Of a stretch of 64,000 nucleotides of DNA, positions 1 to 64,000 are shown in pieces. Source of the stretch: Streptomyces acidicola (GTDB lineage: Bacteria > Actinomycetota > Actinomycetes > Streptomycetales > Streptomycetaceae); NCBI RefSeq assembly GCF_009377235.1, contig NZ_VMNX01000007.1, positions 1-64,000 of the forward strand, in the 5' to 3' direction. The number at the start of each line of letters is the position of its first letter. Within the stretch, counting starts at the first letter, position 1. The notes under the pieces were generated by a model that ran no database searches, was not told the DNA's origin, and saw only the letters and a program-made list of their open reading frames with translations. The translations under genes were made by a program, and so were the position numbers.

Positions 1-1
1 C

Positions 2-106
2 CACACCCAGGCACTTCTCCGCCTGGCCCGCCAACGGATCAACGTGCTGTTCGCGATGCTCCGCGACAGCACCTTCTACGAACCCAGAACCCCACGCCTC
101 GCTTGA
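2..106 (+). pseudogene. IS110-type transposase, C-terminal end (cut by window edge)
   Basis: The first frame reads 34 residues to a stop. It contains ALLRLARQRINVLFAMLRDS and ends in PRTPRLA. That pattern (a helix with RLARQR, then INVLFAMLRD) is what I expect at the C-terminus of IS110/IS116 family DEDD transposases, just after the second conserved domain. The rest of the protein lies left of the window, so I cannot tell whether the element is intact. Its end sits directly against the 3' end of the opposing folP gene, which suggests the element inserted there. IS110 elements lack terminal inverted repeats, so the boundary cannot be fixed from this side alone. The family call is a moderately sure pattern match. 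Confidence 0.55.
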
Positions 107-1039
107 CGAAAGACATAGAGGCACCCCCCCCCACCAGGCCGGCCGGGCGCGCTCGCTGTCGGCCGGTCGAGCCTGGCCGAGGGCCGACACCACGCGGACC
201 GCGTCCGCCGATGCGGCCACGTCGTGCACGCGGACGCCCCACGCCCCGGCCCGTGCGGCAATCACGGTCGTCGCGAGCGTGGCGGCATCCCGGCCGGTCG
301 CAGGACGCTGGATGCGGTCACCGAAGAGAGCGTCACCCAGGAAGTGCTTGCGTGAGGCTCCCACCAGAACGGGAAAGCCGAGGTCGACCAGTTCGCCGAG
401 ATCCGCGAGCAGACTCCAGTTCTGCCCGCCCCGCTTGGCGAATCCCAGTCCCGGGTCGAGGATCAGCTGGTCGGGGCGGACGCCGGCTTCCACGGCAGCG
501 TGCACCCGCATCATCAGCTCGACCGAGACCTCGCGCACGACATCGTGGTACACGGCGGCGGCGTACATGTCGCGGCTCGCGCCTCGGGAGTGGTTGAGCA
601 CCCACGGCACCCCGGCGGCCGCCACGACCCGTGCCATGGCGGGGTCGGCCAGGCCTCCGCTGACGTCGTTGACCAGGACGGCCCCCGCGGCCACAGCGGC
701 GTCGGCCACCGCGGCCCGTGTGGTGTCGATGCTGACCGGGACACCGGCCGCCACCAGTTCACGCACGACGGGGACGACACGCTTCAACTCGTCGGCGAGA
801 TCCACGCGGTCGGCGCCCGGGCGGGTGGACTCCCCGCCGACGTCGACACAGTCGGCGCCGGCGCCTCGGAGGGCGAGTCCGTGCGTCACCGCCGCGTCCG
901 TCGTGACGTACAGGCCACCGTCGGAGAAGGAGTCCGGGGTGACGTTGACGACTCCCATCACCTGACAGCGCTCGGCGAAGGCGGGGACATCGCCCTCATC
1001 GGTGGCGGACCGCAACCGCCCGGGAATGTGGACCGACAC
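107..1039 (-). CDS. folP: Dihydropteroate synthase; 3' end displaced by an insertion
   Basis: The protein matches DHPS, which joins 4-aminobenzoate to dihydropterin pyrophosphate in cytosolic folate synthesis. Visible motifs in order are MGVVNVTPDSFSDGG, DVGGESTRPGADR, SIDTTRAAV, LVNDVSGG, ILDPGLGFAKRGGQNW and VGASRKHFLGD. This is the full DHPS barrel at the usual length of about 290-300 residues. The chosen start is a GTG at 1039 behind GGAGGAG; there is no ATG start. It lies about 48 bp downstream of ligB on the same strand, so it is probably co-transcribed. Oddly, the frame never meets a stop before the window edge: after the last conserved helix (about position 150) it runs through a run of nine G and into antisense of the transposase. 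The natural C-terminus is therefore probably lost or replaced. Folate supply would suit the nearby folate-dependent O-demethylase. Confidence 0.8.
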
Positions 1040-1086
1040 CGACAGGGCTCCTCCGTGAATGCGGGGTGACAACGGCGCGACACCGA

Positions 1087-1939
1087 TCAGCGGGCGGGCC
1101 GCGTGGTGGTGTTCTCGAACAGCGCCAGACCGGCCGCGGTGTTGGAGGCAGGCACGTGGTACGCCGAGTGGACCTTGCGGACCTCGGCGTTCATCGCTCC
1201 GCGCATGACCAGCCACATGATCAGCTCGATGCCTTCGGAGCCCGCCTGGCGGATGTAGTCCTCCCGGCTCAGCGCCGCGAGTTTCTCCGGGTCCTTCTCG
1301 ATCGCTTCGAGGAACATGTGGTCGAAGCTGGGGTTGATGAACCCGGCTCGCTGGCCCGCGAGTTGGTGCGACATCCCGCCGGTGCCGAGAATCCCGACGG
1401 TTCTCGCCCCGCCGTAGCCGGCGATGGCCCGCCCGAGGGCCTGGCCGAGCGCGTAGCAGCGTGCCGCGGTCGGCTGCGGGTAGCGGATGACGTTGACCAT
1501 GATCGGGACGACCGGGCAGGGCCAGGCGTCGCGGGGCTCCGGCGTCCAGACGGACAACGGCACGGTGAAGCCGTGGTCGACGTCGAGTTCGGAGAACACC
1601 GTCAGGTCGAAGCCGTCGTCCATCAGCTGGTGCAGAAGGTGGAAGGAGAAGTCGGGGTCCCCCACGACGTCCGGGACCGGGCGACGGCCGAAGCCCTCGT
1701 CGGCGACCTGGTACCTCTCCGCGGTGCCGATGGCGAACGTCGGGACGATGTCGAGGTCGACCCCGTTGGCGTGGTCGTTGTAGACGAGGATCGCGACATC
1801 CGGCGTGCGCTCCGCGAGCCACTCCCGCGCCGGCCGGTATCCCTCGAACAGCGGCGCCCACACCGGCTCCGCGGTCATGCCGCGGTCCATCGCCGCTCCG
1901 ATCGACGGCACGTGCGACGTGGCCAGTCCCCAGATCACC

Positions 1940-1947
<8 letters not shown>
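1087..1947 (-). CDS. ligB: Class III extradiol ring-cleavage dioxygenase, beta subunit (LigB-like)
   Basis: This 286-aa protein has the catalytic-subunit fold of protocatechuate 4,5-dioxygenase: an N-terminal LATSHVPSIG with the metal-binding His, a central DHG segment, and a later GTGGMSHQL. These non-haem Fe(II) enzymes open catechol-type rings next to the hydroxyls (protocatechuate or gallate types). The ATG at 1947 (MSEVIWGL) is preferred over an upstream in-frame start because it overlaps the ligA stop by 8 nt, implying translational coupling. LigA is immediately upstream and folP follows on the same strand. The substrate cannot be read from sequence. The divergent O-demethylase suggests a lignin-derived methoxylated acid, demethylated to protocatechuate or gallate before cleavage. 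Confidence 0.85.
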
Positions 1948-3984
<2,037 letters not shown>

Positions 3985-4008
3985 GACCCACGACCAGCCA
4001 GGGTGCCG

Positions 4009-4044
4009 GTCTCCCTGAGGGGGTCGGTCTCCCCGAGGGGGTCG
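4009..4044. repeat. 18-bp tandem repeat, two copies, possible terminator
   Basis: Two adjacent 18-bp units, GTCTCCCTGAGGGGGTCG and GTCTCCCCGAGGGGGTCG, differ at one base. Each contains a short CTCCC/GGGGG stem. They lie 25-60 bp after the O-demethylase stop and 50 bp before the end of the convergent response regulator gene, a natural place for a bidirectional terminator. No T-run follows. Confidence 0.5.
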
Positions 4045-4094
4045 GCATCGTCCGTCTCCGCGCCCCGGTTCTCCTCACAGGCGCAGAATTCGAG

Positions 4095-4781
4095 TCAGCC
4101 CTGCGGTGGCACGAGCCCTTTCCGTACCGCGACGAGCGCGGCCTGGGTGCGGGATGTGAGCTGGAGTTTGCGCAGGACGTTGCTGACGTGCGTCCGTGCG
4201 GTGCGCTCGCTGATGACGAGCTCGTCGGCGATCTCCTGGTTGGAACGTCCCTGGGCGACGAGGATGAGGACGTCGCGTTCACGGCTGGTCAGCGCACCGA
4301 TACCGGTCGGCGGCGACACGATCTCCCGGGTGAGCTGGCGGGCGATCGCTGGGTCGAGGAACACCTCGCCGGTCGCTGCCGCGCGGATCGCGGCGACGAC
4401 CTCGTCCGGTTCGGCGTCCTTGAGCAGATAGCCCGACGCACCGTTGGCCAGCGCGGCGTGCACCCGCTCCATCTCTCCGAAGCTCGTCAGAACCACGACC
4501 TTCACACTCGGATACTGCTGGGTGATGCGCGCCGTCACCGCCACGCCGTCCATCTTGGGCATCAGCAGGTCGACCACGGCGACGTCCGGCAGTTCGTCGT
4601 AGGGGGCCATGGCCGCCAGCCGGTCCAGGGCCTCCTGGCCGTTGCCGGCCTCGGCGGCCACCTGTAGGTCGTCGAGCAGCTCGAGGTAGGCGCGGATACC
4701 ACGGCGGACGACGGCGTGGTCGTCGACGATCAGGATCCGGATCGCTGTCCTGTTCGGAGCCGGCTCGGTCGGGGCGTTCAC
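4095..4781 (-). CDS. NarL/LuxR-family response regulator
   Basis: This 228-aa regulator has a receiver domain ([20 protein letters not shown] at about 16-35, phospho-acceptor in [13 protein letters not shown], switch residues in VVVLTSF and GYLLKDAE) and a C-terminal LuxR helix-turn-helix ([20 protein letters not shown]). The best start is the GTG at 4781 (VNAPTEP). It overlaps the stop codon of the upstream kinase remnant as GTGA, the usual coupling of such pairs. Since that kinase is decayed, the regulator is probably an orphan or answers another kinase. It converges on the O-demethylase gene. Targets are unknown. Confidence 0.85.
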
Positions 4782-5285
4782 GGTGTCGGGTCCTCCGTCG
4801 GTTCGTCGAGCTGGTCGGGCTGCGAGAGCGAGGCATGGGGTACGAGAACCGGTAGCGGGACCACCGCACACGCCCTGCGGATGCCCCTGCCGGCGTCGGC
4901 CATGATCACGGCGAAGGCGTGGTCCCGCACGCCCTTGCGGATGGTGACCCGGATCGCCTCGGCGCGCCCGCCCGACGACGGCCTGGATGGTCACCGCCGG
5001 CCCCAGCTGGTTCGATGCCGTCGGCCGGAGCTCGTGAACCATGGCACGCAGGTCGGCGAGGACGGTCTGGGTCAACACTCCGAACACTCCGACCTCGTCG
5101 GCGAAGAGTGGCACACTTTCGGCCGGTGCGCTATCGGCACGGCTTCCCGGCATGACGGCCGACTCGGCCTGCATCCCGATGGAGAACACCTGCCGCACGA
5201 TCGAGTCGAGCTGTGTGAACAGCCCATCGGAGTCGATCACGATGATGGCACCTGGACCCCCGACACTGCAGACCGTCGGGACAGC
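4779..5285 (-). pseudogene. Sensor histidine kinase remnant (HisKA_3 type)
   Basis: Two reading frames give pieces of one NarL-type kinase. Upstream, [20 protein letters not shown] resembles the dimerisation box, but the phospho-accepting His of the usual ELHDSV motif is absent. It is followed by [16 protein letters not shown]. After a frameshift near 4970 the other frame continues with [19 protein letters not shown] and ends in DEPTEDPTP, with its stop overlapping the regulator start. The ATPase N and G boxes expected between these pieces are missing. This points to a frameshift plus internal deletion. The remnant probably encodes nothing functional. Confidence 0.7.
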
Positions 5286-5369
5286 ATGCCCATGGTCACG
5301 CTCCGCCGTCATCCGGCTCACGGCACATTCCCCGTACGTCATCCGTCGTGGGCGCACGGAGACGAGTGG

Positions 5370-5485
5370 CCGAGGCCATCGGTCTTGAGTCTTTGATTCG
5401 CTGATGACGTCCGGCGAGGCGTTCGAGGATCCCGTCTGCGGTCCCCACCCGGACAAACGGTCGTAGATCTTCATTCCCCAGCTTG
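5370..5485 (-). mobile_element. Possible IS5-type transposase scrap
   Basis: Reading the minus strand in two frames gives [10 protein letters not shown] and [15 protein letters not shown]. Together they resemble the segment linking the DUF4096-type N-terminal domain to the catalytic part of actinobacterial IS5 transposases (a YxRFxxW, then DGxxxRLL pattern). The match is short and needs a frameshift, so I hold it loosely. It sits exactly between the broken kinase and the broken sulfatase, where an insertion scar would explain both truncations. Confidence 0.3.
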
Positions 5486-5519
5486 ATCCAGGCGCAGCTG
5501 TCCGCCTCAGGCACGCACG

Positions 5520-6167
5520 TTGCACGCGCATGCCAACGAGGCCGTACAGCGTGTACCGCTGGTCGTGTACTGGCCCGGCGTCACGGACAACCTGCCCGCC
5601 GACGAGCGGCGTTGCGATGCGCTCCTGTACAACATCGACCTCGCGCCCACGCTGTGCGAGCTGCTCGACCTGCCGGTCCCGTCCGGCTGGCAGGGCACGT
5701 CGTTCGCAGGCGCCGTACGGGGCGAGGAGATCCCGTCGCGGCCCTACCTGGTGCTGGGGCACGGCGCGCACACCTACCAGCGCTCGGTGCGCACCCGCGA
5801 CCATCTCTACATCCGCACCTACCATCCAGGCGCGTACCGGCTGGAATGGGAACAACTGTACGGCGTCACCGAGGATCCGCACCTCACGACCGACCTGCTG
5901 GAGGCCGAGCCCGAGCTGGCCGCGCAGATGCGCACGCATCTCGCCGAGTGGTGGCACACCTACGCGGGACGGCCCGGCGCGCTGCCCGACCCCATGCAGT
6001 CCACACTCCAGGTGGGGCCGACCGGCTACAACGATCCGCAGGAGTACGCCGAGCACCTCCGAGCCACCGGCAGGGCGCACCTCGCGGACGATCTGCTGGA
6101 GCGCCTGGCGACCGCCACCGGCGCGCCCCCGGTGTCCTGGCACGCCCCACAACACACGGTGGCCTGA
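5520..6167 (+). pseudogene. Sulfatase, C-terminal half only
   Basis: The 215-residue frame begins within a sulfatase core: [15 protein letters not shown], then [49 protein letters not shown] and the typical C-terminal tail. Alkaline-phosphatase-type sulfatases are about 450-550 residues and carry the formylglycine motif CxPxR and most metal ligands in the N-terminal half, which is absent here. The TTG at 5520 is simply the first possible start; there is no convincing ribosome site. I read it as a remnant whose 5' part was lost in the same event that damaged the neighbouring kinase. Activity is very unlikely. Confidence 0.7.
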
Positions 6168-6462
6168 CCGGGGCGGGAAACCCCTGACCCGCCTGCGGCG
6201 CCCGAACTGCCCCGTTCCTACGGGCCCTGCCGTCTCCTCCAGCCGGGCCGGCCACGCAACCGGCCCACTGCGCTGGGGCCCGCCAGCCCGCGTCGCTGAG
6301 GGGGTGGCTGAAGCCCTGGTCGGAGATGAGCTGGGCGGCCCGCGGTGCGGCGGCAATCCTGGACTTCATCGTCTCGCCCCTCTCCCTTGGCTGACGGGCC
6401 ACGTCGTCTGCTCAGGATCAGGCTGTTCGCATGACACCCGCACCAGCAAGAGAGACCGCCTT
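6168..6462. other. Non-coding gap after the sulfatase remnant
   Basis: About 295 bp without a gene I can support. On the minus strand a start at about 6371 behind GAGAGGGGCGAG opens a short frame ([20 protein letters not shown]), but it resembles nothing I know and runs antisense into the sulfatase remnant. I see no repeats or clear promoter. Confidence 0.4.
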
Positions 6463-7248
6463 ATGGAACGACGCGCCTTCGCCGCCGCACTGTCCGCTGC
6501 CGCCGCAGCTCCCCTGCTGATCGGCGCCGCGCCGGGCCGTTCCGAGCACCAGGTGAGCCCCCAGGCAGACGCGCACCTTCAGCGCGAGATGCTGAAGGTG
6601 CTGGCGGCGGTGCTCCAGGACCCCGACACGGCCCGGACCGTGGTCCCCTGGATCCTTGACATCGGATTCGACTGGGCCCCGGCCACCGCGCCGGTGGACC
6701 AACTCGACTTCATCGTCGCCTACTCCTTCGGCAACCGGCCGCCGGCCAACGGCGGCGACCCGACCAGGGTGCTTGCCGAACCGGGGCCGATGAACGAGCA
6801 ACTCGCCGACGTGGTTGCCGAGATCAGGGCGGTGCGGACTCTGCCGGTCTACGCCCAGTGGGAGATCGCGCACTTCCTCACCACCAAGCACGGGCTGGAC
6901 CAGGTGACCGCGATCGAGCCGGTGATCGCTGCCGACGGCACGATCACCTATCTGAGTACCGATGGCGTCGCCGCCCAGGTGGCCGAGTTGCGCAAGGCCG
7001 CGTCCGGCGGGATCGGGACGGCCGGCGTGGTCGGCTGGCGGGACCACATCAAGCGTTGCGTGCTCACCACCAAGGGCCGGGGCATGACCGCGTTCGCACC
7101 GGAAGGCTTCACCATGCCGGACACCTACGACCCCGAGTCCGGGCAGCCTTGGACCCGGCGCCGCGACCTGTACCTGATGCACGACATGTCGGCGCAGTGG
7201 ACCATGAAGCGGACTCAGCTGATCGCCGAGCTGTATCCCAACGGCTGA
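6463..7248 (+). CDS. Hypothetical exported protein
   Basis: This 261-aa protein starts at ATG 6463 (MERRAFAAAL), giving a short basic end followed by an Ala-rich hydrophobic stretch to about residue 25 that looks like a signal peptide (RR pair near the start, so Tat export is possible). The mature part has no motif I recognise. Notable segments are WILDIGFDWAPATAPVDQLD, VAYSFGNRPP and VYAQWEIAHFL. It stands alone between a decayed sulfatase and a convergent SnoaL gene, and a strong hairpin follows its stop. I do not assign a function. Confidence 0.6.
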   Translation: MERRAFAAALSAAAAAPLLIGAAPGRSEHQVSPQADAHLQREMLKVLAAVLQDPDTARTVVPWILDIGFDWAPATAPVDQLDFIVAYSFGNRPPANGGDPTRVLAEPGPMNEQLADVVAEIRAVRTLPVYAQWEIAHFLTTKHGLDQVTAIEPVIAADGTITYLSTDGVAAQVAELRKAASGGIGTAGVVGWRDHIKRCVLTTKGRGMTAFAPEGFTMPDTYDPESGQPWTRRRDLYLMHDMSAQWTMKRTQLIAELYPNG

Positions 7249-7272
7249 GCCTGTCCGGCGCGAGGAAGGAAA

Positions 7273-7310
7273 GGAAGAGACCAGCCTCGCGGGGCGGTGA
7301 GGTCTCTTCC
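7273..7310. terminator. Bidirectional hairpin terminator
   Basis: GGAAGAGACC (7273-7282) pairs perfectly with GGTCTCTTCC (7301-7310), with an 18-nt G+C-rich loop that can extend the pairing through CCTC/GAGG. It lies 25 bp after one stop and 200 bp before the end of the convergent gene. As in many Streptomyces terminators, the T-run is short (TCTTCCTCT). Confidence 0.7.
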
Positions 7311-7510
7311 TCTCCGGTTCGTCCGCAGCCGCGCGCCGGACCATTCCCGGGCCGATCGCTGTCGGCAGGACCGCAAGCCTCCATCGTCACGGCCACCGTT
7401 CTGCGCTTGCCGCGCCGGCGCGACCAGCCGCCTCGACTGCGGAGCACCAACATGCAGTTCCCTCGGCAGTGTTTCCACGGATACCGGTCGTGTCGGCGGG
7501 CGCTCATGTG

Positions 7511-8347
7511 TCAGGGGCTCAGGTCGGTCTTCGTCTCACCGGTCTCCGGGGCGTAGGGGTAGGAGACATGCTGGTGGATCATTTGCCACTCGCCGCCGCG
7601 TCGCTGGAGTACCCGGGTGCCCCGTGACCAGGTGCTGTCGGTTGTCCCGTCCTCCATCTCGCCGGTCATGTGGTTCAGACCCCAGACAACCGCGAGGTCG
7701 TCGCGGATCAGCACCTTCATCTCGGGCACGTCCCAGGTCACCCCACCTGGCGCCGATTCCAGTCCCGCGCGGCAGACCTCACGCACCCGGTCCCGGCCGA
7801 TGTACTGCAGGGGCGCGTCGTGCTCGTAGGAGACGATGTCCTCAGCGATATGGGCCATCAGCCCGTCCAGGTCCTTCGCGGCGGTGCGCTCGAACCAGTG
7901 CTGGTGCACCGCACGCACCTCGCGCTCGGCCTGGGCCTGTTCGTCCGGGCCGTGGAGGTCGGGGAAGGAGTGGTGCTCGTGCGCCACCACCCAGCGTCCC
8001 CCCTCCTTGCGCAGTCCCAACGTGAGCCGCATCCGGAGATCAGGCTGATCGGCAAGCTCCTCCTCGGTGCCGCAGCGCAGCAGCGCGAAGGCGAAGGCGA
8101 CGTCCTCGCCCGCCGTGACCTCCAGCTCCTCGATCTCGAAGCAGGCGCCTTGCGCCTGCCAGGTGAAAAACGGCGGCCAGACCTCCCGGTACGCGTCAAG
8201 GCCCCGCACCCCCTCGTACGGCGGCGGCACATCGAACATCACGATGTCGTCGGCGTGGTCTGCCGTGACCACGTTCAGGGCGCCCTGATGCACGGCCGCC
8301 GCCCACCGCTCGATCAGGTCGCGGATCTGCTCAGTGTCGTCGGACAT
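7511..8347 (-). CDS. Tandem SnoaL-like (NTF2 fold) protein
   Basis: The 278-aa protein is two SnoaL/ketosteroid-isomerase-like units in a row. The first (about 1-130) has the typical opening EQIRDLIERWAAAV and VMFDVPPPYEGV. The second (about 140-278) has VRAVHQHWFERTAAKDLDGL and a terminal WQMIHQHVSYPYAP. Single domains of this family act as small hydrolases, isomerases or binding proteins on aromatic or polyketide-like ligands. The function here cannot be told. The start is ATG 8347 (MSDDTEQ); upstream in-frame sequence is low-complexity. It is on the same strand as fdh but separated by 260 bp with nothing notable. The duplication within one chain is the unusual point. Confidence 0.75.
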   Translation of the reverse strand: MSDDTEQIRDLIERWAAAVHQGALNVVTADHADDIVMFDVPPPYEGVRGLDAYREVWPPFFTWQAQGACFEIEELEVTAGEDVAFAFALLRCGTEEELADQPDLRMRLTLGLRKEGGRWVVAHEHHSFPDLHGPDEQAQAEREVRAVHQHWFERTAAKDLDGLMAHIAEDIVSYEHDAPLQYIGRDRVREVCRAGLESAPGGVTWDVPEMKVLIRDDLAVVWGLNHMTGEMEDGTTDSTWSRGTRVLQRRGGEWQMIHQHVSYPYAPETGETKTDLSP

Positions 8348-8607
8348 ACCGATCGCGGTTCCTTTCACTGCCGTAGTCGCGCCGGAACGCGAGGGACGAG
8401 CCTGTGCTGCTCGCCTCCCTACACGTAGACCGGTGCCGGGCAGGAAACTCATCGCGGGCACCGTGTCGCAAGATCCTGCGGAACCACGGCGGCAAGGACA
8501 GGTAGGGACGGAGGCCACCGCCCAGGTGAAGTCGACGAGCGTGCGCATCGGCCGCTGCTGAGCGGAGCGGGACGAGCCGGGCCGGGGCGGACGGCGGCCT
8601 CCGTGGG

Positions 8608-9768
8608 TCACTTGTTGACCGAGTACGAGTGGGCGCCTGCTCCGGCCAGGGCTCCCTCGTCGACGATGAGGTACTCGTCGCGGATCGGACGCCCGGTCAG
8701 CCAGGACTCCAGGATTTCGCGGGTGCCGGCCGCGTAGCGGGCCTGGGCGGACAGGGACGAGCCGGAGATGTGCGGGGTCATGCCGTGGTGCGGCATGGTG
8801 CGCCAGGGGTGGTCGGCGGGGGCCGGCTGCGGGTACCAGACGTCACCGGCGTAGCCCGCCAACTGACCGCTGCGCAGGGCGCGGTCCACGGCGTCGCGGT
8901 CGACGATCTTCGCCCGTGCGGTGTTGATGAGGTAGGCGCCGCGCCTCATCGTGGCCAGCAATTCGTCGCCGAACAGGCCCTCGGTCTCGGGGTGCAGCGG
9001 CGCGTTGATCGTCACGACGTCGCAGTGCGGCACCATGTCGGCCGTGCTCTCGTGGAAGACGAGCCCCAACTCGCGCTCGACGTCCTCGGGCAGCCGGTAG
9101 CGGTCGGTGTAGTGCAGCTTGACGTCGAAGGGGGCGAGGCGGCGCAGTACGGCCAACCCGATCCGCCCGGCGGCCACCGTGCCGACGTGCATGCCCTCCA
9201 GGTCGTACGAGCGGGCCACACAGTCCGCGATGTTCCAGCCACCGTCCAGGACCACCTGGTGGGAGGGCAGGTAGTTCCGCACGAGGGACAGCGTCATCAT
9301 CACCACGTGCTCGGCGACGCTGATGCTGTTGCAGTACGTCACCTCCGCGACCGTCACCCCGTGCGCGATCGCGGCGTCGAGGTCGACGTGGTCGGAGCCG
9401 ATGCCCGCGGTGACGGCCAGTTTGAGGTTCTTCGCGGCGGCGAGACGGTCCGCGGTGAGGTACGCCGGCCAGAACGGCTGCGAGATCACGACGTCCGCGT
9501 CGGGCAGTTCACGGTCGAACACAGACCCGTCGCCGTCCTTGTCGGAGGTGACGACGAGGGTGTGGCCCGCCTTCTCCAGGAAGCCGCGCAGGCCGAGTTC
9601 GCCGGAGACGCTGCCGAGCAGGTGGCCCGGGGTGAAGTCGATCGTCTCGGGGGTGGGGGTGGTCTGGCCGCCGGGGTAGTGGTCGATCGTGGGGAGGTCG
9701 TCGCGGGCGTACGTGGTCGGGTATCCGTCGGTGGGGTCGTCGTACAGGACGCAGAGCACCTTGGCCAT
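8608..9768 (-). CDS. fdh: NAD-dependent formate dehydrogenase
   Basis: This 386-aa D-2-hydroxyacid-dehydrogenase-fold enzyme (family usually about 390-400) oxidises formate to CO2 with reduction of NAD. It is close to the methylotroph-type metal-free FDH: substrate-side SQPFWPAYLTAD and VTAGIGSDHVDLD, Asn in CNSISVAEHV, coenzyme loop VAAGRIGLAVLRRLAPFD, Arg in NTARAKIVDRDAV, and catalytic His in MTPHISGSSLS. The start at ATG 9768 follows TTGAGGAGCCGCGAC. The gene lies directly downstream of a LysR gene on the same strand, with its own promoter containing a palindrome. It could dispose of formate released when methyl-folate from O-demethylation is oxidised. Confidence 0.92.
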   Translation of the reverse strand: MAKVLCVLYDDPTDGYPTTYARDDLPTIDHYPGGQTTPTPETIDFTPGHLLGSVSGELGLRGFLEKAGHTLVVTSDKDGDGSVFDRELPDADVVISQPFWPAYLTADRLAAAKNLKLAVTAGIGSDHVDLDAAIAHGVTVAEVTYCNSISVAEHVVMMTLSLVRNYLPSHQVVLDGGWNIADCVARSYDLEGMHVGTVAAGRIGLAVLRRLAPFDVKLHYTDRYRLPEDVERELGLVFHESTADMVPHCDVVTINAPLHPETEGLFGDELLATMRRGAYLINTARAKIVDRDAVDRALRSGQLAGYAGDVWYPQPAPADHPWRTMPHHGMTPHISGSSLSAQARYAAGTREILESWLTGRPIRDEYLIVDEGALAGAGAHSYSVNK

Positions 9769-9809
9769 GTCGCGGCTCCTCAACTGGCGTTGCGGGAAGG
9801 TGCGGTTCA

Positions 9810-9838
9810 CGATCCACGGGATCGTTCGCGCTGGTCAA
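9810..9838 (-). promoter_or_regulatory. fdh promoter
   Basis: On the minus strand TTGACC (9833-9838) followed after 17 bp by GGATCG (9810-9815) makes a good -35 with a poor -10, as expected for an activator-dependent promoter. The GCTATG palindrome ends 10 bp upstream of the -35. Confidence 0.45.
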
Positions 9839-9848
9839 AGCGATCCTT

Positions 9849-9864
9849 GCTATGCCCTCATAGC
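9849..9864. promoter_or_regulatory. LysR-type operator upstream of fdh
   Basis: GCTATG-CCCT-CATAGC is a perfect 6-bp inverted repeat with a 4-bp spacer, containing the T-N10-A pattern close to the LysR T-N11-A rule. It is centred near -50 to -55 relative to the proposed fdh promoter and lies in the 105-bp gap between lysR and fdh, so binding by the adjacent LysR protein is the simplest reading. Confidence 0.6.
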
Positions 9865-9873
9865 CCGCTTCTA

Positions 9874-10806
9874 TCAGCTGCGTCCACCTAGGTAGGAGTG
9901 CAGCAGCTCGTCCAGCGCGTCCCGGACGCCCGCCTCCCGCGCCACCGTCACCAGGGCCTCGGCGAGCACCGACTCGGGTTCGCTGCGCGCCACGACCAGC
10001 CCGACGCGCGGCCCGTGCGCCGCCCCCGTCAGCGGCACCACCCGCATGCCTTCCGGCACCCCGAACATGTGGAGCCAGGCGTGCGAGATGACGCTGGACC
10101 AGCGGCCACCGGGCAGATGGGCGTAGAGCCCGGCGACGCTGTCCGTTTCGATCGCGGGGGCGGCGGTGGCGCCGTCGGCGGCGAAGCACTCGTCGATGAT
10201 CCGCCGGTTGCGCATCCTCGGGGAGAGAAGGCACAGGGGCAGGGCCGCGGCCTGCGACCACCGGGCCGTGTCGGACGCGCCCAGCGGGCCGTCGACCGGG
10301 GTGAGGAGCATGTACCGCTCCTCGTAGAGCGGGAAGCGTCGGACCTGGCGCAATGTGTCGTCGTCCAGGTAGGTCATCGCCGCGTCCAGCTCGAACTCGG
10401 CCAGTCCGTGCGTGATCTGTGCCGACGACAGCGACTCCAGGGTCACTCCGGCGCGCGGATGGCGTTCGCAGAACGGGGTGGTCAGCAGGGAGGCCACCGG
10501 CAGCGCCGTCGGTACGACGCCGAGGCGCAGCGTACCGGTCAACCCGCCGCGCAGCGCCGACAGTTCCTGCCGCAGCGCGTCCCCTTCGGCCAGGATCCGG
10601 TGCGCCCACGCCAGCACCACCTCGCCTTCGGGCGTCAGCCCTTCGTAGCGCCTGCCCCGCCGCACGATCGGTACGTCGAGTTCGTGTTCGAGCCGGCGTA
10701 TCGCGGCGGACAGCGATGGCTGCGAGACGTAACAGGCGGCTGCGGCGCGGGCGAAGTGGCGTTCGCGGGCGAGTGCGACGAGGTACTCCAACTGACGCAG
10801 CAGCAT
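9874..10806 (-). CDS. LysR-family transcriptional regulator, likely fdh activator
   Basis: This 310-aa protein has an N-terminal winged helix (MLLRQLEYLVALARERHFAR, then CYVSQPSLSAAIRRLEHEL, residues about 1-60) and a LysR substrate-binding domain (GTLRLGVVPTALPVASLL onward). The start at ATG 10806 gives the canonical LysR opening; earlier in-frame sequence is not family-like. fdh follows 105 bp downstream on the same strand, with a LysR-like palindrome between them. LysR activators commonly bind next to the operon they control and respond to a small molecule. Formate or a C1-related effector is an inference from position only. Confidence 0.88.
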   Translation of the reverse strand: MLLRQLEYLVALARERHFARAAAACYVSQPSLSAAIRRLEHELDVPIVRRGRRYEGLTPEGEVVLAWAHRILAEGDALRQELSALRGGLTGTLRLGVVPTALPVASLLTTPFCERHPRAGVTLESLSSAQITHGLAEFELDAAMTYLDDDTLRQVRRFPLYEERYMLLTPVDGPLGASDTARWSQAAALPLCLLSPRMRNRRIIDECFAADGATAAPAIETDSVAGLYAHLPGGRWSSVISHAWLHMFGVPEGMRVVPLTGAAHGPRVGLVVARSEPESVLAEALVTVAREAGVRDALDELLHSYLGGRS

Positions 10807-10925
10807 GCACGGCCTCCGTGGGACAAGGGACGGCTGGGGTTCGAGGGTGCCGACGTACAGCATCGGTCAGGCCGCGCGCAGGTGAGGGTGAGTCCAAGGA
10901 CCGTGCGCCGCCGGGCGGACGCACA

Positions 10926-11663
10926 TCAGGCGCCGGGCGGCGGGCCGGGGCGCTGCCCGGCCGGCAGTCCGGCGAGGTCGGCGCCGCGGCGCAGTACGTC
11001 GCGGAGCATGGTGGGGGTGAGGGTGCGGGTGAACAGGTTGCGCCGGCTGGGGTGGTAGCAGCCCAGCAGGTGCAGTTGCCGCTCGTCGCCGGGACCGGCA
11101 ATCAGTACGTGCGCACCGTGCCCGAAGTCCGGTCGCGGACGGGGCACTTGCCATCCCGCTTCCGCCAGCACCGGCAGCAGCGCGTGCCACGCGAAGGCGC
11201 CGAGTACCAGGACGGCCCGCAAGCTGGGACGCAACAACTCCAGTTCGCGGGCGAGCCAGGGGCGGCAGGTGTCCCGCTCGGTGGTGGTCGGCTGGTTGGC
11301 GGGCGGCGCGCAGTGCACCGGCACGGTGATCCGCACCCCGTACAGCTCCATCCCGTCGCCGCGGTGCGTGGCGGTCGGCTGGGAGGCCAGCCCGATGTCG
11401 TACAGCGCGGCATAGAGCGCGTCGCCGGCCGGGTCGCCGGTGAAGATGCGCCCGGTGCGGTTGCCGCCGTGCGCGGCCGGCGCAAGCCCGATGATCGCAA
11501 GGGGAGCGTCCGGCGGGCCGAAGCCGGGCACCGGCCTGGCCCAGTACTCCCAGTCCCTGAAGGTCCGGCGCTTGACGCGCGCGGTCTCCTCCCGCCAGGC
11601 CACCAACCGCGGGCAGGCCCGGCATGCGGCCACCGCCGCGTCCAGATCCCGGACCGTGTTCAT
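10926..11663 (-). CDS. Family 5 uracil-DNA glycosylase (UdgB-like, 4Fe-4S)
   Basis: This 245-aa DNA-repair enzyme removes uracil, and in family 5 some other deaminated bases, from DNA. The signature GLAPAAHGGN (59-68) lacks the polar catalytic residue of families 1 and 4, which marks family 5. The second motif is CYHPSRRNLFT. Cys14, Cys17, Cys118 and Cys133 (the latter in ERDTCRPW) fit the four ligands of the iron-sulfur cluster. The start at ATG 11663 (MNTVRDLDAAV) places the first CxxC where expected. The gene ends 119 bp before lysR on the same strand and is divergent from the DUF488 gene. Confidence 0.88.
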   Translation of the reverse strand: MNTVRDLDAAVAACRACPRLVAWREETARVKRRTFRDWEYWARPVPGFGPPDAPLAIIGLAPAAHGGNRTGRIFTGDPAGDALYAALYDIGLASQPTATHRGDGMELYGVRITVPVHCAPPANQPTTTERDTCRPWLARELELLRPSLRAVLVLGAFAWHALLPVLAEAGWQVPRPRPDFGHGAHVLIAGPGDERQLHLLGCYHPSRRNLFTRTLTPTMLRDVLRRGADLAGLPAGQRPGPPPGA

Positions 11664-11924
11664 CGAGGGAGCCGTGCGCGCGGGAAAGTCGCGTGACTCC
11701 GGCGGGACGTCTGCCGGGCATGCCGTCGCACCTCCTCGACACCGGGATGCGGGCCGTTGTCGATGCCGCCCGTACCGGGCACTCGTGAGGGCCACTCCGG
11801 GAGCGGTCGGCTCGCCCGAGAAGTCCCCGATAAACTGGTTGAGTCTGATTCCGTTTCGCGGCGGGGGGCCGAGCCGTCCAGCAGCTCAGGCCGAGCCGAC
11901 CGATCGATCTGGAAGGGCACTCCC

Positions 11925-12287
11925 ATGGCCAAACAGATCACGTATCGCAGAGTCTACGAGGAGACCTCGCCTCAGGACGGTAAACGTGTGCTCGTCGACC
12001 GGGTCTGGCCACGCGGCATGCGCAAGGAAGACGCGCATCTGGACGAGTGGCTCCGTGACGTCGCCCCGTCGACCGAACTACGCAAATGGTACAGCCACGA
12101 ACCGAGCCGCTTCACCGAGTTCCGCCGCCGCTACTTTGCGGAACTGCGGGATTCCGGGCATCGGCAGGCCGCGGAGCATCTGCGTGATCTCGCCACGCAG
12201 GACAAGCTCCTGCTGCTGACCGCCACCAAGGACGTGGACCACAGCCAGGCCGCCGTACTCGCCGAGTGGCTGACCAGGAAGCGGTGA
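11925..12287 (+). CDS. DUF488 family protein (YeaO-like)
   Basis: This 120-aa protein matches DUF488 along its whole length: VLVDRVWPRGMRKEDAHLDE, LRDVAPSTELRKWYSH, RYFAELRDSG and LLLLTATKDVDHSQAAVLAE. The conserved WPRG and the charged/aromatic positions suggest a nucleic-acid- or nucleotide-related role, but the function is unproven in the family. The start at ATG 11925 follows GAAGGGCACTCCC. It is divergent from the UDG gene (261-bp gap) and no partner gene is coupled to it. Confidence 0.85.
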   Translation: MAKQITYRRVYEETSPQDGKRVLVDRVWPRGMRKEDAHLDEWLRDVAPSTELRKWYSHEPSRFTEFRRRYFAELRDSGHRQAAEHLRDLATQDKLLLLTATKDVDHSQAAVLAEWLTRKR

Positions 12288-12314
12288 CGGACACGCTTCC
12301 ATGCCGCCAGGCCA

Positions 12315-12326
12315 GTAACCGTTTAC
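12315..12326. promoter_or_regulatory. Putative LacI operator copy 1
   Basis: GTAACCGTTTAC matches the near-palindrome GTAAACGTTTAC at 11 of 12 positions. It lies about 200 bp upstream of a second copy, consistent with a looping auxiliary operator. Confidence 0.45.
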
Positions 12327-12494
12327 GGTCGGATCGTAGAACGGGCAGGTGAGGTCGGGTAAGGCAGTTGAACCACATCGCCACCCCGAGCTTCCCATCG
12401 AGTCTGCGGTACGGGGCCTGAACTGCCTGTATTCAGCGGAGACTGTGGCCGCACAGGCCTTCCCTGCGAGCCGAAGTTCAGTCGTGCACGGCCA

Positions 12495-12524
12495 TTGACC
12501 GGCCCACACCCCTCTCATTAGCGT
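12495..12524 (+). promoter_or_regulatory. Promoter of the Tat-exported protein gene
   Basis: TTGACC (12495-12500), an 18-bp spacer and TAGCGT (12519-12524). The same TTGxxx-18-TAGCGT layout stands before the GH36 gene, and in both cases the LacI-like operator follows downstream of the -10. Confidence 0.6.
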
Positions 12525-12525
12525 G

Positions 12526-12537
12526 GAATACGTTTAC
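12526..12537. promoter_or_regulatory. Putative LacI operator copy 2
   Basis: GAATACGTTTAC shares the CGTTTAC half and most of the other half of GTAAACGTTTAC. It begins 2 bp after the proposed -10, over the expected start site, where a repressor would block initiation. Confidence 0.6.
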
Positions 12538-12598
12538 TGCACCGGACATCGGACATCGGACGCCGGCCGCCGCCCGCTGCCCACCGCCCACCAGGTCC

Positions 12599-12628
12599 AG
12601 CGCCGAGTCGGCAAGCGGACTCGGCGCT
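12599..12628 (+). promoter_or_regulatory. Leader hairpin
   Basis: AGCGCCGAGTC (12599-12609) pairs perfectly with GACTCGGCGCT (12618-12628) around an 8-nt loop. It lies inside the predicted untranslated leader, 148 nt before the start codon, with no T-run after it. It may stabilise the mRNA or be part of a regulatory fold. Confidence 0.6.
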
Positions 12629-12775
12629 GCCCGCCTCCCTCTCCTGTCCCTGCCCGACCGGGCCGACGGTTCGTTCGCCGCGGCAGGGGTGGCTGCCACA
12701 CCCGCACCGAGCCGTATCGCCCCCGCAGGCCTCCTCTCTTGCTGCCGTCCCGCAGAGCCGAAAGGAACATCCACC

Positions 12776-15634
12776 GTGTTCGAGTCTCTCCAGCGCAGAT
12801 CCCTTCTCAAGATGGCCGCGGGCACGGCAGCCACGGGATGGCTGTGGCGGGGCGGCACCGCCCAGGCCGCCGCCACGACCGGCACCGCTATGACCGGCGC
12901 CGTCACCAACACCGGTCCCCTCGACACGCTCGTCTTCGGGGACACCGCGTCGGAGAGCGCGCACGGTCTGACCGCGACCCTCTCCGACGTCGTCCCGGGC
13001 GGACTCGGCCAGGCAGCCCGTGTGCTCAACGCCCCTCAGACCGCCGGCTTCTGGGGCGGCACGCTGTCGGCGACGATGGCCTGCAAGCCCAGGGGCGTCA
13101 CCTACATCACCATCAAGCTGTGGGGTTCGGAGAGCGGCGCGGACCTCGGCCGGCTGCAACTGTTCGCCGAGGGCAGGCAGGTCGGCCACTACCACCTGGG
13201 CGCCGTCGACCCCCTCGACATCGCGAGCGATGATCCGCGTACCCCGGAGCGGTTCTACTTCCACACACTGCCCCTGCCCGTCGACCTCACCGAGGGCAAG
13301 AAGGCGGTCTCCCTGGAGGTCCGCTCCATGGGCCGCATCGCCGGGTACGCGTCATCGGCCGACGAGTACTACAAGGACATGACCGGCCCGAGCCGCACGA
13401 TCTACCGCCTCTACACCCACGACGAGCCGTACTTCGCCCTCGCCGCGGACGACGTCACCGGCACCATGCCGGCTCTCGCCACCCGTACCTCCCCTGGCAG
13501 CGAGGTCATCGACACGATCAACGCACGCGTCACCGCCCGGGCCGCCGCCGAGGCCGCCCGCCCCAGCGCCCAACTCGACCTGTGGTACCTGGACTTCCTC
13601 GCGCGTGCCTACGGCATGTCGTCGACGGGCGCGTACCGGCACATCGCCGTGCCGCCGCAGATCGCACGCAGTCTGGACGGCGTCTACTGGAAGTACGTCG
13701 CCGACTCCACCGTGATGACCGGCTCCAGCCAGCAGTGGATGGGCCTGGGACGTGCGGGACTTGTCCTGCTCGGCCTCGCCGACGAGCTGAAGCCGCTGCT
13801 CGACGAGCCGGTGCTCGGATCGCCGTACGGGCTCACCAACGCCGGTTTCGAGTTCGGTACCACGGGCTGGAGGTCCTCCATCTGGTCCGGCAGCGGCACC
13901 GCCTCCCGGGACACCACCGTGTACCGCACCGGCCACGCCTCGGCGAGGGTGACGGTCCCCAGCGCGGGCACGGTCGGCTACACGACCTCGGCCAAGATCC
14001 CGGTGGACCAGGGCACTTACACGTACGGCGCCTGGATCAAGACCGACGGCGTGGGCGCCGGCAGTGCCTTTCTGGACGTCCTGTTCTACGACGCGAGCGG
14101 CACGCCGGTCGGCGGCGACAACAAGGTCCACGCCTCGGCCGGTACCCACGACTGGGAGCACGTGACGACCGCCCTCACCACGCCCGGCGGCGCAACCCAG
14201 GTCACGATCAGCATCCGCCTGTCGGGCGCGGGCACCGCCTGGTTCGACGACCTGACGATGGTAAAGCCGGAGGGCTCGTCGTACGCACCGGTCATCCGCC
14301 GGGACGCCTGGACGAAGATGCTGCTGGACAGCCGCGAGTACTGGCGGCAGAACGTCCCGCAGTACACCAACCAGGCCATCATCTGCGCCATCGGCCTCTA
14401 TCTCGCCGACCGCGGCCTCACCTACCTCGGTTCGGACGACGCCTGGGGCGAGAAGAAGGCCCGCGACCACATCTACCAGGCGGTCGGCCTCGTGCCCTGG
14501 CTGGGCCCGGAGAAGGCGGACGGCACCCCGACCATGCCGCTCGGCGGCTCGTACTACCAGGTCACCACGAAGGGCATCTCCAAGGAACTCGGCTACGCCG
14601 GCAACTACGGCGAACTCCAGGAGTGGCTCTCCATGGTGTACGACGCGGTCATCGGCATCGGCGGTGTCGAGGACACCACCCTGCACTCCCATCTGCTGAA
14701 GATCGCCAAGGCGCGCACCGTCTTCCACTGTCCGGCACTGGACGGCGACGGCTACAAGTCGATGCGAATGGAGGCGATCATCGGCTGGCGTGACACCGAG
14801 TACCCCGGCAAGGTCGCCTACGACGAGGGCAACAAGTGGGACGGCCACCCACTGCGCCTGGCCGCACTGCTCAAGGATCCCGACTACACCTCGTACGCCC
14901 AGCAGTCCATCACCGACAACCAGGCCTTCCACGTGCTGGAGGAGGCCGCAGGGCTCACCGCCTCCGCCCGCACCAACCTCAACCTGCTGAGCACCGCCGA
15001 CGACTACGCGTACATCACCGGCGCCACGGGCAGCGGCGCCCAACTGCCCATGACGCCCGGGCAGCCCGACTTTGTCTTCTCCGACGAGGAGAACGGACTG
15101 GTCGCGGTCAAGCACGGCGACGAGATCCTGTACGCGTCGCTGTACTGGCGGGCCCGGTGGGGCGTCAACCGGCTCGCCCGCGTCCACCACATCAGCGCGG
15201 CGGGCATCGAGCGTTCGGCCACCGTCCGACAGGAGGTGAAGTACATCGCCGACGGGCGGGCCTTCACCGAACCCGACTGGGTCAACTGGGAGTTCACGGT
15301 GAACGACCTCGACATCCCGGACGGCGGTTTCAACCCGCCCGGCGACGCCCTGCACCAGGCGTACGCCGGACAGGTGCTCCCGCTGGCCAAGGCACCCGAC
15401 GACGTACCGGAGCGCGACCCCGGCGTGGAGAGCCCGTACGCCGGACGCGCCTCCTTCTACCGGTGCGCGTACGGCCCGTATCTGATCGCCATGAACACCA
15501 CCGCCGACCGCAGCTACACCTTCACCACGCAGGGCTTCGGCGAATCCACGAACCTGGTGACCGGGGCGAAGGTGAGCGCTGACGCCACACTGCGTGTGAA
15601 GCCGGGCACGACCGTGGTGCTGCGCAGACGCTGA
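12776..15634 (+). CDS. Large Tat-exported carbohydrate-active protein, enzyme class unknown
   Basis: This 952-aa protein starts at GTG 12776 behind AAAGGA. LQRRSLLKMAAGTAATGW is a classic twin-arginine signal, ending near AQA. Following it I see a beta-rich N-terminal region, then an alpha-helical region (WYLDFLARAYGM, AGLVLLGLADEL) interrupted at about 360-500 by a CBM4/9-like jelly roll (NAGFEFGTTGWRSS to AWFDDLTMV). The helices then resume (QAIICAIGLYLADRGL, YGELQEWLSMVYDAVIGIGG), and a beta-rich C-terminus contains EENGLVAVKHGDEILYASLY. A helical barrel plus beta-sandwich recalls polysaccharide lyases or some glycosidases, but I cannot name a family or catalytic residues. The convergent GH36 gene and shared operator suggest a role on galactose-containing glycans. 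Confidence 0.75.
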   Translation: MFESLQRRSLLKMAAGTAATGWLWRGGTAQAAATTGTAMTGAVTNTGPLDTLVFGDTASESAHGLTATLSDVVPGGLGQAARVLNAPQTAGFWGGTLSATMACKPRGVTYITIKLWGSESGADLGRLQLFAEGRQVGHYHLGAVDPLDIASDDPRTPERFYFHTLPLPVDLTEGKKAVSLEVRSMGRIAGYASSADEYYKDMTGPSRTIYRLYTHDEPYFALAADDVTGTMPALATRTSPGSEVIDTINARVTARAAAEAARPSAQLDLWYLDFLARAYGMSSTGAYRHIAVPPQIARSLDGVYWKYVADSTVMTGSSQQWMGLGRAGLVLLGLADELKPLLDEPVLGSPYGLTNAGFEFGTTGWRSSIWSGSGTASRDTTVYRTGHASARVTVPSAGTVGYTTSAKIPVDQGTYTYGAWIKTDGVGAGSAFLDVLFYDASGTPVGGDNKVHASAGTHDWEHVTTALTTPGGATQVTISIRLSGAGTAWFDDLTMVKPEGSSYAPVIRRDAWTKMLLDSREYWRQNVPQYTNQAIICAIGLYLADRGLTYLGSDDAWGEKKARDHIYQAVGLVPWLGPEKADGTPTMPLGGSYYQVTTKGISKELGYAGNYGELQEWLSMVYDAVIGIGGVEDTTLHSHLLKIAKARTVFHCPALDGDGYKSMRMEAIIGWRDTEYPGKVAYDEGNKWDGHPLRLAALLKDPDYTSYAQQSITDNQAFHVLEEAAGLTASARTNLNLLSTADDYAYITGATGSGAQLPMTPGQPDFVFSDEENGLVAVKHGDEILYASLYWRARWGVNRLARVHHISAAGIERSATVRQEVKYIADGRAFTEPDWVNWEFTVNDLDIPDGGFNPPGDALHQAYAGQVLPLAKAPDDVPERDPGVESPYAGRASFYRCAYGPYLIAMNTTADRSYTFTTQGFGESTNLVTGAKVSADATLRVKPGTTVVLRRR

Positions 15635-15640
15635 GCCTGG

Positions 15641-15718
15641 TATCGCCGTATCGCCGTATCGCTGCGTCACTGTGCCGCTGTGCCGCTGTGCCGCTGTGCC
15701 GCTGTGCCGCTGTGTCGG
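15641..15718. repeat. Compound 8-bp tandem repeats between convergent genes
   Basis: TATCGCCG occurs twice plus TATCGCTG once (15641-15664). Then TGTGCCGC is repeated five times exactly (15671-15710) with a degenerate sixth copy. The array fills the 92-bp gap between the stops of two convergent genes, so it is non-coding and may vary in copy number by slippage. No terminator-like stem is evident. Confidence 0.8.
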
Positions 15719-15726
15719 TACGGCGG

Positions 15727-17907
15727 TCAGGCGCTCTCCGCCGGGTCAAGGGCGATCAGCACCGCGGACCCCTCGATCGGCAGGCCCACCCGCAGCGCGC
15801 GACCGCCCTCGTCCCAGTCGAGCCTCGTGCGCTCCCCAGCCTCGAACAGCACCCGGGGCCGACCGCCTGCGAGCGCGACCGTCACCGTCTCGGGCGCCCC
15901 GTCACGGCGCCACAGCGCCAGCAGCGTCGTACCGTCGTCCGCACTCAGCGCCAGGGCGAGCCAGCCGTCGCGCCAGCCCGGCAGGCCCAGCGGCCAGTGC
16001 GGGCGGGCGTTCGGCAGGAGGTGGCGGTAGGTCTTGTACGTGGCCAACGCCTCGCACACCAGCGCCATCCGGTCCTTGGCCAGCAGATCGGGGCGGCCGC
16101 TGAGGTGGACTCGGCCGAGCATGGCCGACACGAGCACCATGCCGAGTTCGGCCTCGGTGTGCTCGGCCTGCGGATACGCCCAGATGGCGCCCTGCTCCGG
16201 GGTGACCGCGGTGGGCGCGGCGGCGGCGATCGCGGGGAGCAGACGGAAGTCCTGCTGGTCGGTGACCGAGTGGATCGGCAGACGGGAGAGGATCGCGTGG
16301 TCGGTGCGGCTGCCGCCGGCCGCGCAGCTCTCCAGGACCAGGCCGGGATGGCGGTCGAGCACGCCGTCGAGCCAGTCGAGGTGGGCGCGGTTGTGGCCGA
16401 GCAGGCCGTCTCCAGGGCTGTCGGTGCCGTCGGGGCCGTCTGTGCCCGCGCCGATGTCGATGTTGTAGTCGAGCTTGAGGTATCCGACGCCGTAGTCGCG
16501 CACCAGCCGGTCCACGACCGCGTCGAGGTGGGCGCGGGCGGCGGGGTGCCGCAGGTCGAGTTGGTTGCGTCCCCACTCCACGACGCGGACGCCGTCCCGC
16601 CGGAAGAACGCCGCGTCCGGCAGTGCGGCGGCGACCGCGCCGCGCACCCCCACGACCTCCGGCTCCAGCCACAGCCCCGGCACCATCCCCGCCTCGCGGA
16701 TCCGGTCGATCACCTCTCCGAGGCCGCCGGGGAACCGTGGCTCCGCCTCCTCCCACTCCCCCACCGCGTCCCACCAGCCCGGCACCCCGCCGGGGCCGAC
16801 CGTGCGGGGCGGCTCGGCGTCGAACCAGCCGGCGTCGATGCAGAACACCTCTGCACCGGCGGCCGCCGCGGCGTCCACCAGGGGCAACAGTGCCCTGGTG
16901 CTGGGTTCGCCCATCAGGCTGTTCATGAAGTCGTTGAAGACGACGGGGAGTTGTTCGAGGTCGGGGTGCGGTCGGCGAGTGGCGCGCCGGTGGGTCGTCA
17001 GCGCGCCGACCGCCGCCTCCAGGCCGCCTTCCGGTACGACGGCCAGCGCGGCCGGGACGGTGTGAAAGGAGTCGCCGGGGGCGAGGCGGCGGCGCCACTG
17101 GTGTTCACGATCGGTGGGGCCGGAGAGGGTGAGGTAGACGTCGTCGAAGCGGTCGCCGAGCTCTGCGTGCCAGGAGCCGTTGTGCTCGATCTGCCAGAGC
17201 AGCGCCCGGCCGGTGGCCGTCTCCTCCAGGCAGCCCATCGGCAGGTACTCGGACGAGGACCAGGACCCGGTACTGGTCACGGCGACGCGGTTCTTCGATC
17301 CGGTCTGGCCGTACGCGACCATGCCGACGTCGTACAGGCCCCGCTCGGCGAGCGTCGCCCGGGACCAGCGGAACTCCCCGCTCCACGGGTTGGCGGCCAG
17401 CCAGAGGGACAGACCGTCCTCCCACCGCTCGCCGGCCGGGAGGTGGCGGGCCAGGTTGGAGAGGGCGAGGGACGAGACGTACTCCAGGGTCACCGGGGAG
17501 TCGCCCTCGTTCTCGACGTGTGCCTCCGTGTGCAGCACGGGCAGTCCAGGCCGCAGCCGGTACACGGCCGTCACACGCAACCCGGTCGTGTCGTCCGCCA
17601 TCCGGACACGCAACGTCCGCACGCCTTCGTCCTCGTTCTCCTCATGACCGGTGCAGCGCAGACCTCGGGCGAGCGCACCGTCCACATGCCGCTTGCCCGA
17701 CGTGCCCGACCGCCCGCTGCCGACGGTCTGGATCTCGACCAAGGGGAGCGCCCGCCGCGCGAGTCGCGCGCACAGGTCCGGCTCCCGCCCGGGATCGGGC
17801 AGGCCTGCCGGCTCGCCCACGGCCAGCAGCCGCGCGGGGCCGTCCGGGTCGAGGGATATGAGGAGCGACAACTGGTGGCTGCCCCAGCGCAGAGGGGTGA
17901 GCGTCAT
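15727..17907 (-). CDS. Alpha-galactosidase, glycoside hydrolase family 36
   Basis: This 726-aa retaining exo-enzyme releases terminal alpha-galactose. Domain order is N-terminal beta-supersandwich (1 to about 300), TIM barrel (about 320-650) and C-terminal sheet. The nucleophile is Asp480 in GYLKLDYN and the acid/base is Asp550 in SVTDQQDF, with the family segment ESCAAGGSRTD between them. WFDAEPP and LWLEPEVV also fit GH36. There is no signal peptide, so it is probably cytosolic and would act on imported oligosaccharides. The start at ATG 17907 (MTLTPLRWGSHQ) is preferred over low-complexity upstream sequence. It is divergent from a LacI gene; the promoter and operator lie between them. Confidence 0.92.
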   Translation of the reverse strand: MTLTPLRWGSHQLSLLISLDPDGPARLLAVGEPAGLPDPGREPDLCARLARRALPLVEIQTVGSGRSGTSGKRHVDGALARGLRCTGHEENEDEGVRTLRVRMADDTTGLRVTAVYRLRPGLPVLHTEAHVENEGDSPVTLEYVSSLALSNLARHLPAGERWEDGLSLWLAANPWSGEFRWSRATLAERGLYDVGMVAYGQTGSKNRVAVTSTGSWSSSEYLPMGCLEETATGRALLWQIEHNGSWHAELGDRFDDVYLTLSGPTDREHQWRRRLAPGDSFHTVPAALAVVPEGGLEAAVGALTTHRRATRRPHPDLEQLPVVFNDFMNSLMGEPSTRALLPLVDAAAAAGAEVFCIDAGWFDAEPPRTVGPGGVPGWWDAVGEWEEAEPRFPGGLGEVIDRIREAGMVPGLWLEPEVVGVRGAVAAALPDAAFFRRDGVRVVEWGRNQLDLRHPAARAHLDAVVDRLVRDYGVGYLKLDYNIDIGAGTDGPDGTDSPGDGLLGHNRAHLDWLDGVLDRHPGLVLESCAAGGSRTDHAILSRLPIHSVTDQQDFRLLPAIAAAAPTAVTPEQGAIWAYPQAEHTEAELGMVLVSAMLGRVHLSGRPDLLAKDRMALVCEALATYKTYRHLLPNARPHWPLGLPGWRDGWLALALSADDGTTLLALWRRDGAPETVTVALAGGRPRVLFEAGERTRLDWDEGGRALRVGLPIEGSAVLIALDPAESA

Positions 17908-18017
17908 GGAGCGGCTCCGGCTACGGAGGGGGGAGGAAGAGCAGGCACAAAGCAATCCCGGAATCACGGAGTAAGGGAGCAACGGAGTAAAGGGCCAAGG
18001 GGGACCAAGGGACGAAG

Positions 18018-18029
18018 GGAAACGTTTAC
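18018..18029. promoter_or_regulatory. Putative LacI operator copy 3
   Basis: GGAAACGTTTAC, read on the other strand as GTAAACGTTTCC, is the closest copy to the palindrome GTAAACGTTTAC. It lies 10 bp downstream of the GH36 -10 element and 67 bp from the LacI start codon. Confidence 0.6.
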
Positions 18030-18038
18030 TGTGCGATC

Positions 18039-18068
18039 ACGCTAGCTCCTCTCCTCCAGCTGCCGCAA
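18039..18068 (-). promoter_or_regulatory. GH36 promoter
   Basis: On the minus strand TTGCGG (18063-18068), an 18-bp spacer and TAGCGT (18039-18044). Both the spacer length and the unusual TAGCGT hexamer repeat the promoter at 12495-12524, supporting joint control. Confidence 0.55.
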
Positions 18069-18096
18069 GGCGCCCGGCTTGCAGTAACGTCGAGGC

Positions 18097-19221
18097 GTGA
18101 CGGACAACGGGAACAGCGAGCGGCCCATCCCCCGCACGGGCCGGCCAGGAAAGCGGAAGCGGACCGACGCGCAGCAGGACCTCAGGGACAGGCCCAGCAC
18201 GATCCGGGACGTCGCCTCGAAGGCCGGTGTTTCGGTGGCAACCGTTTCCCGCACCCTGGCCGGGAACTATCCCGTCTCCGACGAAACCAGGGCGCGGGTC
18301 ATGGCCGCCGTCGAGTCCCTGCACTACGTGGTCAACGTGCACGCCAAGGCGCTCTCCGGGCGGGTCGCCGGCCCGGTCGCCCTGGTCATGAAGGACATCA
18401 CCGGTCCGTCGCTCGCCCATGTCGCCGCCGGAGTGGAACAGGAGGCCGCCGACCGGGGCAGGCTGAGCCTGGTGTGCGCCACGCACGACGACCCGGCCCG
18501 CGAGGACGACCTGGTCCAGCTCATGCGGGAGCAGCACGCGGCCGCCGTCCTCCTCGTCGGCAGTGTGGTGCCGGACGAGGCGTACGACCGGCGGATGATC
18601 GGATACGCCGAGGCGTTGAACGCCGCGGGATCGCGCCTGGTACTGGTCGGCCGTCCGGCACCGGCGCCCGACCTGCCGGTGACCGTCGTGGACTACGACA
18701 ACCGGGGCGGTGCCTTCCAGGCCACCTCGCACCTGCTCGCGTCCGGGCACCGGCGGGTGTTGTTCCTAGGCGGGGAGACCGGGCTGAGCAGCGGGGACGA
18801 GCGCAGGGCGGGGCACCGGGACGCGCTGCGCGCGCACGGCGTCGACCATGCCGAGGAGCTGGACACCGCGGGGACGTACACCCGGGCCTCGGGTTATGTC
18901 CGCACGCGGGACGCGTTGCGGGCCGGACTGGAGTTCACCGCCGTGTTCGCCGCCTCCGACGTGGTCGCGCTGGGCGCACTCGCCGCGCTGCGCGAGGCCG
19001 GCCTCGACGTACCGGGCGACGTGTCCGTGGTGGGTTTCGACGACGTGCCCTTCGCCACCGACCTGACACCGTCGCTGACGACGGTTCGGGTGCCCTACGA
19101 GGAACTCGGCCGCACCGCCGTACGCATGGCCCTGTCGCGCACACAGGCCCCCGCCGACGACCACGTCGTACTCGGCACCCAGCTCGTCATCCGCCGGTCG
19201 GTGCGCCGACTGGACTGGTAG
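18097..19221 (+). CDS. LacI-family regulator of the GH36 locus
   Basis: This 374-aa protein begins at GTG 18097 after CGAGG. It has an unusually long basic N-terminal extension (about 33 residues), then the LacI helix-turn-helix TIRDVASKAGVSVATVSRTL (about 35-54), the hinge helix region HYVVNVHAKALSG, and a periplasmic-binding-like ligand domain ending in DVSVVGFDDVPFATDLTPSL. Proteins of this type usually repress sugar genes until a sugar ligand binds. Divergence from the alpha-galactosidase gene, and GTAAACGTTTAC-like palindromes in front of that gene and the Tat-exported protein gene, suggest those are its targets. The ligand is unknown. Confidence 0.87.
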   Translation: MTDNGNSERPIPRTGRPGKRKRTDAQQDLRDRPSTIRDVASKAGVSVATVSRTLAGNYPVSDETRARVMAAVESLHYVVNVHAKALSGRVAGPVALVMKDITGPSLAHVAAGVEQEAADRGRLSLVCATHDDPAREDDLVQLMREQHAAAVLLVGSVVPDEAYDRRMIGYAEALNAAGSRLVLVGRPAPAPDLPVTVVDYDNRGGAFQATSHLLASGHRRVLFLGGETGLSSGDERRAGHRDALRAHGVDHAEELDTAGTYTRASGYVRTRDALRAGLEFTAVFAASDVVALGALAALREAGLDVPGDVSVVGFDDVPFATDLTPSLTTVRVPYEELGRTAVRMALSRTQAPADDHVVLGTQLVIRRSVRRLDW

Positions 19222-19302
19222 GCACACTCGTTCGCGGACCTGCCGTCCGGCCTCTCCCCCGTATCCCGATCGCCGCCCTGGTGCGTGGCGCGCGCCGACG
19301 GG

Positions 19303-20310
19303 CTACCGCCGGAGCGCCGACGCCAGTTGCGCCGCTGACGGATCCTGGCCGAGGAAGTCGAGCAGCTCGGCGAGCGTCGGTGCGGTGGCGGGGCCGTGCC
19401 GGGTGACCGCGAAGGCCGCCGCGGCGTTGGCGCCCTGTGCGGCTGCGGCCGGGTCCAGCCCGTGGCCGAGGAGGGCCAGGAAAGCTCCCATGTGGGCGTC
19501 GCCGGCGCCGTTGCTGTCGACCGCGGTCACCCGGCGGCCGGGGAGGTGCTGGGCCTCGCCGCCGGGCGGGACCAGCCAGCAGCCGTCCGCGTCGGCCCGC
19601 AGCAGCACCCCGGTGCCGGAACCCAGCCGGGCGGCGAGCGCGACCGCCGCTTCACGGGCGTCGGCCAGTCCGGTCAGCAACCGTCCTTCACGCTGGTTGC
19701 AGCTGATCCAGTCGCAGCGCGCCAGGACGGGTTCCAGCACCTCCTCGGGGATCTCGGCGACCAGCGGACCCGGATCGAGGAAGACCTGGATGTGCTCCGG
19801 CAGCCGCTCCACGAGTGAGGCCAGGACCGGGCCGTTGACCGGGTAGGCGAGCCCGTATCCGGAGATCTGCACCATGTCGCCGGGTCGCAGCGCGGCGAGT
19901 ACGGCTTTGGCGTCGGCCTCGGTCAGCCGGGCCTCCGCGCCGAGGCTGGTGGCGAAGGTGCGCTCGCCACCGTCGTCGACCAGGGCGACGCAGAACCCGG
20001 TGTCCGTCTCCGTGACCGGAGACAGCACCAGTTCGACGCCTTCCCGCGCGAGGTCCGTCCGTACTCGCTCACCGAACGGCCCTGTGCCGTGGGCGCCCGC
20101 GTACAGGGCCGGCATGCCCAGACGGCGGGCGGCGGTAAGGACGTTGAAGCCGCCGCCCGTGGTGAGGGCGGTGTCGCTGGAGATGATGTCGCCGCCGCGT
20201 TCGGGCAGTGCGGGCACCCGCATCACCAGGTCGACGATGGCGTTGCCGGCCAGAACCAGCCGGGCGCCCGTGACGACGCCGTTCTGACCGTTCACGTTCC
20301 GACTGCTCAT
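19303..20310 (-). CDS. PfkB-family carbohydrate/nucleoside kinase (YegV-like)
   Basis: This 335-aa ribokinase-fold protein phosphorylates an unknown sugar or nucleoside. The N-terminal PfkB signature region is GGGFNVLTAARRLGMP and the C-terminal one is VTAVDSNGAGDAHMGAFLA, with the catalytic Asp in GAGD; DPGPLVAEIP and SCNQREG are typical inner segments. The ATG at 20310 overlaps the permease stop by 4 nt (ATGA), showing tight coupling. It is the last gene of a GntR, ADP-ribosylglycohydrolase, permease, kinase set on one strand, an arrangement like E. coli yegW-U-T-V. The likely substrate is the ribose-containing compound taken up by the permease, but that is inference. Confidence 0.85.
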   Translation of the reverse strand: MSSRNVNGQNGVVTGARLVLAGNAIVDLVMRVPALPERGGDIISSDTALTTGGGFNVLTAARRLGMPALYAGAHGTGPFGERVRTDLAREGVELVLSPVTETDTGFCVALVDDGGERTFATSLGAEARLTEADAKAVLAALRPGDMVQISGYGLAYPVNGPVLASLVERLPEHIQVFLDPGPLVAEIPEEVLEPVLARCDWISCNQREGRLLTGLADAREAAVALAARLGSGTGVLLRADADGCWLVPPGGEAQHLPGRRVTAVDSNGAGDAHMGAFLALLGHGLDPAAAAQGANAAAAFAVTRHGPATAPTLAELLDFLGQDPSAAQLASALRR

Positions 20311-21800
20311 GAGGTCTCCTGCGCGGCCGCAGCGGGAAGAACCTGCTGCTGGGGACGTTGTTCGGACGCCTCTTGGCGGACGGTGCCGTCCAGCCTGCGC
20401 AACAGCGCGTAGGCGCCGGCCGCGAGCGCCAGGGTCACGACCCATCCGAGCCCGTTGGACCCGATCCAGCTGTGGGCGAGCGGTCCGGAGAACCACACAT
20501 CGGTCGCACTGGTGCTCGCCTCGGTGAACAGCAGGCCCACCACGATGGCCACCGCCCAGGCGATCATCGCGGCCCAGGCGAAACCACCGCGGAACCAGTA
20601 GCGGCTGGAGCGTCCGACGTTCATCAGGGCTTCGCTGTCGTAGGACCGACGAACCATGAGGTCCACCGCGAAGACGCCCACCCAGGCGGTGATCGGCACG
20701 GCGAGGAGGGTGAGGAAGGTGATGAACGGGCCGTAGAAGTCCTGGGCGATCAGGATGAAGTAGATCCCGCCCGCGAAGGTGACGACGACATCCAGGCCGA
20801 CGGCGAGGGTACGCCGGACCCGTATGCCCAGGGTGATCATGGTGAGTCCGGCCGAGTAGACGGACAGGTGGTTGGAGAGCAGCAGCCCGCCGAAGGCGGC
20901 GATGAGGTACGGGATGGACATCCACGAGGGCAGCATCGCGTTGATCGCCGACACCGGGTCGGAGGCGGAGGCGAGGTCCGGCTCACCCGCCGCGAGCAGC
21001 GAGCCCAGCGAGATCAGCACGACCAGCGGAATACCGGCGCCGAAGGCGGAGGCGGCCACCAGCCTTCCGCCGGGGACCTTCCGGGGCAGGTAACGGGCGT
21101 AGTCGGCGCCCGCGTTGGCCCAGCCGATGCCGGTCCCCGCGGCGATCATGCCGATTCCCAGGACCATCGAACTCGCCGGTCCCACCGGCGCGCTGAAGAC
21201 CTTGTTCCAGTCCACCGTGGCCGCGAGGAAGGCGATCACGATCAGGTTGAGCACGCCGAAGACGTAGGTCGCCCACTTGTTGATCCACATGATGGTGGCG
21301 TGCCCGAGTCCGCTGATCAGCAGCGTGCAGCCGATGAAGACCAGCAGACACACCACGGTGAGCACGGTGTTCCGCTTGATACCGAAGGCGACGTCGAGCA
21401 GCGCCAGCAGGGCGAACGCGGCCGTGGTGGTGTTGATGGTCTCCCAGCCGAGCCGGCTCAGCCAGGTGACCAGCGTGGGGCCCGCGTTGCCTCGTACCCC
21501 GAACACCGCCCGGGAGAGGGTGAGCGCGGGCGCTCCGCCCCGCTTGCCGCCGATGCTGAGTGCGCCCACCAGGGCGAAGGAGCCGAAGGACCCGAGCACG
21601 GCCACGATGGCCGCCTGCCAGAAGTTCAGGCCGCGGAAGCTGACGAGCGCCGCGCCGAGCGGCAGGCCGAGGATGCTGATGTTCGCGGCGAACCAGGTCC
21701 AGAACATCTGTCCGGCGTGGCCGTGGCGTTCGGTGTCCGGGACCGGCTCGATGCCTCTGGTCTCCACGGTGCCGACGCGGTCGTTCTCTGAAACCGCCAT
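20307..21800 (-). CDS. NCS1-family permease (cytosine/purine type)
   Basis: This 497-aa membrane transporter has about 12 hydrophobic segments and NCS1 (CodB-like) landmarks: FWTWFAANISILGLPLGAAL in the first helix, ALTLSRAVFGVRGN, WANAGADYARYLPR, and ITAWVGVFAVDLMVRR. Such permeases take up nucleobases, nucleosides, allantoin or related compounds with a cation. The start at ATG 21800 is the only sensible one. It is coupled to the kinase by a 4-nt overlap and lies 133 bp after the ADP-ribosylglycohydrolase gene. It replaces the MFS nucleoside transporter found in the yegTUVW set. Confidence 0.88.
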   Translation of the reverse strand: MAVSENDRVGTVETRGIEPVPDTERHGHAGQMFWTWFAANISILGLPLGAALVSFRGLNFWQAAIVAVLGSFGSFALVGALSIGGKRGGAPALTLSRAVFGVRGNAGPTLVTWLSRLGWETINTTTAAFALLALLDVAFGIKRNTVLTVVCLLVFIGCTLLISGLGHATIMWINKWATYVFGVLNLIVIAFLAATVDWNKVFSAPVGPASSMVLGIGMIAAGTGIGWANAGADYARYLPRKVPGGRLVAASAFGAGIPLVVLISLGSLLAAGEPDLASASDPVSAINAMLPSWMSIPYLIAAFGGLLLSNHLSVYSAGLTMITLGIRVRRTLAVGLDVVVTFAGGIYFILIAQDFYGPFITFLTLLAVPITAWVGVFAVDLMVRRSYDSEALMNVGRSSRYWFRGGFAWAAMIAWAVAIVVGLLFTEASTSATDVWFSGPLAHSWIGSNGLGWVVTLALAAGAYALLRRLDGTVRQEASEQRPQQQVLPAAAAQETS

Positions 21801-21816
21801 GGTCGTACCTGTCTTT

Positions 21817-21889
21817 CTCTCCGGTCTCTCCGGTGTCTCAAGTCGCTCCGGTCGAATCCGGTTGATCCGGTCGATCCGGTCTCTTCGGC
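21817..21889. repeat. Degenerate 9-bp repeats rich in TCCGGT
   Basis: CTCTCCGGT occurs twice in tandem (21817-21834), then GAATCCGGT, TGATCCGGT and CGATCCGGT in tandem (21854-21880), with another CTCCGGT between. This fills the 133-bp gap between two genes of the same operon, right before the permease ribosome site. It may form alternating pairings in the mRNA. Confidence 0.65.
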
Positions 21890-21933
21890 CGGGGGTGCTC
21901 CGGTGCGGTGCGGGTTGGTGTGCGGGCGTGTGT

Positions 21934-22941
21934 TCACTCGGCCGGATCGGCGCGCAGTGCGAGCAGAGCGGTGGCCATCGGTTCCAGGTCGAGACCGTTG
22001 ACCGAGCGCAGGGTGGCCAGTGCCTCGGCGGGCAGGCCGGAGGCGCCGCTGATGGCACCGGCGATGGCGCCGGCGATCGCGCCGATGGTGTCGCAGTCGC
22101 CGCCGAGGTTCGCCGCCAGCAGACAGGCCCGCCATGGGTCGCCGTCGGCGAGGGCCAGTACGGCGAAGGCCGCGGGAACCGACTCCTGGCTGGCGACGCT
22201 GGTGCCGACCAGATCGCATACGCGGTCCAGGGCCTGCTGCTCGGGCAGACCGCGGACCAGGTCCACGGCCCAGCCGATACGGGCGGCGATATCGGCGCCG
22301 GCGACCCAGTGGCCGCGCTCCGCGCCGGCCGCGGCCGCCGTGATCGCCGCGTCGAAGGCGTCCTCCAGGTCACCGCCGTCGACGCCCCGGCTCACCGCCG
22401 CGGCCACGGCGGCGGCGGAGGCTATGCCGATGGTGGTGTCATGGGTGACCTGGCACGCCGCCGCGACCTGGTCGAGGAAGCGCTCCAGCGGTGTGTGGGA
22501 GAAGGCGATGCCGACAGGGGTGATCCGCATGGCCGCGCCGTTGGTGGCACCGGACTTGCCCGCCTCCTCCGGCGGTACACCGCGGGACACCGCTTCCAAG
22601 GCGGCCTTGGTGGAGGGGCCGAGCAGATCGAAGGAGCCCTTGGCCTTCATGTCGCGCTCCCACTCCAGGAGCTCGTGTGCGAGCCGCAGCGGGTCGATAC
22701 GACCGCCGGACTCGGTGAGCAGCCGGCCGACGATGACGGCTTGGTCGGTGTCGTCCGTGACCGAACCGGCGGGCATTCCGGCACTCACCGGATTGTCCGA
22801 CGGACCGGGCTCGAACCCGGTGACGGTGCCGAACCGGGCGACAATCGAACGCCGGGACATGATCTGGGTGGGCATCCCCAGTGCGTCGCCCAAGGCCAGG
22901 CCGTACAGGGCGCCAAGGGCGCGGTCATGCTGGTGGTTCAT
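21934..22941 (-). CDS. ADP-ribosylglycohydrolase family protein (YegU-like)
   Basis: This 335-aa all-helical hydrolase has paired metal-binding motifs typical of the DraG/ARH family: GALYGLALGDALGMP at the N-terminus, GSVTDDTDQAV for the first metal site, and ANLGGDCDTIGAIAGAIAGA for the second. Family members remove ADP-ribose from proteins or hydrolyse small ADP-ribosyl or N-glycosidic compounds. Here a small metabolite is likelier than a protein, because the gene sits in an operon with a nucleobase-type permease and a sugar kinase. It starts at ATG 22941, 46 bp downstream of gntR. A plausible product is free ribose or a ribosyl compound for the kinase; this is not shown. Confidence 0.88.
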   Translation of the reverse strand: MNHQHDRALGALYGLALGDALGMPTQIMSRRSIVARFGTVTGFEPGPSDNPVSAGMPAGSVTDDTDQAVIVGRLLTESGGRIDPLRLAHELLEWERDMKAKGSFDLLGPSTKAALEAVSRGVPPEEAGKSGATNGAAMRITPVGIAFSHTPLERFLDQVAAACQVTHDTTIGIASAAAVAAAVSRGVDGGDLEDAFDAAITAAAAGAERGHWVAGADIAARIGWAVDLVRGLPEQQALDRVCDLVGTSVASQESVPAAFAVLALADGDPWRACLLAANLGGDCDTIGAIAGAIAGAISGASGLPAEALATLRSVNGLDLEPMATALLALRADPAE

Positions 22942-22987
22942 TCGGGCTTCCTGTGAGTGTGCGCGTGTACGTCGGTTATGAGCCGGG

Positions 22988-23710
22988 TCATTCCGGCTGT
23001 GGCTGCTCGCCGAAGCCGAGGTGCAACTGGAACCGGGCGGGGTCGAGCAGGCTGGTCACCTGCTCCACGACCCGGCCGTCCGCTCCGCGGCTGACCCGGC
23101 GGGTCCTGAGCCAGGTCTCGCCCCCCGGGCGGCGGAGCAGCGCCGCTTCGTCGGCGGCCAGCGGCTGCACGCTCGCCCACTCGTCGCCGTGGGTGGCGCG
23201 CAGCCCCGCCGCAGCCAGGGTCTTGGTGAGCGAGTCGTCCAGCAGCCCGCGCAGCGGGACGTCGGCCAGGGCCGGGGCCAGCGGAACCCTGCTGCGCTCC
23301 AGTGCGACGGGTGTGCCCTCCGGAAGCACGCGCATCCGGTCGAGCACCATGAACTCGGTTTCCTCGACACCGAGTTCCTCGGCCAGCCGGGCATCGCGCA
23401 CCGCCTCGAGGCGGAGGATCTCGGTGGTGATCCGGGCACCCTGGTCGGCCAGCGCCCTGGTCCATCCAAGCGTGTTGTCCAGCAGGCTGCCGTCGAAGGT
23501 GACGAACGAGCCGACACCAGCGTGCGTGGAGATCAGTCCTTGCCGGCTGAGCTCGTCCAGCGCTTGGCGGACGGTGGTCCGGCTGACCTCGAAGCGCCGG
23601 GTGAGCGCGTGTTCGCCGGGCAGCCTGCTGCCCGGCTCCAGGGTGCCGCTCTGGATCTCGCGGGCCAGGACACGGGCGATGCGCTGATGCTTGAGGACCT
23701 GTTTGGGCAT
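22988..23710 (-). CDS. GntR/UTRA-family regulator (YegW-like)
   Basis: This 240-aa protein is a GntR winged helix (HQRIARVLAREIQSGTLEPG, then RRFEVSRTTVRQALDEL, about 8-70) followed by a HutC-type UTRA ligand domain (GWTRALADQGARITTEIL onward). It leads the operon, with ADP-ribosylglycohydrolase, permease and kinase following on the same strand. Such regulators usually repress the adjacent operon until the transported compound or its phosphate binds. A T-rich stretch just upstream (23726-23750) contains TTGTCTAGA and is a plausible operator. The start ATG 23710 gives the usual UTRA-regulator length. Confidence 0.87.
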   Translation of the reverse strand: MPKQVLKHQRIARVLAREIQSGTLEPGSRLPGEHALTRRFEVSRTTVRQALDELSRQGLISTHAGVGSFVTFDGSLLDNTLGWTRALADQGARITTEILRLEAVRDARLAEELGVEETEFMVLDRMRVLPEGTPVALERSRVPLAPALADVPLRGLLDDSLTKTLAAAGLRATHGDEWASVQPLAADEAALLRRPGGETWLRTRRVSRGADGRVVEQVTSLLDPARFQLHLGFGEQPQPE

Positions 23711-24035
23711 GGCTGGAAGCTAGCCATACATGTCCAGTCTTGTCTAGAGTCAGATGTCTGCAACGTTCAGCGGCCGTCGGTCGAGGCGCAGTGCACCCTG
23801 AGCCCGCTGTGCGTGATGCGTCAGCCCGGTCTTCCGCGCGACCCCCAGGGTGGGACGCAGCCCTTGTGCCGCAACTTGCCACACAAGGCAATGAAGGCTG
23901 TACTCCCCATTAATAAATGGCGGTGATTCTGCGAGGGCAGGCGAAGTAGCCCTGGCGGGAAATCGTCTCTGCCGGCGCAAGAGCGCAAGGGGCAGGGCTA
24001 GCCTGTCAGCGACCCGCACCAGAGGGAGATCAATT
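23711..24035. other. 325-bp divergent gap between gntR and the exonuclease gene
   Basis: Besides the candidate GntR site, the gap holds an A+T-rich patch around 23908-23920 (CCATTAATAAATGG, whose ends pair as CCATT/AATGG) that stands out in this G+C-rich window and may be promoter DNA. I see no reading frame with family-like sequence. Confidence 0.45.
23726..23750. promoter_or_regulatory. Candidate GntR operator
   Basis: An A+T-richer segment containing AGTCTTGTCTAGAGT, an imperfect palindrome around TCTAGA with 10 of 15 symmetric positions, 16 bp before the gntR start. HutC-type regulators often bind such TNTAGA-centred sites. Weak evidence. Confidence 0.3.
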
Positions 24036-24638
24036 TTGCGCACGTTCGTTCTATTCGACCTGGAATTCACGTCATGGCCAGGGGCGCTCGAGCAGGACTG
24101 GGGGGCGTCAGGGCAGCTTCGCGAGATTGTGCAGATCGGCGCGCTCCGCCTGCGTGAGGACTTTTCCATCGTCGAGGAGTACGAAGCGCTGGTCCGGCCC
24201 ACGGCCAATCCACAACTGTCCTCGTACTTCACCGAGCTCACTGGAATCGACCAGGAGACCGTGGACCGTGAAGGGCTCTCCCCGGCAGCCGCACTTGGCG
24301 ACTTCCTGGGCTTCTGTCGTGGTCAGTCCGTACTCTCCTACGGCAACGACATGGTCGTTCTCGGGGAGAACGTGGGTTGGGCGCGAGCCCGGGGTGAAGA
24401 AGTCAAGAACAGCTACCTCGCTGCCCATTTCCTGAATATCCGCCCTTGGCTGAACGCCATCGCACCGACGACGGCGACAGTCAACGTGGGTCGCCTGTGG
24501 CAGGTTCTGGATCTCCCCAGGCCCGCGGCCGGGAAGGAGCACTCGGCTCTTTTCGACTGCTATTCCTTCGCGGCAGCCATCAAGCACTTGTGCAGCACCG
24601 GGGCCGCCTTGCCGGAAGGGTGCCTGCAGCGTTCTTGA
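24036..24638 (+). CDS. DEDD-family 3'-5' exonuclease
   Basis: This 200-aa protein begins with TTG 24036 behind GAGGGAGATCAA. Its first motif FVLFDLEFTSWPG supplies the D and E of ExoI. NDMVVLGENV is in the position of ExoII, and EHSALFDCYSFAAAI has the H and D of ExoIII (DEDDh type). REIVQIGALRL fits the RNase T/epsilon-like fold. It would trim 3' ends of DNA or RNA; the substrate is not evident. It stands alone, with somewhat lower G+C and less biased third positions than its neighbours, suggesting a different history. The short length means no accessory domain. Confidence 0.75.
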   Translation: MRTFVLFDLEFTSWPGALEQDWGASGQLREIVQIGALRLREDFSIVEEYEALVRPTANPQLSSYFTELTGIDQETVDREGLSPAAALGDFLGFCRGQSVLSYGNDMVVLGENVGWARARGEEVKNSYLAAHFLNIRPWLNAIAPTTATVNVGRLWQVLDLPRPAAGKEHSALFDCYSFAAAIKHLCSTGAALPEGCLQRS

Positions 24639-24759
24639 GCGGGGCTTTCAGCCGTCTGATCCGTGACCGACTCAGTGAGTTACGCACGCGCCACGCCGGC
24701 CTTCCCCCAACTCGTACCGGCGATCCGGAAACCGCATCCCACACCCTGCACCACAACCC

Positions 24760-24864
24760 CTGTCGTGCGAATTACCGACAGAGCGCACCCTGATCCGGCG
24801 ACGCCTCCGCTGTCACTCTTGGGCGGCCAACAGATGGACAGACACTTCGGCACCCCTGTCTGTC
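24760..24864 (+). promoter_or_regulatory. Structured leader of the M23-like gene
   Basis: Two perfect hairpins lie before the start codon: CTGTCG (24760-24765) with CGACAG (24776-24781), and GACAGACA (24837-24844) with TGTCTGTC (24857-24864). The second ends 6 nt before the AGGGAGG ribosome site at 24872-24878, and the GACAG/CTGTC sequences of both stems can also pair with each other. Such mutually exclusive pairing could control translation. I did not find the conserved core of any riboswitch I know. Confidence 0.5.
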
Positions 24865-24882
24865 ACCCCCCAGGGAGGCTCC

Positions 24883-25638
24883 ATGCGTTCCAGACGCTCA
24901 CTACGTTCCATGCGGATCCGAGGGCCGAGATCCGCTGCCCACCCCACTGCCCAGCCCGCTGACGGCGCCCGACGCGGCGCACGCCCGGGGCGGCTCGCCC
25001 TGGTGCTGACCGCGGCGGTGGCGGCGCTCGCCGCCCTCGTCTCCGTGCCCGCCGCGTCCGCCGCACCGGCCGCGCCGTCGGCGATCGCCGGCTGCGTGGA
25101 CTGGCCGACCAGCAAGTTCCTGCAGACCCCGCTGACCTCCAAGGCCAACGGCGGTGCGGGCTACGCCTGGCAGAACGGCAGCTACTACGGCGAGGGCTAC
25201 CACGTCAACTGCAACGCCGCCGGCAACATGAACCAGTACTACGCGCTCGACCTCGGCATGGCCCAGGGCGACGAGGTGCTTGCCCCCGGCGGCCCCGGCA
25301 CCGTGCTCTACGCCGGCTGGGCCCCGGCCGGCTGGGAGACCTGCGGGCAGTACATCGTCGTGGACCACGGCGGCGGCTACTGGAGCGTGGTGTGCCACCT
25401 GAGCAGGATCATGGTCAGCAAGGGCCAGCAGATCACCGACGCCACCGTCATCGGCCTGGTGGGCGGCACGGGCGGCTTCGCTCCGCATCTGCACTTCTCG
25501 CTCATGTACAACGCCAAGCTCACCGCGGCCGGCGGCGTCTACGGCGGCCAGAGCGCCCAGCCGCGCCGTCTGTGGCACCTCGGCTGCGGACAGGGCTACT
25601 ACGAGTACATCAACAAGGGCCAGAAGGTCTGCTACTGA
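24883..25638 (+). CDS. Secreted LytM/M23-like protein with altered zinc site
   Basis: This 251-aa protein has a long basic N-terminal region and a hydrophobic segment (LALVLTAAVAALAALVSVPA) ending at ASAAPAA, a Sec signal. The mature part is an M23-type lysostaphin fold: GDEVLAPGGPGTVLYAGW, VVDHGGGYWSVVCHLS and APHLHFSLM, the last giving the HxH ligands. The first motif normally reads HxxxD; here it is YYALD, with Tyr in place of His. Either the site is altered or another residue serves, so peptidoglycan hydrolysis is uncertain; binding or an adapter role is possible. The start at ATG 24883 follows AGGGAGG. A structured leader precedes it and a large hairpin follows. Confidence 0.8.
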   Translation: MRSRRSLRSMRIRGPRSAAHPTAQPADGARRGARPGRLALVLTAAVAALAALVSVPAASAAPAAPSAIAGCVDWPTSKFLQTPLTSKANGGAGYAWQNGSYYGEGYHVNCNAAGNMNQYYALDLGMAQGDEVLAPGGPGTVLYAGWAPAGWETCGQYIVVDHGGGYWSVVCHLSRIMVSKGQQITDATVIGLVGGTGGFAPHLHFSLMYNAKLTAAGGVYGGQSAQPRRLWHLGCGQGYYEYINKGQKVCY

Positions 25639-25665
25639 CGTACTGACCACTTCGGGCACCGGACA

Positions 25666-25753
25666 CCGGGCCGGGCTCCGCCACCACGCCGGGAAGGCTC
25701 CGCGCAGCACGGGAAAGACGCCGCGCGGACACCGGGGGCGGAGTCCGGCCCGG
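25666..25753 (+). terminator. 17-bp hairpin with nested stem after the M23-like gene
   Basis: The 17-nt arms at 25666-25682 and 25737-25753 pair throughout, with a single G-U. Inside the 54-nt loop, CCGCGC (25700-25705) pairs with GCGCGG (25723-25728). The element starts 28 nt after the stop codon and ends 46 nt before the next start. Its size suggests a strong terminator or a processed 3' RNA structure. Confidence 0.6.
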
Positions 25754-25798
25754 CTCTCTGTGCCTCCGCACTTTTCTGCGGCGGGAGGAAGGTAAACA

Positions 25799-26617
25799 AT
25801 GTCCGCCGATGACCATGACCATGACCGTGCCCCTGCCCCTGCCCCTGCCCCTACACATGCGCCTGTCGCCCCGGCGCCGCCCTCCCGCGGTGGCCCGGCC
25901 GCCGAGGACGCCGGCTTGATCACCGTCGCGGTGGTGGACGACCACCCCCTCGCCCGGCACGGCGTCGCCCACATCCTCGGCGCCCCGCCGGGCTCGGGCA
26001 TATCGGCAGACACCTCCGGGGCGGCATCGGGGGCCGTGTCCGTATCCGTGTCCGTGGGATCGCTCGCCGAACTGGAGGACGCGCTGGCGGCCGGTGCGGC
26101 CCCCGACGTGATCGTCATGGACCTCTACCTCGACGCTGACACCCCAGCCCTGGACGGGGTCGCGGCGCTCGCCGCCACCACCCGGGTCATGGTGATGTCC
26201 GCCTCGGGGCGGCCCGCTGACGTACTCGGCGCGATTCGGGCCGGTGCCTGCGGCTACGTCACCAAGCACTGCAGCGCGGAGCTGTTCGTGTCGGCGGTGG
26301 AGACGGTGGCCGCGGGCGGTTTCTCGCTCTCGGCCGAGCTGGCCGACATCCTCCAGGCCGAGCTGACCCGGGTGGGCGGCGGCCCGGCGGCCCCCGGGAG
26401 CCCCCGGCTCTCCGCCCGTGAGGAAGAGACGCTGAGCTATGTGGCACGCGGCTTCACCCACGCACAGATCGCCACGCGGCTAGGCGTGCGCAAGACCACC
26501 GTGGACACGTACGTCGAGCGGATCCGGGCGAAGCTCCAGGTCGGCAACAAGGCCGAGCTGACCAGGGCCGCGCTGGCGAGGATGCGCCGCGACTCCACGG
26601 GGCGCGCGCCACTGTGA
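25799..26617 (+). CDS. NarL/LuxR-family response regulator
   Basis: This 272-aa regulator starts at ATG 25799 after GGGAGGAAGG. A roughly 38-residue tail of Ala/Pro and Asp/His ([14 protein letters not shown]) precedes the receiver domain (ITVAVVDDHPLARHGVAHIL; acceptor Asp in DVIVMDLYLD; RAGACGYVTKHC). The receiver is widened by a Ser/Val/Gly insertion (SGAASGAVSVSVSVGS) after the first helix. A LuxR helix-turn-helix closes it (LSAREEETLSYVARGFTHAQ). The stop overlaps the kinase start as GTGA, so the two are co-translated. Target genes are unknown. The nearby M23-like gene upstream could be one by position only. Confidence 0.87.
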   Translation: MSADDHDHDRAPAPAPAPTHAPVAPAPPSRGGPAAEDAGLITVAVVDDHPLARHGVAHILGAPPGSGISADTSGAASGAVSVSVSVGSLAELEDALAAGAAPDVIVMDLYLDADTPALDGVAALAATTRVMVMSASGRPADVLGAIRAGACGYVTKHCSAELFVSAVETVAAGGFSLSAELADILQAELTRVGGGPAAPGSPRLSAREEETLSYVARGFTHAQIATRLGVRKTTVDTYVERIRAKLQVGNKAELTRAALARMRRDSTGRAPL

Positions 26618-27867
26618 CGAGGGCGGAGGAGGTAGCGGACCCCGGGTGTGGCGGGGCCCTGCGCAACGAGCGGATCGTGCTGCGGGCGTATGTCCTTTTC
26701 CGGCTCGGCGGGCTGCTCCAGGTGGCCATCGGCGCGGTCGCGACCCACCCGCACTACCGGCCGCTCTGGGCCGGTCTGGCGCTGTGCGCGGCGGTGTTCG
26801 CCGAGAGTCTTGCGCTGGTGGCCGTGGCGTTACGGCGCCGGCGGGTGCCACCGCCCGCGCTCGCGGTCGCGGACTCCGCCGTACTGGCCGTCGTCCTGGT
26901 GGTGGGCGGCGGGCTGGCCGACCACACGCACGGCTCCACCTGGGCGTACTTCGCGTATCCGTTCAGCCTGCTGGCCAGCATCGGCTTCGGGCTCGTGGTC
27001 GAACGGCTGGCGGCCGTTCTCGTACTGGCCGCCGTGCCGGCGAGCGCGTACGCCGCCACCGCCGTGCTCCGGCTCGGCGAACCCGTGTGGAACGCTGTCC
27101 CCAACGGTGTCCCCTACCTGGCCAACGCGGGCATCGCCTGGGCCGTGGCCCGCGCCCTGCGGCGCACCGGACGGGAACTGGACGCGGCCACCTCCACCGC
27201 GGCCGCCCGAGAGGCGGAACTCGCCGCCGAACGGGAGCGGGTCCGGCACGCACGCCTGCTGCACGACCGGGTGCTGCAGACCCTGGAGACGCTGGCTCGT
27301 ACCCCCTGGGTCACGGATCCGGGGTTACGGGCCCATGTGCGGGCGGAGGCGGTATGGCTGCGCGGGTTCGTGCGCGGCGAGCACCCGGCGCCGGGCGGTG
27401 CAGGCTCTGACGGCCGACACGGCCCGGACGGCCAGGACGGTACGACGCACCTGGCGCACGGGCTGTCGTCCCTCGCGGAGGACATGGCGCGCGTCGGCCT
27501 CGCCGTGGAGCTGAACACCGCCCAACTGCGCAGCGCGGGCCGCCGGGAGGGAGCCGGGGCGACCGTCCCGGCCCTGATCGTCGAGGCCCTGGTCGACGCC
27601 ACCCGGGAGGCCCTGGCCAACGTCCTCCGGCACGCCGGAACCGAACGGGCGGTGGTACGGGCGGAACTGTCCGGGAACGCGGTCCTGGTCAGCGTCCTCG
27701 ACAACGGCACCGGCTTCGACCCGTCCGCGGTGCCGGGCGGCGGCCTGGGCCTGCGCAGCTCCGTGCGGGACCGGGTGACGGGTGTCGGCGGCCTGGTACA
27801 GGTGGAGTCGGCTCCCGGCGCCGGGACGTACGTGGAGATGCGAGTACCGCTGTCCGCTACGAGGTGA
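26614..27867 (+). CDS. NarL-type sensor histidine kinase
   Basis: This 417-aa membrane kinase has about five hydrophobic segments in the first 190 residues and no large extracytoplasmic domain, a HisKA_3 box with the phospho-accepting His (RLLHDRVLQTLETLART), an N box (EALANVLRHAGTERAVV), and G boxes in DNGTGFDP and GGGLGLRSSVRDR. A Gly/Asp-rich insertion (GGAGSDGRHGPDGQDG) lies between the dimerisation and ATPase parts. The start is GTG 26614, overlapping the regulator stop. The signal is unknown; with membrane-embedded input only, a membrane or envelope cue is likely. Confidence 0.88.
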   Translation: MTRAEEVADPGCGGALRNERIVLRAYVLFRLGGLLQVAIGAVATHPHYRPLWAGLALCAAVFAESLALVAVALRRRRVPPPALAVADSAVLAVVLVVGGGLADHTHGSTWAYFAYPFSLLASIGFGLVVERLAAVLVLAAVPASAYAATAVLRLGEPVWNAVPNGVPYLANAGIAWAVARALRRTGRELDAATSTAAAREAELAAERERVRHARLLHDRVLQTLETLARTPWVTDPGLRAHVRAEAVWLRGFVRGEHPAPGGAGSDGRHGPDGQDGTTHLAHGLSSLAEDMARVGLAVELNTAQLRSAGRREGAGATVPALIVEALVDATREALANVLRHAGTERAVVRAELSGNAVLVSVLDNGTGFDPSAVPGGGLGLRSSVRDRVTGVGGLVQVESAPGAGTYVEMRVPLSATR

Positions 27868-27983
27868 CAGCGACCGCACTGCTCGAACACGCCGAGGCAG
27901 CGGGCACGTCCTACGCCGCGGCGCAGAGGTTGGGTTGCCGCGTTTGTGCGCCCGTCCGTCCGGCGACGAGCGAGGATGCGGGC

Positions 27984-28946
27984 ATGGCGTTGTCGACGGC
28001 GTTCACAGAGATGTTCGGCGTGCGGTACCCGATCGCGCTCGCTCCGATGGGCGGGTCGGCCGGCGGCGCGCTGACCGCGGCTGTCTCCCGGGCTGGAGGG
28101 CTTGGGCTGCTCGGCGGCGGATACGGGCATGCGCAGTGGCTCGACCGCGAGCTGCCGATCGTCAGCGAGGGCACCGACAAGCCGTGGGGTGTCGGTTTTC
28201 TCACCTGGGCGATCGATGTCGGTGCGGTGGAGCGTGCGCTGGAGCACGGCCCGCGGGCGGTGATGCTGTCCTTCGGCGACCCGAGCCCGTTCGTGGACCT
28301 CGTCCGGCAGGCCGGAGTGGCGCTGATCCTTCAGGTCACCGACTTGGAGGAGGCCAGACGTGCGGTGGATCTGGGCGCCGATGTCATCGTGGCCCAGGGC
28401 ACCGAGGCCGGTGGGCACGGAGCCCGGCGCGGGCGGTCCACCTTGCCGTTCGTGCCCGCCGTGGTGGATCTGGCGGCACCCGTGCCGGTACTGGCGGCCG
28501 GTGGGATCGCCGACGGCCGGGGCGTGGCCGCGGCCCTGGTGCTGGGCGCTGCCGGAGCGGTCATCGGCACCCGCTTCCAGGCCACCACCGAGGCCCTGGT
28601 CGACCCCTCGATCACCAAGGCGATCCTCGAGGGCGGTGGGCAGGACACCGAGCGCAGCCGCGTGCTGGACATCGCCCGCGGCGCGCGCTGGCCGGAGCAG
28701 TACACCGCCCGCACCCTCGGCCATCCCCACCTCGACCGATGGCGCGGCCGGGAGGCCGAACTCGCCGCCGATCCCCAGGCGCGTCAGGACTACCAGCACG
28801 ACGTGGCCCGCGGTGCCGTACCCCCGCTACCGGTCTGGGCCGGCGAGGGCGTCGACCTCATCACCGACCTGGCCCCGGCAGCCGACCTCGTCGCCGCTCT
28901 GGCCACTCAGACCGAGGACGCACTGACCCGAGCGGGACGCCACTGA
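27984..28946 (+). CDS. Nitronate monooxygenase (2-nitropropane dioxygenase family)
   Basis: This 320-aa FMN-binding TIM barrel has an N-terminal PIALAPMGGSAGGALTAAVS and GGLGLLGGGYG for the flavin, and VIVAQGTEAGGHGARRG with the His of the class, followed by PVLAAGGIADGRGVAAAL and GAVIGTRF for the phosphate. These enzymes oxidise propionate-3-nitronate and other nitroalkanes to detoxify them; some homologues do other flavin chemistry. ATG 27984 is chosen because sequence before it, back to the kinase stop, is not family-like. It follows the kinase gene by about 115 bp and may be read from the same transcript. Confidence 0.87.
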   Translation: MALSTAFTEMFGVRYPIALAPMGGSAGGALTAAVSRAGGLGLLGGGYGHAQWLDRELPIVSEGTDKPWGVGFLTWAIDVGAVERALEHGPRAVMLSFGDPSPFVDLVRQAGVALILQVTDLEEARRAVDLGADVIVAQGTEAGGHGARRGRSTLPFVPAVVDLAAPVPVLAAGGIADGRGVAAALVLGAAGAVIGTRFQATTEALVDPSITKAILEGGGQDTERSRVLDIARGARWPEQYTARTLGHPHLDRWRGREAELAADPQARQDYQHDVARGAVPPLPVWAGEGVDLITDLAPAADLVAALATQTEDALTRAGRH

Positions 28947-29148
28947 CACACCCACGCCGGCACCCGCCGCCGGGGCGCCCGCGCGGTTCCGGTTCCTGTG
29001 CCACGCGCCGCGGGTGAAGCCGTTCAGGACTCCGCCATTGCAGCCGTGCACATGACATCTCCCCCTCCCCCACAACCAAACTCGCGACATTTGCGACACT
29101 TAACCCGATTGCGCCGATTAAGTTGTTTATGATCAAAGGTGAGGTTTG

Positions 29149-31578
29149 GTGTCAGACAGGGGGCAGGCCGAGGGGCTGCCGTTCCACGAGCGCGCTGTGA
29201 CCGGTGTCGGGCTCGTGGCTCAGGGTGCGGCTCTGGTGGCCGCACTGTTCGGCGCGGCTGGCCTGTTCGGCTGGGTCCTCGGCATCGATGTCCTGAGGGG
29301 CGTGCTGCCCGGCGTTGCCGGATCCATGAAGCCGAACACCGCCCTGGCGCTGCTGGCGCTGGGGCTCTCCCTGGTCATCGCGGCCCGCAGATCCGTGACC
29401 GCGCGAATGACCACGGTGGCGCGTACGGCCGCAGTCCTTGCGGCCTTGATCGGCGTGCTCACTATTGTGGAATACGTCACCCAGGCGGACCTGGGCTTCG
29501 ATCAGCTCCTCTTCCACGACGACACCGTCCAGGTGGCGACAGGGGCGCCCGGACGCATGGCACCGAACACGGCAGTGGCACTGATGCTCGCAGGCGTGGC
29601 GTCACTGTGCGCGACCACATTCCGGCTGCCCGCCTGGATGAGTCAGATCCCGGGCCTGGCCGTCCTCGCCCTGGGCATGCTGCGGCTCTACGGCTTCGCC
29701 TACGAAGTGCCTGAGCTGGAACGGTTCGGCGGCTACACGGCCATGGCCCTGCACACCGCGCTCGCCCTGGTGCTGGTGGGCCTCGCGGCCTTCCTGAGCC
29801 GGCCGGACGAAGGCCCTGCGGGACTACTGATGAACGCGGGCACCACGGGAGCACTGGGCCGCAGGCTGTTCGTCACCACCCTGGTCGCTCCGCTGCTGTT
29901 GGGCTGGATCGTCCTGGCCGGTGAGGACATCGGTCTGTACGAGACGCGTCTGGGCACCGCGCTGCTGGTGTGTGGCCACGTGACCGTGTTCACCGCGGTC
30001 ATCTTCACGACCTTGAACGTGGGCCGACGTATCGAGGTGGCGCACGCCCGTGCCGAATGGCAGCTGCGGCAGAACGAACTGGTGCAGGCGTTCATGGACC
30101 ACACGCCCGCGGTGATGTTCATCAAGGACCTGGACGGCCGCTTCCTGGCAGTGAACACGAGGTTCGAGGAGAGCATGGGCCTGCCCCGCGAACAGATACT
30201 GGGGCGCCCGGACCAGGACGTTCTGCCGCCGGACGTGGCGCGTCAGGCGCGGGCCGCCGACCTCGACATGCTGGCACGGGGCACCCCCGTCCAACGGCAC
30301 GAGCATCTCAACCTGCCCGCGGGCCCGCAGGACTTCCTCGCCGCATTGTTCCCGCTCAACGATCCGTCCGGCGTGCCCTACGCCGTATGCGGTGTGTTCG
30401 TCGACATCACCGAACGGGTCGCGGCCCAGCGCGAGGTCCAGCAGGCCAACCAGCGCTTCCTCGCGCTGCTGGAATCCGGACCGGACGCCACCCTCATCAC
30501 GGACGGCGACGGCACCATCGTCATGGCCAACGCGCAGGTGGAACCACTGTTCGGCCATGCCCCGGCCGGCCTCATCGGCACCAAGGTCGACAATCTGGTA
30601 CCCGGCCCGCAGCGTCCCCGGCACAACGCGCTTCTGCGCCGGTACCTGCAGCTGCCCGACCCGAAGCCGACGGTGGTGGACAAGGACCTGTACGGGCTGC
30701 ACAGCGACGGCGCCGAGTTCCCCGTCGAGGCGAGCGTCAGCACCCTCCAGGCCGAACAGGGAACGCTGGTGTTCCTGACCGTGCGGGACATCACGGAACG
30801 CAAGAAGGCCGAGGCCGAACGCGCCGAGCGCTACGAGCAGCAACGACGCATCGCCTACACCCTGCAGCACAGCCTCATGGGCGAACCGCCCCTCCTGCCG
30901 CACCTGCCCAGCGCCCACCGGTACTTCGCGTCCGTCCAGGACCCCGGGGTCGGCGGCGACTGGTTCGACATCATTCCCCTGGACAAGGACCGTACCGGCA
31001 TCGTCATCGGAGACGTGATGGGCCGGGGCCTCGACGCGGCGGCCGTCATGGGCCAGCTGCGCGCCGCCGCCCACGCACTGGCCCGCACGGGCGTACCACC
31101 CGGCCAGCTCATGACCGGGCTGGACGCGTTCGTCAGCGACCTGGCGGACCAGCTCGTCACCTGCTGCTACCTGGTGATCGACCAGGGCACCCGCGAGGTC
31201 ACCCTGTGCTCGGCCGGACACCCCCCGGTCATCGCGCTGAACCCCGAAGGCCCTGCCAGCCGGCTGCAGGCACCGGTCAGTGTGCCCCTGGGCGTCAACG
31301 ATTCGTCCGGCGGCGAGCCGTACGAGCAGACGACCCACCGGCTGCCGCCGGGCAGCACACTCGCCCTCTACACCGACGGACTGGTCGAGCGACCGGGCAC
31401 CGACATCGACGTCCAGATCGACGTCCTCGCCCACACCCTCGATGTCACGCTGAAGGGCGCCCCCGCGAGCCCGGAGCACCTCGATCATGCCGCAGCCCAG
31501 CTCATCGGGACCCTCCTTCCCGACTCGGCCGCCCATGACGACGACGTGACACTGCTCCTGATCGGCGTACCCGAGTGA
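29149..31578 (+). CDS. Membrane PAS-PAS-SpoIIE (PP2C) phosphatase
   Basis: This protein of about 809 aa starts at GTG 29149 behind AAAGGTGAGG. The first 290 residues hold 7-8 hydrophobic helices in two similar halves (note MKPNTALALLALG and MAPNTAVALMLAG). PAS 1 follows (AFMDHTPAVMFIKDLDGRFL) and PAS 2 (LALLESGPDATLITDGDGTI). The C-terminus is a SpoIIE phosphatase with metal Asp residues in GGDWFDIIPL, IGDVMGRGLDAA and HDDDVTLLL. Such proteins dephosphorylate anti-anti-sigma factors and so switch stress sigma factors. No anti-sigma partner is adjacent. No haem or other cofactor ligand is obvious in the PAS domains. A 17-bp repeat overlaps its stop. Confidence 0.88.
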   Translation: MSDRGQAEGLPFHERAVTGVGLVAQGAALVAALFGAAGLFGWVLGIDVLRGVLPGVAGSMKPNTALALLALGLSLVIAARRSVTARMTTVARTAAVLAALIGVLTIVEYVTQADLGFDQLLFHDDTVQVATGAPGRMAPNTAVALMLAGVASLCATTFRLPAWMSQIPGLAVLALGMLRLYGFAYEVPELERFGGYTAMALHTALALVLVGLAAFLSRPDEGPAGLLMNAGTTGALGRRLFVTTLVAPLLLGWIVLAGEDIGLYETRLGTALLVCGHVTVFTAVIFTTLNVGRRIEVAHARAEWQLRQNELVQAFMDHTPAVMFIKDLDGRFLAVNTRFEESMGLPREQILGRPDQDVLPPDVARQARAADLDMLARGTPVQRHEHLNLPAGPQDFLAALFPLNDPSGVPYAVCGVFVDITERVAAQREVQQANQRFLALLESGPDATLITDGDGTIVMANAQVEPLFGHAPAGLIGTKVDNLVPGPQRPRHNALLRRYLQLPDPKPTVVDKDLYGLHSDGAEFPVEASVSTLQAEQGTLVFLTVRDITERKKAEAERAERYEQQRRIAYTLQHSLMGEPPLLPHLPSAHRYFASVQDPGVGGDWFDIIPLDKDRTGIVIGDVMGRGLDAAAVMGQLRAAAHALARTGVPPGQLMTGLDAFVSDLADQLVTCCYLVIDQGTREVTLCSAGHPPVIALNPEGPASRLQAPVSVPLGVNDSSGGEPYEQTTHRLPPGSTLALYTDGLVERPGTDIDVQIDVLAHTLDVTLKGAPASPEHLDHAAAQLIGTLLPDSAAHDDDVTLLLIGVPE

Positions 31579-31632
31579 TCCGCGTACCCGAGTGACCGGC
31601 GTACCCGAGCGATTGGCGTACCCGAGCGATTG
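31565..31632. repeat. 17-bp tandem repeat, four copies, overlapping a stop codon
   Basis: Four head-to-tail 17-bp units of the form GCGTACCCGAGYGAYYS run from 31565 to 31632; the last two are identical. The first copy encodes the final residues and TGA of the phosphatase gene. Each later copy repeats the coding end, so the array likely arose by duplication of the gene's own terminus. Because each copy carries the same stop, the protein end is not altered. Confidence 0.85.
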
Positions 31633-31668
31633 GCGCGGCCGAACTCCGGCAACAACCCCCGGGACCGT

Positions 31669-32148
31669 CTACTGCGGCCGTACCGGATGCTTGCTCATGA
31701 TCGAGACGCGGTTGAACGCGTTGATGGTGACCGCCACCCAGATCACGGCGGAGATCTGGTCGTCGGTGAGCACTTCGCGGGCCGTGCTGTAGGCGGTCTC
31801 CTGAAGTGCCGCGTCACCGGGGTCGGTGGTCGCCTCCGCGAGTGCGAGCGCCGCGCGTTCGTCCGGGGTGAACAGTTCGGTGTCCCGCCAGGCTGCCAGC
31901 ACGCCGAGCCGCTGCGCGGTCTCACCCGCGCGCACGGCCGCCCTGGTGTGTACGTTGAGGCAGTAGGCGCAGCCGTTGATCTGCGACACGCGCAGATTGA
32001 CCAGTTCCACGAGCGTCCGGTCGAGCCCCGCCTCGGAGGCGACCGCGCGGACCGCTTCCGAGGTCTGCACCAGTGCGTGGTAGGCGGTGGGGCTCTGCTT
32101 GTCGATGAAGATCCGCTGAACCGCGGACCCGGTCGCGTGGGTGCTCAA
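31669..32148 (-). CDS. AhpD/carboxymuconolactone decarboxylase family protein
   Basis: This 159-aa helical protein has the AhpD-like redox motif in NGCAYCLNVHTRAAVRAGE (CxxC plus His), near residues 62-80, and the family N-terminus TAYHALVQTSEAV. Members with an intact CxxCxxxH act as alkylhydroperoxidases. The chosen start is TTG 32148, behind a GGAG ribosome site, which gives the family's usual length; the longer reading has no homologous look. It is divergent from a pirin gene over 124 bp. Such AhpD/pirin neighbours commonly answer oxidative or quinone stress. Confidence 0.85.
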   Translation of the reverse strand: MSTHATGSAVQRIFIDKQSPTAYHALVQTSEAVRAVASEAGLDRTLVELVNLRVSQINGCAYCLNVHTRAAVRAGETAQRLGVLAAWRDTELFTPDERAALALAEATTDPGDAALQETAYSTAREVLTDDQISAVIWVAVTINAFNRVSIMSKHPVRPQ

Positions 32149-32272
32149 CCTGGGACTCCTCCGGGGCCTGTCCGGCTCCCTCGTCGTGTGGTGTACACCT
32201 GTTGGTGCCACTGCCTGTCACACGGCATGATAGTTGAATGTATAACAATTTTCGGGTGGGAGGCGGTCCCCA
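32149..32272. promoter_or_regulatory. Divergent promoter region of ahpD-like and pirin genes
   Basis: An A+T-rich island (32229-32252) in G+C-rich surroundings contains GTTGAATGTATAAC, with GTT/AAC ends, typical in size for a MarR- or HxlR-type operator. For the pirin direction, TTGGTG-18-CATGAT could be a promoter. No such regulator gene is adjacent, so the control is inferred from base composition and symmetry. Confidence 0.4.
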
Positions 32273-33262
32273 GTGAGCAATGTCGAAACGAAACCCATGG
32301 AACTGCGGTGCGGCGCAGCGGTGGACGGCGAGCGGCCGGCCGGGGCGGCGCGGGTCGACGTACTGACCCCGCGTGATGTGCCCCTCGGCGGTCCCCGGGC
32401 GATGACCGTGCGACGGACTCTGCCGCAGCGGGCCCGGACCCTGATCGGCGCCTGGTGCTTCGCCGATCACTACGGCCCCGACGACGTCTCGGCGACCGGC
32501 GGCATGGATGTCGCCCCGCATCCGCACACCGGGCTGCAGACGGTGAGCTGGCTGTTCAGCGGGGAGATCGAGCACCGTGACAGCCTCGGCAGCCACGCCT
32601 ACGTGCGGCCCGGCGAGCTGAACCTCATGACGGGCGGCTACGGCATCTGCCACTCGGAGGTCTCCACCCCGCGGACCACCATCCTGCACGGCGTCCAGTT
32701 GTGGGTGGCCCTGCCGGAGGAACACCGCAACACCGAACGGGACTTCCAGCACTACGCACCCGAGTCCGTACGGATCGACGGGGGCGAGATCAGGGTCTTC
32801 CTGGGATCCCTCGCCGGTCGCGCCTCCCCGGTGCGGACCTTCACGCCCCTGCTCGGCGCCGAGATCGTCCTCCAGCCGCGCGCGGCCCTCACGCTCGCCG
32901 TGGACCCCGGCTTCGAGCACGGCCTCCTGGTCGACCAGGGAGAGGTACGCCTGGCCGACACCCTGGTCGGCCGCGCGGAGTTGGGCTACGCCCACCCCGG
33001 CGTCGACACGCTGACGGTGACGAACGAGTCGGACGCCGTCGCACGGACGGTCCTGCTCGGCGGTACCCCGTTCGAGGAGGAAATCGTCATGTGGTGGAAC
33101 TTCATCGGGCGCAGCCATGAGGACATCGCCAAGGCCCGCGACGACTGGCAGAACTCCTCCGATCGCTTCGGCGCCGTCGAAGGGTATCCGGGCGACCGTC
33201 TTCCCGCCCCCGCCCTGCCGAACGCCGTCATCACGCCACGCAGGAACCCGCCGCGCGACTGA
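32273..33262 (+). CDS. Pirin family protein
   Basis: This 329-aa bicupin begins at GTG 32273. The N-terminal cupin carries the iron ligands in HPHTGLQTVSWLFSGEIEHR and LMTGGYGICHSE (HxH, His, Glu), and the C-terminal cupin follows from about 180 with FEEEIVMWWNFIGRSHEDI. Bacterial pirins act as quercetin dioxygenases, redox sensors or enzyme modulators; the role here is not determined. The Met-Trp-Trp-Asn-Phe segment is diagnostic of the family. It is followed 37 bp later by a small acetyltransferase gene that is probably co-transcribed. Confidence 0.9.
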   Translation: MSNVETKPMELRCGAAVDGERPAGAARVDVLTPRDVPLGGPRAMTVRRTLPQRARTLIGAWCFADHYGPDDVSATGGMDVAPHPHTGLQTVSWLFSGEIEHRDSLGSHAYVRPGELNLMTGGYGICHSEVSTPRTTILHGVQLWVALPEEHRNTERDFQHYAPESVRIDGGEIRVFLGSLAGRASPVRTFTPLLGAEIVLQPRAALTLAVDPGFEHGLLVDQGEVRLADTLVGRAELGYAHPGVDTLTVTNESDAVARTVLLGGTPFEEEIVMWWNFIGRSHEDIAKARDDWQNSSDRFGAVEGYPGDRLPAPALPNAVITPRRNPPRD

Positions 33263-33299
33263 TTCCGACGCGTCATCAACCCCCTCTGAAAGGCACCCC

Positions 33300-33638
33300 A
33301 TGAGCCAGCATTCCGCCGCCACGACCGTCGAGCGGGCAGACTCCAGGAACCGCTACGAAATCCTGGTCGACGGCAAGCGCGCCGGACTCACCGCCTACCG
33401 CGACCGCGGTGAACAGCGCGTCTTCTTCCACACCGAGGTCGATGACGCCTTCGCCGGACAGGGCCTGGCCTCCCGGCTGGTCCAGGAGGCGCTCACCGAC
33501 GTGCGCGCCTCGGGAAAGCGGATCGTGCCCGTCTGCCCGTACGTGGCCAAGTTCCTGAAGAAGCACGACGAGTTCGCCGATATCACCGACCCCGTGACAC
33601 CCGATGTCCTGCAGTGGCTGGAGACGGAACTGGGCTGA
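33300..33638 (+). CDS. Small GNAT-like N-acetyltransferase
   Basis: This 112-aa protein is a compact Gcn5-related acetyltransferase of the short class. FHTEVDDAFAGQGLASRLVQ is the acetyl-CoA pyrophosphate loop (Q/RxxGxG/A variant), followed by VRASGKRIVPVCPYVAKFL, with the conserved CPY and a Lys-rich end. The acceptor is unknown; homologues may act on CoA-like or spermine-like amines. ATG 33300 follows GAAAGGCACCCC. It is downstream of pirin on the same strand and convergent with the cellulase gene. Confidence 0.85.
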   Translation: MSQHSAATTVERADSRNRYEILVDGKRAGLTAYRDRGEQRVFFHTEVDDAFAGQGLASRLVQEALTDVRASGKRIVPVCPYVAKFLKKHDEFADITDPVTPDVLQWLETELG

Positions 33639-33702
33639 CCGCTCGCGCACGCCGAGGCCGAGCCGTTGAGGTGGTGTCGGTGTCGATGTCGGTTCACTGA
33701 GG

Positions 33703-35442
33703 TCAGGCGGTTGTCCCGGTCAGGGTGTCTCCCGTCCTGGTGACGTAGTACGTCACCAGGACGCCGCTCCAGAAGTGGAAGGTGAGCGTGACCCGGGAGC
33801 CGTCCCTCAGCGAGTTGGCGAAGTCGGGGGTCAGCTTGATGGAGTCGCCGGTGTACGCCGAGAACGCGGTGTCCCACTGCTGATAGGGAGTCCAGCTCGC
33901 TGGGCCCGCGTTGCTTCCGTCGTCGTACCTGGCCTCCATCGTCGCCGGCATGTCGCCCCGGAACCGGGTGGGGATGGTCACGCCGCCGCTGGTGGTCCCG
34001 GAGGCGTTCGACAGGACCGGTGTGTCATATGTGATCACGTCGATCCGCCATGGCACACCGCGGGAGAACCCGGCCTCCAGCGTCGCGTTGACTCCGTACG
34101 TCCGATCGCCGGCCAGCTCGGTGAGGGCGGCGGCCGTCAGGGTGAGCTGGTTGCCGGAGACGGTGTAGTCCCTGCCATGGACGAGGGTGCGGGAGCCGTG
34201 CCGCAGTCCCTCGAAGTCGGTGCCGTTCGGGTTGAGCGTGAGCGTCCGGCTTGTGACGGCGCCCGACTTCGGCATGAACAGCAGGTCGCTGGCGGCAGTG
34301 CCCGAACGCGTGGTCCAGCTCGACTTGATCTGGGCGAAGAGCTCCGGGTCCCGCCATTGCAGGGTATTGCGGTTCAGGAACTGACCGGCGTCCCACAGCA
34401 TGGTGGTGAGCTGCCGCTCGCGGGCGTAGTTGCCCAGGAACTCGAAGTACTTGCGCTGCTCGCCCCGCTCGATGATGCCGGGGCGGTTGTGGTCGTAGGC
34501 GAGCAGGGCGTACTCACCGATGACGACCGGGATGCCGTGTGCGACGAAGGTGTTGTACACGCGGTCGAACGTCTCGGTGAGGTCCTTCTCCGAGGTGGCG
34601 TCGAACCGGGTGTATCCGGCGATGTTCACGCTGAACGGCCACCATCCGTAGAAGTGGACGGTCGTGACCACCATGGGATCGCGCAGAGCGGTGAGGTGGG
34701 CGGCCAGCGCATCCAGCCGTCCTTGGTCGGCATTCGTGTAGAGGGTGGGCAGGACGAGCAGCCGGTCGGTGTTGCCGCCGCCGGAGGCGCGGACGATCCG
34801 GTGGAAGGCGGTGTTGAGCTCGTCCAGCAGCCGGTAGTTCTGGTCGTCTCCGGAAGTGCCGCTGAATGTTGGTTCGTTGATGCTCTCGAACACCAGCCTG
34901 GACGGCTTGTCCCGGAACTCCGCCGCGATCTGGGTCCAGGTGGCGGTGTACCGGGCGAGGACGGCGTCGTGATCCGCCGAGAGGTTGTTGACCCACATCC
35001 ATGAGTCGTGATGCATGTTGATCATCACGTACAGGTCTTCGTCCAGCGCCCAGTCGACGACCTGCCGCACCTTCGCCATCCAGGCCGGGGCGATCGCGTA
35101 GTCGGGTGCGGCGCCCTGGTGGACGCCCCAGGTGACGGGCAGTCGGATGCTCCTGAACCCCTCCGACTTGACCTTCCTGAGGAGCTCCCTGGTCACGGGT
35201 GGGTTGCCCCAGGACGTCTCGTCGGGGATGGCGTCGTAGGTGTTGCCCAGATTCCAGCCTGGCTGCATGGCCGCCACCGCGGCGCGGGCGGCCGGGGCGC
35301 TGGGCGGGGGCGGGTCGGCTGCCCGGGCGGTGGCCGGCAGCAGCGGAAGCAGGCATACCGCCAGGAGCAGTGCCGTGAGTCCCGGCACGAAACGCGGTAA
35401 CCAGCGTCCGCGGCGAAAGAAGCTTGACCGTCTCCTCGTCAT
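33703..35442 (-). CDS. Secreted GH5 endoglucanase with CBM_X2 domain
   Basis: This 579-aa protein has a basic N-terminus and hydrophobic core ending near ARA-AD (about residue 41), so it is exported. The GH5 barrel (about 50-370) shows PGWNLGNTYDAIPDETSWGN, IRLPVTWGVH, the acid/base Glu190 in ESINEP and the nucleophile Glu310 in VVIGEYA. The pattern is closest to subfamily 4 (cellulase, xyloglucanase or lichenase). Residues about 386-475 form a CBM_X2 beta-sandwich, and a further beta-rich module ends the chain. ATG 35442 follows GGAAGGTG. It is divergent from a LacI gene, with a palindrome-rich 280-bp gap between them. Confidence 0.9.
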   Translation of the reverse strand: MTRRRSSFFRRGRWLPRFVPGLTALLLAVCLLPLLPATARAADPPPPSAPAARAAVAAMQPGWNLGNTYDAIPDETSWGNPPVTRELLRKVKSEGFRSIRLPVTWGVHQGAAPDYAIAPAWMAKVRQVVDWALDEDLYVMINMHHDSWMWVNNLSADHDAVLARYTATWTQIAAEFRDKPSRLVFESINEPTFSGTSGDDQNYRLLDELNTAFHRIVRASGGGNTDRLLVLPTLYTNADQGRLDALAAHLTALRDPMVVTTVHFYGWWPFSVNIAGYTRFDATSEKDLTETFDRVYNTFVAHGIPVVIGEYALLAYDHNRPGIIERGEQRKYFEFLGNYARERQLTTMLWDAGQFLNRNTLQWRDPELFAQIKSSWTTRSGTAASDLLFMPKSGAVTSRTLTLNPNGTDFEGLRHGSRTLVHGRDYTVSGNQLTLTAAALTELAGDRTYGVNATLEAGFSRGVPWRIDVITYDTPVLSNASGTTSGGVTIPTRFRGDMPATMEARYDDGSNAGPASWTPYQQWDTAFSAYTGDSIKLTPDFANSLRDGSRVTLTFHFWSGVLVTYYVTRTGDTLTGTTA

Positions 35443-35567
35443 CACGTGCACCTTCCGGCTCGTGGGCGGCACGGACCCGGCAGGGCCCTGCCAGACACTT
35501 CGACACGTGGCCGGCCTCAAGTCGGCCATGAACCCGATAGAAACCTGATGAAAACTCGATGAAGATG

Positions 35568-35598
35568 GAAACTTTCTCTGCTCGCGGTCGGAGAAAGT
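35568..35598. promoter_or_regulatory. Nested palindromes before the GH5 gene
   Basis: GAAACTTTC (35568-35576) is a 9-bp palindrome. It overlaps ACTTTCTC (35571-35578), which pairs perfectly with GAGAAAGT (35591-35598) across 12 bp. The GAAA/TTTC core is shared with the sites at 36930 and, more loosely, 53492. This is the expected operator region of the adjacent LacI regulator. Confidence 0.6.
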
Positions 35599-35721
35599 AA
35601 CATGACGATGTGTCATAGGCCACAGGTTCGTCAGCACGAGATGCGAGACTTGCCGTCGGGCACACCCACGCGGCACTGTTCAACGAGCTTTCGTCCTCGC
35701 GGCTGTTGGGCAGGCTGTTCG

Positions 35722-36786
35722 ATGACCGGGAAGGCGACCTTGGCGGACAACGCAGCTGACGGACCGGCGGACCACGAGAGCGGCCGAAGCGACTCGTCCA
35801 GGCCGGTGACCATCGCGTACATCGCCGAGTCGGCGGGGGTGTCGGTCCCGACCGTGTCCAAGGTGATCAACGGCAAGTCGGGGGTTTCCGCGGACACCCG
35901 CGCCAAAGTCGAGGAACTGGTCAACCGATACGGGTATCGCAAGCCCAGTGGTGCCAACCGGAGCAACGTCGTGGAACTGGTGTTCCGCGAGCTCAAGGAC
36001 ATGTGGGCGGTGGAGATCATCCGGGGTGTGGAGCGGGTGGCCCGCCGGCACCGCGTGGGCCTCATGGTGTCCGAGTTCGGCCTGCACGACGCCACTCCGA
36101 CCTGGGACGACACCGTCTCCCGGCGCCCCAACTGCGTTCTGTCCGTGGCCCAGCTCTCCGCGGTCGAGCGGGAGCAACTGAGGGCGAAGGGCATCCCGTT
36201 CGTCGTCTTCGACCCGACCACGGAGCTGCCGGACGACGTCCCGTTCGTGGGCGCCACGAACTGGTCCGGCGGCCGGGCCGCGACCCGCCACCTCACCGAG
36301 CTCGGGCACCGCCGCATCGCGATGATCAGCGGACCTCAGGACGTGCTGTGCTGCTGCGCCCGGCTGGACGGGTACCGCTCCGCGATGCGGGCCGCGGGCC
36401 TGCCGGTCGATCCCGAACTCGTCGTACACACGGAACTCACCCGCGAGGACGGCTGTGCGGCGGCGCGTTCCCTGCTCGCCCTGCCCGAGCGTCCGACAGC
36501 GATCTTCACCGCCAACGACCTGCAGGCGCTCGGCGTGTACCAGGCGGCACGCGAGGCCGGAATGCGCATCCCCGATGATCTCAGTGTCGTCGGTTTCGAC
36601 GACCTGCCGGTCGTGGCCTGGGTGGACCCGCCCCTGACCACCGTCCACCAGCCCTTGACCGAGATGGCCGTGGCGGCCACGGAGTTGGCGCTCACCCTCG
36701 GTCGGGGCGAGGCGGCGCCCCAGGTCGGCTTGGAGATCGCGACGACTCTGACAGTCCGGGCCAGCACGGCACCCCTCAAGGACTGA
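35722..36786 (+). CDS. LacI-family regulator of plant cell-wall hydrolases
   Basis: This 354-aa protein has a LacI helix-turn-helix (VTIAYIAESAGVSVPTVSKV, about 29-48) with a 28-residue leader, then NRYGYRKPSGANRS at the hinge, and the sugar-binding core with FVGATNWSGGRAATRHLTEL and LSVVGFDDLPVVAWVDPPLT. An unusual Cys run (DVLCCCARLDG) lies near the ligand cleft. It stands between the GH5 gene (divergent) and the GH43 gene (downstream, same strand). GAAA/TTTC palindromes occur at both and again before the GH62 cluster. The likely inducer is a xylo- or cello-oligosaccharide; this is inferred. ATG 35722 is chosen by domain placement. Confidence 0.87.
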   Translation: MTGKATLADNAADGPADHESGRSDSSRPVTIAYIAESAGVSVPTVSKVINGKSGVSADTRAKVEELVNRYGYRKPSGANRSNVVELVFRELKDMWAVEIIRGVERVARRHRVGLMVSEFGLHDATPTWDDTVSRRPNCVLSVAQLSAVEREQLRAKGIPFVVFDPTTELPDDVPFVGATNWSGGRAATRHLTELGHRRIAMISGPQDVLCCCARLDGYRSAMRAAGLPVDPELVVHTELTREDGCAAARSLLALPERPTAIFTANDLQALGVYQAAREAGMRIPDDLSVVGFDDLPVVAWVDPPLTTVHQPLTEMAVAATELALTLGRGEAAPQVGLEIATTLTVRASTAPLKD

Positions 36787-36873
36787 GATCGCAAGGCAGG
36801 TCTCCCTGTCTTACCGGCTACAGCCGGGGTGCGTCCGCGTCGGCCCGCGCCGGGAGGGGGACCTGTGCGGCCA

Positions 36874-36902
36874 TTGACCCCATGCCTGGCCATGGCTACT
36901 CT
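36874..36902 (+). promoter_or_regulatory. GH43 promoter
   Basis: TTGACC (36874-36879), 17-bp spacer, TACTCT (36897-36902). The palindrome at 36930-36944 lies about 20-35 bp after the expected start site, as in a roadblock or initiation-repression layout. Confidence 0.6.
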
Positions 36903-36929
36903 CCGCCAGAGAAACTATCTGACACATCG

Positions 36930-36944
36930 TTCGAAAGTTTCGAA
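36930..36944. promoter_or_regulatory. LacI-type operator before GH43
   Basis: TTCGAAAGTTTCGAA is a perfect 15-bp palindrome, centred on the G of CGAAAGTTTCG. It is the best copy of the CGAAA/TTTCG pattern in the window. Confidence 0.7.
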
Positions 36945-37037
36945 ATCCCTGTCAGGTCAGGTGCTTGCCCGATTGCTCGTGGCCCCTGGTCACAGTGCCC
37001 CAGCCCTGTGGTCGAACCAGTGAAAGGACTCGACAGA

Positions 37038-38549
37038 GTGCCGAGCACGTCCGAGACCGGCAACACCTTCAACAACCCCGTGATCCCCGGCTTCCACCCC
37101 GATCCGAGCATCTGCCGGGCAGGCGCGGACTACTACCTCGCGTGCTCCAGCTTCGAATACTTCCCCGGCGTGCCCGTCTTCCACAGCCGGGACCTGGTGC
37201 ACTGGACCCAGATCGGCAACGCGCTGGACCGGCCGGGCCAACTGCGCCTGCCGCCCGGCACGCCCTCCTCGGGAGGGATTTACGCACCGACACTGCGCCA
37301 CCACGACGGACGGTTCTGGCTGATCGTCACCAACGTGAGCGGCGACGGCAATCTGCTGCTCACGGCCACCGACCCGGCCGGCCCCTGGTCCGACCCGGTC
37401 CGGCTGCCCGGCGTTCACGGCATCGACCCGGATCTCGCCTGGGACGACGACGGCAACTGCTGGTGTACCTACGCCGGAGTCGGACAGGTCCGCATCGACC
37501 CCCACACCGGGGAGACACTCGGTCCGCCACGCCGGCTCTGGTCGGGTGCCCCCGGCGCGAAGGCCCCCGAAGCACCGCATCTGCATCAGATCGGCGACTA
37601 CTGGTATCTGCTCATCGCCGAGGGCGGCACGGAGCGGGGTCACGCCGTCTCGATCGCCCGCGGCCGCACACCCACCGGCCCCTTCGAGCCGTGCCCGGCC
37701 AATCCGATCCTGACCCACCGTGGCACCGACCACCCCATCCAGAACACCGGCCACGCCGACCTGGTCCAGGCACCCGACGGTTCATGGTGGATGGTGCTGC
37801 TCGGCGTACGGCCGCGGGGCGGCACTCCTGGCTGGCACGTACTCGGCCGGGAGACGTTCCTGGTGCCGGTCGACTGGGTCGACGGCTGGCCGGTCGTCGG
37901 CGCGCTGTCCCCCGTCATGCCCGCTCCCCCTTGGCCGTTGCAGCGCCCCGCAATGACGCCGGGCCGGGACGACTTCGACCAGAGCGAGCTGGCCCCGTAC
38001 TGGATCTCGCCGCGTCACCGCTCCGCGCAGGACTGCACCACGAAGGAACAGCCCGGCCGGCTGACCCTGCGCGCCCGCGGTGGATCGCTCGACGAGACCG
38101 ACGTGACGTTCGTCGGCCGACGGCAGCAACATCTGTCCTGCCGGGTACGAGCCCTGGTCGACACGGTGGAAGGACAGGGCGGCCTCGCCGTCCGCCTGGA
38201 CGAGCAGCACCACTACGACATCGAGGCCTCGTCCGCGGAAGTACGGGTCCACGCCCGTGTCGGCGCCTTGAACGCGGTCGAGGCGTCCCGGCCCGCAGCC
38301 TCCGGGCCCGTGATCCTCCGTATCGACGTGACCGCCGTACACACGGTGAAGGACGCACGCACCGGCCCCGACACCATCGCGATCGGCGTCGAGGAACCGG
38401 ACGGCACATTCGTCGAGCTCACGTCGCTGGACGGTCGGTACCTGTCGACGGAGGTCGCCGGTGGGTTCACGGGCCGGGTCATCGGCATGTTCGCCTCGGC
38501 CGGGTCCGTTCACTTCGACTGGTTCGACTACGAGCCGCTCGACGACTGA
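37038..38549 (+). CDS. Glycoside hydrolase family 43 (beta-xylosidase/arabinofuranosidase)
   Basis: This 503-aa protein has a five-bladed propeller (about 10-310) with the catalytic base in NPVIPGFHPDPSICR (Asp22), the pKa-tuning Asp in VHGIDPDLAWD and the acid Glu in GAKAPEAPHLHQ. A C-terminal beta-sandwich (about 330-500) is of the type seen in GH43 subfamilies 11 and 12, which are mostly xylosidases acting on xylo-oligosaccharides. No signal peptide is seen, so it is probably cytosolic. GTG 37038 is preferred because AAAGGA lies 9 bp before it; an earlier GTG at 37020 is possible. The gene follows the LacI gene with its own repressible promoter. Confidence 0.88.
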   Translation: MPSTSETGNTFNNPVIPGFHPDPSICRAGADYYLACSSFEYFPGVPVFHSRDLVHWTQIGNALDRPGQLRLPPGTPSSGGIYAPTLRHHDGRFWLIVTNVSGDGNLLLTATDPAGPWSDPVRLPGVHGIDPDLAWDDDGNCWCTYAGVGQVRIDPHTGETLGPPRRLWSGAPGAKAPEAPHLHQIGDYWYLLIAEGGTERGHAVSIARGRTPTGPFEPCPANPILTHRGTDHPIQNTGHADLVQAPDGSWWMVLLGVRPRGGTPGWHVLGRETFLVPVDWVDGWPVVGALSPVMPAPPWPLQRPAMTPGRDDFDQSELAPYWISPRHRSAQDCTTKEQPGRLTLRARGGSLDETDVTFVGRRQQHLSCRVRALVDTVEGQGGLAVRLDEQHHYDIEASSAEVRVHARVGALNAVEASRPAASGPVILRIDVTAVHTVKDARTGPDTIAIGVEEPDGTFVELTSLDGRYLSTEVAGGFTGRVIGMFASAGSVHFDWFDYEPLDD

Positions 38550-38582
38550 GCCGGCGGAGACGTACACGGCCGCGGCCGCTCG

Positions 38583-39113
38583 TCAGGGCACCGCCGTGCC
38601 GCGGTGGCCACGCAGAGGCGAGAGGCCGGGCAGCACCGTGGGCGGGGCCTGCGGCCGTGTGTCGGCGGGTTCTTTCTGCGCCGGACGACCGGCGAGGGCC
38701 GCGACGATGTCGGCTGCGGTCAGCACCCCCGCGAGACGCCCGTCCTCCTCCAGCACCGGGAGGGCGTCGGCCTCGGTGTAGCTCATGATGTCGGCCGCGT
38801 GGCGTACGGTCTGCTCCACGTGGACGTGCGCCGGTCTGTGGCCGGGCAGGAGTTGGTCCACGCGCAGCCCGGACAGCGAAGCGGCCGGTGTCGCGCAGGC
38901 GACCGCCACCTCGGCCCGGTCCAGCAGGCCTGCACAGCGGCCGTCCGGACGCACGACCGGGAGGTGACGGGAGCCGGAACGCTCCAGCAGTTCCCAGGCC
39001 ACGAGCACGGTTTCGTCGACTGCGATCGTGACCACAGCGGTGTGCATCACGACGGCGACCGTCCGCGCCAGAACCTCCCGCTCGTCGGGAACCGTCCCTG
39101 GCTGCTGTTCCAT
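38583..39113 (-). CDS. Tandem CBS-domain protein
   Basis: This 176-aa soluble protein is two CBS motifs forming one Bateman module: VVTIAVDETVLVAWELLERS with HLPVVRPDGRCAGLLDRAE, and HVHVEQTVRHAADIMSYTEA with ALPVLEEDGRLAGVLTAADI. CBS pairs bind adenosine nucleotides and regulate a partner. It lies 43 bp downstream of the FtsH gene on the same strand and may be co-expressed with it. The partner is unknown. ATG 39113 (MEQQPGTVPDE) is chosen for its better-spaced ribosome site. It converges on GH43 with only 33 bp between stops. Confidence 0.87.
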   Translation of the reverse strand: MEQQPGTVPDEREVLARTVAVVMHTAVVTIAVDETVLVAWELLERSGSRHLPVVRPDGRCAGLLDRAEVAVACATPAASLSGLRVDQLLPGHRPAHVHVEQTVRHAADIMSYTEADALPVLEEDGRLAGVLTAADIVAALAGRPAQKEPADTRPQAPPTVLPGLSPLRGHRGTAVP

Positions 39114-39156
39114 GGTCGTCTCCAGCCTCACTCCTGTTCGCGGGCGTCACCGCGCG

Positions 39157-41133
<1,977 letters not shown>

Positions 41134-41442
41134 GGACGGCTCCCTCTGCGGAAGGACGGACCTCGGGCGAGGCCGTTCCCGGAATGCGAAGGGACGCGGA
41201 TCGCGGGTGGGTCCTGCTTCAGGGATCAACGCCCCCTCCACCACTGTCCATTTTTACTTGTTTGACATGAAACGATCCACCTTTCGGGAGCCCCGGTCGG
41301 GAGGCCCGCAAGGGCCGGAGGCCGATCCGCGCGGCAGGCTCTTCGCACGGCGCGGATTGCGGCGTTGGATTACGATTTGTCTAGCACTGACTTCTGATAC
41401 ATCTGATGAAGGAGTGCCCTACGGTGAGGTAGGTGTCTGACG
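41134..41442. other. 309-bp divergent gap between ftsH and the alpha/beta hydrolase gene
   Basis: It contains two A+T-richer patches: around 41250-41275 (CATTTTTACTTGTTTGACATG), likely the ftsH promoter zone, and 41370-41405 (TTGTCTAGCACTGACTTCTG, then ATACATC), likely the hydrolase promoter zone. GAAGGAG and GAGGTAGG lie before the hydrolase start. I see no heat-shock HAIR or CIRCE element. Confidence 0.4.
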
Positions 41443-42441
41443 ATGGCCCTGATCTCTTCGTTCATCGCCGCCGTAGACCGTCCGGGCCGCTCCGTGCGGG
41501 CGGCGGCGGGTTATCTCCACGACTTGCTCACCGCGACGCAGCCGGGGCCCGAGAGCGGGTGTCCGCACGACAACGGAGAGGTTGCCGCCCCCCGGAGGGC
41601 GGCCTCGTTCGTGAAGGGATCCGCTCCGGGTCTGGGGGCGGTGACCGTGGCGTACGAGCAGCAGGGCACCGGGGAGCCGCTGGTCCTCCTGCACGGTGTC
41701 GGGCATCATCGGCAGGCCTGGGACGAGATCGTGCCGCTGCTCGCCGGGCAGCGGGAGACGATCGCCATGGACCTGCCCGGGTTCGGAGAGTCCCCCGACC
41801 TGGGTCCGACCGTGCCGCGCGATCTGCCGACGGCTGTGCTCTGGCTGGGTGCCGTGTTCGCCGAGCTGGGCGTGGAGCGGCCGCATGTGGTCGGGCATTC
41901 GCTGGGCGGACTGATCGCGCTGAACCTGGGCCAGGCCGGTCTCGCGCGCAGCGTGACGGCCGTGGCACCGGCGGGGTTCTGGACCGATGCCGAGCGACGG
42001 CACACCTACAGCATGCTGGCAGCGGCGCGACAGAGCGTGCGGCTGCTGCCGGACACGGCCATGGTCCGCCTGGCGCACACGGCGGCTGCCCGGGCCGCGC
42101 TGGCCGGCACCCTCTACGGCCGGCCGGACAGGTGCCCGCCCGAGACGCTGATCTCCGATCTGCGGGCGCTGCGGGACGCCACCGCCTTCAACGCGACCTT
42201 GCGGGCCGGGCGGGCACCGGGCCTGTTCACCGGAGACATCCCCGGCGTGCCGGTCACCATCGTCTGGGGCACCCGTGACCGCATCCTGCCGCCCCGGCAG
42301 GCCGCTCGCGTCCAGGCCATGATCCCCCGGGCCCGGCTCGTAGAACTGCCCGACTGCGGTCACATTCCGATGAACGACGCGCCCGACCTCGTCGCCCACA
42401 TCATCCTTGAGGCAACCGCGTCGGCCCCTGTGGAGCAGTAG
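41443..42441 (+). CDS. Alpha/beta hydrolase
   Basis: This 332-aa protein has a classical hydrolase fold: oxyanion loop LVLLHGVGHH, nucleophile Ser153 in GHSLGG, acid Asp279 in VWGTRDRILPP and His307 in LPDCGHIP. The Trp/Phe-rich lid (FWTDAERRHTYSM) recalls C-C bond hydrolases and haloperoxidase-like members, but the substrate is unknown. An extra N-terminal segment of about 60 residues precedes the core; a downstream GTG at 41611 would remove it. ATG 41443 is kept because of GAGGTAGG upstream. A membrane protein gene follows after 239 bp. Confidence 0.83.
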   Translation: MALISSFIAAVDRPGRSVRAAAGYLHDLLTATQPGPESGCPHDNGEVAAPRRAASFVKGSAPGLGAVTVAYEQQGTGEPLVLLHGVGHHRQAWDEIVPLLAGQRETIAMDLPGFGESPDLGPTVPRDLPTAVLWLGAVFAELGVERPHVVGHSLGGLIALNLGQAGLARSVTAVAPAGFWTDAERRHTYSMLAAARQSVRLLPDTAMVRLAHTAAARAALAGTLYGRPDRCPPETLISDLRALRDATAFNATLRAGRAPGLFTGDIPGVPVTIVWGTRDRILPPRQAARVQAMIPRARLVELPDCGHIPMNDAPDLVAHIILEATASAPVEQ

Positions 42442-42680
42442 GCGGCCTCGTGTGAGAACGCCGCGGTTTCCACGCTCCGTCGCGCAGTTCGCATGACGCT
42501 CCCCTCCGGGGGTACCCGCGCCGAGCGGGCCGGGCGACGCCCACCCGCCACCGAGGACACCGGGCCCTCAACAGGGCCGGTCCTCCGGGCGAACGTGGTC
42601 CGGGGCCGGCAGGTGTGTCCCGTGGATCAGTTGCCGTCACCGGACTCCCGCACCGCGCGGATTCTCGAAGGTGACGAGCC

Positions 42681-43754
42681 ATGCCACAGCCGGGGGCCGA
42701 GTCCGAGAACCCCAGGGTGGCGCACGGCCCCTTCGCGCGGCTGCCGGGCTGGGTGTGGTGGCTGGGTGCCGTGCTCGTCGTGGTGGCCGCGGTTGTGGTG
42801 GCGATCTCCCGGCGGCGCGAGCTGGTGGAGGCGTACCACCTGATCACCCGGGTGCGCCTGCCCGGCCTGGCGGTCGCCGTGGTGTTCGAGGCGATGTCCA
42901 TCATGTGCTTCGCGGCCGTGTCGCGCTGGCTGCTGCGGGCCGGTGGTGTGCGGTGGAGCATGTTCCGGATGACGGCCTTCGCCATGGCCGCCAACGCCAT
43001 GGCCGGTGCGCTGCCGGGCGGGGCGGTCTTTTCCGCCGCCTGGGTGTACCGGCAGCTGTCACGCAGGGACGTGGGGCATGTGCTCGCGGCGGCGGTGCTG
43101 GTGATCGCCGGTGCGTTGTCGACGCTCAGTCTGGTCGTCCTCCTCCTGGTCGGCGCGCTCGCGACCGGCCCGAGCGGCCTCGGCTCCTTCGTTCGCCCAG
43201 TGATAGGCGTGCTGGTGTTCGCCCTCGCGCTCGGTCTGGTGGCCCTTGGTCTGTCCCGCTTCGCGAGCTTCCGCCGTGTGCTGCGGCGCTTCTGGGGGCA
43301 CATCGGTGAGCGTTCCAGGCGAGTCCGGCAGGCAGAGGTGGCCCTGGTCAACCTGGCCGACCAGGCCCGCAGCGTGCAGCCCGGGTTCCTGCCGTGGCTG
43401 CGGCCGTTCACGTTCGCCCTGCTCAACTGGATCTTTGATGCCGCATGTCTGGCGGGCGGGATGTGGGCGCTCGGCATCGGTGTGCCGTGGCACGGACTGC
43501 TGCTCGCCTACGGGCTCACCCAGATCGCGGGCTCTCTGCGTCTGACCCCCGGCGGCCTGGGCATCGTCGAGGCGAGCCTGTCCGCGCTGCTCGTCGCCTA
43601 CGGTCTGCACCCCGGGCAGGCGATCGCCGCCACGTTCCTCTACCGGATCATCAGCTACTGGGCGTTGCAGCCGATCGGCTGGGCGTGCTGGGTCGCCGTG
43701 ACCCTCAGCCCCGCCCCGTCCTCTCGAAGCCGCAAGGCGGAGGGCGGGCGGTGA
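42681..43754 (+). CDS. YbhN/lysylphosphatidylglycerol-synthase-type integral membrane protein
   Basis: This 357-aa protein has about eight hydrophobic helices and the family pattern: LPGLAVAVVFEAMSIMCFAA, FAMAANAMAGALPGGAVFSA (the NxxPGG-like core), and near the end LTPGGLGIVEASLSALLVAY. This UPF0104/flippase-like fold is the membrane half of MprF and occurs alone in proteins thought to move lipids. The acceptor lipid is unknown. It is on the same strand as the hydrolase but spaced by 239 bp and is convergent with the giant ATPase gene. The start is ATG 42681 (MPQPGAESE). Confidence 0.85.
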   Translation: MPQPGAESENPRVAHGPFARLPGWVWWLGAVLVVVAAVVVAISRRRELVEAYHLITRVRLPGLAVAVVFEAMSIMCFAAVSRWLLRAGGVRWSMFRMTAFAMAANAMAGALPGGAVFSAAWVYRQLSRRDVGHVLAAAVLVIAGALSTLSLVVLLLVGALATGPSGLGSFVRPVIGVLVFALALGLVALGLSRFASFRRVLRRFWGHIGERSRRVRQAEVALVNLADQARSVQPGFLPWLRPFTFALLNWIFDAACLAGGMWALGIGVPWHGLLLAYGLTQIAGSLRLTPGGLGIVEASLSALLVAYGLHPGQAIAATFLYRIISYWALQPIGWACWVAVTLSPAPSSRSRKAEGGR

Positions 43755-43796
43755 TCCCTCGGACCGGCCCGACGCCGGCGCGACGGGTACCCCGGC

Positions 43797-46700
43797 TCAC
43801 CCTTCCCCTGGTCCTGGCGCTGGACGAGCTGCGTGCCGGGCGGTCGGATGCGCGACGGGGCGCCCCGCGTCGGCGGCGCGGTTGATCGCGGTCTCGACGG
43901 CCGCGAGCCGGTCGGCGAGCAGTCCGAGTGTGGCGACCGCGCGGGCGAGCGCAGCGAGATGGGGGTCCCCCTGGCCGAAGGCTGGGGGATGGTCGGCCTC
44001 CGGTCCGCCGAGGGTGTGGGTGCGGACGTACGCCGCTTTCAGCTCGCCCCAGCGCTGGGCCTGTTCGGTGGTGAGCGTGCCGCGGAGTTCGGCCAGTTTC
44101 AGCAGGTTGGCCTCGGCGCCGGTGGTGAGGGTCTGGGCCTCGGCCCTGTAGTGGTCGTCGATCAGCGCGGCCAGTTCGGCGTCGTTCATGACCGGCTGGA
44201 CGCGCTGGGCGATCTTGTTCATGGTGCGGTAGGACCCCTGCAGCCGAAAGGCCGGTTCCGTGCGGGTGGCGTCGGTCTGGGCGGCCGAGGCGATGTACGC
44301 GGCGTTCACGGCCAGGACCGTCTCGCGGGCGGTCCGCACATGGCGCAGGACGGCCAGGATCGCCTCCAGCTCGGCGGGCGCGTACGGGTGGGTCAGCCGG
44401 TCCGCGTGAGCCGTGGAGTCGCCCTCGGCCAGGCGGACCAGGAGGTCGAGGTCGGTGCGGTCCCGGCCGGCGAGCGGCGCGAGGACCGGGTTCGCGGTGA
44501 GCGCGTTCTCGATGAAGCTGACAGCGAAGGCGTCCTCCTTGCCGGTCAGGACGTCGCCGAGGTTCCATACGTCGGCGCGGTTGGCGAGCATGTCGGGGAC
44601 GCTGAAGCGGCTGCCGGACTCGGTGTAGGGGTTGCCGGCCATGCAGACGGCGAAGCGCTTGCCGCGCAGGTCGTAGGTGCGGGGCCCGCCGTCCCGCACG
44701 CCCTCGATACGGCGCGTGGCGTCGCACAGCGGGATGAACCTCTGCAGCAGCTCGGGCGAGGTGTGCTGGATGTCGTCGAGGTAGAGCAGGGTGTTGTTGC
44801 CCGCCTCCAGCGCGAAGTTGATCTTCTCGACCTCCTGGCGGGCCGTGGCGTTCGGTGCCTCGGCCGGATCGAGCGAGGTGACGGCGTGCCCGAGCGCGGG
44901 GCCGTTGACTTTCACCAGCATGAGACCGAGACGGTCGGCCACGTACTCCATGAGCGTCGTCTTGCCGTAGCCCGGCGGGGAGATGAGCAGAAGCAGGCCT
45001 CCCGTGTCGGTACGCCGGGTCTCGCCGGTGGTGCCGAGCTGCTTGGCGAGACCGTCGCCGACCAGGGGGAGGTAGACCTCGTCGATCAGTGTGCCGCGGA
45101 CGAACGCGGACATCACCCGCGGCCGGTGCTCGTCCAGGCGGATACGTGATCGCTCGGCGGCCACCAGTGCCGTGCGGCGACGCTGGTAGGCGCGGTGCGC
45201 GGGGACCTGGTGGGTGCGGAACGCCCGGGTGCGGGCGAGGAGTTCGTCGACCCGGACCGTGAGCGCACGGCCGCTGATGCGGGGGTGGGTGCCGAGCAGT
45301 CCCTCGACGGTCTTCGCGAGCGGCGCGTCGGACTCGTAGCGGAGCAGGCCGGGGCAGAGCTCGGCGGCCACTGCTTCGGCCAGGTCGCCGGGGGCCGGGT
45401 CGGTGCCGGTGGCAGCGGTGTACGACGACAGCCACGCCTCGACCAGCTGCTTGCGGGCGGTGAGGTCGCCGACCGCGGCGAGGTCGTCGTCGTACGCCGA
45501 CGTGCCCACCGTGCGGCGGAACTTGTCGAGCAGTGTGCGGGCGCCGGCGCTGAGGACGAAGCCGTCGGGGCCGGCCGTCAGCTCCTCGAACAGGTACGCG
45601 GCCGCGGCGGCCCTGACCGGTCCGCCGATCGCCTCCGCCAGTTCCTCCCGCAGCTCGGCGATCGCGGGCGGCGGCCCGAAGGTGTCCCGGGCCCGGGCGA
45701 GTGACACCGAGCGCCGTGTCCAGTTCGCGCGTGCCTCGGGTGTCGTGCCGTGCGCCCAGAACAGCTGGGCGGCGGCGCGGGCGGCGGGTTCGTGCCGCAG
45801 CAGGCCGGCGTCTTCGTGCAGGTGCAGGAGTGCGGTGAGGATCAGCACCGTGTCGTGGTCGTGGATTCCGCGCTCGTAGCCCTCGTCGTAGGCCTCGTCC
45901 GCCGCCTGCCGGACCAGGGCGGGCAGGTCGGCCTCCGCCAGCGCCTGCGGACCGTGCTCGTCCAGGAGTCGGGCGGCGAGGTGCTCGGCGCGGTAGACCT
46001 CGGGCGACTCCGACGGCAGCGGACGGTCCCAGTACGGACGGGTGGCGGCGAAGTCGGGGTCCGTGACGGGGGCGCGGTAGTCCGTGCCGGTCAGGGCGAA
46101 GGCCACGCCGTCGCCGTGCGGAACCAGGGCGAGGTCGAGGGGCTGGGTGTTGACGGCGAAGCGGTGGGGGCCCAGACGCAGGGTGCGGCCGTCGTCGGCG
46201 TACAGGTCGGAGCGGTCGCGCAGGGCGCGCAGGGCCTCCTGGCGGGCCGCCTTGAGTCGGCCGTCGAGTTCCTCCGCTCTTACCTGGTCGCCGAGTTCGC
46301 GCAGTTCGCCGGCGATACGGCGGACCTTGGCGGGCATCGGGTCGGAGGTGAAGTACGTGGCGACGGCGTCCGCGTCGGTGAGGGCGACGGCGCGGCGGGT
46401 GACCGTGCGCAGGACCCTGGTCGCCGAGTCGGCGAGGCGTTCGGCACGGCGGGAGCGGGCGTCGGCGAGGGTCTGCCTGCGGGCGGAGAACGCTTCGTGG
46501 ACCTCGTCGCGCTTGTCCGCCAGCTCGCCGAGAAAGTCGTCGGACTCGGCGAAGCGGGACTCCAGGTTCTCCACCTGCACGAGCATCCGGGTGAGGTGTT
46601 CGTCGCACGCCTCGGGGCTGTCGGAGGCCGCGAGCGCGCCGACGACCGCCTGGCCGAGCAGCGCGAACTCGGCGGCGAACACGGCGTGTCCCTCCCGGTC

Positions 46701-48731
46701 CAGGAGGTCGCGGCGGCGGCCGTCGAGGACGGACCGGGCACGGTTGACGCCGCCGAGAACCTCGGCGATGTGTTCCAGGACGGAGGTGCGGACGGTGGCG
46801 TCGCCGATGTCGAGTCCGGCGACGATCTCGGTCACCGTGCGCAGCTCGTCGGCGAGTTCACCGAGACGGGCGGCGAGGGGCGCGGCCTCGGCGACGGTGG
46901 TGAGCGCCTCGGCGTCGGCAGCGATCCTTTCGATGCCGGCCTGGTGGTCGGCGAAGGCGTCCTCGCGGGCGAGGTGGGCGACGGCCCGCTGCCCGAAGGC
47001 GGCGAGGTCGGCCTGGATGTCGGCGTCGAGTTCGTCGATGCGGGCGGTGTCCGCGTACCGCGTGTCCTTGAGGGTGAGCAGATGGCCCTGGGCTTGGCGA
47101 AGTTCGGTCAGTCCGGCCACCCAGGCGGCGGCACTGCGGGGCGCCTCGCCGCGCAGGCGTCGTACGACTCCGGCGGCCCGGGCGATGGCCGCGGCGAGCG
47201 CGTCCGCGGCCTGCCGGGTCAGTGCCTGGACGGTCTCGAACTCGGACAGCACTTGCTCGGCGGTGACGCGCATCTGCTCCAACGGGCCCAGCAGATCGCC
47301 GAGTTCGGCCTCGCCCAGCCAGTGGTAGGAGTCGGTGGCCCGCACGCAGGCGGCGGCGAGTGCCTCGTACACCTCGCTCGTCGGCGTGGTCTCCGCGACG
47401 GCGCGGGTGAGGGACAGACAGTCGGAGATGCCGCGTACGAGGTCGGCGTTGCCGACGCGGGCCAGCGTGCCGGTGCCGGCCGGCTGGGCGGCGGCGTGGG
47501 TGTCGGAGACGTAGGGGGAGTTCCACAACTGGACGCTGTGCACGCGCTGCGGCTCGGCGTCGGCTCCCGTGGGGTCCCCGCGCAGCACCATCAGCGTGCC
47601 GTCGTCGTGGAGAGCCCAGCCGTGGCCGGACAAGGGGGTGGCGACCTCCTTGCGGATCAGGTTGTACGGCAGCAGCAGGCTGCGGCCTTCCACGCGCGCG
47701 TGGAAGGCGTACAGGACGTCCTCCCCGTTGGGTGAGCGGATCTCACGCTCGAACTCCAGGTCCGCAGTGCCGATGCCGTCGAAGGTCTTGTGCGCGCCGG
47801 TGGCGAGGCAGTAGCCGCCGGGGAAGACGATGCCCTGGTTCTCGGGCAGGCGGCGGCAGGCCCGGCCGATGCCGTCGAGACGGACGACGGTCCTGGTGAG
47901 GGTGTTGAACACCAGGTAGCGGTGGACGTCCTCGTTGTACGGAAGGACGTCCAGCAGGATGAGGGCGCCCACGCGCGCGTACGCGATGTCCGCGTCGGCG
48001 AGGGACTGCAGCGGCTCGGCGACGGGCTCGGCGTAAATGCCTTCATCCGTCTCGGTGTTGTCCTCGACTTTGACGGTGAGAGTGCCGCCGACCGTGTCCA
48101 CGAAGACCTCGTCCTCGATGGAGACATGCGGGTGACGGCCGAGGACGTGGTCGTCGCGGGTCGTCCTCGTCCACTCGACGTCGTGCGAGGGCGGGACGAC
48201 GTGGTCGCGTTCTCCGCGCGCGTCCAGGAACGTCACCGGTCCGTCCTCGGACACGGCCCAGCGCAGGACGCGGATGTCCCCCGCCTTCTCACCGGTCTGG
48301 AAGACGGCCAGCAACCTGCCGTCGACGCGGCGGAGTCGGCGAAGGCGGGCCCCGCGGTAGTAGCGGTGGAGGGCGGTGAACTCGCGTACGAGGGCCGGGT
48401 CGTCGAGCAGGCCGGGCACGGCGTCGTCGGGCAGCGTGTTCAGACCGCGGTCATGCAGCGTGAAGACGTCGCTGAGGGTCGTCTCCGGCTTCAGGTCGAG
48501 AGGGACGTGGTGGCCGAAGAGCAGAGTGCCGCCCACGGAGACTATGTCGCGGGGCACGCAGTTGTGCTCGGTGCGCAGCCGGCCGGTGCTCGTCAGCTCC
48601 AGCCGGGTGGAACCGAACTCCTCGGTGCGACGGGCGTTGAGCGCCTCGGCGCGGCGGGCGAGTTCGGCGGCCTGCGCGGTGAGGCGGTCGCGCAGCACCT
48701 CGTAGCTGCCGGTGTCCGGGCCGGTGGTCAT
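43797..48731 (-). CDS. Giant AAA+ ATPase (DNA repair ATPase-like), flotillin partner
   Basis: This 1,644-aa protein has a beta-rich N-terminal region (about 50-430; segments such as LLFGHHVPLDLKPET and GIVFPGGYCLATGAHKTFDG), a long helical and partly coiled middle (about 430-900), and a C-terminal AAA+ module with Walker A SPPGYGKT (1251-1258), Walker B LLYLDDIQ (about 1315-1322) and sensor-like MAGNPYTES. It has no membrane segment. Homologues are often labelled DNA repair ATPase without mechanistic support. It begins 75 bp after the flotillin gene on the same strand; ATG 48731 follows AGAGGGACCC. The position suggests that it acts at the membrane with the flotillin, perhaps as a MoxR-like remodeller. 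The function is unproven. Confidence 0.8.
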   Translation of the reverse strand: MTTGPDTGSYEVLRDRLTAQAAELARRAEALNARRTEEFGSTRLELTSTGRLRTEHNCVPRDIVSVGGTLLFGHHVPLDLKPETTLSDVFTLHDRGLNTLPDDAVPGLLDDPALVREFTALHRYYRGARLRRLRRVDGRLLAVFQTGEKAGDIRVLRWAVSEDGPVTFLDARGERDHVVPPSHDVEWTRTTRDDHVLGRHPHVSIEDEVFVDTVGGTLTVKVEDNTETDEGIYAEPVAEPLQSLADADIAYARVGALILLDVLPYNEDVHRYLVFNTLTRTVVRLDGIGRACRRLPENQGIVFPGGYCLATGAHKTFDGIGTADLEFEREIRSPNGEDVLYAFHARVEGRSLLLPYNLIRKEVATPLSGHGWALHDDGTLMVLRGDPTGADAEPQRVHSVQLWNSPYVSDTHAAAQPAGTGTLARVGNADLVRGISDCLSLTRAVAETTPTSEVYEALAAACVRATDSYHWLGEAELGDLLGPLEQMRVTAEQVLSEFETVQALTRQAADALAAAIARAAGVVRRLRGEAPRSAAAWVAGLTELRQAQGHLLTLKDTRYADTARIDELDADIQADLAAFGQRAVAHLAREDAFADHQAGIERIAADAEALTTVAEAAPLAARLGELADELRTVTEIVAGLDIGDATVRTSVLEHIAEVLGGVNRARSVLDGRRRDLLDREGHAVFAAEFALLGQAVVGALAASDSPEACDEHLTRMLVQVENLESRFAESDDFLGELADKRDEVHEAFSARRQTLADARSRRAERLADSATRVLRTVTRRAVALTDADAVATYFTSDPMPAKVRRIAGELRELGDQVRAEELDGRLKAARQEALRALRDRSDLYADDGRTLRLGPHRFAVNTQPLDLALVPHGDGVAFALTGTDYRAPVTDPDFAATRPYWDRPLPSESPEVYRAEHLAARLLDEHGPQALAEADLPALVRQAADEAYDEGYERGIHDHDTVLILTALLHLHEDAGLLRHEPAARAAAQLFWAHGTTPEARANWTRRSVSLARARDTFGPPPAIAELREELAEAIGGPVRAAAAAYLFEELTAGPDGFVLSAGARTLLDKFRRTVGTSAYDDDLAAVGDLTARKQLVEAWLSSYTAATGTDPAPGDLAEAVAAELCPGLLRYESDAPLAKTVEGLLGTHPRISGRALTVRVDELLARTRAFRTHQVPAHRAYQRRRTALVAAERSRIRLDEHRPRVMSAFVRGTLIDEVYLPLVGDGLAKQLGTTGETRRTDTGGLLLLISPPGYGKTTLMEYVADRLGLMLVKVNGPALGHAVTSLDPAEAPNATARQEVEKINFALEAGNNTLLYLDDIQHTSPELLQRFIPLCDATRRIEGVRDGGPRTYDLRGKRFAVCMAGNPYTESGSRFSVPDMLANRADVWNLGDVLTGKEDAFAVSFIENALTANPVLAPLAGRDRTDLDLLVRLAEGDSTAHADRLTHPYAPAELEAILAVLRHVRTARETVLAVNAAYIASAAQTDATRTEPAFRLQGSYRTMNKIAQRVQPVMNDAELAALIDDHYRAEAQTLTTGAEANLLKLAELRGTLTTEQAQRWGELKAAYVRTHTLGGPEADHPPAFGQGDPHLAALARAVATLGLLADRLAAVETAINRAADAGRPVAHPTARHAARPAPGPGEG

Positions 48732-48806
48732 GGGTCCCTCTCAAAAGGTTGGGAAGCATGGCCGGGAGCTGCCGTCCCCTGTGCGGCAGCTCCCGGCCAT
48801 GGGCTG

Positions 48807-50840
48807 TCAGGGCTTGGCGCTGCCGTTGACCGCGGCGAGCGGAGTGTCCGCGAGGCCCAGCTCGCCGGCCCTGTCGAGCAGTTGCTGAAGCCGTCCGGCA
48901 TGGGCGCCGCCGCTGTGCATGAGCTTCATCAGCAGGGCGGACACGGTCAGGTTCTGCACATCGCCGGTGGAGACCGAGCCGAGGACACGGCTCAAGTCGT
49001 CGGCGAAGCTCGCCGTACCGTCCAGCCAGGGCCCCGCCAGCGCCTGCGCGGTCTCGGAGTGCTGGACGAATCCGTCGACGCCCTTGCCGAGCGCGATCGA
49101 GGACACCAGCCGGTCGAAGAAGACCGACTCGCCGCCGACGATGTCGATGTCGGCGTTCTCCAGTCCGGTGGCGAGCACGGTGGCCTGTGCCTCGGCGACC
49201 TGCCGCTGCACGTCAAGCCCGGCCAGGCGGATGTCCTTCTCTGCCTCCAGCCGCAGCCGGTACTCCTCGTGGCCGCGGGACGCCTCGTCGAGCGCGGCCA
49301 TCGCCGCCGCCTTCTCGGTGAGACCGGCCGCCTCCGCCTTGAGCTTCTCCCCGATGGCCTCCGCCTCGGCGAGCGCCCTGGCCCGGGCTCCCTCGGCCTC
49401 CGCACGCATGCGCGCCTCGGTGGCCTCGGCCTCCGCGCGGCCGGCCTTCTCGATGACCTCGGCCTCCTTGTCACGGACCTGGACGGCCGCCAGCCCCTCG
49501 GCGGCGCGTTCGGCCTGGATGCCCTCGGCCAGCCGCAGCTTGGCCCGCGCGTCGAGGTCGGCGCTCTTCAACCGCGCCTCGGCCAGAGCGAGTTCCTCGG
49601 CGGCGCGGTGCACGGCCGCCTGCTCGGCGGCCTCCGCGGCCTTGATGTCCTTGACCAGCTTCTCCTGCGCCTCCGCCTCGGCGGCGATGACGACCGCCTG
49701 TCGCTGCCGCTCCGCCTCCTCCACGGCACGCAGCCTCTTGATGGACTCCTCCTGCTCGGCGACCGTACGGTCCACCGCGACCCGCTCGCGGATGACCTCG
49801 GCAATCTCCCGCTTCTCCGCCTCGACCTCCTTCGAAGCGGCGATTCGGGTCAGCTCGGTCTCCCGCTCCCGGGCGATGACTTCGAGCTGCCGGTCCTTCT
49901 CGATGCGCTCGTTCTCGACGGCGATGACCCGCTCGCGGTTCTTCGCGGCCACGGCGACCTCGCGACCCTGGTTCTCCCGCTGGACGCCGAGCTGTTCCTC
50001 GGTGCGCAGGAACGCGCCCTGTGCCCGCAGCCGCTCCTCCTCCACCACGCGCGCCGTCTCGGCCTCCTCACGGGCCCGTACGGTCTCGATCTCCCTCTTC
50101 TGCTTGATCTCGGCGTCCGCCTGACGCCGCTCCAGCTCCAGGATCGTCTCGCGGGCGTCGACGTTCTGCCGGGTGATCTCCATCTCCTCGGTGCGCTGGG
50201 CCTCGTTGGTGCGCACGTGCTCCACGGCCGTCAGCTCGGTGATCTTGCGGATGCCCTGGGCGTCCAGCACGTTGGCCGGGTCGAGCTGGGTCAGCGGCGT
50301 CTGCTCCAGGTAGTCGATCGCCGCGTCCTCCAGGTGGTAGCCGTTGAGGTCGACACCGATGACCTCGATGATCCGGTACCGCAGCTCCTCGCGCTTGGTG
50401 TACAGGTCGGTGAAGTCCAGTTGCTTGCCGACGGTTTTCAGCGCCTCGGAGAACTTCGCGTGGAACAACTCCTGCAGCGTCTTCTGGTCGCTCGCACGAG
50501 CGGTGCCGACGGCCTGAGCGACCTTGATGACGTCCTCGACCGTCTTGTTGACCTTCACGAAGAACGAGATGCGGATGTCTGCGCGGATGTTGTCCCGGCA
50601 GATCAGCCCGTCCCGTCCGGCCCGGGTGATCTCGATGGCCTTCACCGAGATGTCCATCACCTCGGCCTTGTGCAGCACCGGCAGCACGACCTGCCCCGTG
50701 AAGGTCACGTCGACCTTCCGCAGCTTGGACACGATCAGTGCCTTGCCCTGCTCCACCTTGCGGAACAGCAGCGAGACGACGAGTAGGGCAAGCAGGCAGA
50801 CGGCGACGAACACGCCGAGGCCCACGGTCATGGCATTCAT
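48807..50840 (-). CDS. Flotillin-like SPFH protein (YqiK type)
   Basis: This 677-aa protein has an N-terminal membrane helix (VGLGVFVAVCLLALLVVSLL), an SPFH domain (about 28-200; RKVEQGKALIVSKLRKVDVT and GLICRDNIRADIRISFFVKV), then a very long charged, Ala/Glu-rich coiled coil (about 200-560) and a flotillin-type C-terminal part with LATGLENADIDIVGGESVFF. Such proteins form large membrane scaffolds or cages. ATG 50840 follows AAGGACG; a second ATG nine bases on is possible. It lies between a small YqiJ-like membrane protein (upstream, 90 bp) and the giant AAA+ ATPase (downstream, 75 bp), implying one transcript. Confidence 0.9.
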   Translation of the reverse strand: MNAMTVGLGVFVAVCLLALLVVSLLFRKVEQGKALIVSKLRKVDVTFTGQVVLPVLHKAEVMDISVKAIEITRAGRDGLICRDNIRADIRISFFVKVNKTVEDVIKVAQAVGTARASDQKTLQELFHAKFSEALKTVGKQLDFTDLYTKREELRYRIIEVIGVDLNGYHLEDAAIDYLEQTPLTQLDPANVLDAQGIRKITELTAVEHVRTNEAQRTEEMEITRQNVDARETILELERRQADAEIKQKREIETVRAREEAETARVVEEERLRAQGAFLRTEEQLGVQRENQGREVAVAAKNRERVIAVENERIEKDRQLEVIARERETELTRIAASKEVEAEKREIAEVIRERVAVDRTVAEQEESIKRLRAVEEAERQRQAVVIAAEAEAQEKLVKDIKAAEAAEQAAVHRAAEELALAEARLKSADLDARAKLRLAEGIQAERAAEGLAAVQVRDKEAEVIEKAGRAEAEATEARMRAEAEGARARALAEAEAIGEKLKAEAAGLTEKAAAMAALDEASRGHEEYRLRLEAEKDIRLAGLDVQRQVAEAQATVLATGLENADIDIVGGESVFFDRLVSSIALGKGVDGFVQHSETAQALAGPWLDGTASFADDLSRVLGSVSTGDVQNLTVSALLMKLMHSGGAHAGRLQQLLDRAGELGLADTPLAAVNGSAKP

Positions 50841-50930
50841 GGCATACGTCCTTGAGGCGTAAGGGAGTTGGAGCGTGGTGATGGAGGAGCCGGGGGTGGG
50901 CTCGGTGGCGGCGCGACTCGGACTGCGTGG

Positions 50931-51419
50931 CTAGGCGGCGCGGTCGCGCGGCCGGACCGGGTCACTCGATGCGCCCCAGCAGGGGTCGCGGTCGCCGGCA
51001 TCCGGGATCCCGTTGCCGTCGCCCGTGCGGGCCTCCCTCGGCACGGGCAGCCCGGGTTTGTCCGGGAAGAGGCGGTGCAACGGCCGTACGATCAGGCAGG
51101 TCGTGGCCCAGGCGACGAGCAGCGCTCCCGCGGGCGCGACCAGGCGCAGCAGCCCGTCGGCGGGTCCCGGGGGCACGAACACGGCGATCAGAAGCGCGGC
51201 TCCCACGCTCAGGGACCAGGCGAGCACCGTCAGCAAGGACAGGGCGACCGTCACGGGCACGCCGCTCATCCGCCACGCCCGCAGGTCCACGTCCGTGTCG
51301 AAGCTGTCGACGGCGGCGACACCCAGGGCGGACAGGAGCCAGAAGCAGACGACCACGACGAGGGCAGCGGTCAACAGGATCGTGGGCAGACCGGTGGCGG
51401 CCGTCAGCAATGTCCGCAT
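50931..51419 (-). CDS. Small membrane protein, YqiJ-like position
   Basis: This 162-aa protein has three hydrophobic segments (ILLTAALVVVVCFWLLSALG; GVPVTVALSLLTVLAWSLSV extending into LLIAVFV; GALLVAWATTCLIV) and a short polar tail with Arg, Asp and Pro. In E. coli the flotillin gene yqiK follows yqiJ, a membrane protein with an OB-fold end. Here the length and order match the membrane part, but no OB fold is seen. It begins at ATG 51419, heading the flotillin and ATPase unit, and could anchor the assembly. Homology to YqiJ is suggested by context and topology only. Confidence 0.6.
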   Translation of the reverse strand: MRTLLTAATGLPTILLTAALVVVVCFWLLSALGVAAVDSFDTDVDLRAWRMSGVPVTVALSLLTVLAWSLSVGAALLIAVFVPPGPADGLLRLVAPAGALLVAWATTCLIVRPLHRLFPDKPGLPVPREARTGDGNGIPDAGDRDPCWGASSDPVRPRDRAA

Positions 51420-51862
51420 CTCCCCGTCCCCCCTCCGCTCGCAGCACGCGCCCCTTGTCTGACACGGCCGTTCCGGATTCCGGTGCCGGACACCTGCCGG
51501 TGCCCGGCACCGGAATCATCCGTTGTGCTCCCCGCGAGCCATGCTGCACGACCGGGCCTCGGCCGCGCATTGCCGGTTCCCGGCAGTGTTCCTTGGGGTC
51601 TGCATGCCGGTGACCGTTAAGGAACCGCCGCCACGGTATCCAGGGCTGCGCGACAGTCCGCCGCAGCCACTACCCGGACGCATCGACGTCTCCTCACACC
51701 ATTGACACTCGCCTGTCCCAACCCGAGACTCATGTCCGCCAGTGAATCGGATTTCACCAGGCGAACAATCCTCACGTTCCAGGGCCCGCTCATCACCTTC
51801 CCGTCCCCCTCTCTCCCCCACTCATCTCCGATCTCTCCTCCCGCTCATCTCCAAGGACGAAG
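51420..51862. other. 443-bp divergent gap between the flotillin unit and the AAHS transporter gene
   Basis: Besides the strong inverted repeat it contains GTCTGACAC near 51457 and GGTGACCGTTAAGGAACC near 51609, either of which could be regulator sites. A C/T-rich tract (about 51790-51855) leads to AAGGACGAAG, the ribosome site of the transporter gene. No supported gene. Confidence 0.45.
51476..51517. promoter_or_regulatory. 14-bp perfect inverted repeat before the flotillin unit
   Basis: GATTCCGGTGCCGG (51476-51489) is exactly mirrored by CCGGCACCGGAATC (51504-51517) around a 14-nt loop. The right part is itself a palindrome, CCGGTGCCCGGCACCGG (51497-51513), so two alternative stems are possible. 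It lies 57 bp from the first start codon. Since genes on both sides point away, a terminator is not needed here; an operator or leader RNA element is more likely. Confidence 0.65.
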
Positions 51863-53230
51863 ATGAACCAATCCCCCGCGTCCGCCGCGCTCCGTCCCCC
51901 ACACACGTTCCGCACCGTGTTCCCGGTCCTGGCCCTGTGCTGGCTGGCCGTGTTCTTCGACGGCATGGACGTCAACATCTACGGCGCCGTCATGCCGCAC
52001 ATGCTCGACGACCCAGGGCTCGGCCTGACCCCGGCCATTGCGGGCACGATCGGCAGTTGGACCACGTTCGGCATGCTCATCGGTGCGCTCACGGCCGGAA
52101 ACCTCACCGACTGGCTCGGTCGGAGGCTGATGCTGGTGGCCAGCGTGACGTTGTTCTCCGTCGGCTCGGCGATCTGTGCCATGGCCGGCGGCGTCGGCCT
52201 GTTCGGTTTCGGCCGGTTCTTCTCAGGTCTCGGCCTCGGCGGGCTCATGCCGCTGTGCCTGGCCATGGTCATGGAGTTCGCCCCGCCGCGCCGGGCGGCC
52301 CTGACCACCGGCCTGCTCATGACGTCGTACCACTTCGGGGGCATGGCGGCGACCGGGCTCGGTCTGACGCTGGCCCCGGCCGCAGGCTGGCGCTGGGTGT
52401 TCTGGGCGGGTGTGCTGCCGGCTCTGATCGCGGTGCCGCTGCTGCTGGCCCTGCTGCCCGAGTCGCCCGGTGTCCTGCTGGCGCGGGGCGAGCGCGACAA
52501 GGCCGATGCCGTCGCGGACCGCTACGGGCTTCCGCGGCCCACCGCTGTCGCAGCTCCGGCGGCCGGCGCCAAGGGCCGGCTCGCCGCCGTACGGGCGTTG
52601 TTCCGCCCCGAGTCCCGCTGGGCGACTCCGCTGCTGTGGCTGGCCTCGTTCTGCGGTCTGCTGCTGGTGTACGGCGTGAGTACCTGGCTGCCGCAGATGA
52701 TGCGCGCCGAGGGTTACGGCCTGAGCTCCTCCGTCAGCTTCCTCATGGTGATCAACGCGGGCGGCATCGTCGGCCTGCTCATCGCGGGCCGCACCGCCGA
52801 CAAGTTCGGCGCGGTGCGCGTGTCGGCGATCTGGTTCGTGCTGACCGCCGCCGGGGCCCTGCTGCTCAAGGCCCATCTCCCGCTGGGCGTGACGTACGCC
52901 GTCGTCGCCGTCACCGGTGTGTGGCTGTTCAGCGCACAGGTCATGGTCTACGCCGCCACCAACTCCGTCTACCGCGACAGCGAGCGCGCAGCCGGCCTCG
53001 GCTGGGTCACCGGAGTCGGCCGCACCGGAGCCGTCGTCGGCCCGTGGCTGATCGGCTCGCTCGCGAGCAACGGCAACCAGAGCTGGGGCTTCACCACCTT
53101 CGCCCTGGCCGGGCTCGTGGGCGCGGTCGCGATCGCCCTAGTGCCACTCGCCCGGCGGATCGGCCGGAGCGACACCCAGTCTCCGGCGCCCGTCGCGGCC
53201 ACGACGGGCGCGAGCACCTCGGGCGCCTGA
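51863..53230 (+). CDS. MFS transporter, aromatic acid:H+ symporter (AAHS) family
   Basis: This 455-aa protein has 12 membrane helices. In the first helix WLAVFFDGMDVNIYGAVMPH is the AAHS hallmark (DGxD motif), and GNLTDWLGRRLMLVASVTLF is the loop 2-3 MFS motif, repeated in the second half as AGRTADKFGAVRV. AAHS members such as PcaK and BenK import benzoate, protocatechuate, vanillate or similar acids with protons. The start is ATG 51863 after AAGGACG. No catabolic gene is adjacent; the LigM/LigAB genes lie 48 kb away, so a link to lignin-type acids is only a hypothesis. Confidence 0.87.
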   Translation: MNQSPASAALRPPHTFRTVFPVLALCWLAVFFDGMDVNIYGAVMPHMLDDPGLGLTPAIAGTIGSWTTFGMLIGALTAGNLTDWLGRRLMLVASVTLFSVGSAICAMAGGVGLFGFGRFFSGLGLGGLMPLCLAMVMEFAPPRRAALTTGLLMTSYHFGGMAATGLGLTLAPAAGWRWVFWAGVLPALIAVPLLLALLPESPGVLLARGERDKADAVADRYGLPRPTAVAAPAAGAKGRLAAVRALFRPESRWATPLLWLASFCGLLLVYGVSTWLPQMMRAEGYGLSSSVSFLMVINAGGIVGLLIAGRTADKFGAVRVSAIWFVLTAAGALLLKAHLPLGVTYAVVAVTGVWLFSAQVMVYAATNSVYRDSERAAGLGWVTGVGRTGAVVGPWLIGSLASNGNQSWGFTTFALAGLVGAVAIALVPLARRIGRSDTQSPAPVAATTGASTSGA

Positions 53231-53437
53231 CGCTCCGCCCCTCGCTGCGTTCACGGTTACCCGTACGACGACTGCGCTCGGAGCGCGTTCCGCGCACACT
53301 GGCGGCGGCCGCCGCAGCGGTGGCTCTCATCACTGCTGCGGGGGCCGCCGCCGCCCTTCCCCGCACGCCGAGGGCCACGGGCCCGAAGGGCCTCGTGCGC
53401 TTGACGCGGCGCCGAAAACCGAATGATGCAAGGGGTA

Positions 53438-53465
53438 TTGACGCTTGCACTCAGGCTCGTATTCT
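53438..53465 (+). promoter_or_regulatory. GH62 promoter
   Basis: TTGACG (53438-53443), 16-bp spacer, TATTCT (53460-53465). This is the most canonical promoter I see in the window. Confidence 0.65.
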
Positions 53466-53491
53466 CCATCACGCCCGAAGTGTCGGCCGAC

Positions 53492-53507
53492 GTTCGAGAC
53501 TTCGAAC
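53492..53507. promoter_or_regulatory. LacI-type operator before GH62
   Basis: GTTCGAGACTTCGAAC has 5-6 bp symmetric arms (GTTCGA and TCGAAC) and resembles the GTTCGAAAGTTTCGAA site before GH43. It is about 20 bp downstream of the predicted start site, as there. Confidence 0.6.
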
Positions 53508-53671
53508 CCCGGCTTGGTTGAAGCGGCTCGTGCTCTCTGCGCGGGTCGGGCACGACAGCACCCGCATCATCCGTACCGGTAAGGCTCTCCCCCACGCGCC
53601 ACCGTGCCGGAACTCCAAGGGCGCACAGGTGTGTCCGTGCGGCGGGCCCCGACCGCTTCCTGGAGCCTTGT

Positions 53672-54754
53672 ATGCCCGCATCCGTACGACGACGGCCTCA
53701 CCCGCGCCTCCGCCGGACGGCGGCGGCCTTCGTGTCAGGCCTGGCGCTGGCGCTCGCCCTCCCCGCGCAGGCCTCCTCCGCTCCGCCCGGGCCGGAGCGG
53801 GCAGCCGCCACCGCAGCGGCAGAGCTGCCGAGCAGTTTCCGGTGGTCGTCCAGTGGCCCGCTGATCGCCCCCAAGCCCGACGCGAGTCACCCGGTGGTCT
53901 CGGTCAAGGACCCGACGGTGGTCCAGGCGAACGGGAAGTGGCACGTCTTCATGACGACCGCGAACACCTCCGGCACCTGGAGCCTGGCCCAAACGAGTTT
54001 CACCGACTGGTCGCAGGCCGCCTCGGCCCCGCTGACCTACCTGGACACGAACCCCAACATCGGCACCCGGTATGCCGCGGCTCCCCAGGTGTTCTACTTC
54101 GCGCCGAAGGGCGTGTGGTACCTCGTGTACCAGACCGGGCCGCCCTCGTACTCCACCAGCACGGACCCCGGCAACCCGCAGAGCTGGTCCGCCCCTCGGA
54201 CCTTCCAGAACGCCGCTCCGTCGGGGACGCTCGACTACTGGGTGATCTGCGACAGCACCAAGTGCTATCTGTTCTCCGCGGACGACAACGGCCACGTCTA
54301 CCGGTCGGAGACCACCGTCGGCGAGTTCCCGGGCGGCTTCCGCAACACGCAACTCGTGCTCCAGGACGCCGCATTCGCCCTGTTCGAGGGCGGAGCCGTC
54401 TACCGCGTCCAGGGCACCGACACCTATCTGCTGCTGTGGGAGGCCATCGGCGGCGACGGGAGGCGGCACTACCGCTCCTTCACCGCCCAGGGGCTCACCG
54501 GCCAGTGGCAGCCGCTGGCCGCGACCGAGGCCAACCCGTTCGCCCGCAGCAACAACGTCACCTTCCCCTCCGGCGCCTGGACAGCGGACATCAGCCACGG
54601 CGAACTCATCCGCAGCGGCAACGACCAGACCATGACCATCGACCCGTGCCGCCTGCGGTTCCTCTACCAGGGCATGAACCCGTCGGCCGGCGGGGACTAC
54701 TCCCAGCTCCCCTGGCGCCTGGGGCTGCTCACCCAGACGAACAGTTCCTGCTGA
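53672..54754 (+). CDS. Secreted GH62 alpha-L-arabinofuranosidase
   Basis: This 360-aa protein has a signal peptide (VSGLALALALPAQA, cut near 35) and a GH62 five-bladed propeller from about 51. Family segments are VVSVKDPTVVQANGKWHVFM with the base Asp, DYWVICDSTKCYLFSADDNG, LLLWEAIGGDGRRHYRSF with the acid Glu, and the C-terminal AGGDYSQLPWRLGLLTQTN. GH62 enzymes strip single arabinose side groups from arabinoxylan. There is no binding module in this chain. The downstream gene encodes a GH10 domain joined to a close GH62 relative, so a local duplication and fusion is likely. ATG 53672 follows TGGAG. Confidence 0.93.
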   Translation: MPASVRRRPHPRLRRTAAAFVSGLALALALPAQASSAPPGPERAAATAAAELPSSFRWSSSGPLIAPKPDASHPVVSVKDPTVVQANGKWHVFMTTANTSGTWSLAQTSFTDWSQAASAPLTYLDTNPNIGTRYAAAPQVFYFAPKGVWYLVYQTGPPSYSTSTDPGNPQSWSAPRTFQNAAPSGTLDYWVICDSTKCYLFSADDNGHVYRSETTVGEFPGGFRNTQLVLQDAAFALFEGGAVYRVQGTDTYLLLWEAIGGDGRRHYRSFTAQGLTGQWQPLAATEANPFARSNNVTFPSGAWTADISHGELIRSGNDQTMTIDPCRLRFLYQGMNPSAGGDYSQLPWRLGLLTQTNSSC

Positions 54755-57013
<2,259 letters not shown>

Positions 57014-57137
57014 CGAGCCGCGGGCAGCATCATCCACCGCTCCTCCAGGACCGCGAGGCGGCGTGGTGTCTTACGGAGGTGTGACGTGGTGGGCGTGGCC
57101 CCACGGTGGGACGGGTGCGCCGCCCTACCGTGGGCCC

Positions 57138-58139
57138 ATGCGTGTACTGGTCACCGGCGGTGCCGGGTTCATCGGTTCCCATGTGGTCGAGGCGCTGGCG
57201 GCGCGCGGGCACGAACCCGTCGTGTTCGACGTGCGCGAGGACGCGGAATCGGACGTACGGGACCCGGAGGCGGTCGCCCGTGCCCTGTCCGGGATGGACG
57301 CCGTGTGCCATCAGGCGGCGATGGTCGGCCTCGGCAGCGGATTCACCGACGCGGCGGAGTACGTCTCCCGCAACGACCTCGGCACCGCCGTGCTGCTCAC
57401 CGCCATGGCGGACGCGGGGGTGCGGCACCTCGTGCTGGCCGGGTCGATGGTGGTGTACGGGGAGGGGCGGTACCTCTGTGCGCGGCACGGGGTGGTGCGG
57501 CCGGGACCGCGGGCCGTCACCGACCTGGCGGCCGGCCGCTTCGAGCCGCGGTGTCCGGTCTGCGCGGAGGAGTTGTCGCCGGGACTGGTCGGGGAGGACG
57601 CCCCGGCCGATCCGCGCAACGTGTACGCCACCACCAAGCTCGCCCAGGAGCATCTGGCCGCCGCATGGGCGCGGGCGACGGGCGGATCGGCGGTGTCGTT
57701 GCGCTACCACAACGTGTACGGGCCCCGGATGCCGCGCGACACCCCGTACGCCGGGGTCGCGTCCTTCTTCCGGTCGGCGCTCGCCCGCGGTGAGGCACCG
57801 CGCGTGTACGAGGACGGCCGCCAGCGGCGGGACTTCGTGCACGTACGCGATGTGGCGGCGGCCAACGCTGCGGCGCTGGAGGCGGATTCGGCCCCCGGTG
57901 CGCTGACCGCGTACAACACCGGCAGCGGCGAACCGCACACCGTCGGGGAGATGGCACGGGCGCTGGCGGCCGCGTACGGCGGTCCCGAGCCCGTCGTCAC
58001 CGGGGAGTACCGCCTCGGGGACGTACGGCACATCACGGCGGACTCGTCGCGGCTGCGGACCGGGCTGGGCTGGAAGCCGGAGGTCGGATTCGCCGAGGGG
58101 ATGCGGGAGTTCGCGCGGGCCCGGCTGCGGGGTGAGTGA
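57138..58139 (+). CDS. NAD-dependent epimerase/dehydratase with Cys-rich insertion
   Basis: This 333-aa extended SDR has an NAD site (VLVTGGAGFIGSHVVEAL), the Ser in LAGSMVVYGEG, the catalytic YxxxK in NVYATTKLAQEH, and SLRYHNVYGPRMP. Between the Ser and Tyr regions lies an insertion with YLCARHG and PRCPVCAEEL, i.e. three Cys and a His that could bind zinc, as in a subset of actinobacterial homologues. It probably acts on a nucleotide sugar. ATG 57138 sits at the beginning of the Rossmann motif. The downstream kinase gene is convergent; the glycosyltransferase trio further on may use its product, but that is inference. Confidence 0.86.
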   Translation: MRVLVTGGAGFIGSHVVEALAARGHEPVVFDVREDAESDVRDPEAVARALSGMDAVCHQAAMVGLGSGFTDAAEYVSRNDLGTAVLLTAMADAGVRHLVLAGSMVVYGEGRYLCARHGVVRPGPRAVTDLAAGRFEPRCPVCAEELSPGLVGEDAPADPRNVYATTKLAQEHLAAAWARATGGSAVSLRYHNVYGPRMPRDTPYAGVASFFRSALARGEAPRVYEDGRQRRDFVHVRDVAAANAAALEADSAPGALTAYNTGSGEPHTVGEMARALAAAYGGPEPVVTGEYRLGDVRHITADSSRLRTGLGWKPEVGFAEGMREFARARLRGE

Positions 58140-58144
58140 AGCGG

Positions 58145-59257
58145 TCAGTGTTCGGCTGCCGGGAGGGTCACCTCGAAGCGGCAGCCGCCGGGAATGTTGC
58201 GTACGGCCGCGCGGCCCTGGTGGGCCTCCACGATCCCGCGGACGATGGCGAGCCCCAGTCCCGCACCGGCCGGAGGGGTCCGTGCGTGCGTACCGCGCCA
58301 GCCGGTGTCGAACACGCGCGGCAGATCCTCCTCGGGGATGCCGCCGCAGCCGTCCGTCACCGACAGCACGACGCCCTCGGCGGAGCGTTCGGCGGCGACC
58401 GCGACCGTCCCGTCCTCGGGTGTCCGGCGGATCGCGTTGACGAGGAGGTTGCCCAGCACCCGGTTCATCTCCTTGCTGTCCACCTCGACGGGTACCTCCT
58501 CGATGCGGTCGCCCACCAGTTTCACGCCGTGTTCCCGGGCGAGCGGGTCGGCTCCGGAGAGGGCGTCGCCCACCAGGTCGTACAGCGAGATCCGGGACGG
58601 GGTGAGGGCGAGGGTGCCGGCGTGGATACGGGACAGCTCGAAGAGGTCGCCGACCATGTCGTTGAGGCGTTCGACCTCGGTGCGTATCTGCCGCAGATAG
58701 CGGTCGGGGTCGGCGGCGACACCGTCCTCCAGCGCCTCGGACATGGCGCGCAGTCCGGCGAGCGGGGTGCGCAGGTCGTGCGAGATCCAGGCGACGAGTT
58801 CCCGCCGGGAGGACTCCAGCATGCGTTCCCGCTCCCGGGACTCCGCGAGCCTCGCGCTGGTGGCCGCCAACTCCCGGCTCAGCGCGGCGAGTTCGGCGGT
58901 CGCGGGCCGGGCCGGGGCCGCGAAGTCGCCGCCCTCGCCGAAGGAGCGGGCGGCGAGCTGGAGTTCCCGGCTGCGGGCCACCACCCAGCGGCCCAGCAGC
59001 AGCGCGGTGGCCAGGGAGACCACGGCCGCCATCGCGACCACCGTCGTGACGACGGTCAGGTCGTGCGCGGACAGGAACATCGCCTGCGCCACGGCCAGTG
59101 TGCCCGCGAACATCGCGGCCACGGCCACCGCGGCGACCACCGCCAGCGAGGCGGTCAGCGAACGGCGGCGCAACTGCCACAGCGCCGCGGCACCCAGTAG
59201 CCCGGCCGCACCGGCGCCGAGGAAGGCGAACAGGGCGATGAGGAGGGTGTCTTTCAT
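58145..59257 (-). CDS. HisKA-type sensor histidine kinase
   Basis: This 370-aa kinase has four hydrophobic segments in the first 115 residues, a HAMP-like linker, the His box LVAWISHDLRTPLAGLRAMS, N box LGNLLVNAIRRTPEDG, and G boxes DGCGGIPEEDLPRVFDT and GAGLGLAIVRGIVEAH. Little sequence lies outside the membrane, so it probably senses a membrane state or a partner. ATG 59257 has GAGGAG 5 bp before it, inside the regulator's last codons; the GTG 6 nt upstream is less well placed. It is co-translated with the OmpR-type regulator and ends 5 bp from the epimerase stop. Confidence 0.88.
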   Translation of the reverse strand: MKDTLLIALFAFLGAGAAGLLGAAALWQLRRRSLTASLAVVAAVAVAAMFAGTLAVAQAMFLSAHDLTVVTTVVAMAAVVSLATALLLGRWVVARSRELQLAARSFGEGGDFAAPARPATAELAALSRELAATSARLAESRERERMLESSRRELVAWISHDLRTPLAGLRAMSEALEDGVAADPDRYLRQIRTEVERLNDMVGDLFELSRIHAGTLALTPSRISLYDLVGDALSGADPLAREHGVKLVGDRIEEVPVEVDSKEMNRVLGNLLVNAIRRTPEDGTVAVAAERSAEGVVLSVTDGCGGIPEEDLPRVFDTGWRGTHARTPPAGAGLGLAIVRGIVEAHQGRAAVRNIPGGCRFEVTLPAAEH

Positions 59258-59259
59258 GA

Positions 59260-60018
59260 TCACTCCTCGTCGGAGGCCGTGGGGGCGGGATCGAAGCGGT
59301 AGCCCACACCCCAGACCGTACGGATCAGGCGGGGCCGGCCGGGATCGTCCTCGACCTTGCCCCGCAGTCGCCGGACGTGGACGGTGACGGTCGACAGGTC
59401 ACCGAAGTCCCAGCCCCACACCTCGCGCATCAGATCCTCGCGGCTGTACGCCCGGCCCGGATGGCGCAGGAGGAACGCGAGCAGGTCGAACTCGCGGAGG
59501 GTGAGGGCGAGGTCCGCGCCGTTCCTGGTGGCGCGGCGGGCGGCCGGGTCGACGGTGAGTCCGGCCGCGCTCAGCGGGCGCGTCGCCGCGGGAGGCCGGG
59601 TCCGGCGCAGCACCGACTCCACGCGCAGCACCAGCTCCCGGGGGCTGAACGGCTTGGTGACGTAGTCGTCGGCGCCGACCTCCAGGCCCAGGATCCGGTC
59701 GTCCTCGTCACCGCGGGCGGTGAGCATGATGACCGGGACGGGGGCGCGTCCACGCATCCGGCGGCACACCTCCAGTCCGTCCATCCCGGGCAGCATCAGG
59801 TCCAGGACCACCAGGTCCGGCCAGTGCGCGGCGGCCCGGTCGAGTGCCGCCGGACCGTCTCCGGCCCGGTCCACCACGTATCCGGCACGGTCCAGATAAC
59901 CCGAGACGACCTCGGCGACCGTGGGGTCGTCGTCGACGACGAGGACGCGGGCGCCCCCGGCCCCGCGGCCGGCGGTCCCGCCCGCCGTCGGATCGTAAGA
60001 CTGCTGCTCCTTGGCCAT
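59260..60018 (-). CDS. OmpR/PhoB-family response regulator
   Basis: This 252-aa regulator has a receiver domain (VLVVDDDPTVAEVVSGYLDR, acceptor in LVVLDLMLPGMDGLE, VIMLTARGDEDDR, GADDYVTKPFSPREL) and a winged-helix end (LTLREFDLLAFLLRHPG, TVTVHVRRLRGKVEDDPGRP, RTVWGVGYRFDP). ATG 60018 leaves a 24-residue Gly-rich leader. It overlaps the kinase coding region by its stop and is divergent from the glycosyltransferase operon by 126 bp containing direct TTCGTAAGG repeats, so that operon is a likely target. Confidence 0.9.
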   Translation of the reverse strand: MAKEQQSYDPTAGGTAGRGAGGARVLVVDDDPTVAEVVSGYLDRAGYVVDRAGDGPAALDRAAAHWPDLVVLDLMLPGMDGLEVCRRMRGRAPVPVIMLTARGDEDDRILGLEVGADDYVTKPFSPRELVLRVESVLRRTRPPAATRPLSAAGLTVDPAARRATRNGADLALTLREFDLLAFLLRHPGRAYSREDLMREVWGWDFGDLSTVTVHVRRLRGKVEDDPGRPRLIRTVWGVGYRFDPAPTASDEE

Positions 60019-60087
60019 GGGGCCAGCCTCGCACCGCCTGTCCTTGCCCGTCCCCCTCCGAGCCGCCCAGAGCCCCGACGTCCGTGT

Positions 60088-60133
60088 TTCGTAAGGAGCG
60101 GCAGTCCGATATGCGCCATTCGCATTCGTAAGG
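60088..60133. promoter_or_regulatory. Direct TTCGTAAGG repeats between regulator and GT2 genes
   Basis: TTCGTAAGG occurs at 60088-60096 and 60125-60133, 37 bp apart, in the divergent 126-bp region. ATTCGCATTCG precedes the second copy, making a shorter direct repeat. OmpR-type regulators bind direct repeats, so this is a candidate site; the second copy also overlaps the GT2 ribosome site. Confidence 0.45.
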
Positions 60134-60144
60134 TGAGACCCGTG

Positions 60145-60867
60145 ATGACCTCTTCCACGCCTGAGGACGTCGATGTCGTCCTCCCCTGCCTGAACGAGGC
60201 CGGCGCCCTGCCCTGGGTTCTTGCCCGGATCCCTCCTGGCTGGCGCGCCCTCGTGGTGGACAACGGCTCCACCGACGGCTCGGCGGACCTCGCCCGGGCA
60301 CTTGGCGCGACCGTCGTCCGGGAACCGCGCCGTGGCTTCGGCGCGGCCTGCCACGCGGGGCTGACCGCCGCGACGGCCGAGATCGTGTGCTTCTGCGACT
60401 GCGACGCCTCACTGAACCCGGCCCTGCTCGTGCCCTTCGTGCATGAAGTGCGGGACGGCCAGGCGGACCTGGTGCTCGGGCGGCGCCGGCCGCGGGGCCG
60501 GGGCGCCTGGCCCGCGCACGCCCGGGCCGGCAATCTCGCGCTGGCCCTGATGCTGCGCCGCCGCACCGGACTGCGCCTGCACGACCTCGGCCCGCTGCGC
60601 GCCGCCCGCCGCGAGGCGCTGCTCGCCCTGGACCTGACCGACCGCCGCAGCGGCTATCCGCTGCAGATGGTCGTGCGCGCCGCCGACGCGGGCTGGCGTG
60701 TCACCGAGCACGACGTCCCGTACCGGCCGCGCACCGGCGCCTCGAAGGTGACCGGGACCTGGCGCGGCACCTGGCAGGCGGTACGGGACATGAGCCGCGT
60801 CCTGGCCGAGGAGCCCGCCACACCGCCGGCTGCCGCTCCCCAGGCGCAAGGAGGGCCCTGCCCTTGA
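60145..60867 (+). CDS. GT2-family glycosyltransferase (dolichol-phosphate-mannose-synthase-like)
   Basis: This 240-aa soluble protein has the GT-A fold: VDVVLPCLNEAGALPWVLAR, ALVVDNGSTDGSADLARALG, the metal-binding CDCDAS and the family end LQMVVRAADAGWRVTEHDVP. There are no membrane helices. It transfers a sugar from a nucleotide donor to an unknown lipid or small acceptor. ATG 60145 follows AAGGTGAG. The last codon TGA overlaps the TTG start of the next gene, so the two are co-translated. A DUF2064 transferase and a methyltransferase follow. Confidence 0.85.
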   Translation: MTSSTPEDVDVVLPCLNEAGALPWVLARIPPGWRALVVDNGSTDGSADLARALGATVVREPRRGFGAACHAGLTAATAEIVCFCDCDASLNPALLVPFVHEVRDGQADLVLGRRRPRGRGAWPAHARAGNLALALMLRRRTGLRLHDLGPLRAARREALLALDLTDRRSGYPLQMVVRAADAGWRVTEHDVPYRPRTGASKVTGTWRGTWQAVRDMSRVLAEEPATPPAAAPQAQGGPCP

Positions 60868-61481
60868 CCACCCTCCTCGTCATCGCGAAAGAGCCCCGGC
60901 CCGGAAGGGTGAAGACCCGGCTCACGCCACCGTTCACACCCGTGGAGGCGGCGGCCCTCGCCGCGGCGGCCCTCACGGACACCCTGCGTACGGTGGCCGC
61001 GACGCCCGCCCGGCGCCGGGTCCTGGTCCTCGACGGGAGGGCCGGTCACTGGCTGCCGCCCGGCTTCGACGTCGTACCGCAGTGCGCGGGCGCCCTCGAC
61101 GAACGGCTGGCCGCGGCCTTCGCCGACTGCGCCGGACCCACCCTGCTGATCGGGATGGACACCCCGCAGGTGACACCGGAGCTGCTCACCGTGGACCTCG
61201 ACGAAGGCGACGCCTGCCTCGGTCCCGCCGAGGACGGTGGCTTCTGGGCCCTGGGGCTGGCCGATCCGGACCCGGAACTGCTGCGCGGAGTCCCGATGTC
61301 GACGCCCACCACCGGCGCCGCCCAGCGCGACCGGCTCGTCGCCGCCGGTCTGCGCGTACACGATCTGCCGCGCCTGCGGGACGTCGACACGGCCGCCGAC
61401 GCCGAGGCTGTCGCCGCCGAGGCACCGCACAGCCACTTCGCCGCGGAGCTGGCCCGGCTGCGAGCGGTCGGCGGCCGATGA
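60864..61481 (+). CDS. DUF2064/TIGR04282-type transferase
   Basis: This 205-aa protein matches the CofC/GT-A-like DUF2064 family: LLVIAKEPRPGRVKTRLTPP at the N-terminus, LLIGMDTPQVTPELL, and GPAEDGGFWALGLADP. Some members are placed in arsenosugar biosynthesis, but no arsenite methyltransferase or radical SAM partner is here, so I do not carry that name over. It begins at TTG 60864, overlapping the GT2 stop, and ends in ATGA with the methyltransferase start. This triple coupling suggests one pathway. It probably handles a nucleotide- or phosphate-activated sugar. Confidence 0.85.
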   Translation: MTTLLVIAKEPRPGRVKTRLTPPFTPVEAAALAAAALTDTLRTVAATPARRRVLVLDGRAGHWLPPGFDVVPQCAGALDERLAAAFADCAGPTLLIGMDTPQVTPELLTVDLDEGDACLGPAEDGGFWALGLADPDPELLRGVPMSTPTTGAAQRDRLVAAGLRVHDLPRLRDVDTAADAEAVAAEAPHSHFAAELARLRAVGGR

Positions 61482-62257
61482 GCACGGCGCACGAAGCGAC
61501 GGCGCGGGACGGCACGAAGCGCCCCTGGTCCGCCGACCCCTACGCCGACGCCCTGCGGACCGGTCGCGGACCGCTCTTCCTGCGCCGCAGCGACGGGTGG
61601 CTGCTGCCCCTGGACGTGGAACGGTGGTGTGCCCGCGCCGACGCCGTGGACCTGGCGGTCCTGGACCGGTGCGAGGGTGCCGTGCTCGACGTGGGATGCG
61701 GGCCGGGGCGGCTGGTCGTGGAGCTCGCCGCCCGGGGCCGGTCCGCGCTCGGCATCGACGTCAGCGAGGCGGCGGTCGCCCACACCGCGGCACTCGGGGG
61801 GCGGGCCCTGTGGCGCTCGGTCTTCGAACCGCTGCCCGGCGAGGGCCGTTGGAACACCGCCCTGCTCCTGGACGGCAACCTCGGCATCGGCGGCGACCCG
61901 CGGGCCCTGCTCCGCAGGCTGGCCGAGCTGTTGCGGCCCGGCGGCCTGCTGATCGCCGAGACGGCCCCGGCGGACGTGGACGAGCGCGTCGAGGTCCGCC
62001 TCGTGTACGGCCCCGACGCACGGGGCTCCGCCGACGCCCTGTTCCCCTGGGCCAGGCTCGGCACCCCGGCACTGCTTCGGTACGCCGGCCCGCTGGGCTG
62101 GAGTGCCGACGATCAGTGGTCGGCCGGGGACCGCTGCTTCGTCGCCCTGCGCAGCCGCAGCACCAGCAGCAGCGCCGAGCCGCCGAAGAGCACGGCCGTG
62201 ATCAGCAGCCAGCGGGTGAAGAAGCCCTCCGCGGACAGTCCGGTGACGGGCTCGTAG
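61478..62257 (+). CDS. Class I SAM-dependent methyltransferase, tail overlapping the opposite gene
   Basis: This 259-aa Rossmann methyltransferase has motif I AVLDVGCGPGRLVVELAARG, acidic loop ALGIDVSEAAVAH, then NTALLLDGNLGIGGDPRALL and LLRPGGLLIAETAP. ATG 61478 overlaps the DUF2064 stop by 4 nt. The conserved domain ends at about 62150 (GDRCFVALR). A further 35 Ser/Lys-rich residues follow before the stop at 62257, and 145 bp of the gene lies antisense to the membrane protein gene. The methyl acceptor may be the product of the coupled transferases. Confidence 0.85.
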   Translation: MSTAHEATARDGTKRPWSADPYADALRTGRGPLFLRRSDGWLLPLDVERWCARADAVDLAVLDRCEGAVLDVGCGPGRLVVELAARGRSALGIDVSEAAVAHTAALGGRALWRSVFEPLPGEGRWNTALLLDGNLGIGGDPRALLRRLAELLRPGGLLIAETAPADVDERVEVRLVYGPDARGSADALFPWARLGTPALLRYAGPLGWSADDQWSAGDRCFVALRSRSTSSSAEPPKSTAVISSQRVKKPSADSPVTGS

Positions 62258-62571
62258 CTTTCCGCCACGCGACCGCTGATCAGCGGGAACCACACGAGCA
62301 GAAGAAGCCCGGACAGGGCGGCCGGAACGCGGACGTACATCGTCCGCTCCCGGTGGCCGACGGCGCCGAACACACCGGCGACGGCCCGGTCCACTGCCGC
62401 GTACAGCGGCAGAAACACGAGGTCGTGCAGCACCGCCGCGCCCACGAACCAGAGCGTCACCGCCGGCGCGTCACCGGCCAGCAGGCGCACGCCCGCGTAT
62501 CCGGCAAGCGCGAACGAACAGGCCAGGAGCAGGATCTGCAAGGGGCTTCCCAGCGTAGGAAGTCTTCTCAT
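62113..62571 (-). CDS. Small integral membrane protein
   Basis: This 152-aa protein has four hydrophobic helices (ILLLACSFALAGYAGVRLLA, VTLWFVGAAVLHDLVFLPLY, AALSGLLLLVWFPLIS, WLLITAVLFGGSALLLVLRL) with short loops and a basic tail. I do not recognise a family. ATG 62571 follows GGAGAACCCC. It is 75 bp downstream of the molybdopterin enzyme gene on the same strand and probably shares its transcript. The antisense overlap with the methyltransferase gene covers the last helix and tail, which are clearly membrane-like, so both genes look real. Confidence 0.75.
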   Translation of the reverse strand: MRRLPTLGSPLQILLLACSFALAGYAGVRLLAGDAPAVTLWFVGAAVLHDLVFLPLYAAVDRAVAGVFGAVGHRERTMYVRVPAALSGLLLLVWFPLISGRVAESYEPVTGLSAEGFFTRWLLITAVLFGGSALLLVLRLRRATKQRSPADH

Positions 62572-62646
62572 CACGGGGTTCTCCTCACCGCACGGCTCTT
62601 GTCGTCCCGAGGGCTCTTGTCGTCACAGGTCCCCCCGCAGGCCCGG

Positions 62647-63915
62647 TCACAGGTCGCCGAAGGTCATCCGGGCCACCCACTTGGTGTTGAGCACGCCGGG
62701 CGCCGCGGGCACGATGATCCGGGCCGGGTGGCCGTGGTCGGGTGTCAGCGGCTCGCCGTTGACGTCCAGGGCCAGCAGGGAGCGCGCATCACGCACCTGG
62801 TTGGCGCGCAGGGCGGCCCTGCGGAAGGCCCCGTGCCGTTGGAGGGACTCCACCAGGACGTCGGGGGCCGTGTCCGCCTCGTAACCGACCAGCGCGGCGA
62901 GGTCCCGCAGCCGTACGCCCCGCCACCACTGGTTGGAGGTCGACCAGCCCTCCACACAGGCGATGGGGAGCGCCGAGCTGTGCAGGGGGAGACCCAGCAG
63001 TTCGGCCCGGCTCAACCGGACGGTGCCCGAGGGCCCGGTGACGGCCAGTCGCCACACCTCGTCACTGGTCTCCCGCGCGCTGATCCCCCGGTACGCGGCC
63101 GTCTTGTTGATCTGGAAGCCGCCCGGGCCGCTGCCGGGATCCGCGAAGCCGTGCGGTGCGAGGAGGGCCGTGCGCCGCAGCGGACCGTCGAAGCTCTGTC
63201 CCGCCGTCGTCACGAACAGCGCCAGCGAACCGCCTCCGACCAGCCACAGCGATCCTCGCCGGGACACCGTGGGCGCCGCGGGCCGCGGGGACACCAGCGG
63301 GAAGTCCGGCTCCCCGCCTGCCTCCTCCTCAGGGCCCTTCCCCGCCCGCATGCGACGCAGGTTGCGTACGGCGGCGGGCGCGCGGAGGAGCGCGTGCACG
63401 ACGAACGCGGCGAAGAACACCCACGCCCCGTAGAAGTGCAGCGGATAGAAGGAGCCGGGGAAGACGTAGTCCAGCTGAACGTTGAGCACACCCGTCACGA
63501 ACTCGAAGAGCGCTCCGCCGACCAGCAGGAGCAGCGAGATCCGCTCCAGGGCGTGGGCTAGCGACCGGACCGGCGGCAGGGCGAACAGCTTCGGCACCAC
63601 CGACCAGAGTTTGGCCAGCAGGACGGGGACGATCGTGATGCCCAGTGTGACGTGGACGCCCTGGGTGAGCCGGTACAGCCAGTACGGACCGGTCGGCCAG
63701 GCGAAGAGGTAGAAGCCGAGGATCCCCTTCTCCGGGGTCTTGTCGTTCACCGGCGACAGATCCGGGTTGTACGCCGCGTACGACAGCAGCCCCGTCACGA
63801 ACAGCACGGTGATACCCACCAGCAGCACGACACCGAGCACGGAGGTGAACCAGGGGCCGCGCACCGGACTGCGCCAGAAGCCGGGCGATGAGGGAGGAAG
63901 CGGTTGGTCGCGCAT
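62647..63915 (-). CDS. Cytochrome b561-like/molybdopterin oxidoreductase fusion
   Basis: This 422-aa protein has four or five membrane helices in the first 200 residues with possible haem His in RLTQGVHVTLGI, FYPLHFYGAW and FVVHALLRA. A sulfite-oxidase-fold domain follows (about 285-422) with the Mo-coordinating Cys in LPIACVEGWSTSNQWWRG and the pterin-side VNGEPLTPDHGHPARII. This looks like a fused membrane haem b partner and catalytic Mo subunit, functionally comparable to MsrQ with MsrP, but the order and sequence differ. A segment of the TVSRRGSLWLVGGGSLALFV type separates the parts. ATG 63915 is chosen over a longer reading. The substrate is unknown. Confidence 0.85.
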   Translation of the reverse strand: MRDQPLPPSSPGFWRSPVRGPWFTSVLGVVLLVGITVLFVTGLLSYAAYNPDLSPVNDKTPEKGILGFYLFAWPTGPYWLYRLTQGVHVTLGITIVPVLLAKLWSVVPKLFALPPVRSLAHALERISLLLLVGGALFEFVTGVLNVQLDYVFPGSFYPLHFYGAWVFFAAFVVHALLRAPAAVRNLRRMRAGKGPEEEAGGEPDFPLVSPRPAAPTVSRRGSLWLVGGGSLALFVTTAGQSFDGPLRRTALLAPHGFADPGSGPGGFQINKTAAYRGISARETSDEVWRLAVTGPSGTVRLSRAELLGLPLHSSALPIACVEGWSTSNQWWRGVRLRDLAALVGYEADTAPDVLVESLQRHGAFRRAALRANQVRDARSLLALDVNGEPLTPDHGHPARIIVPAAPGVLNTKWVARMTFGDL

Positions 63916-64000
63916 GTCCCGACGGTAGGCCGGAACCGGCCCCCGAAAGGGTGCGCGACCCATGACGAAACGCTGACGTCAGCGGTGCGGGCGACAGTGT
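63916..64000. other. Right edge, no gene seen
   Basis: The last 85 bp contain the upstream region of the molybdopterin enzyme gene and a short plus-strand ATG that stops after four codons. ACGCTGACGTCAGCG (63970-63984) contains the palindrome CGCTGACGTCAGCG, a possible operator at the divergent end. Confidence 0.45.

What the first reader, a model, noticed from the sequence alone, without database searches (positions are those of the whole stretch)
43797..51517. YqiJ-like protein, flotillin and giant AAA+ ATPase as one membrane unit
Seen: three same-strand genes with gaps of 90 and 75 bp: a 3-helix membrane protein, a 677-aa SPFH/flotillin with a very long coiled coil, and a 1,644-aa protein with a C-terminal AAA+ module (Walker A at 1251-1258, Walker B near 1315). 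A 14-bp perfect inverted repeat precedes the unit. Known: YqiJ/YqiK pairs exist, and large AAA+ proteins of this class are labelled DNA repair without mechanism. Inference: the ATPase works on a flotillin-built platform at the membrane, possibly as a stress or defence system. The fixed pairing and the unassigned N-terminal 900 residues make it the best candidate for an undescribed system here.
Basis: partly seen in the sequence, partly recalled or inferred. Interest (0 to 1): 0.8.

Follow-up and report, generated by a model that had tools for sequence, protein, structure and literature searches.

The report
Flotillin–AAA+ ATPase membrane stress unit
Neighbouring Streptomyces genes make an inseparable pair, a raft-type membrane scaffold and a giant ATP-driven motor, with a small membrane helper; the set is already in print as a gene-neighbourhood prediction, and its switch region and neighbours now point to salt and envelope stress rather than DNA repair or phage defence.

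Summary
Observation confirmed: a 162-aa three-helix YqiJ-like protein, a 677-aa SPFH protein and a 1,644-aa DUF3686/AAA+ ATPase, gaps 90 and 75 bp, with a 14-bp perfect inverted repeat upstream.

SPFH and ATPase are inseparable in the sample: of 150 Streptomyces genomes the same 82 carry both and 68 neither; SPFH lies directly upstream in 77 of 80 actinobacterial loci (the other three begin at contig ends) and in 8 of 8 fetched records from other phyla. The YqiJ-like gene is less fixed.

It is not undescribed: Ravi et al. 2024 (PMC11237479) report this operon, with or without PspA, as a predicted membrane-remodelling system. The N-terminus is not unassigned: a WD-like propeller, then a helical rod.

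New here: the repeat belongs to a conserved control region of two TGCCGG-N3-CCGGCA dyads, mostly 75-77 bp apart; the dyad also precedes PucR-type regulator genes and Na+/H+ exchangers; 15 of 37 such exchangers lie within 20 kb of the unit (0.17 expected); the window's YqiJ lacks its C-terminal domain.

Best reading: an ATP-driven machine on a flotillin platform serving ionic/envelope stress. Unit shown; stress link from context, and weak for this very genome; mechanism inferred. Defence and DNA repair found no support.

The parts
43797..48731 (-). 1,644-aa ATPase: DUF3686 propeller, helical rod, AAA+ module
47322..48665 (-). DUF3686 (PF12458) domain, WD-like beta-propeller in the model (residues 23-470)
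46710..46961 (-). DUF7902 (PF25472), residues 591-674, in the helical rod
44202..45014 (-). AAA+ module, about residues 1240-1510; Walker A at 44958-44981
48807..50840 (-). 677-aa SPFH/flotillin-type protein with long coiled coil
50931..51419 (-). 162-aa YqiJ-like membrane protein, three hydrophobic helices, without the C-terminal domain that outgroup relatives have
51476..51517 (-). Inverted repeat: 14-bp perfect arms, 19-bp stem if one G-U pair is allowed, in the leader region
51495..51509 (-). Proximal dyad TGCCGG-N3-CCGGCA, inside the inverted repeat
51571..51585 (-). Distal dyad TGCCGG-N3-CCGGCA, 76 bp upstream of the proximal one

Best explanation
A membrane machine with an inseparable core. 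The SPFH protein builds an oligomeric scaffold on the inner membrane face, helped by the small YqiJ-like membrane protein where present. The giant ATPase, a ring-forming AAA+ motor with a WD-like propeller head and a helical rod, docks on the scaffold and uses ATP to assemble, remodel or take apart protein complexes there. In Streptomyces it is switched by a PucR-type regulator acting on paired TGCCGG-N3-CCGGCA dyads, shared with Na+/H+ exchangers, so it serves ionic/osmotic envelope stress. Shown: pairing, co-inheritance, domain anatomy at model level, conserved AAA+ motifs, conserved dyads. Supported by context only: stress role and identity of the regulator. Inferred: docking, ring formation, substrate, direction of regulation.
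For: Same 82 of 150 genomes have ATPase and SPFH (Fisher p 2e-44); same 8 of 296 over the phylum; SPFH directly upstream in 77 of 80 loci and in 11 of 11 fetched plasmid-collection records, 8 from other phyla. Conserved Walker A, Walker B and further AAA+ motifs across phyla. Propeller model. Dyad with at least 11 of 12 bases before the unit in 55 of 56 Streptomycetaceae loci against 0 of 17 other actinobacterial loci, and 9 perfect dyads elsewhere in 1.62 Mb. Of 8 regulator genes not divergent from the unit, 5 have a dyad (11 or 12 of 12) within 300 bp upstream, 2 have 10 of 12, 1 none. Dyads before Na+/H+ exchangers in L006, L008, L043, L045. Exchangers within 20 kb of the unit: 15 of 37 places, 0.17 expected. 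Salt/osmotic island around the unit on plasmid NZ_CP108236. In B. subtilis yuaF, floT and floA rise in high salinity during spore outgrowth (PMC5052260, passage read).
Against: No experiment. The window itself has no such regulator or transporter (9 queries, no match), its genome has no exchanger of this subfamily, its regulator homologue is only 66% identical and has no dyad, and further dyads in that genome are at control level. The regulator is present in 26 of 68 genomes without the unit, and only 25 of 82 genomes with the unit have the exchanger (p 0.03). Linked loci are related, so counts are not independent. None of the 17 non-Streptomyces loci has regulator or dyad, so the ionic link may be a lineage-specific add-on.
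Confidence: 0.45

Rival explanations
1. PspA-remodelling machine (bacterial ESCRT-like): the ATPase dissolves or recycles PspA polymers on flotillin platforms in general envelope stress; ion stress is only one trigger. In Streptomyces it would work with the PspA encoded elsewhere.
For: PspA and a CesT/Tir or YjfI gene in the same run of genes in pQBR103 and Hymenobacter; one PspA elsewhere in the window's genome; proposed in PMC11237479 (passages).
Against: No PspA within about 10 kb in 80 actinobacterial loci with three PspA queries, one of them the own genome's (two of the queries do not find each other, so sensitivity is limited). The best AAA+ structure matches are not Vps4, which does not exclude it.
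Confidence: 0.25
2. MoxR-like assembly factor for ion transporters: the AAA+ motor inserts or matures the Na+/H+ exchangers or other cation transporters in the flotillin domain.
For: Among the better AAA+ structure matches are NorQ and CbbQ and Pfam AAA_5 is over its cut-off; exchangers cluster with the unit.
Against: AAA+ matches are weak (Z 6.7 or less, ClpA equally good; Foldseek E 1.5e-3 or worse); no VWA partner gene was noticed; 57 of 82 genomes with the unit lack this exchanger subfamily.
Confidence: 0.14
3. Anti-phage defence system on a membrane platform.
For: Patchy distribution (82 of 150 Streptomyces genomes); weak P-loop similarity to IetA (E 0.0036).
Against: No defence family in more than 3 of 141 sampled neighbours (no control set); commonest neighbours are a PucR-type regulator and Na+/H+ exchangers; no match in phage records.
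Confidence: 0.06
4. DNA-repair ATPase, as the database name says.
For: Pfam and annotation name; short RuvB-like P-loop match.
Against: Obligate linkage with a membrane scaffold gene; neighbours are transporters and a regulator.
Confidence: 0.04

Closest known systems
CesT/Tir-PspA + flotillin + YqiJ + propeller-AAA+ operon and its abbreviated forms (Ravi et al. 2024, PMC11237479, section 19)
   Same: [quoted passage not shown] the window matches the abbreviated form
   Different: No PspA or CesT/Tir gene linked; YqiJ without C-terminal domain; paired dyads, PucR-type regulator and Na+/H+ exchanger link, which the passages read do not mention
YqiJ-YqiK / YuaF-FloT (NfeD2-SPFH2) pairs (Hinderhofer et al. 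2009, PMC2636767, passages read)
   Same: NfeD-like membrane protein next to a flotillin-type SPFH protein
   Different: Those passages name no ATPase; here the ATPase is the fixed partner and the NfeD-like domain can be lost
MoxR-type AAA+ ATPases (CbbQ, NorQ)
   Same: Among the best solved-structure neighbours of the AAA+ core
   Different: Fused to propeller and rod; no VWA partner noticed; matches too weak for membership
SPFH-FtsH complexes (HflKC; PMC2636767 passages)
   Same: An SPFH platform serving an AAA+ machine at the membrane; an FtsH gene lies just downstream in the window
   Different: The ATPase here has no M41 protease match; the FtsH gene is not found near the unit in the 91 related loci

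Membership tests
PF12458 DUF3686 ATPases | Full-length match to the profile over its cut-off | tested here: met
   656.7 bits against a cut-off of 25, profile positions 1-448 of 448
PF12458 DUF3686 ATPases | Role in DNA repair, as the family name says | not testable with these tools
   Needs mutants; only the name says so
SPFH/flotillin proteins | Band_7/SPFH domain match | tested here: inconclusive
   P0002 itself no match at E<=1; relatives of 43% and 62% identity match over the cut-off, 2 of 6 scanned
SPFH/flotillin proteins | Membrane-anchored oligomer in detergent-resistant membrane | not testable with these tools
   N-terminal hydrophobic stretch visible in the sequence; oligomer not tested
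NfeD2 (YqiJ/YuaF) partners | C-terminal OB-fold (NfeD-like) domain | tested here: not met
   The window copy ends about 50 residues after the third helix, without the block conserved in 14 relatives; that this block is an OB fold rests on one weak NfeD match of 14 (E 0.0024) and a DUF1449 annotation
PspA-flotillin-AAA+ operon (PMC11237479) | Flotillin, YqiJ-like 3TM protein and propeller-AAA+ ATPase in one run of genes | tested here: met
PspA-flotillin-AAA+ operon (PMC11237479) | Linked CesT/Tir-PspA (full form) | tested here: not met
   Only PspA match of the own genome is on another contig; none near the unit in 80 actinobacterial loci
AAA+ ATPases | Walker A, Walker B, sensor and arginine-finger-like motifs conserved | tested here: met
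   labels of the motifs after Walker B are recalled, not from a call
MoxR AAA+ clade | Helix-2 insert and VWA partner | tested here: inconclusive
   Weak structure matches to CbbQ and NorQ; insert not examined; no VWA gene noticed
Known anti-phage systems (PADLOC) | Match to a system's protein models | tested here: not met
   Only IetA P-loop matches at E 0.0036-0.0043

The most novel reading that the evidence does not exclude
A dedicated salt-stress regulon of Streptomyces: a PucR-type regulator senses an ionic cue and, through paired dyads 76 bp apart, switches on both Na+/H+ exchangers and a flotillin-anchored propeller-AAA+ machine that assembles or maintains such transporters in membrane microdomains, while within this lineage the YqiJ partner loses its C-terminal domain or disappears.
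Probability: 0.3. Interest if true: 0.72.

Novelty: new variant of a known kind. Interest (0 to 1): 0.5.

Why it matters
Bacterial flotillins have few clear phenotypes and few known partners. An ATPase that was not found without its flotillin in the genomes examined gives a handle on what such platforms do with energy. The dyads and the regulator turn 'some envelope stress' into a testable signal, salt or ions, and suggest that the database name 'DNA repair ATPase' misleads.

Tried and rejected
Defence: PADLOC on the unit and on 141 of 643 flanking ORFs; rejected as best reading. DNA repair: name only; rejected as best reading. FtsH partner: an FtsH gene lies just downstream in the window (39157-41244), an attractive SPFH client, but no match was found in the 91 related loci, so it was not used. 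Regulon in the own genome: a 16-base dyad pattern gave 5 places against 6 for the reversed control, so no further member can be named there; the other 18-base hit lies inside a GDSL-type gene (the GDSL label is mine, from the sequence). Alternative inner pairing of the stem-loop: not supported. Rfam: one miRNA match far below threshold. PDB profile searches with the SPFH and YqiJ alignments: no match; with P0001 and with A2 only short P-loop matches. Fold search of residues 480-1644: weak, since rod and AAA+ were folded together (pTM 0.38); no claim of a new fold is made, and families not listed are not excluded. Literature: searches for DUF3686/PF12458, 'DNA repair ATPase' with flotillin, and PucR with flotillin found no paper on the pairing; PMC11237479 describes it. 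NimR, a C. glutamicum PucR-type salt regulator, is recalled; one search did not find it. Not done: E. coli genomes, viral contigs, metagenomes, complex prediction, species-tree correction.

Weak points of counts. Flanking ORFs were picked by a GC3 rule. The set of cation transporter families counted was chosen after seeing neighbours; the sample is the less biased check. The YqiJ length split (31 of 73 sequences under 180 aa) uses a loose motif and match-set starts, and one long ORF (L081) is not YqiJ. In one search, 7 of 80 loci were dropped (no SPFH gene, or under 1,000 bases before it). In one search, 86 of 91 loci were kept. The stem count used 18 of the 22 equal-length segments; the 4 left out pair poorly. 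With all 22 the result is weaker but stands: 86.1% of cells paired against 83.2, 20 double changes against 9.1, 0 of 500 shuffles. A further 15 of the 37 aligned loci have other lengths and were in neither count.

Full report
What is there. On the minus strand of a Streptomyces-like window (closest loci and same-genus genomes are Streptomyces) lie three genes: a 162-aa protein with three hydrophobic helices (50931-51419), a 677-aa SPFH-type protein (48807-50840) and a 1,644-aa ATPase (43797-48731), with gaps of 90 and 75 bp. The ATPase matches PF12458 (DUF3686) over the whole profile, PF25472 (DUF7902), and AAA families around residue 1250.

The SPFH-ATPase pairing is obligate in the sample. 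The ATPase was followed in 80 actinobacterial loci (the best 80 of 164 were kept); an SPFH gene like P0002 lies directly upstream in 77, and in the other three the ATPase match begins 24, 4 and 636 bases from the contig end. Of 150 Streptomyces genomes, 82 have PF12458 over its cut-off and 82 have the SPFH protein (E<=1e-20): the same 82. One further genome, G393, has only a sub-cut-off PF12458 fragment and no SPFH match, and was counted as negative. In two of the 82 (G391, G422) the genes are on different contigs. Over the phylum the same 8 of 296 genomes have both. Twelve plasmid-collection records carry the ATPase (some are chromosome-sized); 11 were fetched and all 11 have SPFH directly upstream, 8 of them from Deinococcota, Bacteroidota and Gammaproteobacteria. 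Distances of the two proteins correlate at r 0.95 over 86 loci, which partly reflects common descent.

Domain anatomy. A model of residues 1-620 (pLDDT 87.1, pTM 0.71) has strands at 45-404; the fold search is led by beta-propeller proteins and VIA-align gives Z 9.7 for the WD40 domain of DCAF1 (214 aligned, rmsd 7.6). The region after it is helical. A model of 480-1644 (pLDDT 77.5, pTM 0.38) gives spectrin-like matches for the rod (Z up to 10.6, within the range of chance for helical bundles) and weak AAA+ matches, ClpA, CbbQ and NorQ at Z 6.4-6.7. Walker A, Walker B and further AAA+ motifs are conserved in sequences from actinobacteria, proteobacteria, Deinococcus and Hymenobacter, so the motor is probably active.

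The small membrane protein is the loose part. Relatives outside the window's clade carry a conserved C-terminal block after the third helix; one of 14 matches Pfam NfeD weakly (E 0.0024) and one is annotated DUF1449. The window's copy stops about 50 residues after the helix without this block, as do many Streptomyces copies. In 16 of 88 loci with an SPFH gene no YqiJ-like ORF or match was found, in 14 of them although upstream sequence is available. So the SPFH-ATPase pair is the fixed core, not the trio.

The inverted repeat is part of a conserved control region with two dyads, TGCCGG-N3-CCGGCA. Before the unit a dyad with at least 11 of 12 bases occurs in 55 of 56 Streptomycetaceae loci (perfect in 43) and in 0 of 17 other actinobacterial loci; 33 of 45 spacings between successive dyads are 75-77 bp. 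Elsewhere in 1.62 Mb only nine perfect dyads occur. Three lie within 300 bp upstream of a PucR-type regulator gene that is not divergent from the unit (L015, L043, L081); of all eight such regulator genes, five have a dyad of 11 or 12 bases there, two have 10 of 12 and one has none. The dyads at L006, L008 and L045 lie about 140-165 bp before a Na+/H+ exchanger, as does that of L043, which sits between regulator and exchanger. L017, L031 and L032 remain unexplained. The proximal dyad sits in a stem whose pairs are kept by changes on both sides: 20 such cells against 9.1 in shuffles (0 of 500) with all 22 equal-length segments, 17 against 7.4 with the 18 that pair best. That fits a leader RNA hairpin or an extended DNA operator; the data do not separate them.

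Regulator and neighbours. The most frequent family beside the unit, apart from its own genes, is a PucR-type regulator (GGDEF_2 + HTH_30): 39 of 80 loci, 31 divergent just upstream and 8 elsewhere in the locus. It was not found near the 17 non-Streptomyces loci. In 150 genomes it is present in 74 of 82 with the unit and 26 of 68 without. Among 141 of 643 flanking ORFs the commonest Pfam families are GGDEF_2/HTH_30 (7) and Na_H_Exchanger (5). Of 37 exchanger places in 35 of 150 genomes, 15 lie within 20 kb of the unit (0.17 expected) and 10 within 5 kb of the regulator; presence of exchanger and unit in a genome is only weakly associated (25 of 82 against 10 of 68, p 0.03). Some cation transporter of the families counted is in 28 of 80 loci. 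In plasmid NZ_CP108236 the unit lies among ectoine synthesis, chloride channel, TerD, NhaD, cation:proton antiporter, Trk and Kdp genes.

Against applying this to the very window: it holds neither regulator nor transporter of this kind, its genome has no exchanger of this subfamily, and the genome's regulator homologue (66% identity) lacks the dyad. The window does keep both dyads, 76 bp apart. The link is thus a property of the wider Streptomyces set and an inference for this genome.

Comparison with what is known. Ravi et al. 2024 (PMC11237479; [quoted passage not shown] This is the same kind. Two records fetched here show the PspA-bearing form; Vibrio has a phospholipase D gene and TelA downstream, Photobacterium TelA. 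Hinderhofer et al. 2009 (PMC2636767, passages) describe the NfeD-SPFH pairs. In B. subtilis yuaF, floT and floA go up in high salinity during spore outgrowth (PMC5052260, passage), which agrees with an ionic role of such platforms. The passages read do not contain, and the searches named under Tried and rejected did not find, the counted obligate pairing, the dyads, the PucR-type regulator, the exchanger link or the loss of the C-terminal domain.

Verdict. Real, well conserved, and in print as a gene-neighbourhood prediction; I found no experiment on it. I read it as an ATP-driven remodelling or assembly machine on a flotillin platform that serves ionic/envelope stress in Streptomyces. Phage defence and DNA repair found no support. 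Interest 0.5: the core is in print, the regulatory and ionic link is new as far as searched, and testable.

Noticed in passing
window 38583-41244 (-): FtsH-type protease gene followed by a CBS-domain gene, 2.5 kb from the ATPase gene; FtsH is a classical SPFH partner, but this neighbourhood was not found in the 91 related loci.
   Followed up: partly
window 42681-43754 (+): Lysylphosphatidylglycerol-synthase-type TM protein gene converging on the ATPase gene, with an alpha/beta hydrolase gene beside it.
   Followed up: no
L003:19253-21321; also L004, L008, L014, L062, L067, L081 and plasmid locus L103: A second, different flotillin gene, with a YuaF-like partner in five of these seven loci, lies within 10 kb of the unit in 7 of 80 loci.
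   Followed up: partly
L099:13834-15612, L098:14547-15629: Vibrio: phospholipase D-like and TelA genes directly downstream of the ATPase; Photobacterium: TelA. TerD genes lie near the unit in 4 of 80 actinobacterial loci: a possible tie to the tellurite/Ter stress systems.
   Followed up: partly
L095 (pQBR103): YjfI-PspA-rhomboid-DUF2491-DUF350-DUF1190-glutathionylspermidine synthase run directly before YqiJ-like, SPFH and ATPase genes: both PspA operon types of PMC11237479 joined on one plasmid.
   Followed up: no
L094:3675-5455: Proteus: TPM-domain gene and a LemA-like gene (label recalled) on the other strand just upstream of the YqiJ-like gene.
   Followed up: no
L017:19567, L031:15741, L032:3184: Three perfect dyads away from unit, regulator and exchanger, unexplained; that of L031 lies between a CBS gene and an NhaD-type gene.
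   Followed up: partly
L031:8083-9838; G391; G422: Apparent breaks of the pair: SPFH gene in two frames in L031; ATPase and SPFH gene on different contigs in G391 and G422.
   Followed up: no
window 53672-54754 and 56060-57010 (+): GH62 gene and a second GH62-like stretch, 63% identical, within 2 kb, in a plant-polysaccharide region with GH5 and GH43 genes.
   Followed up: no
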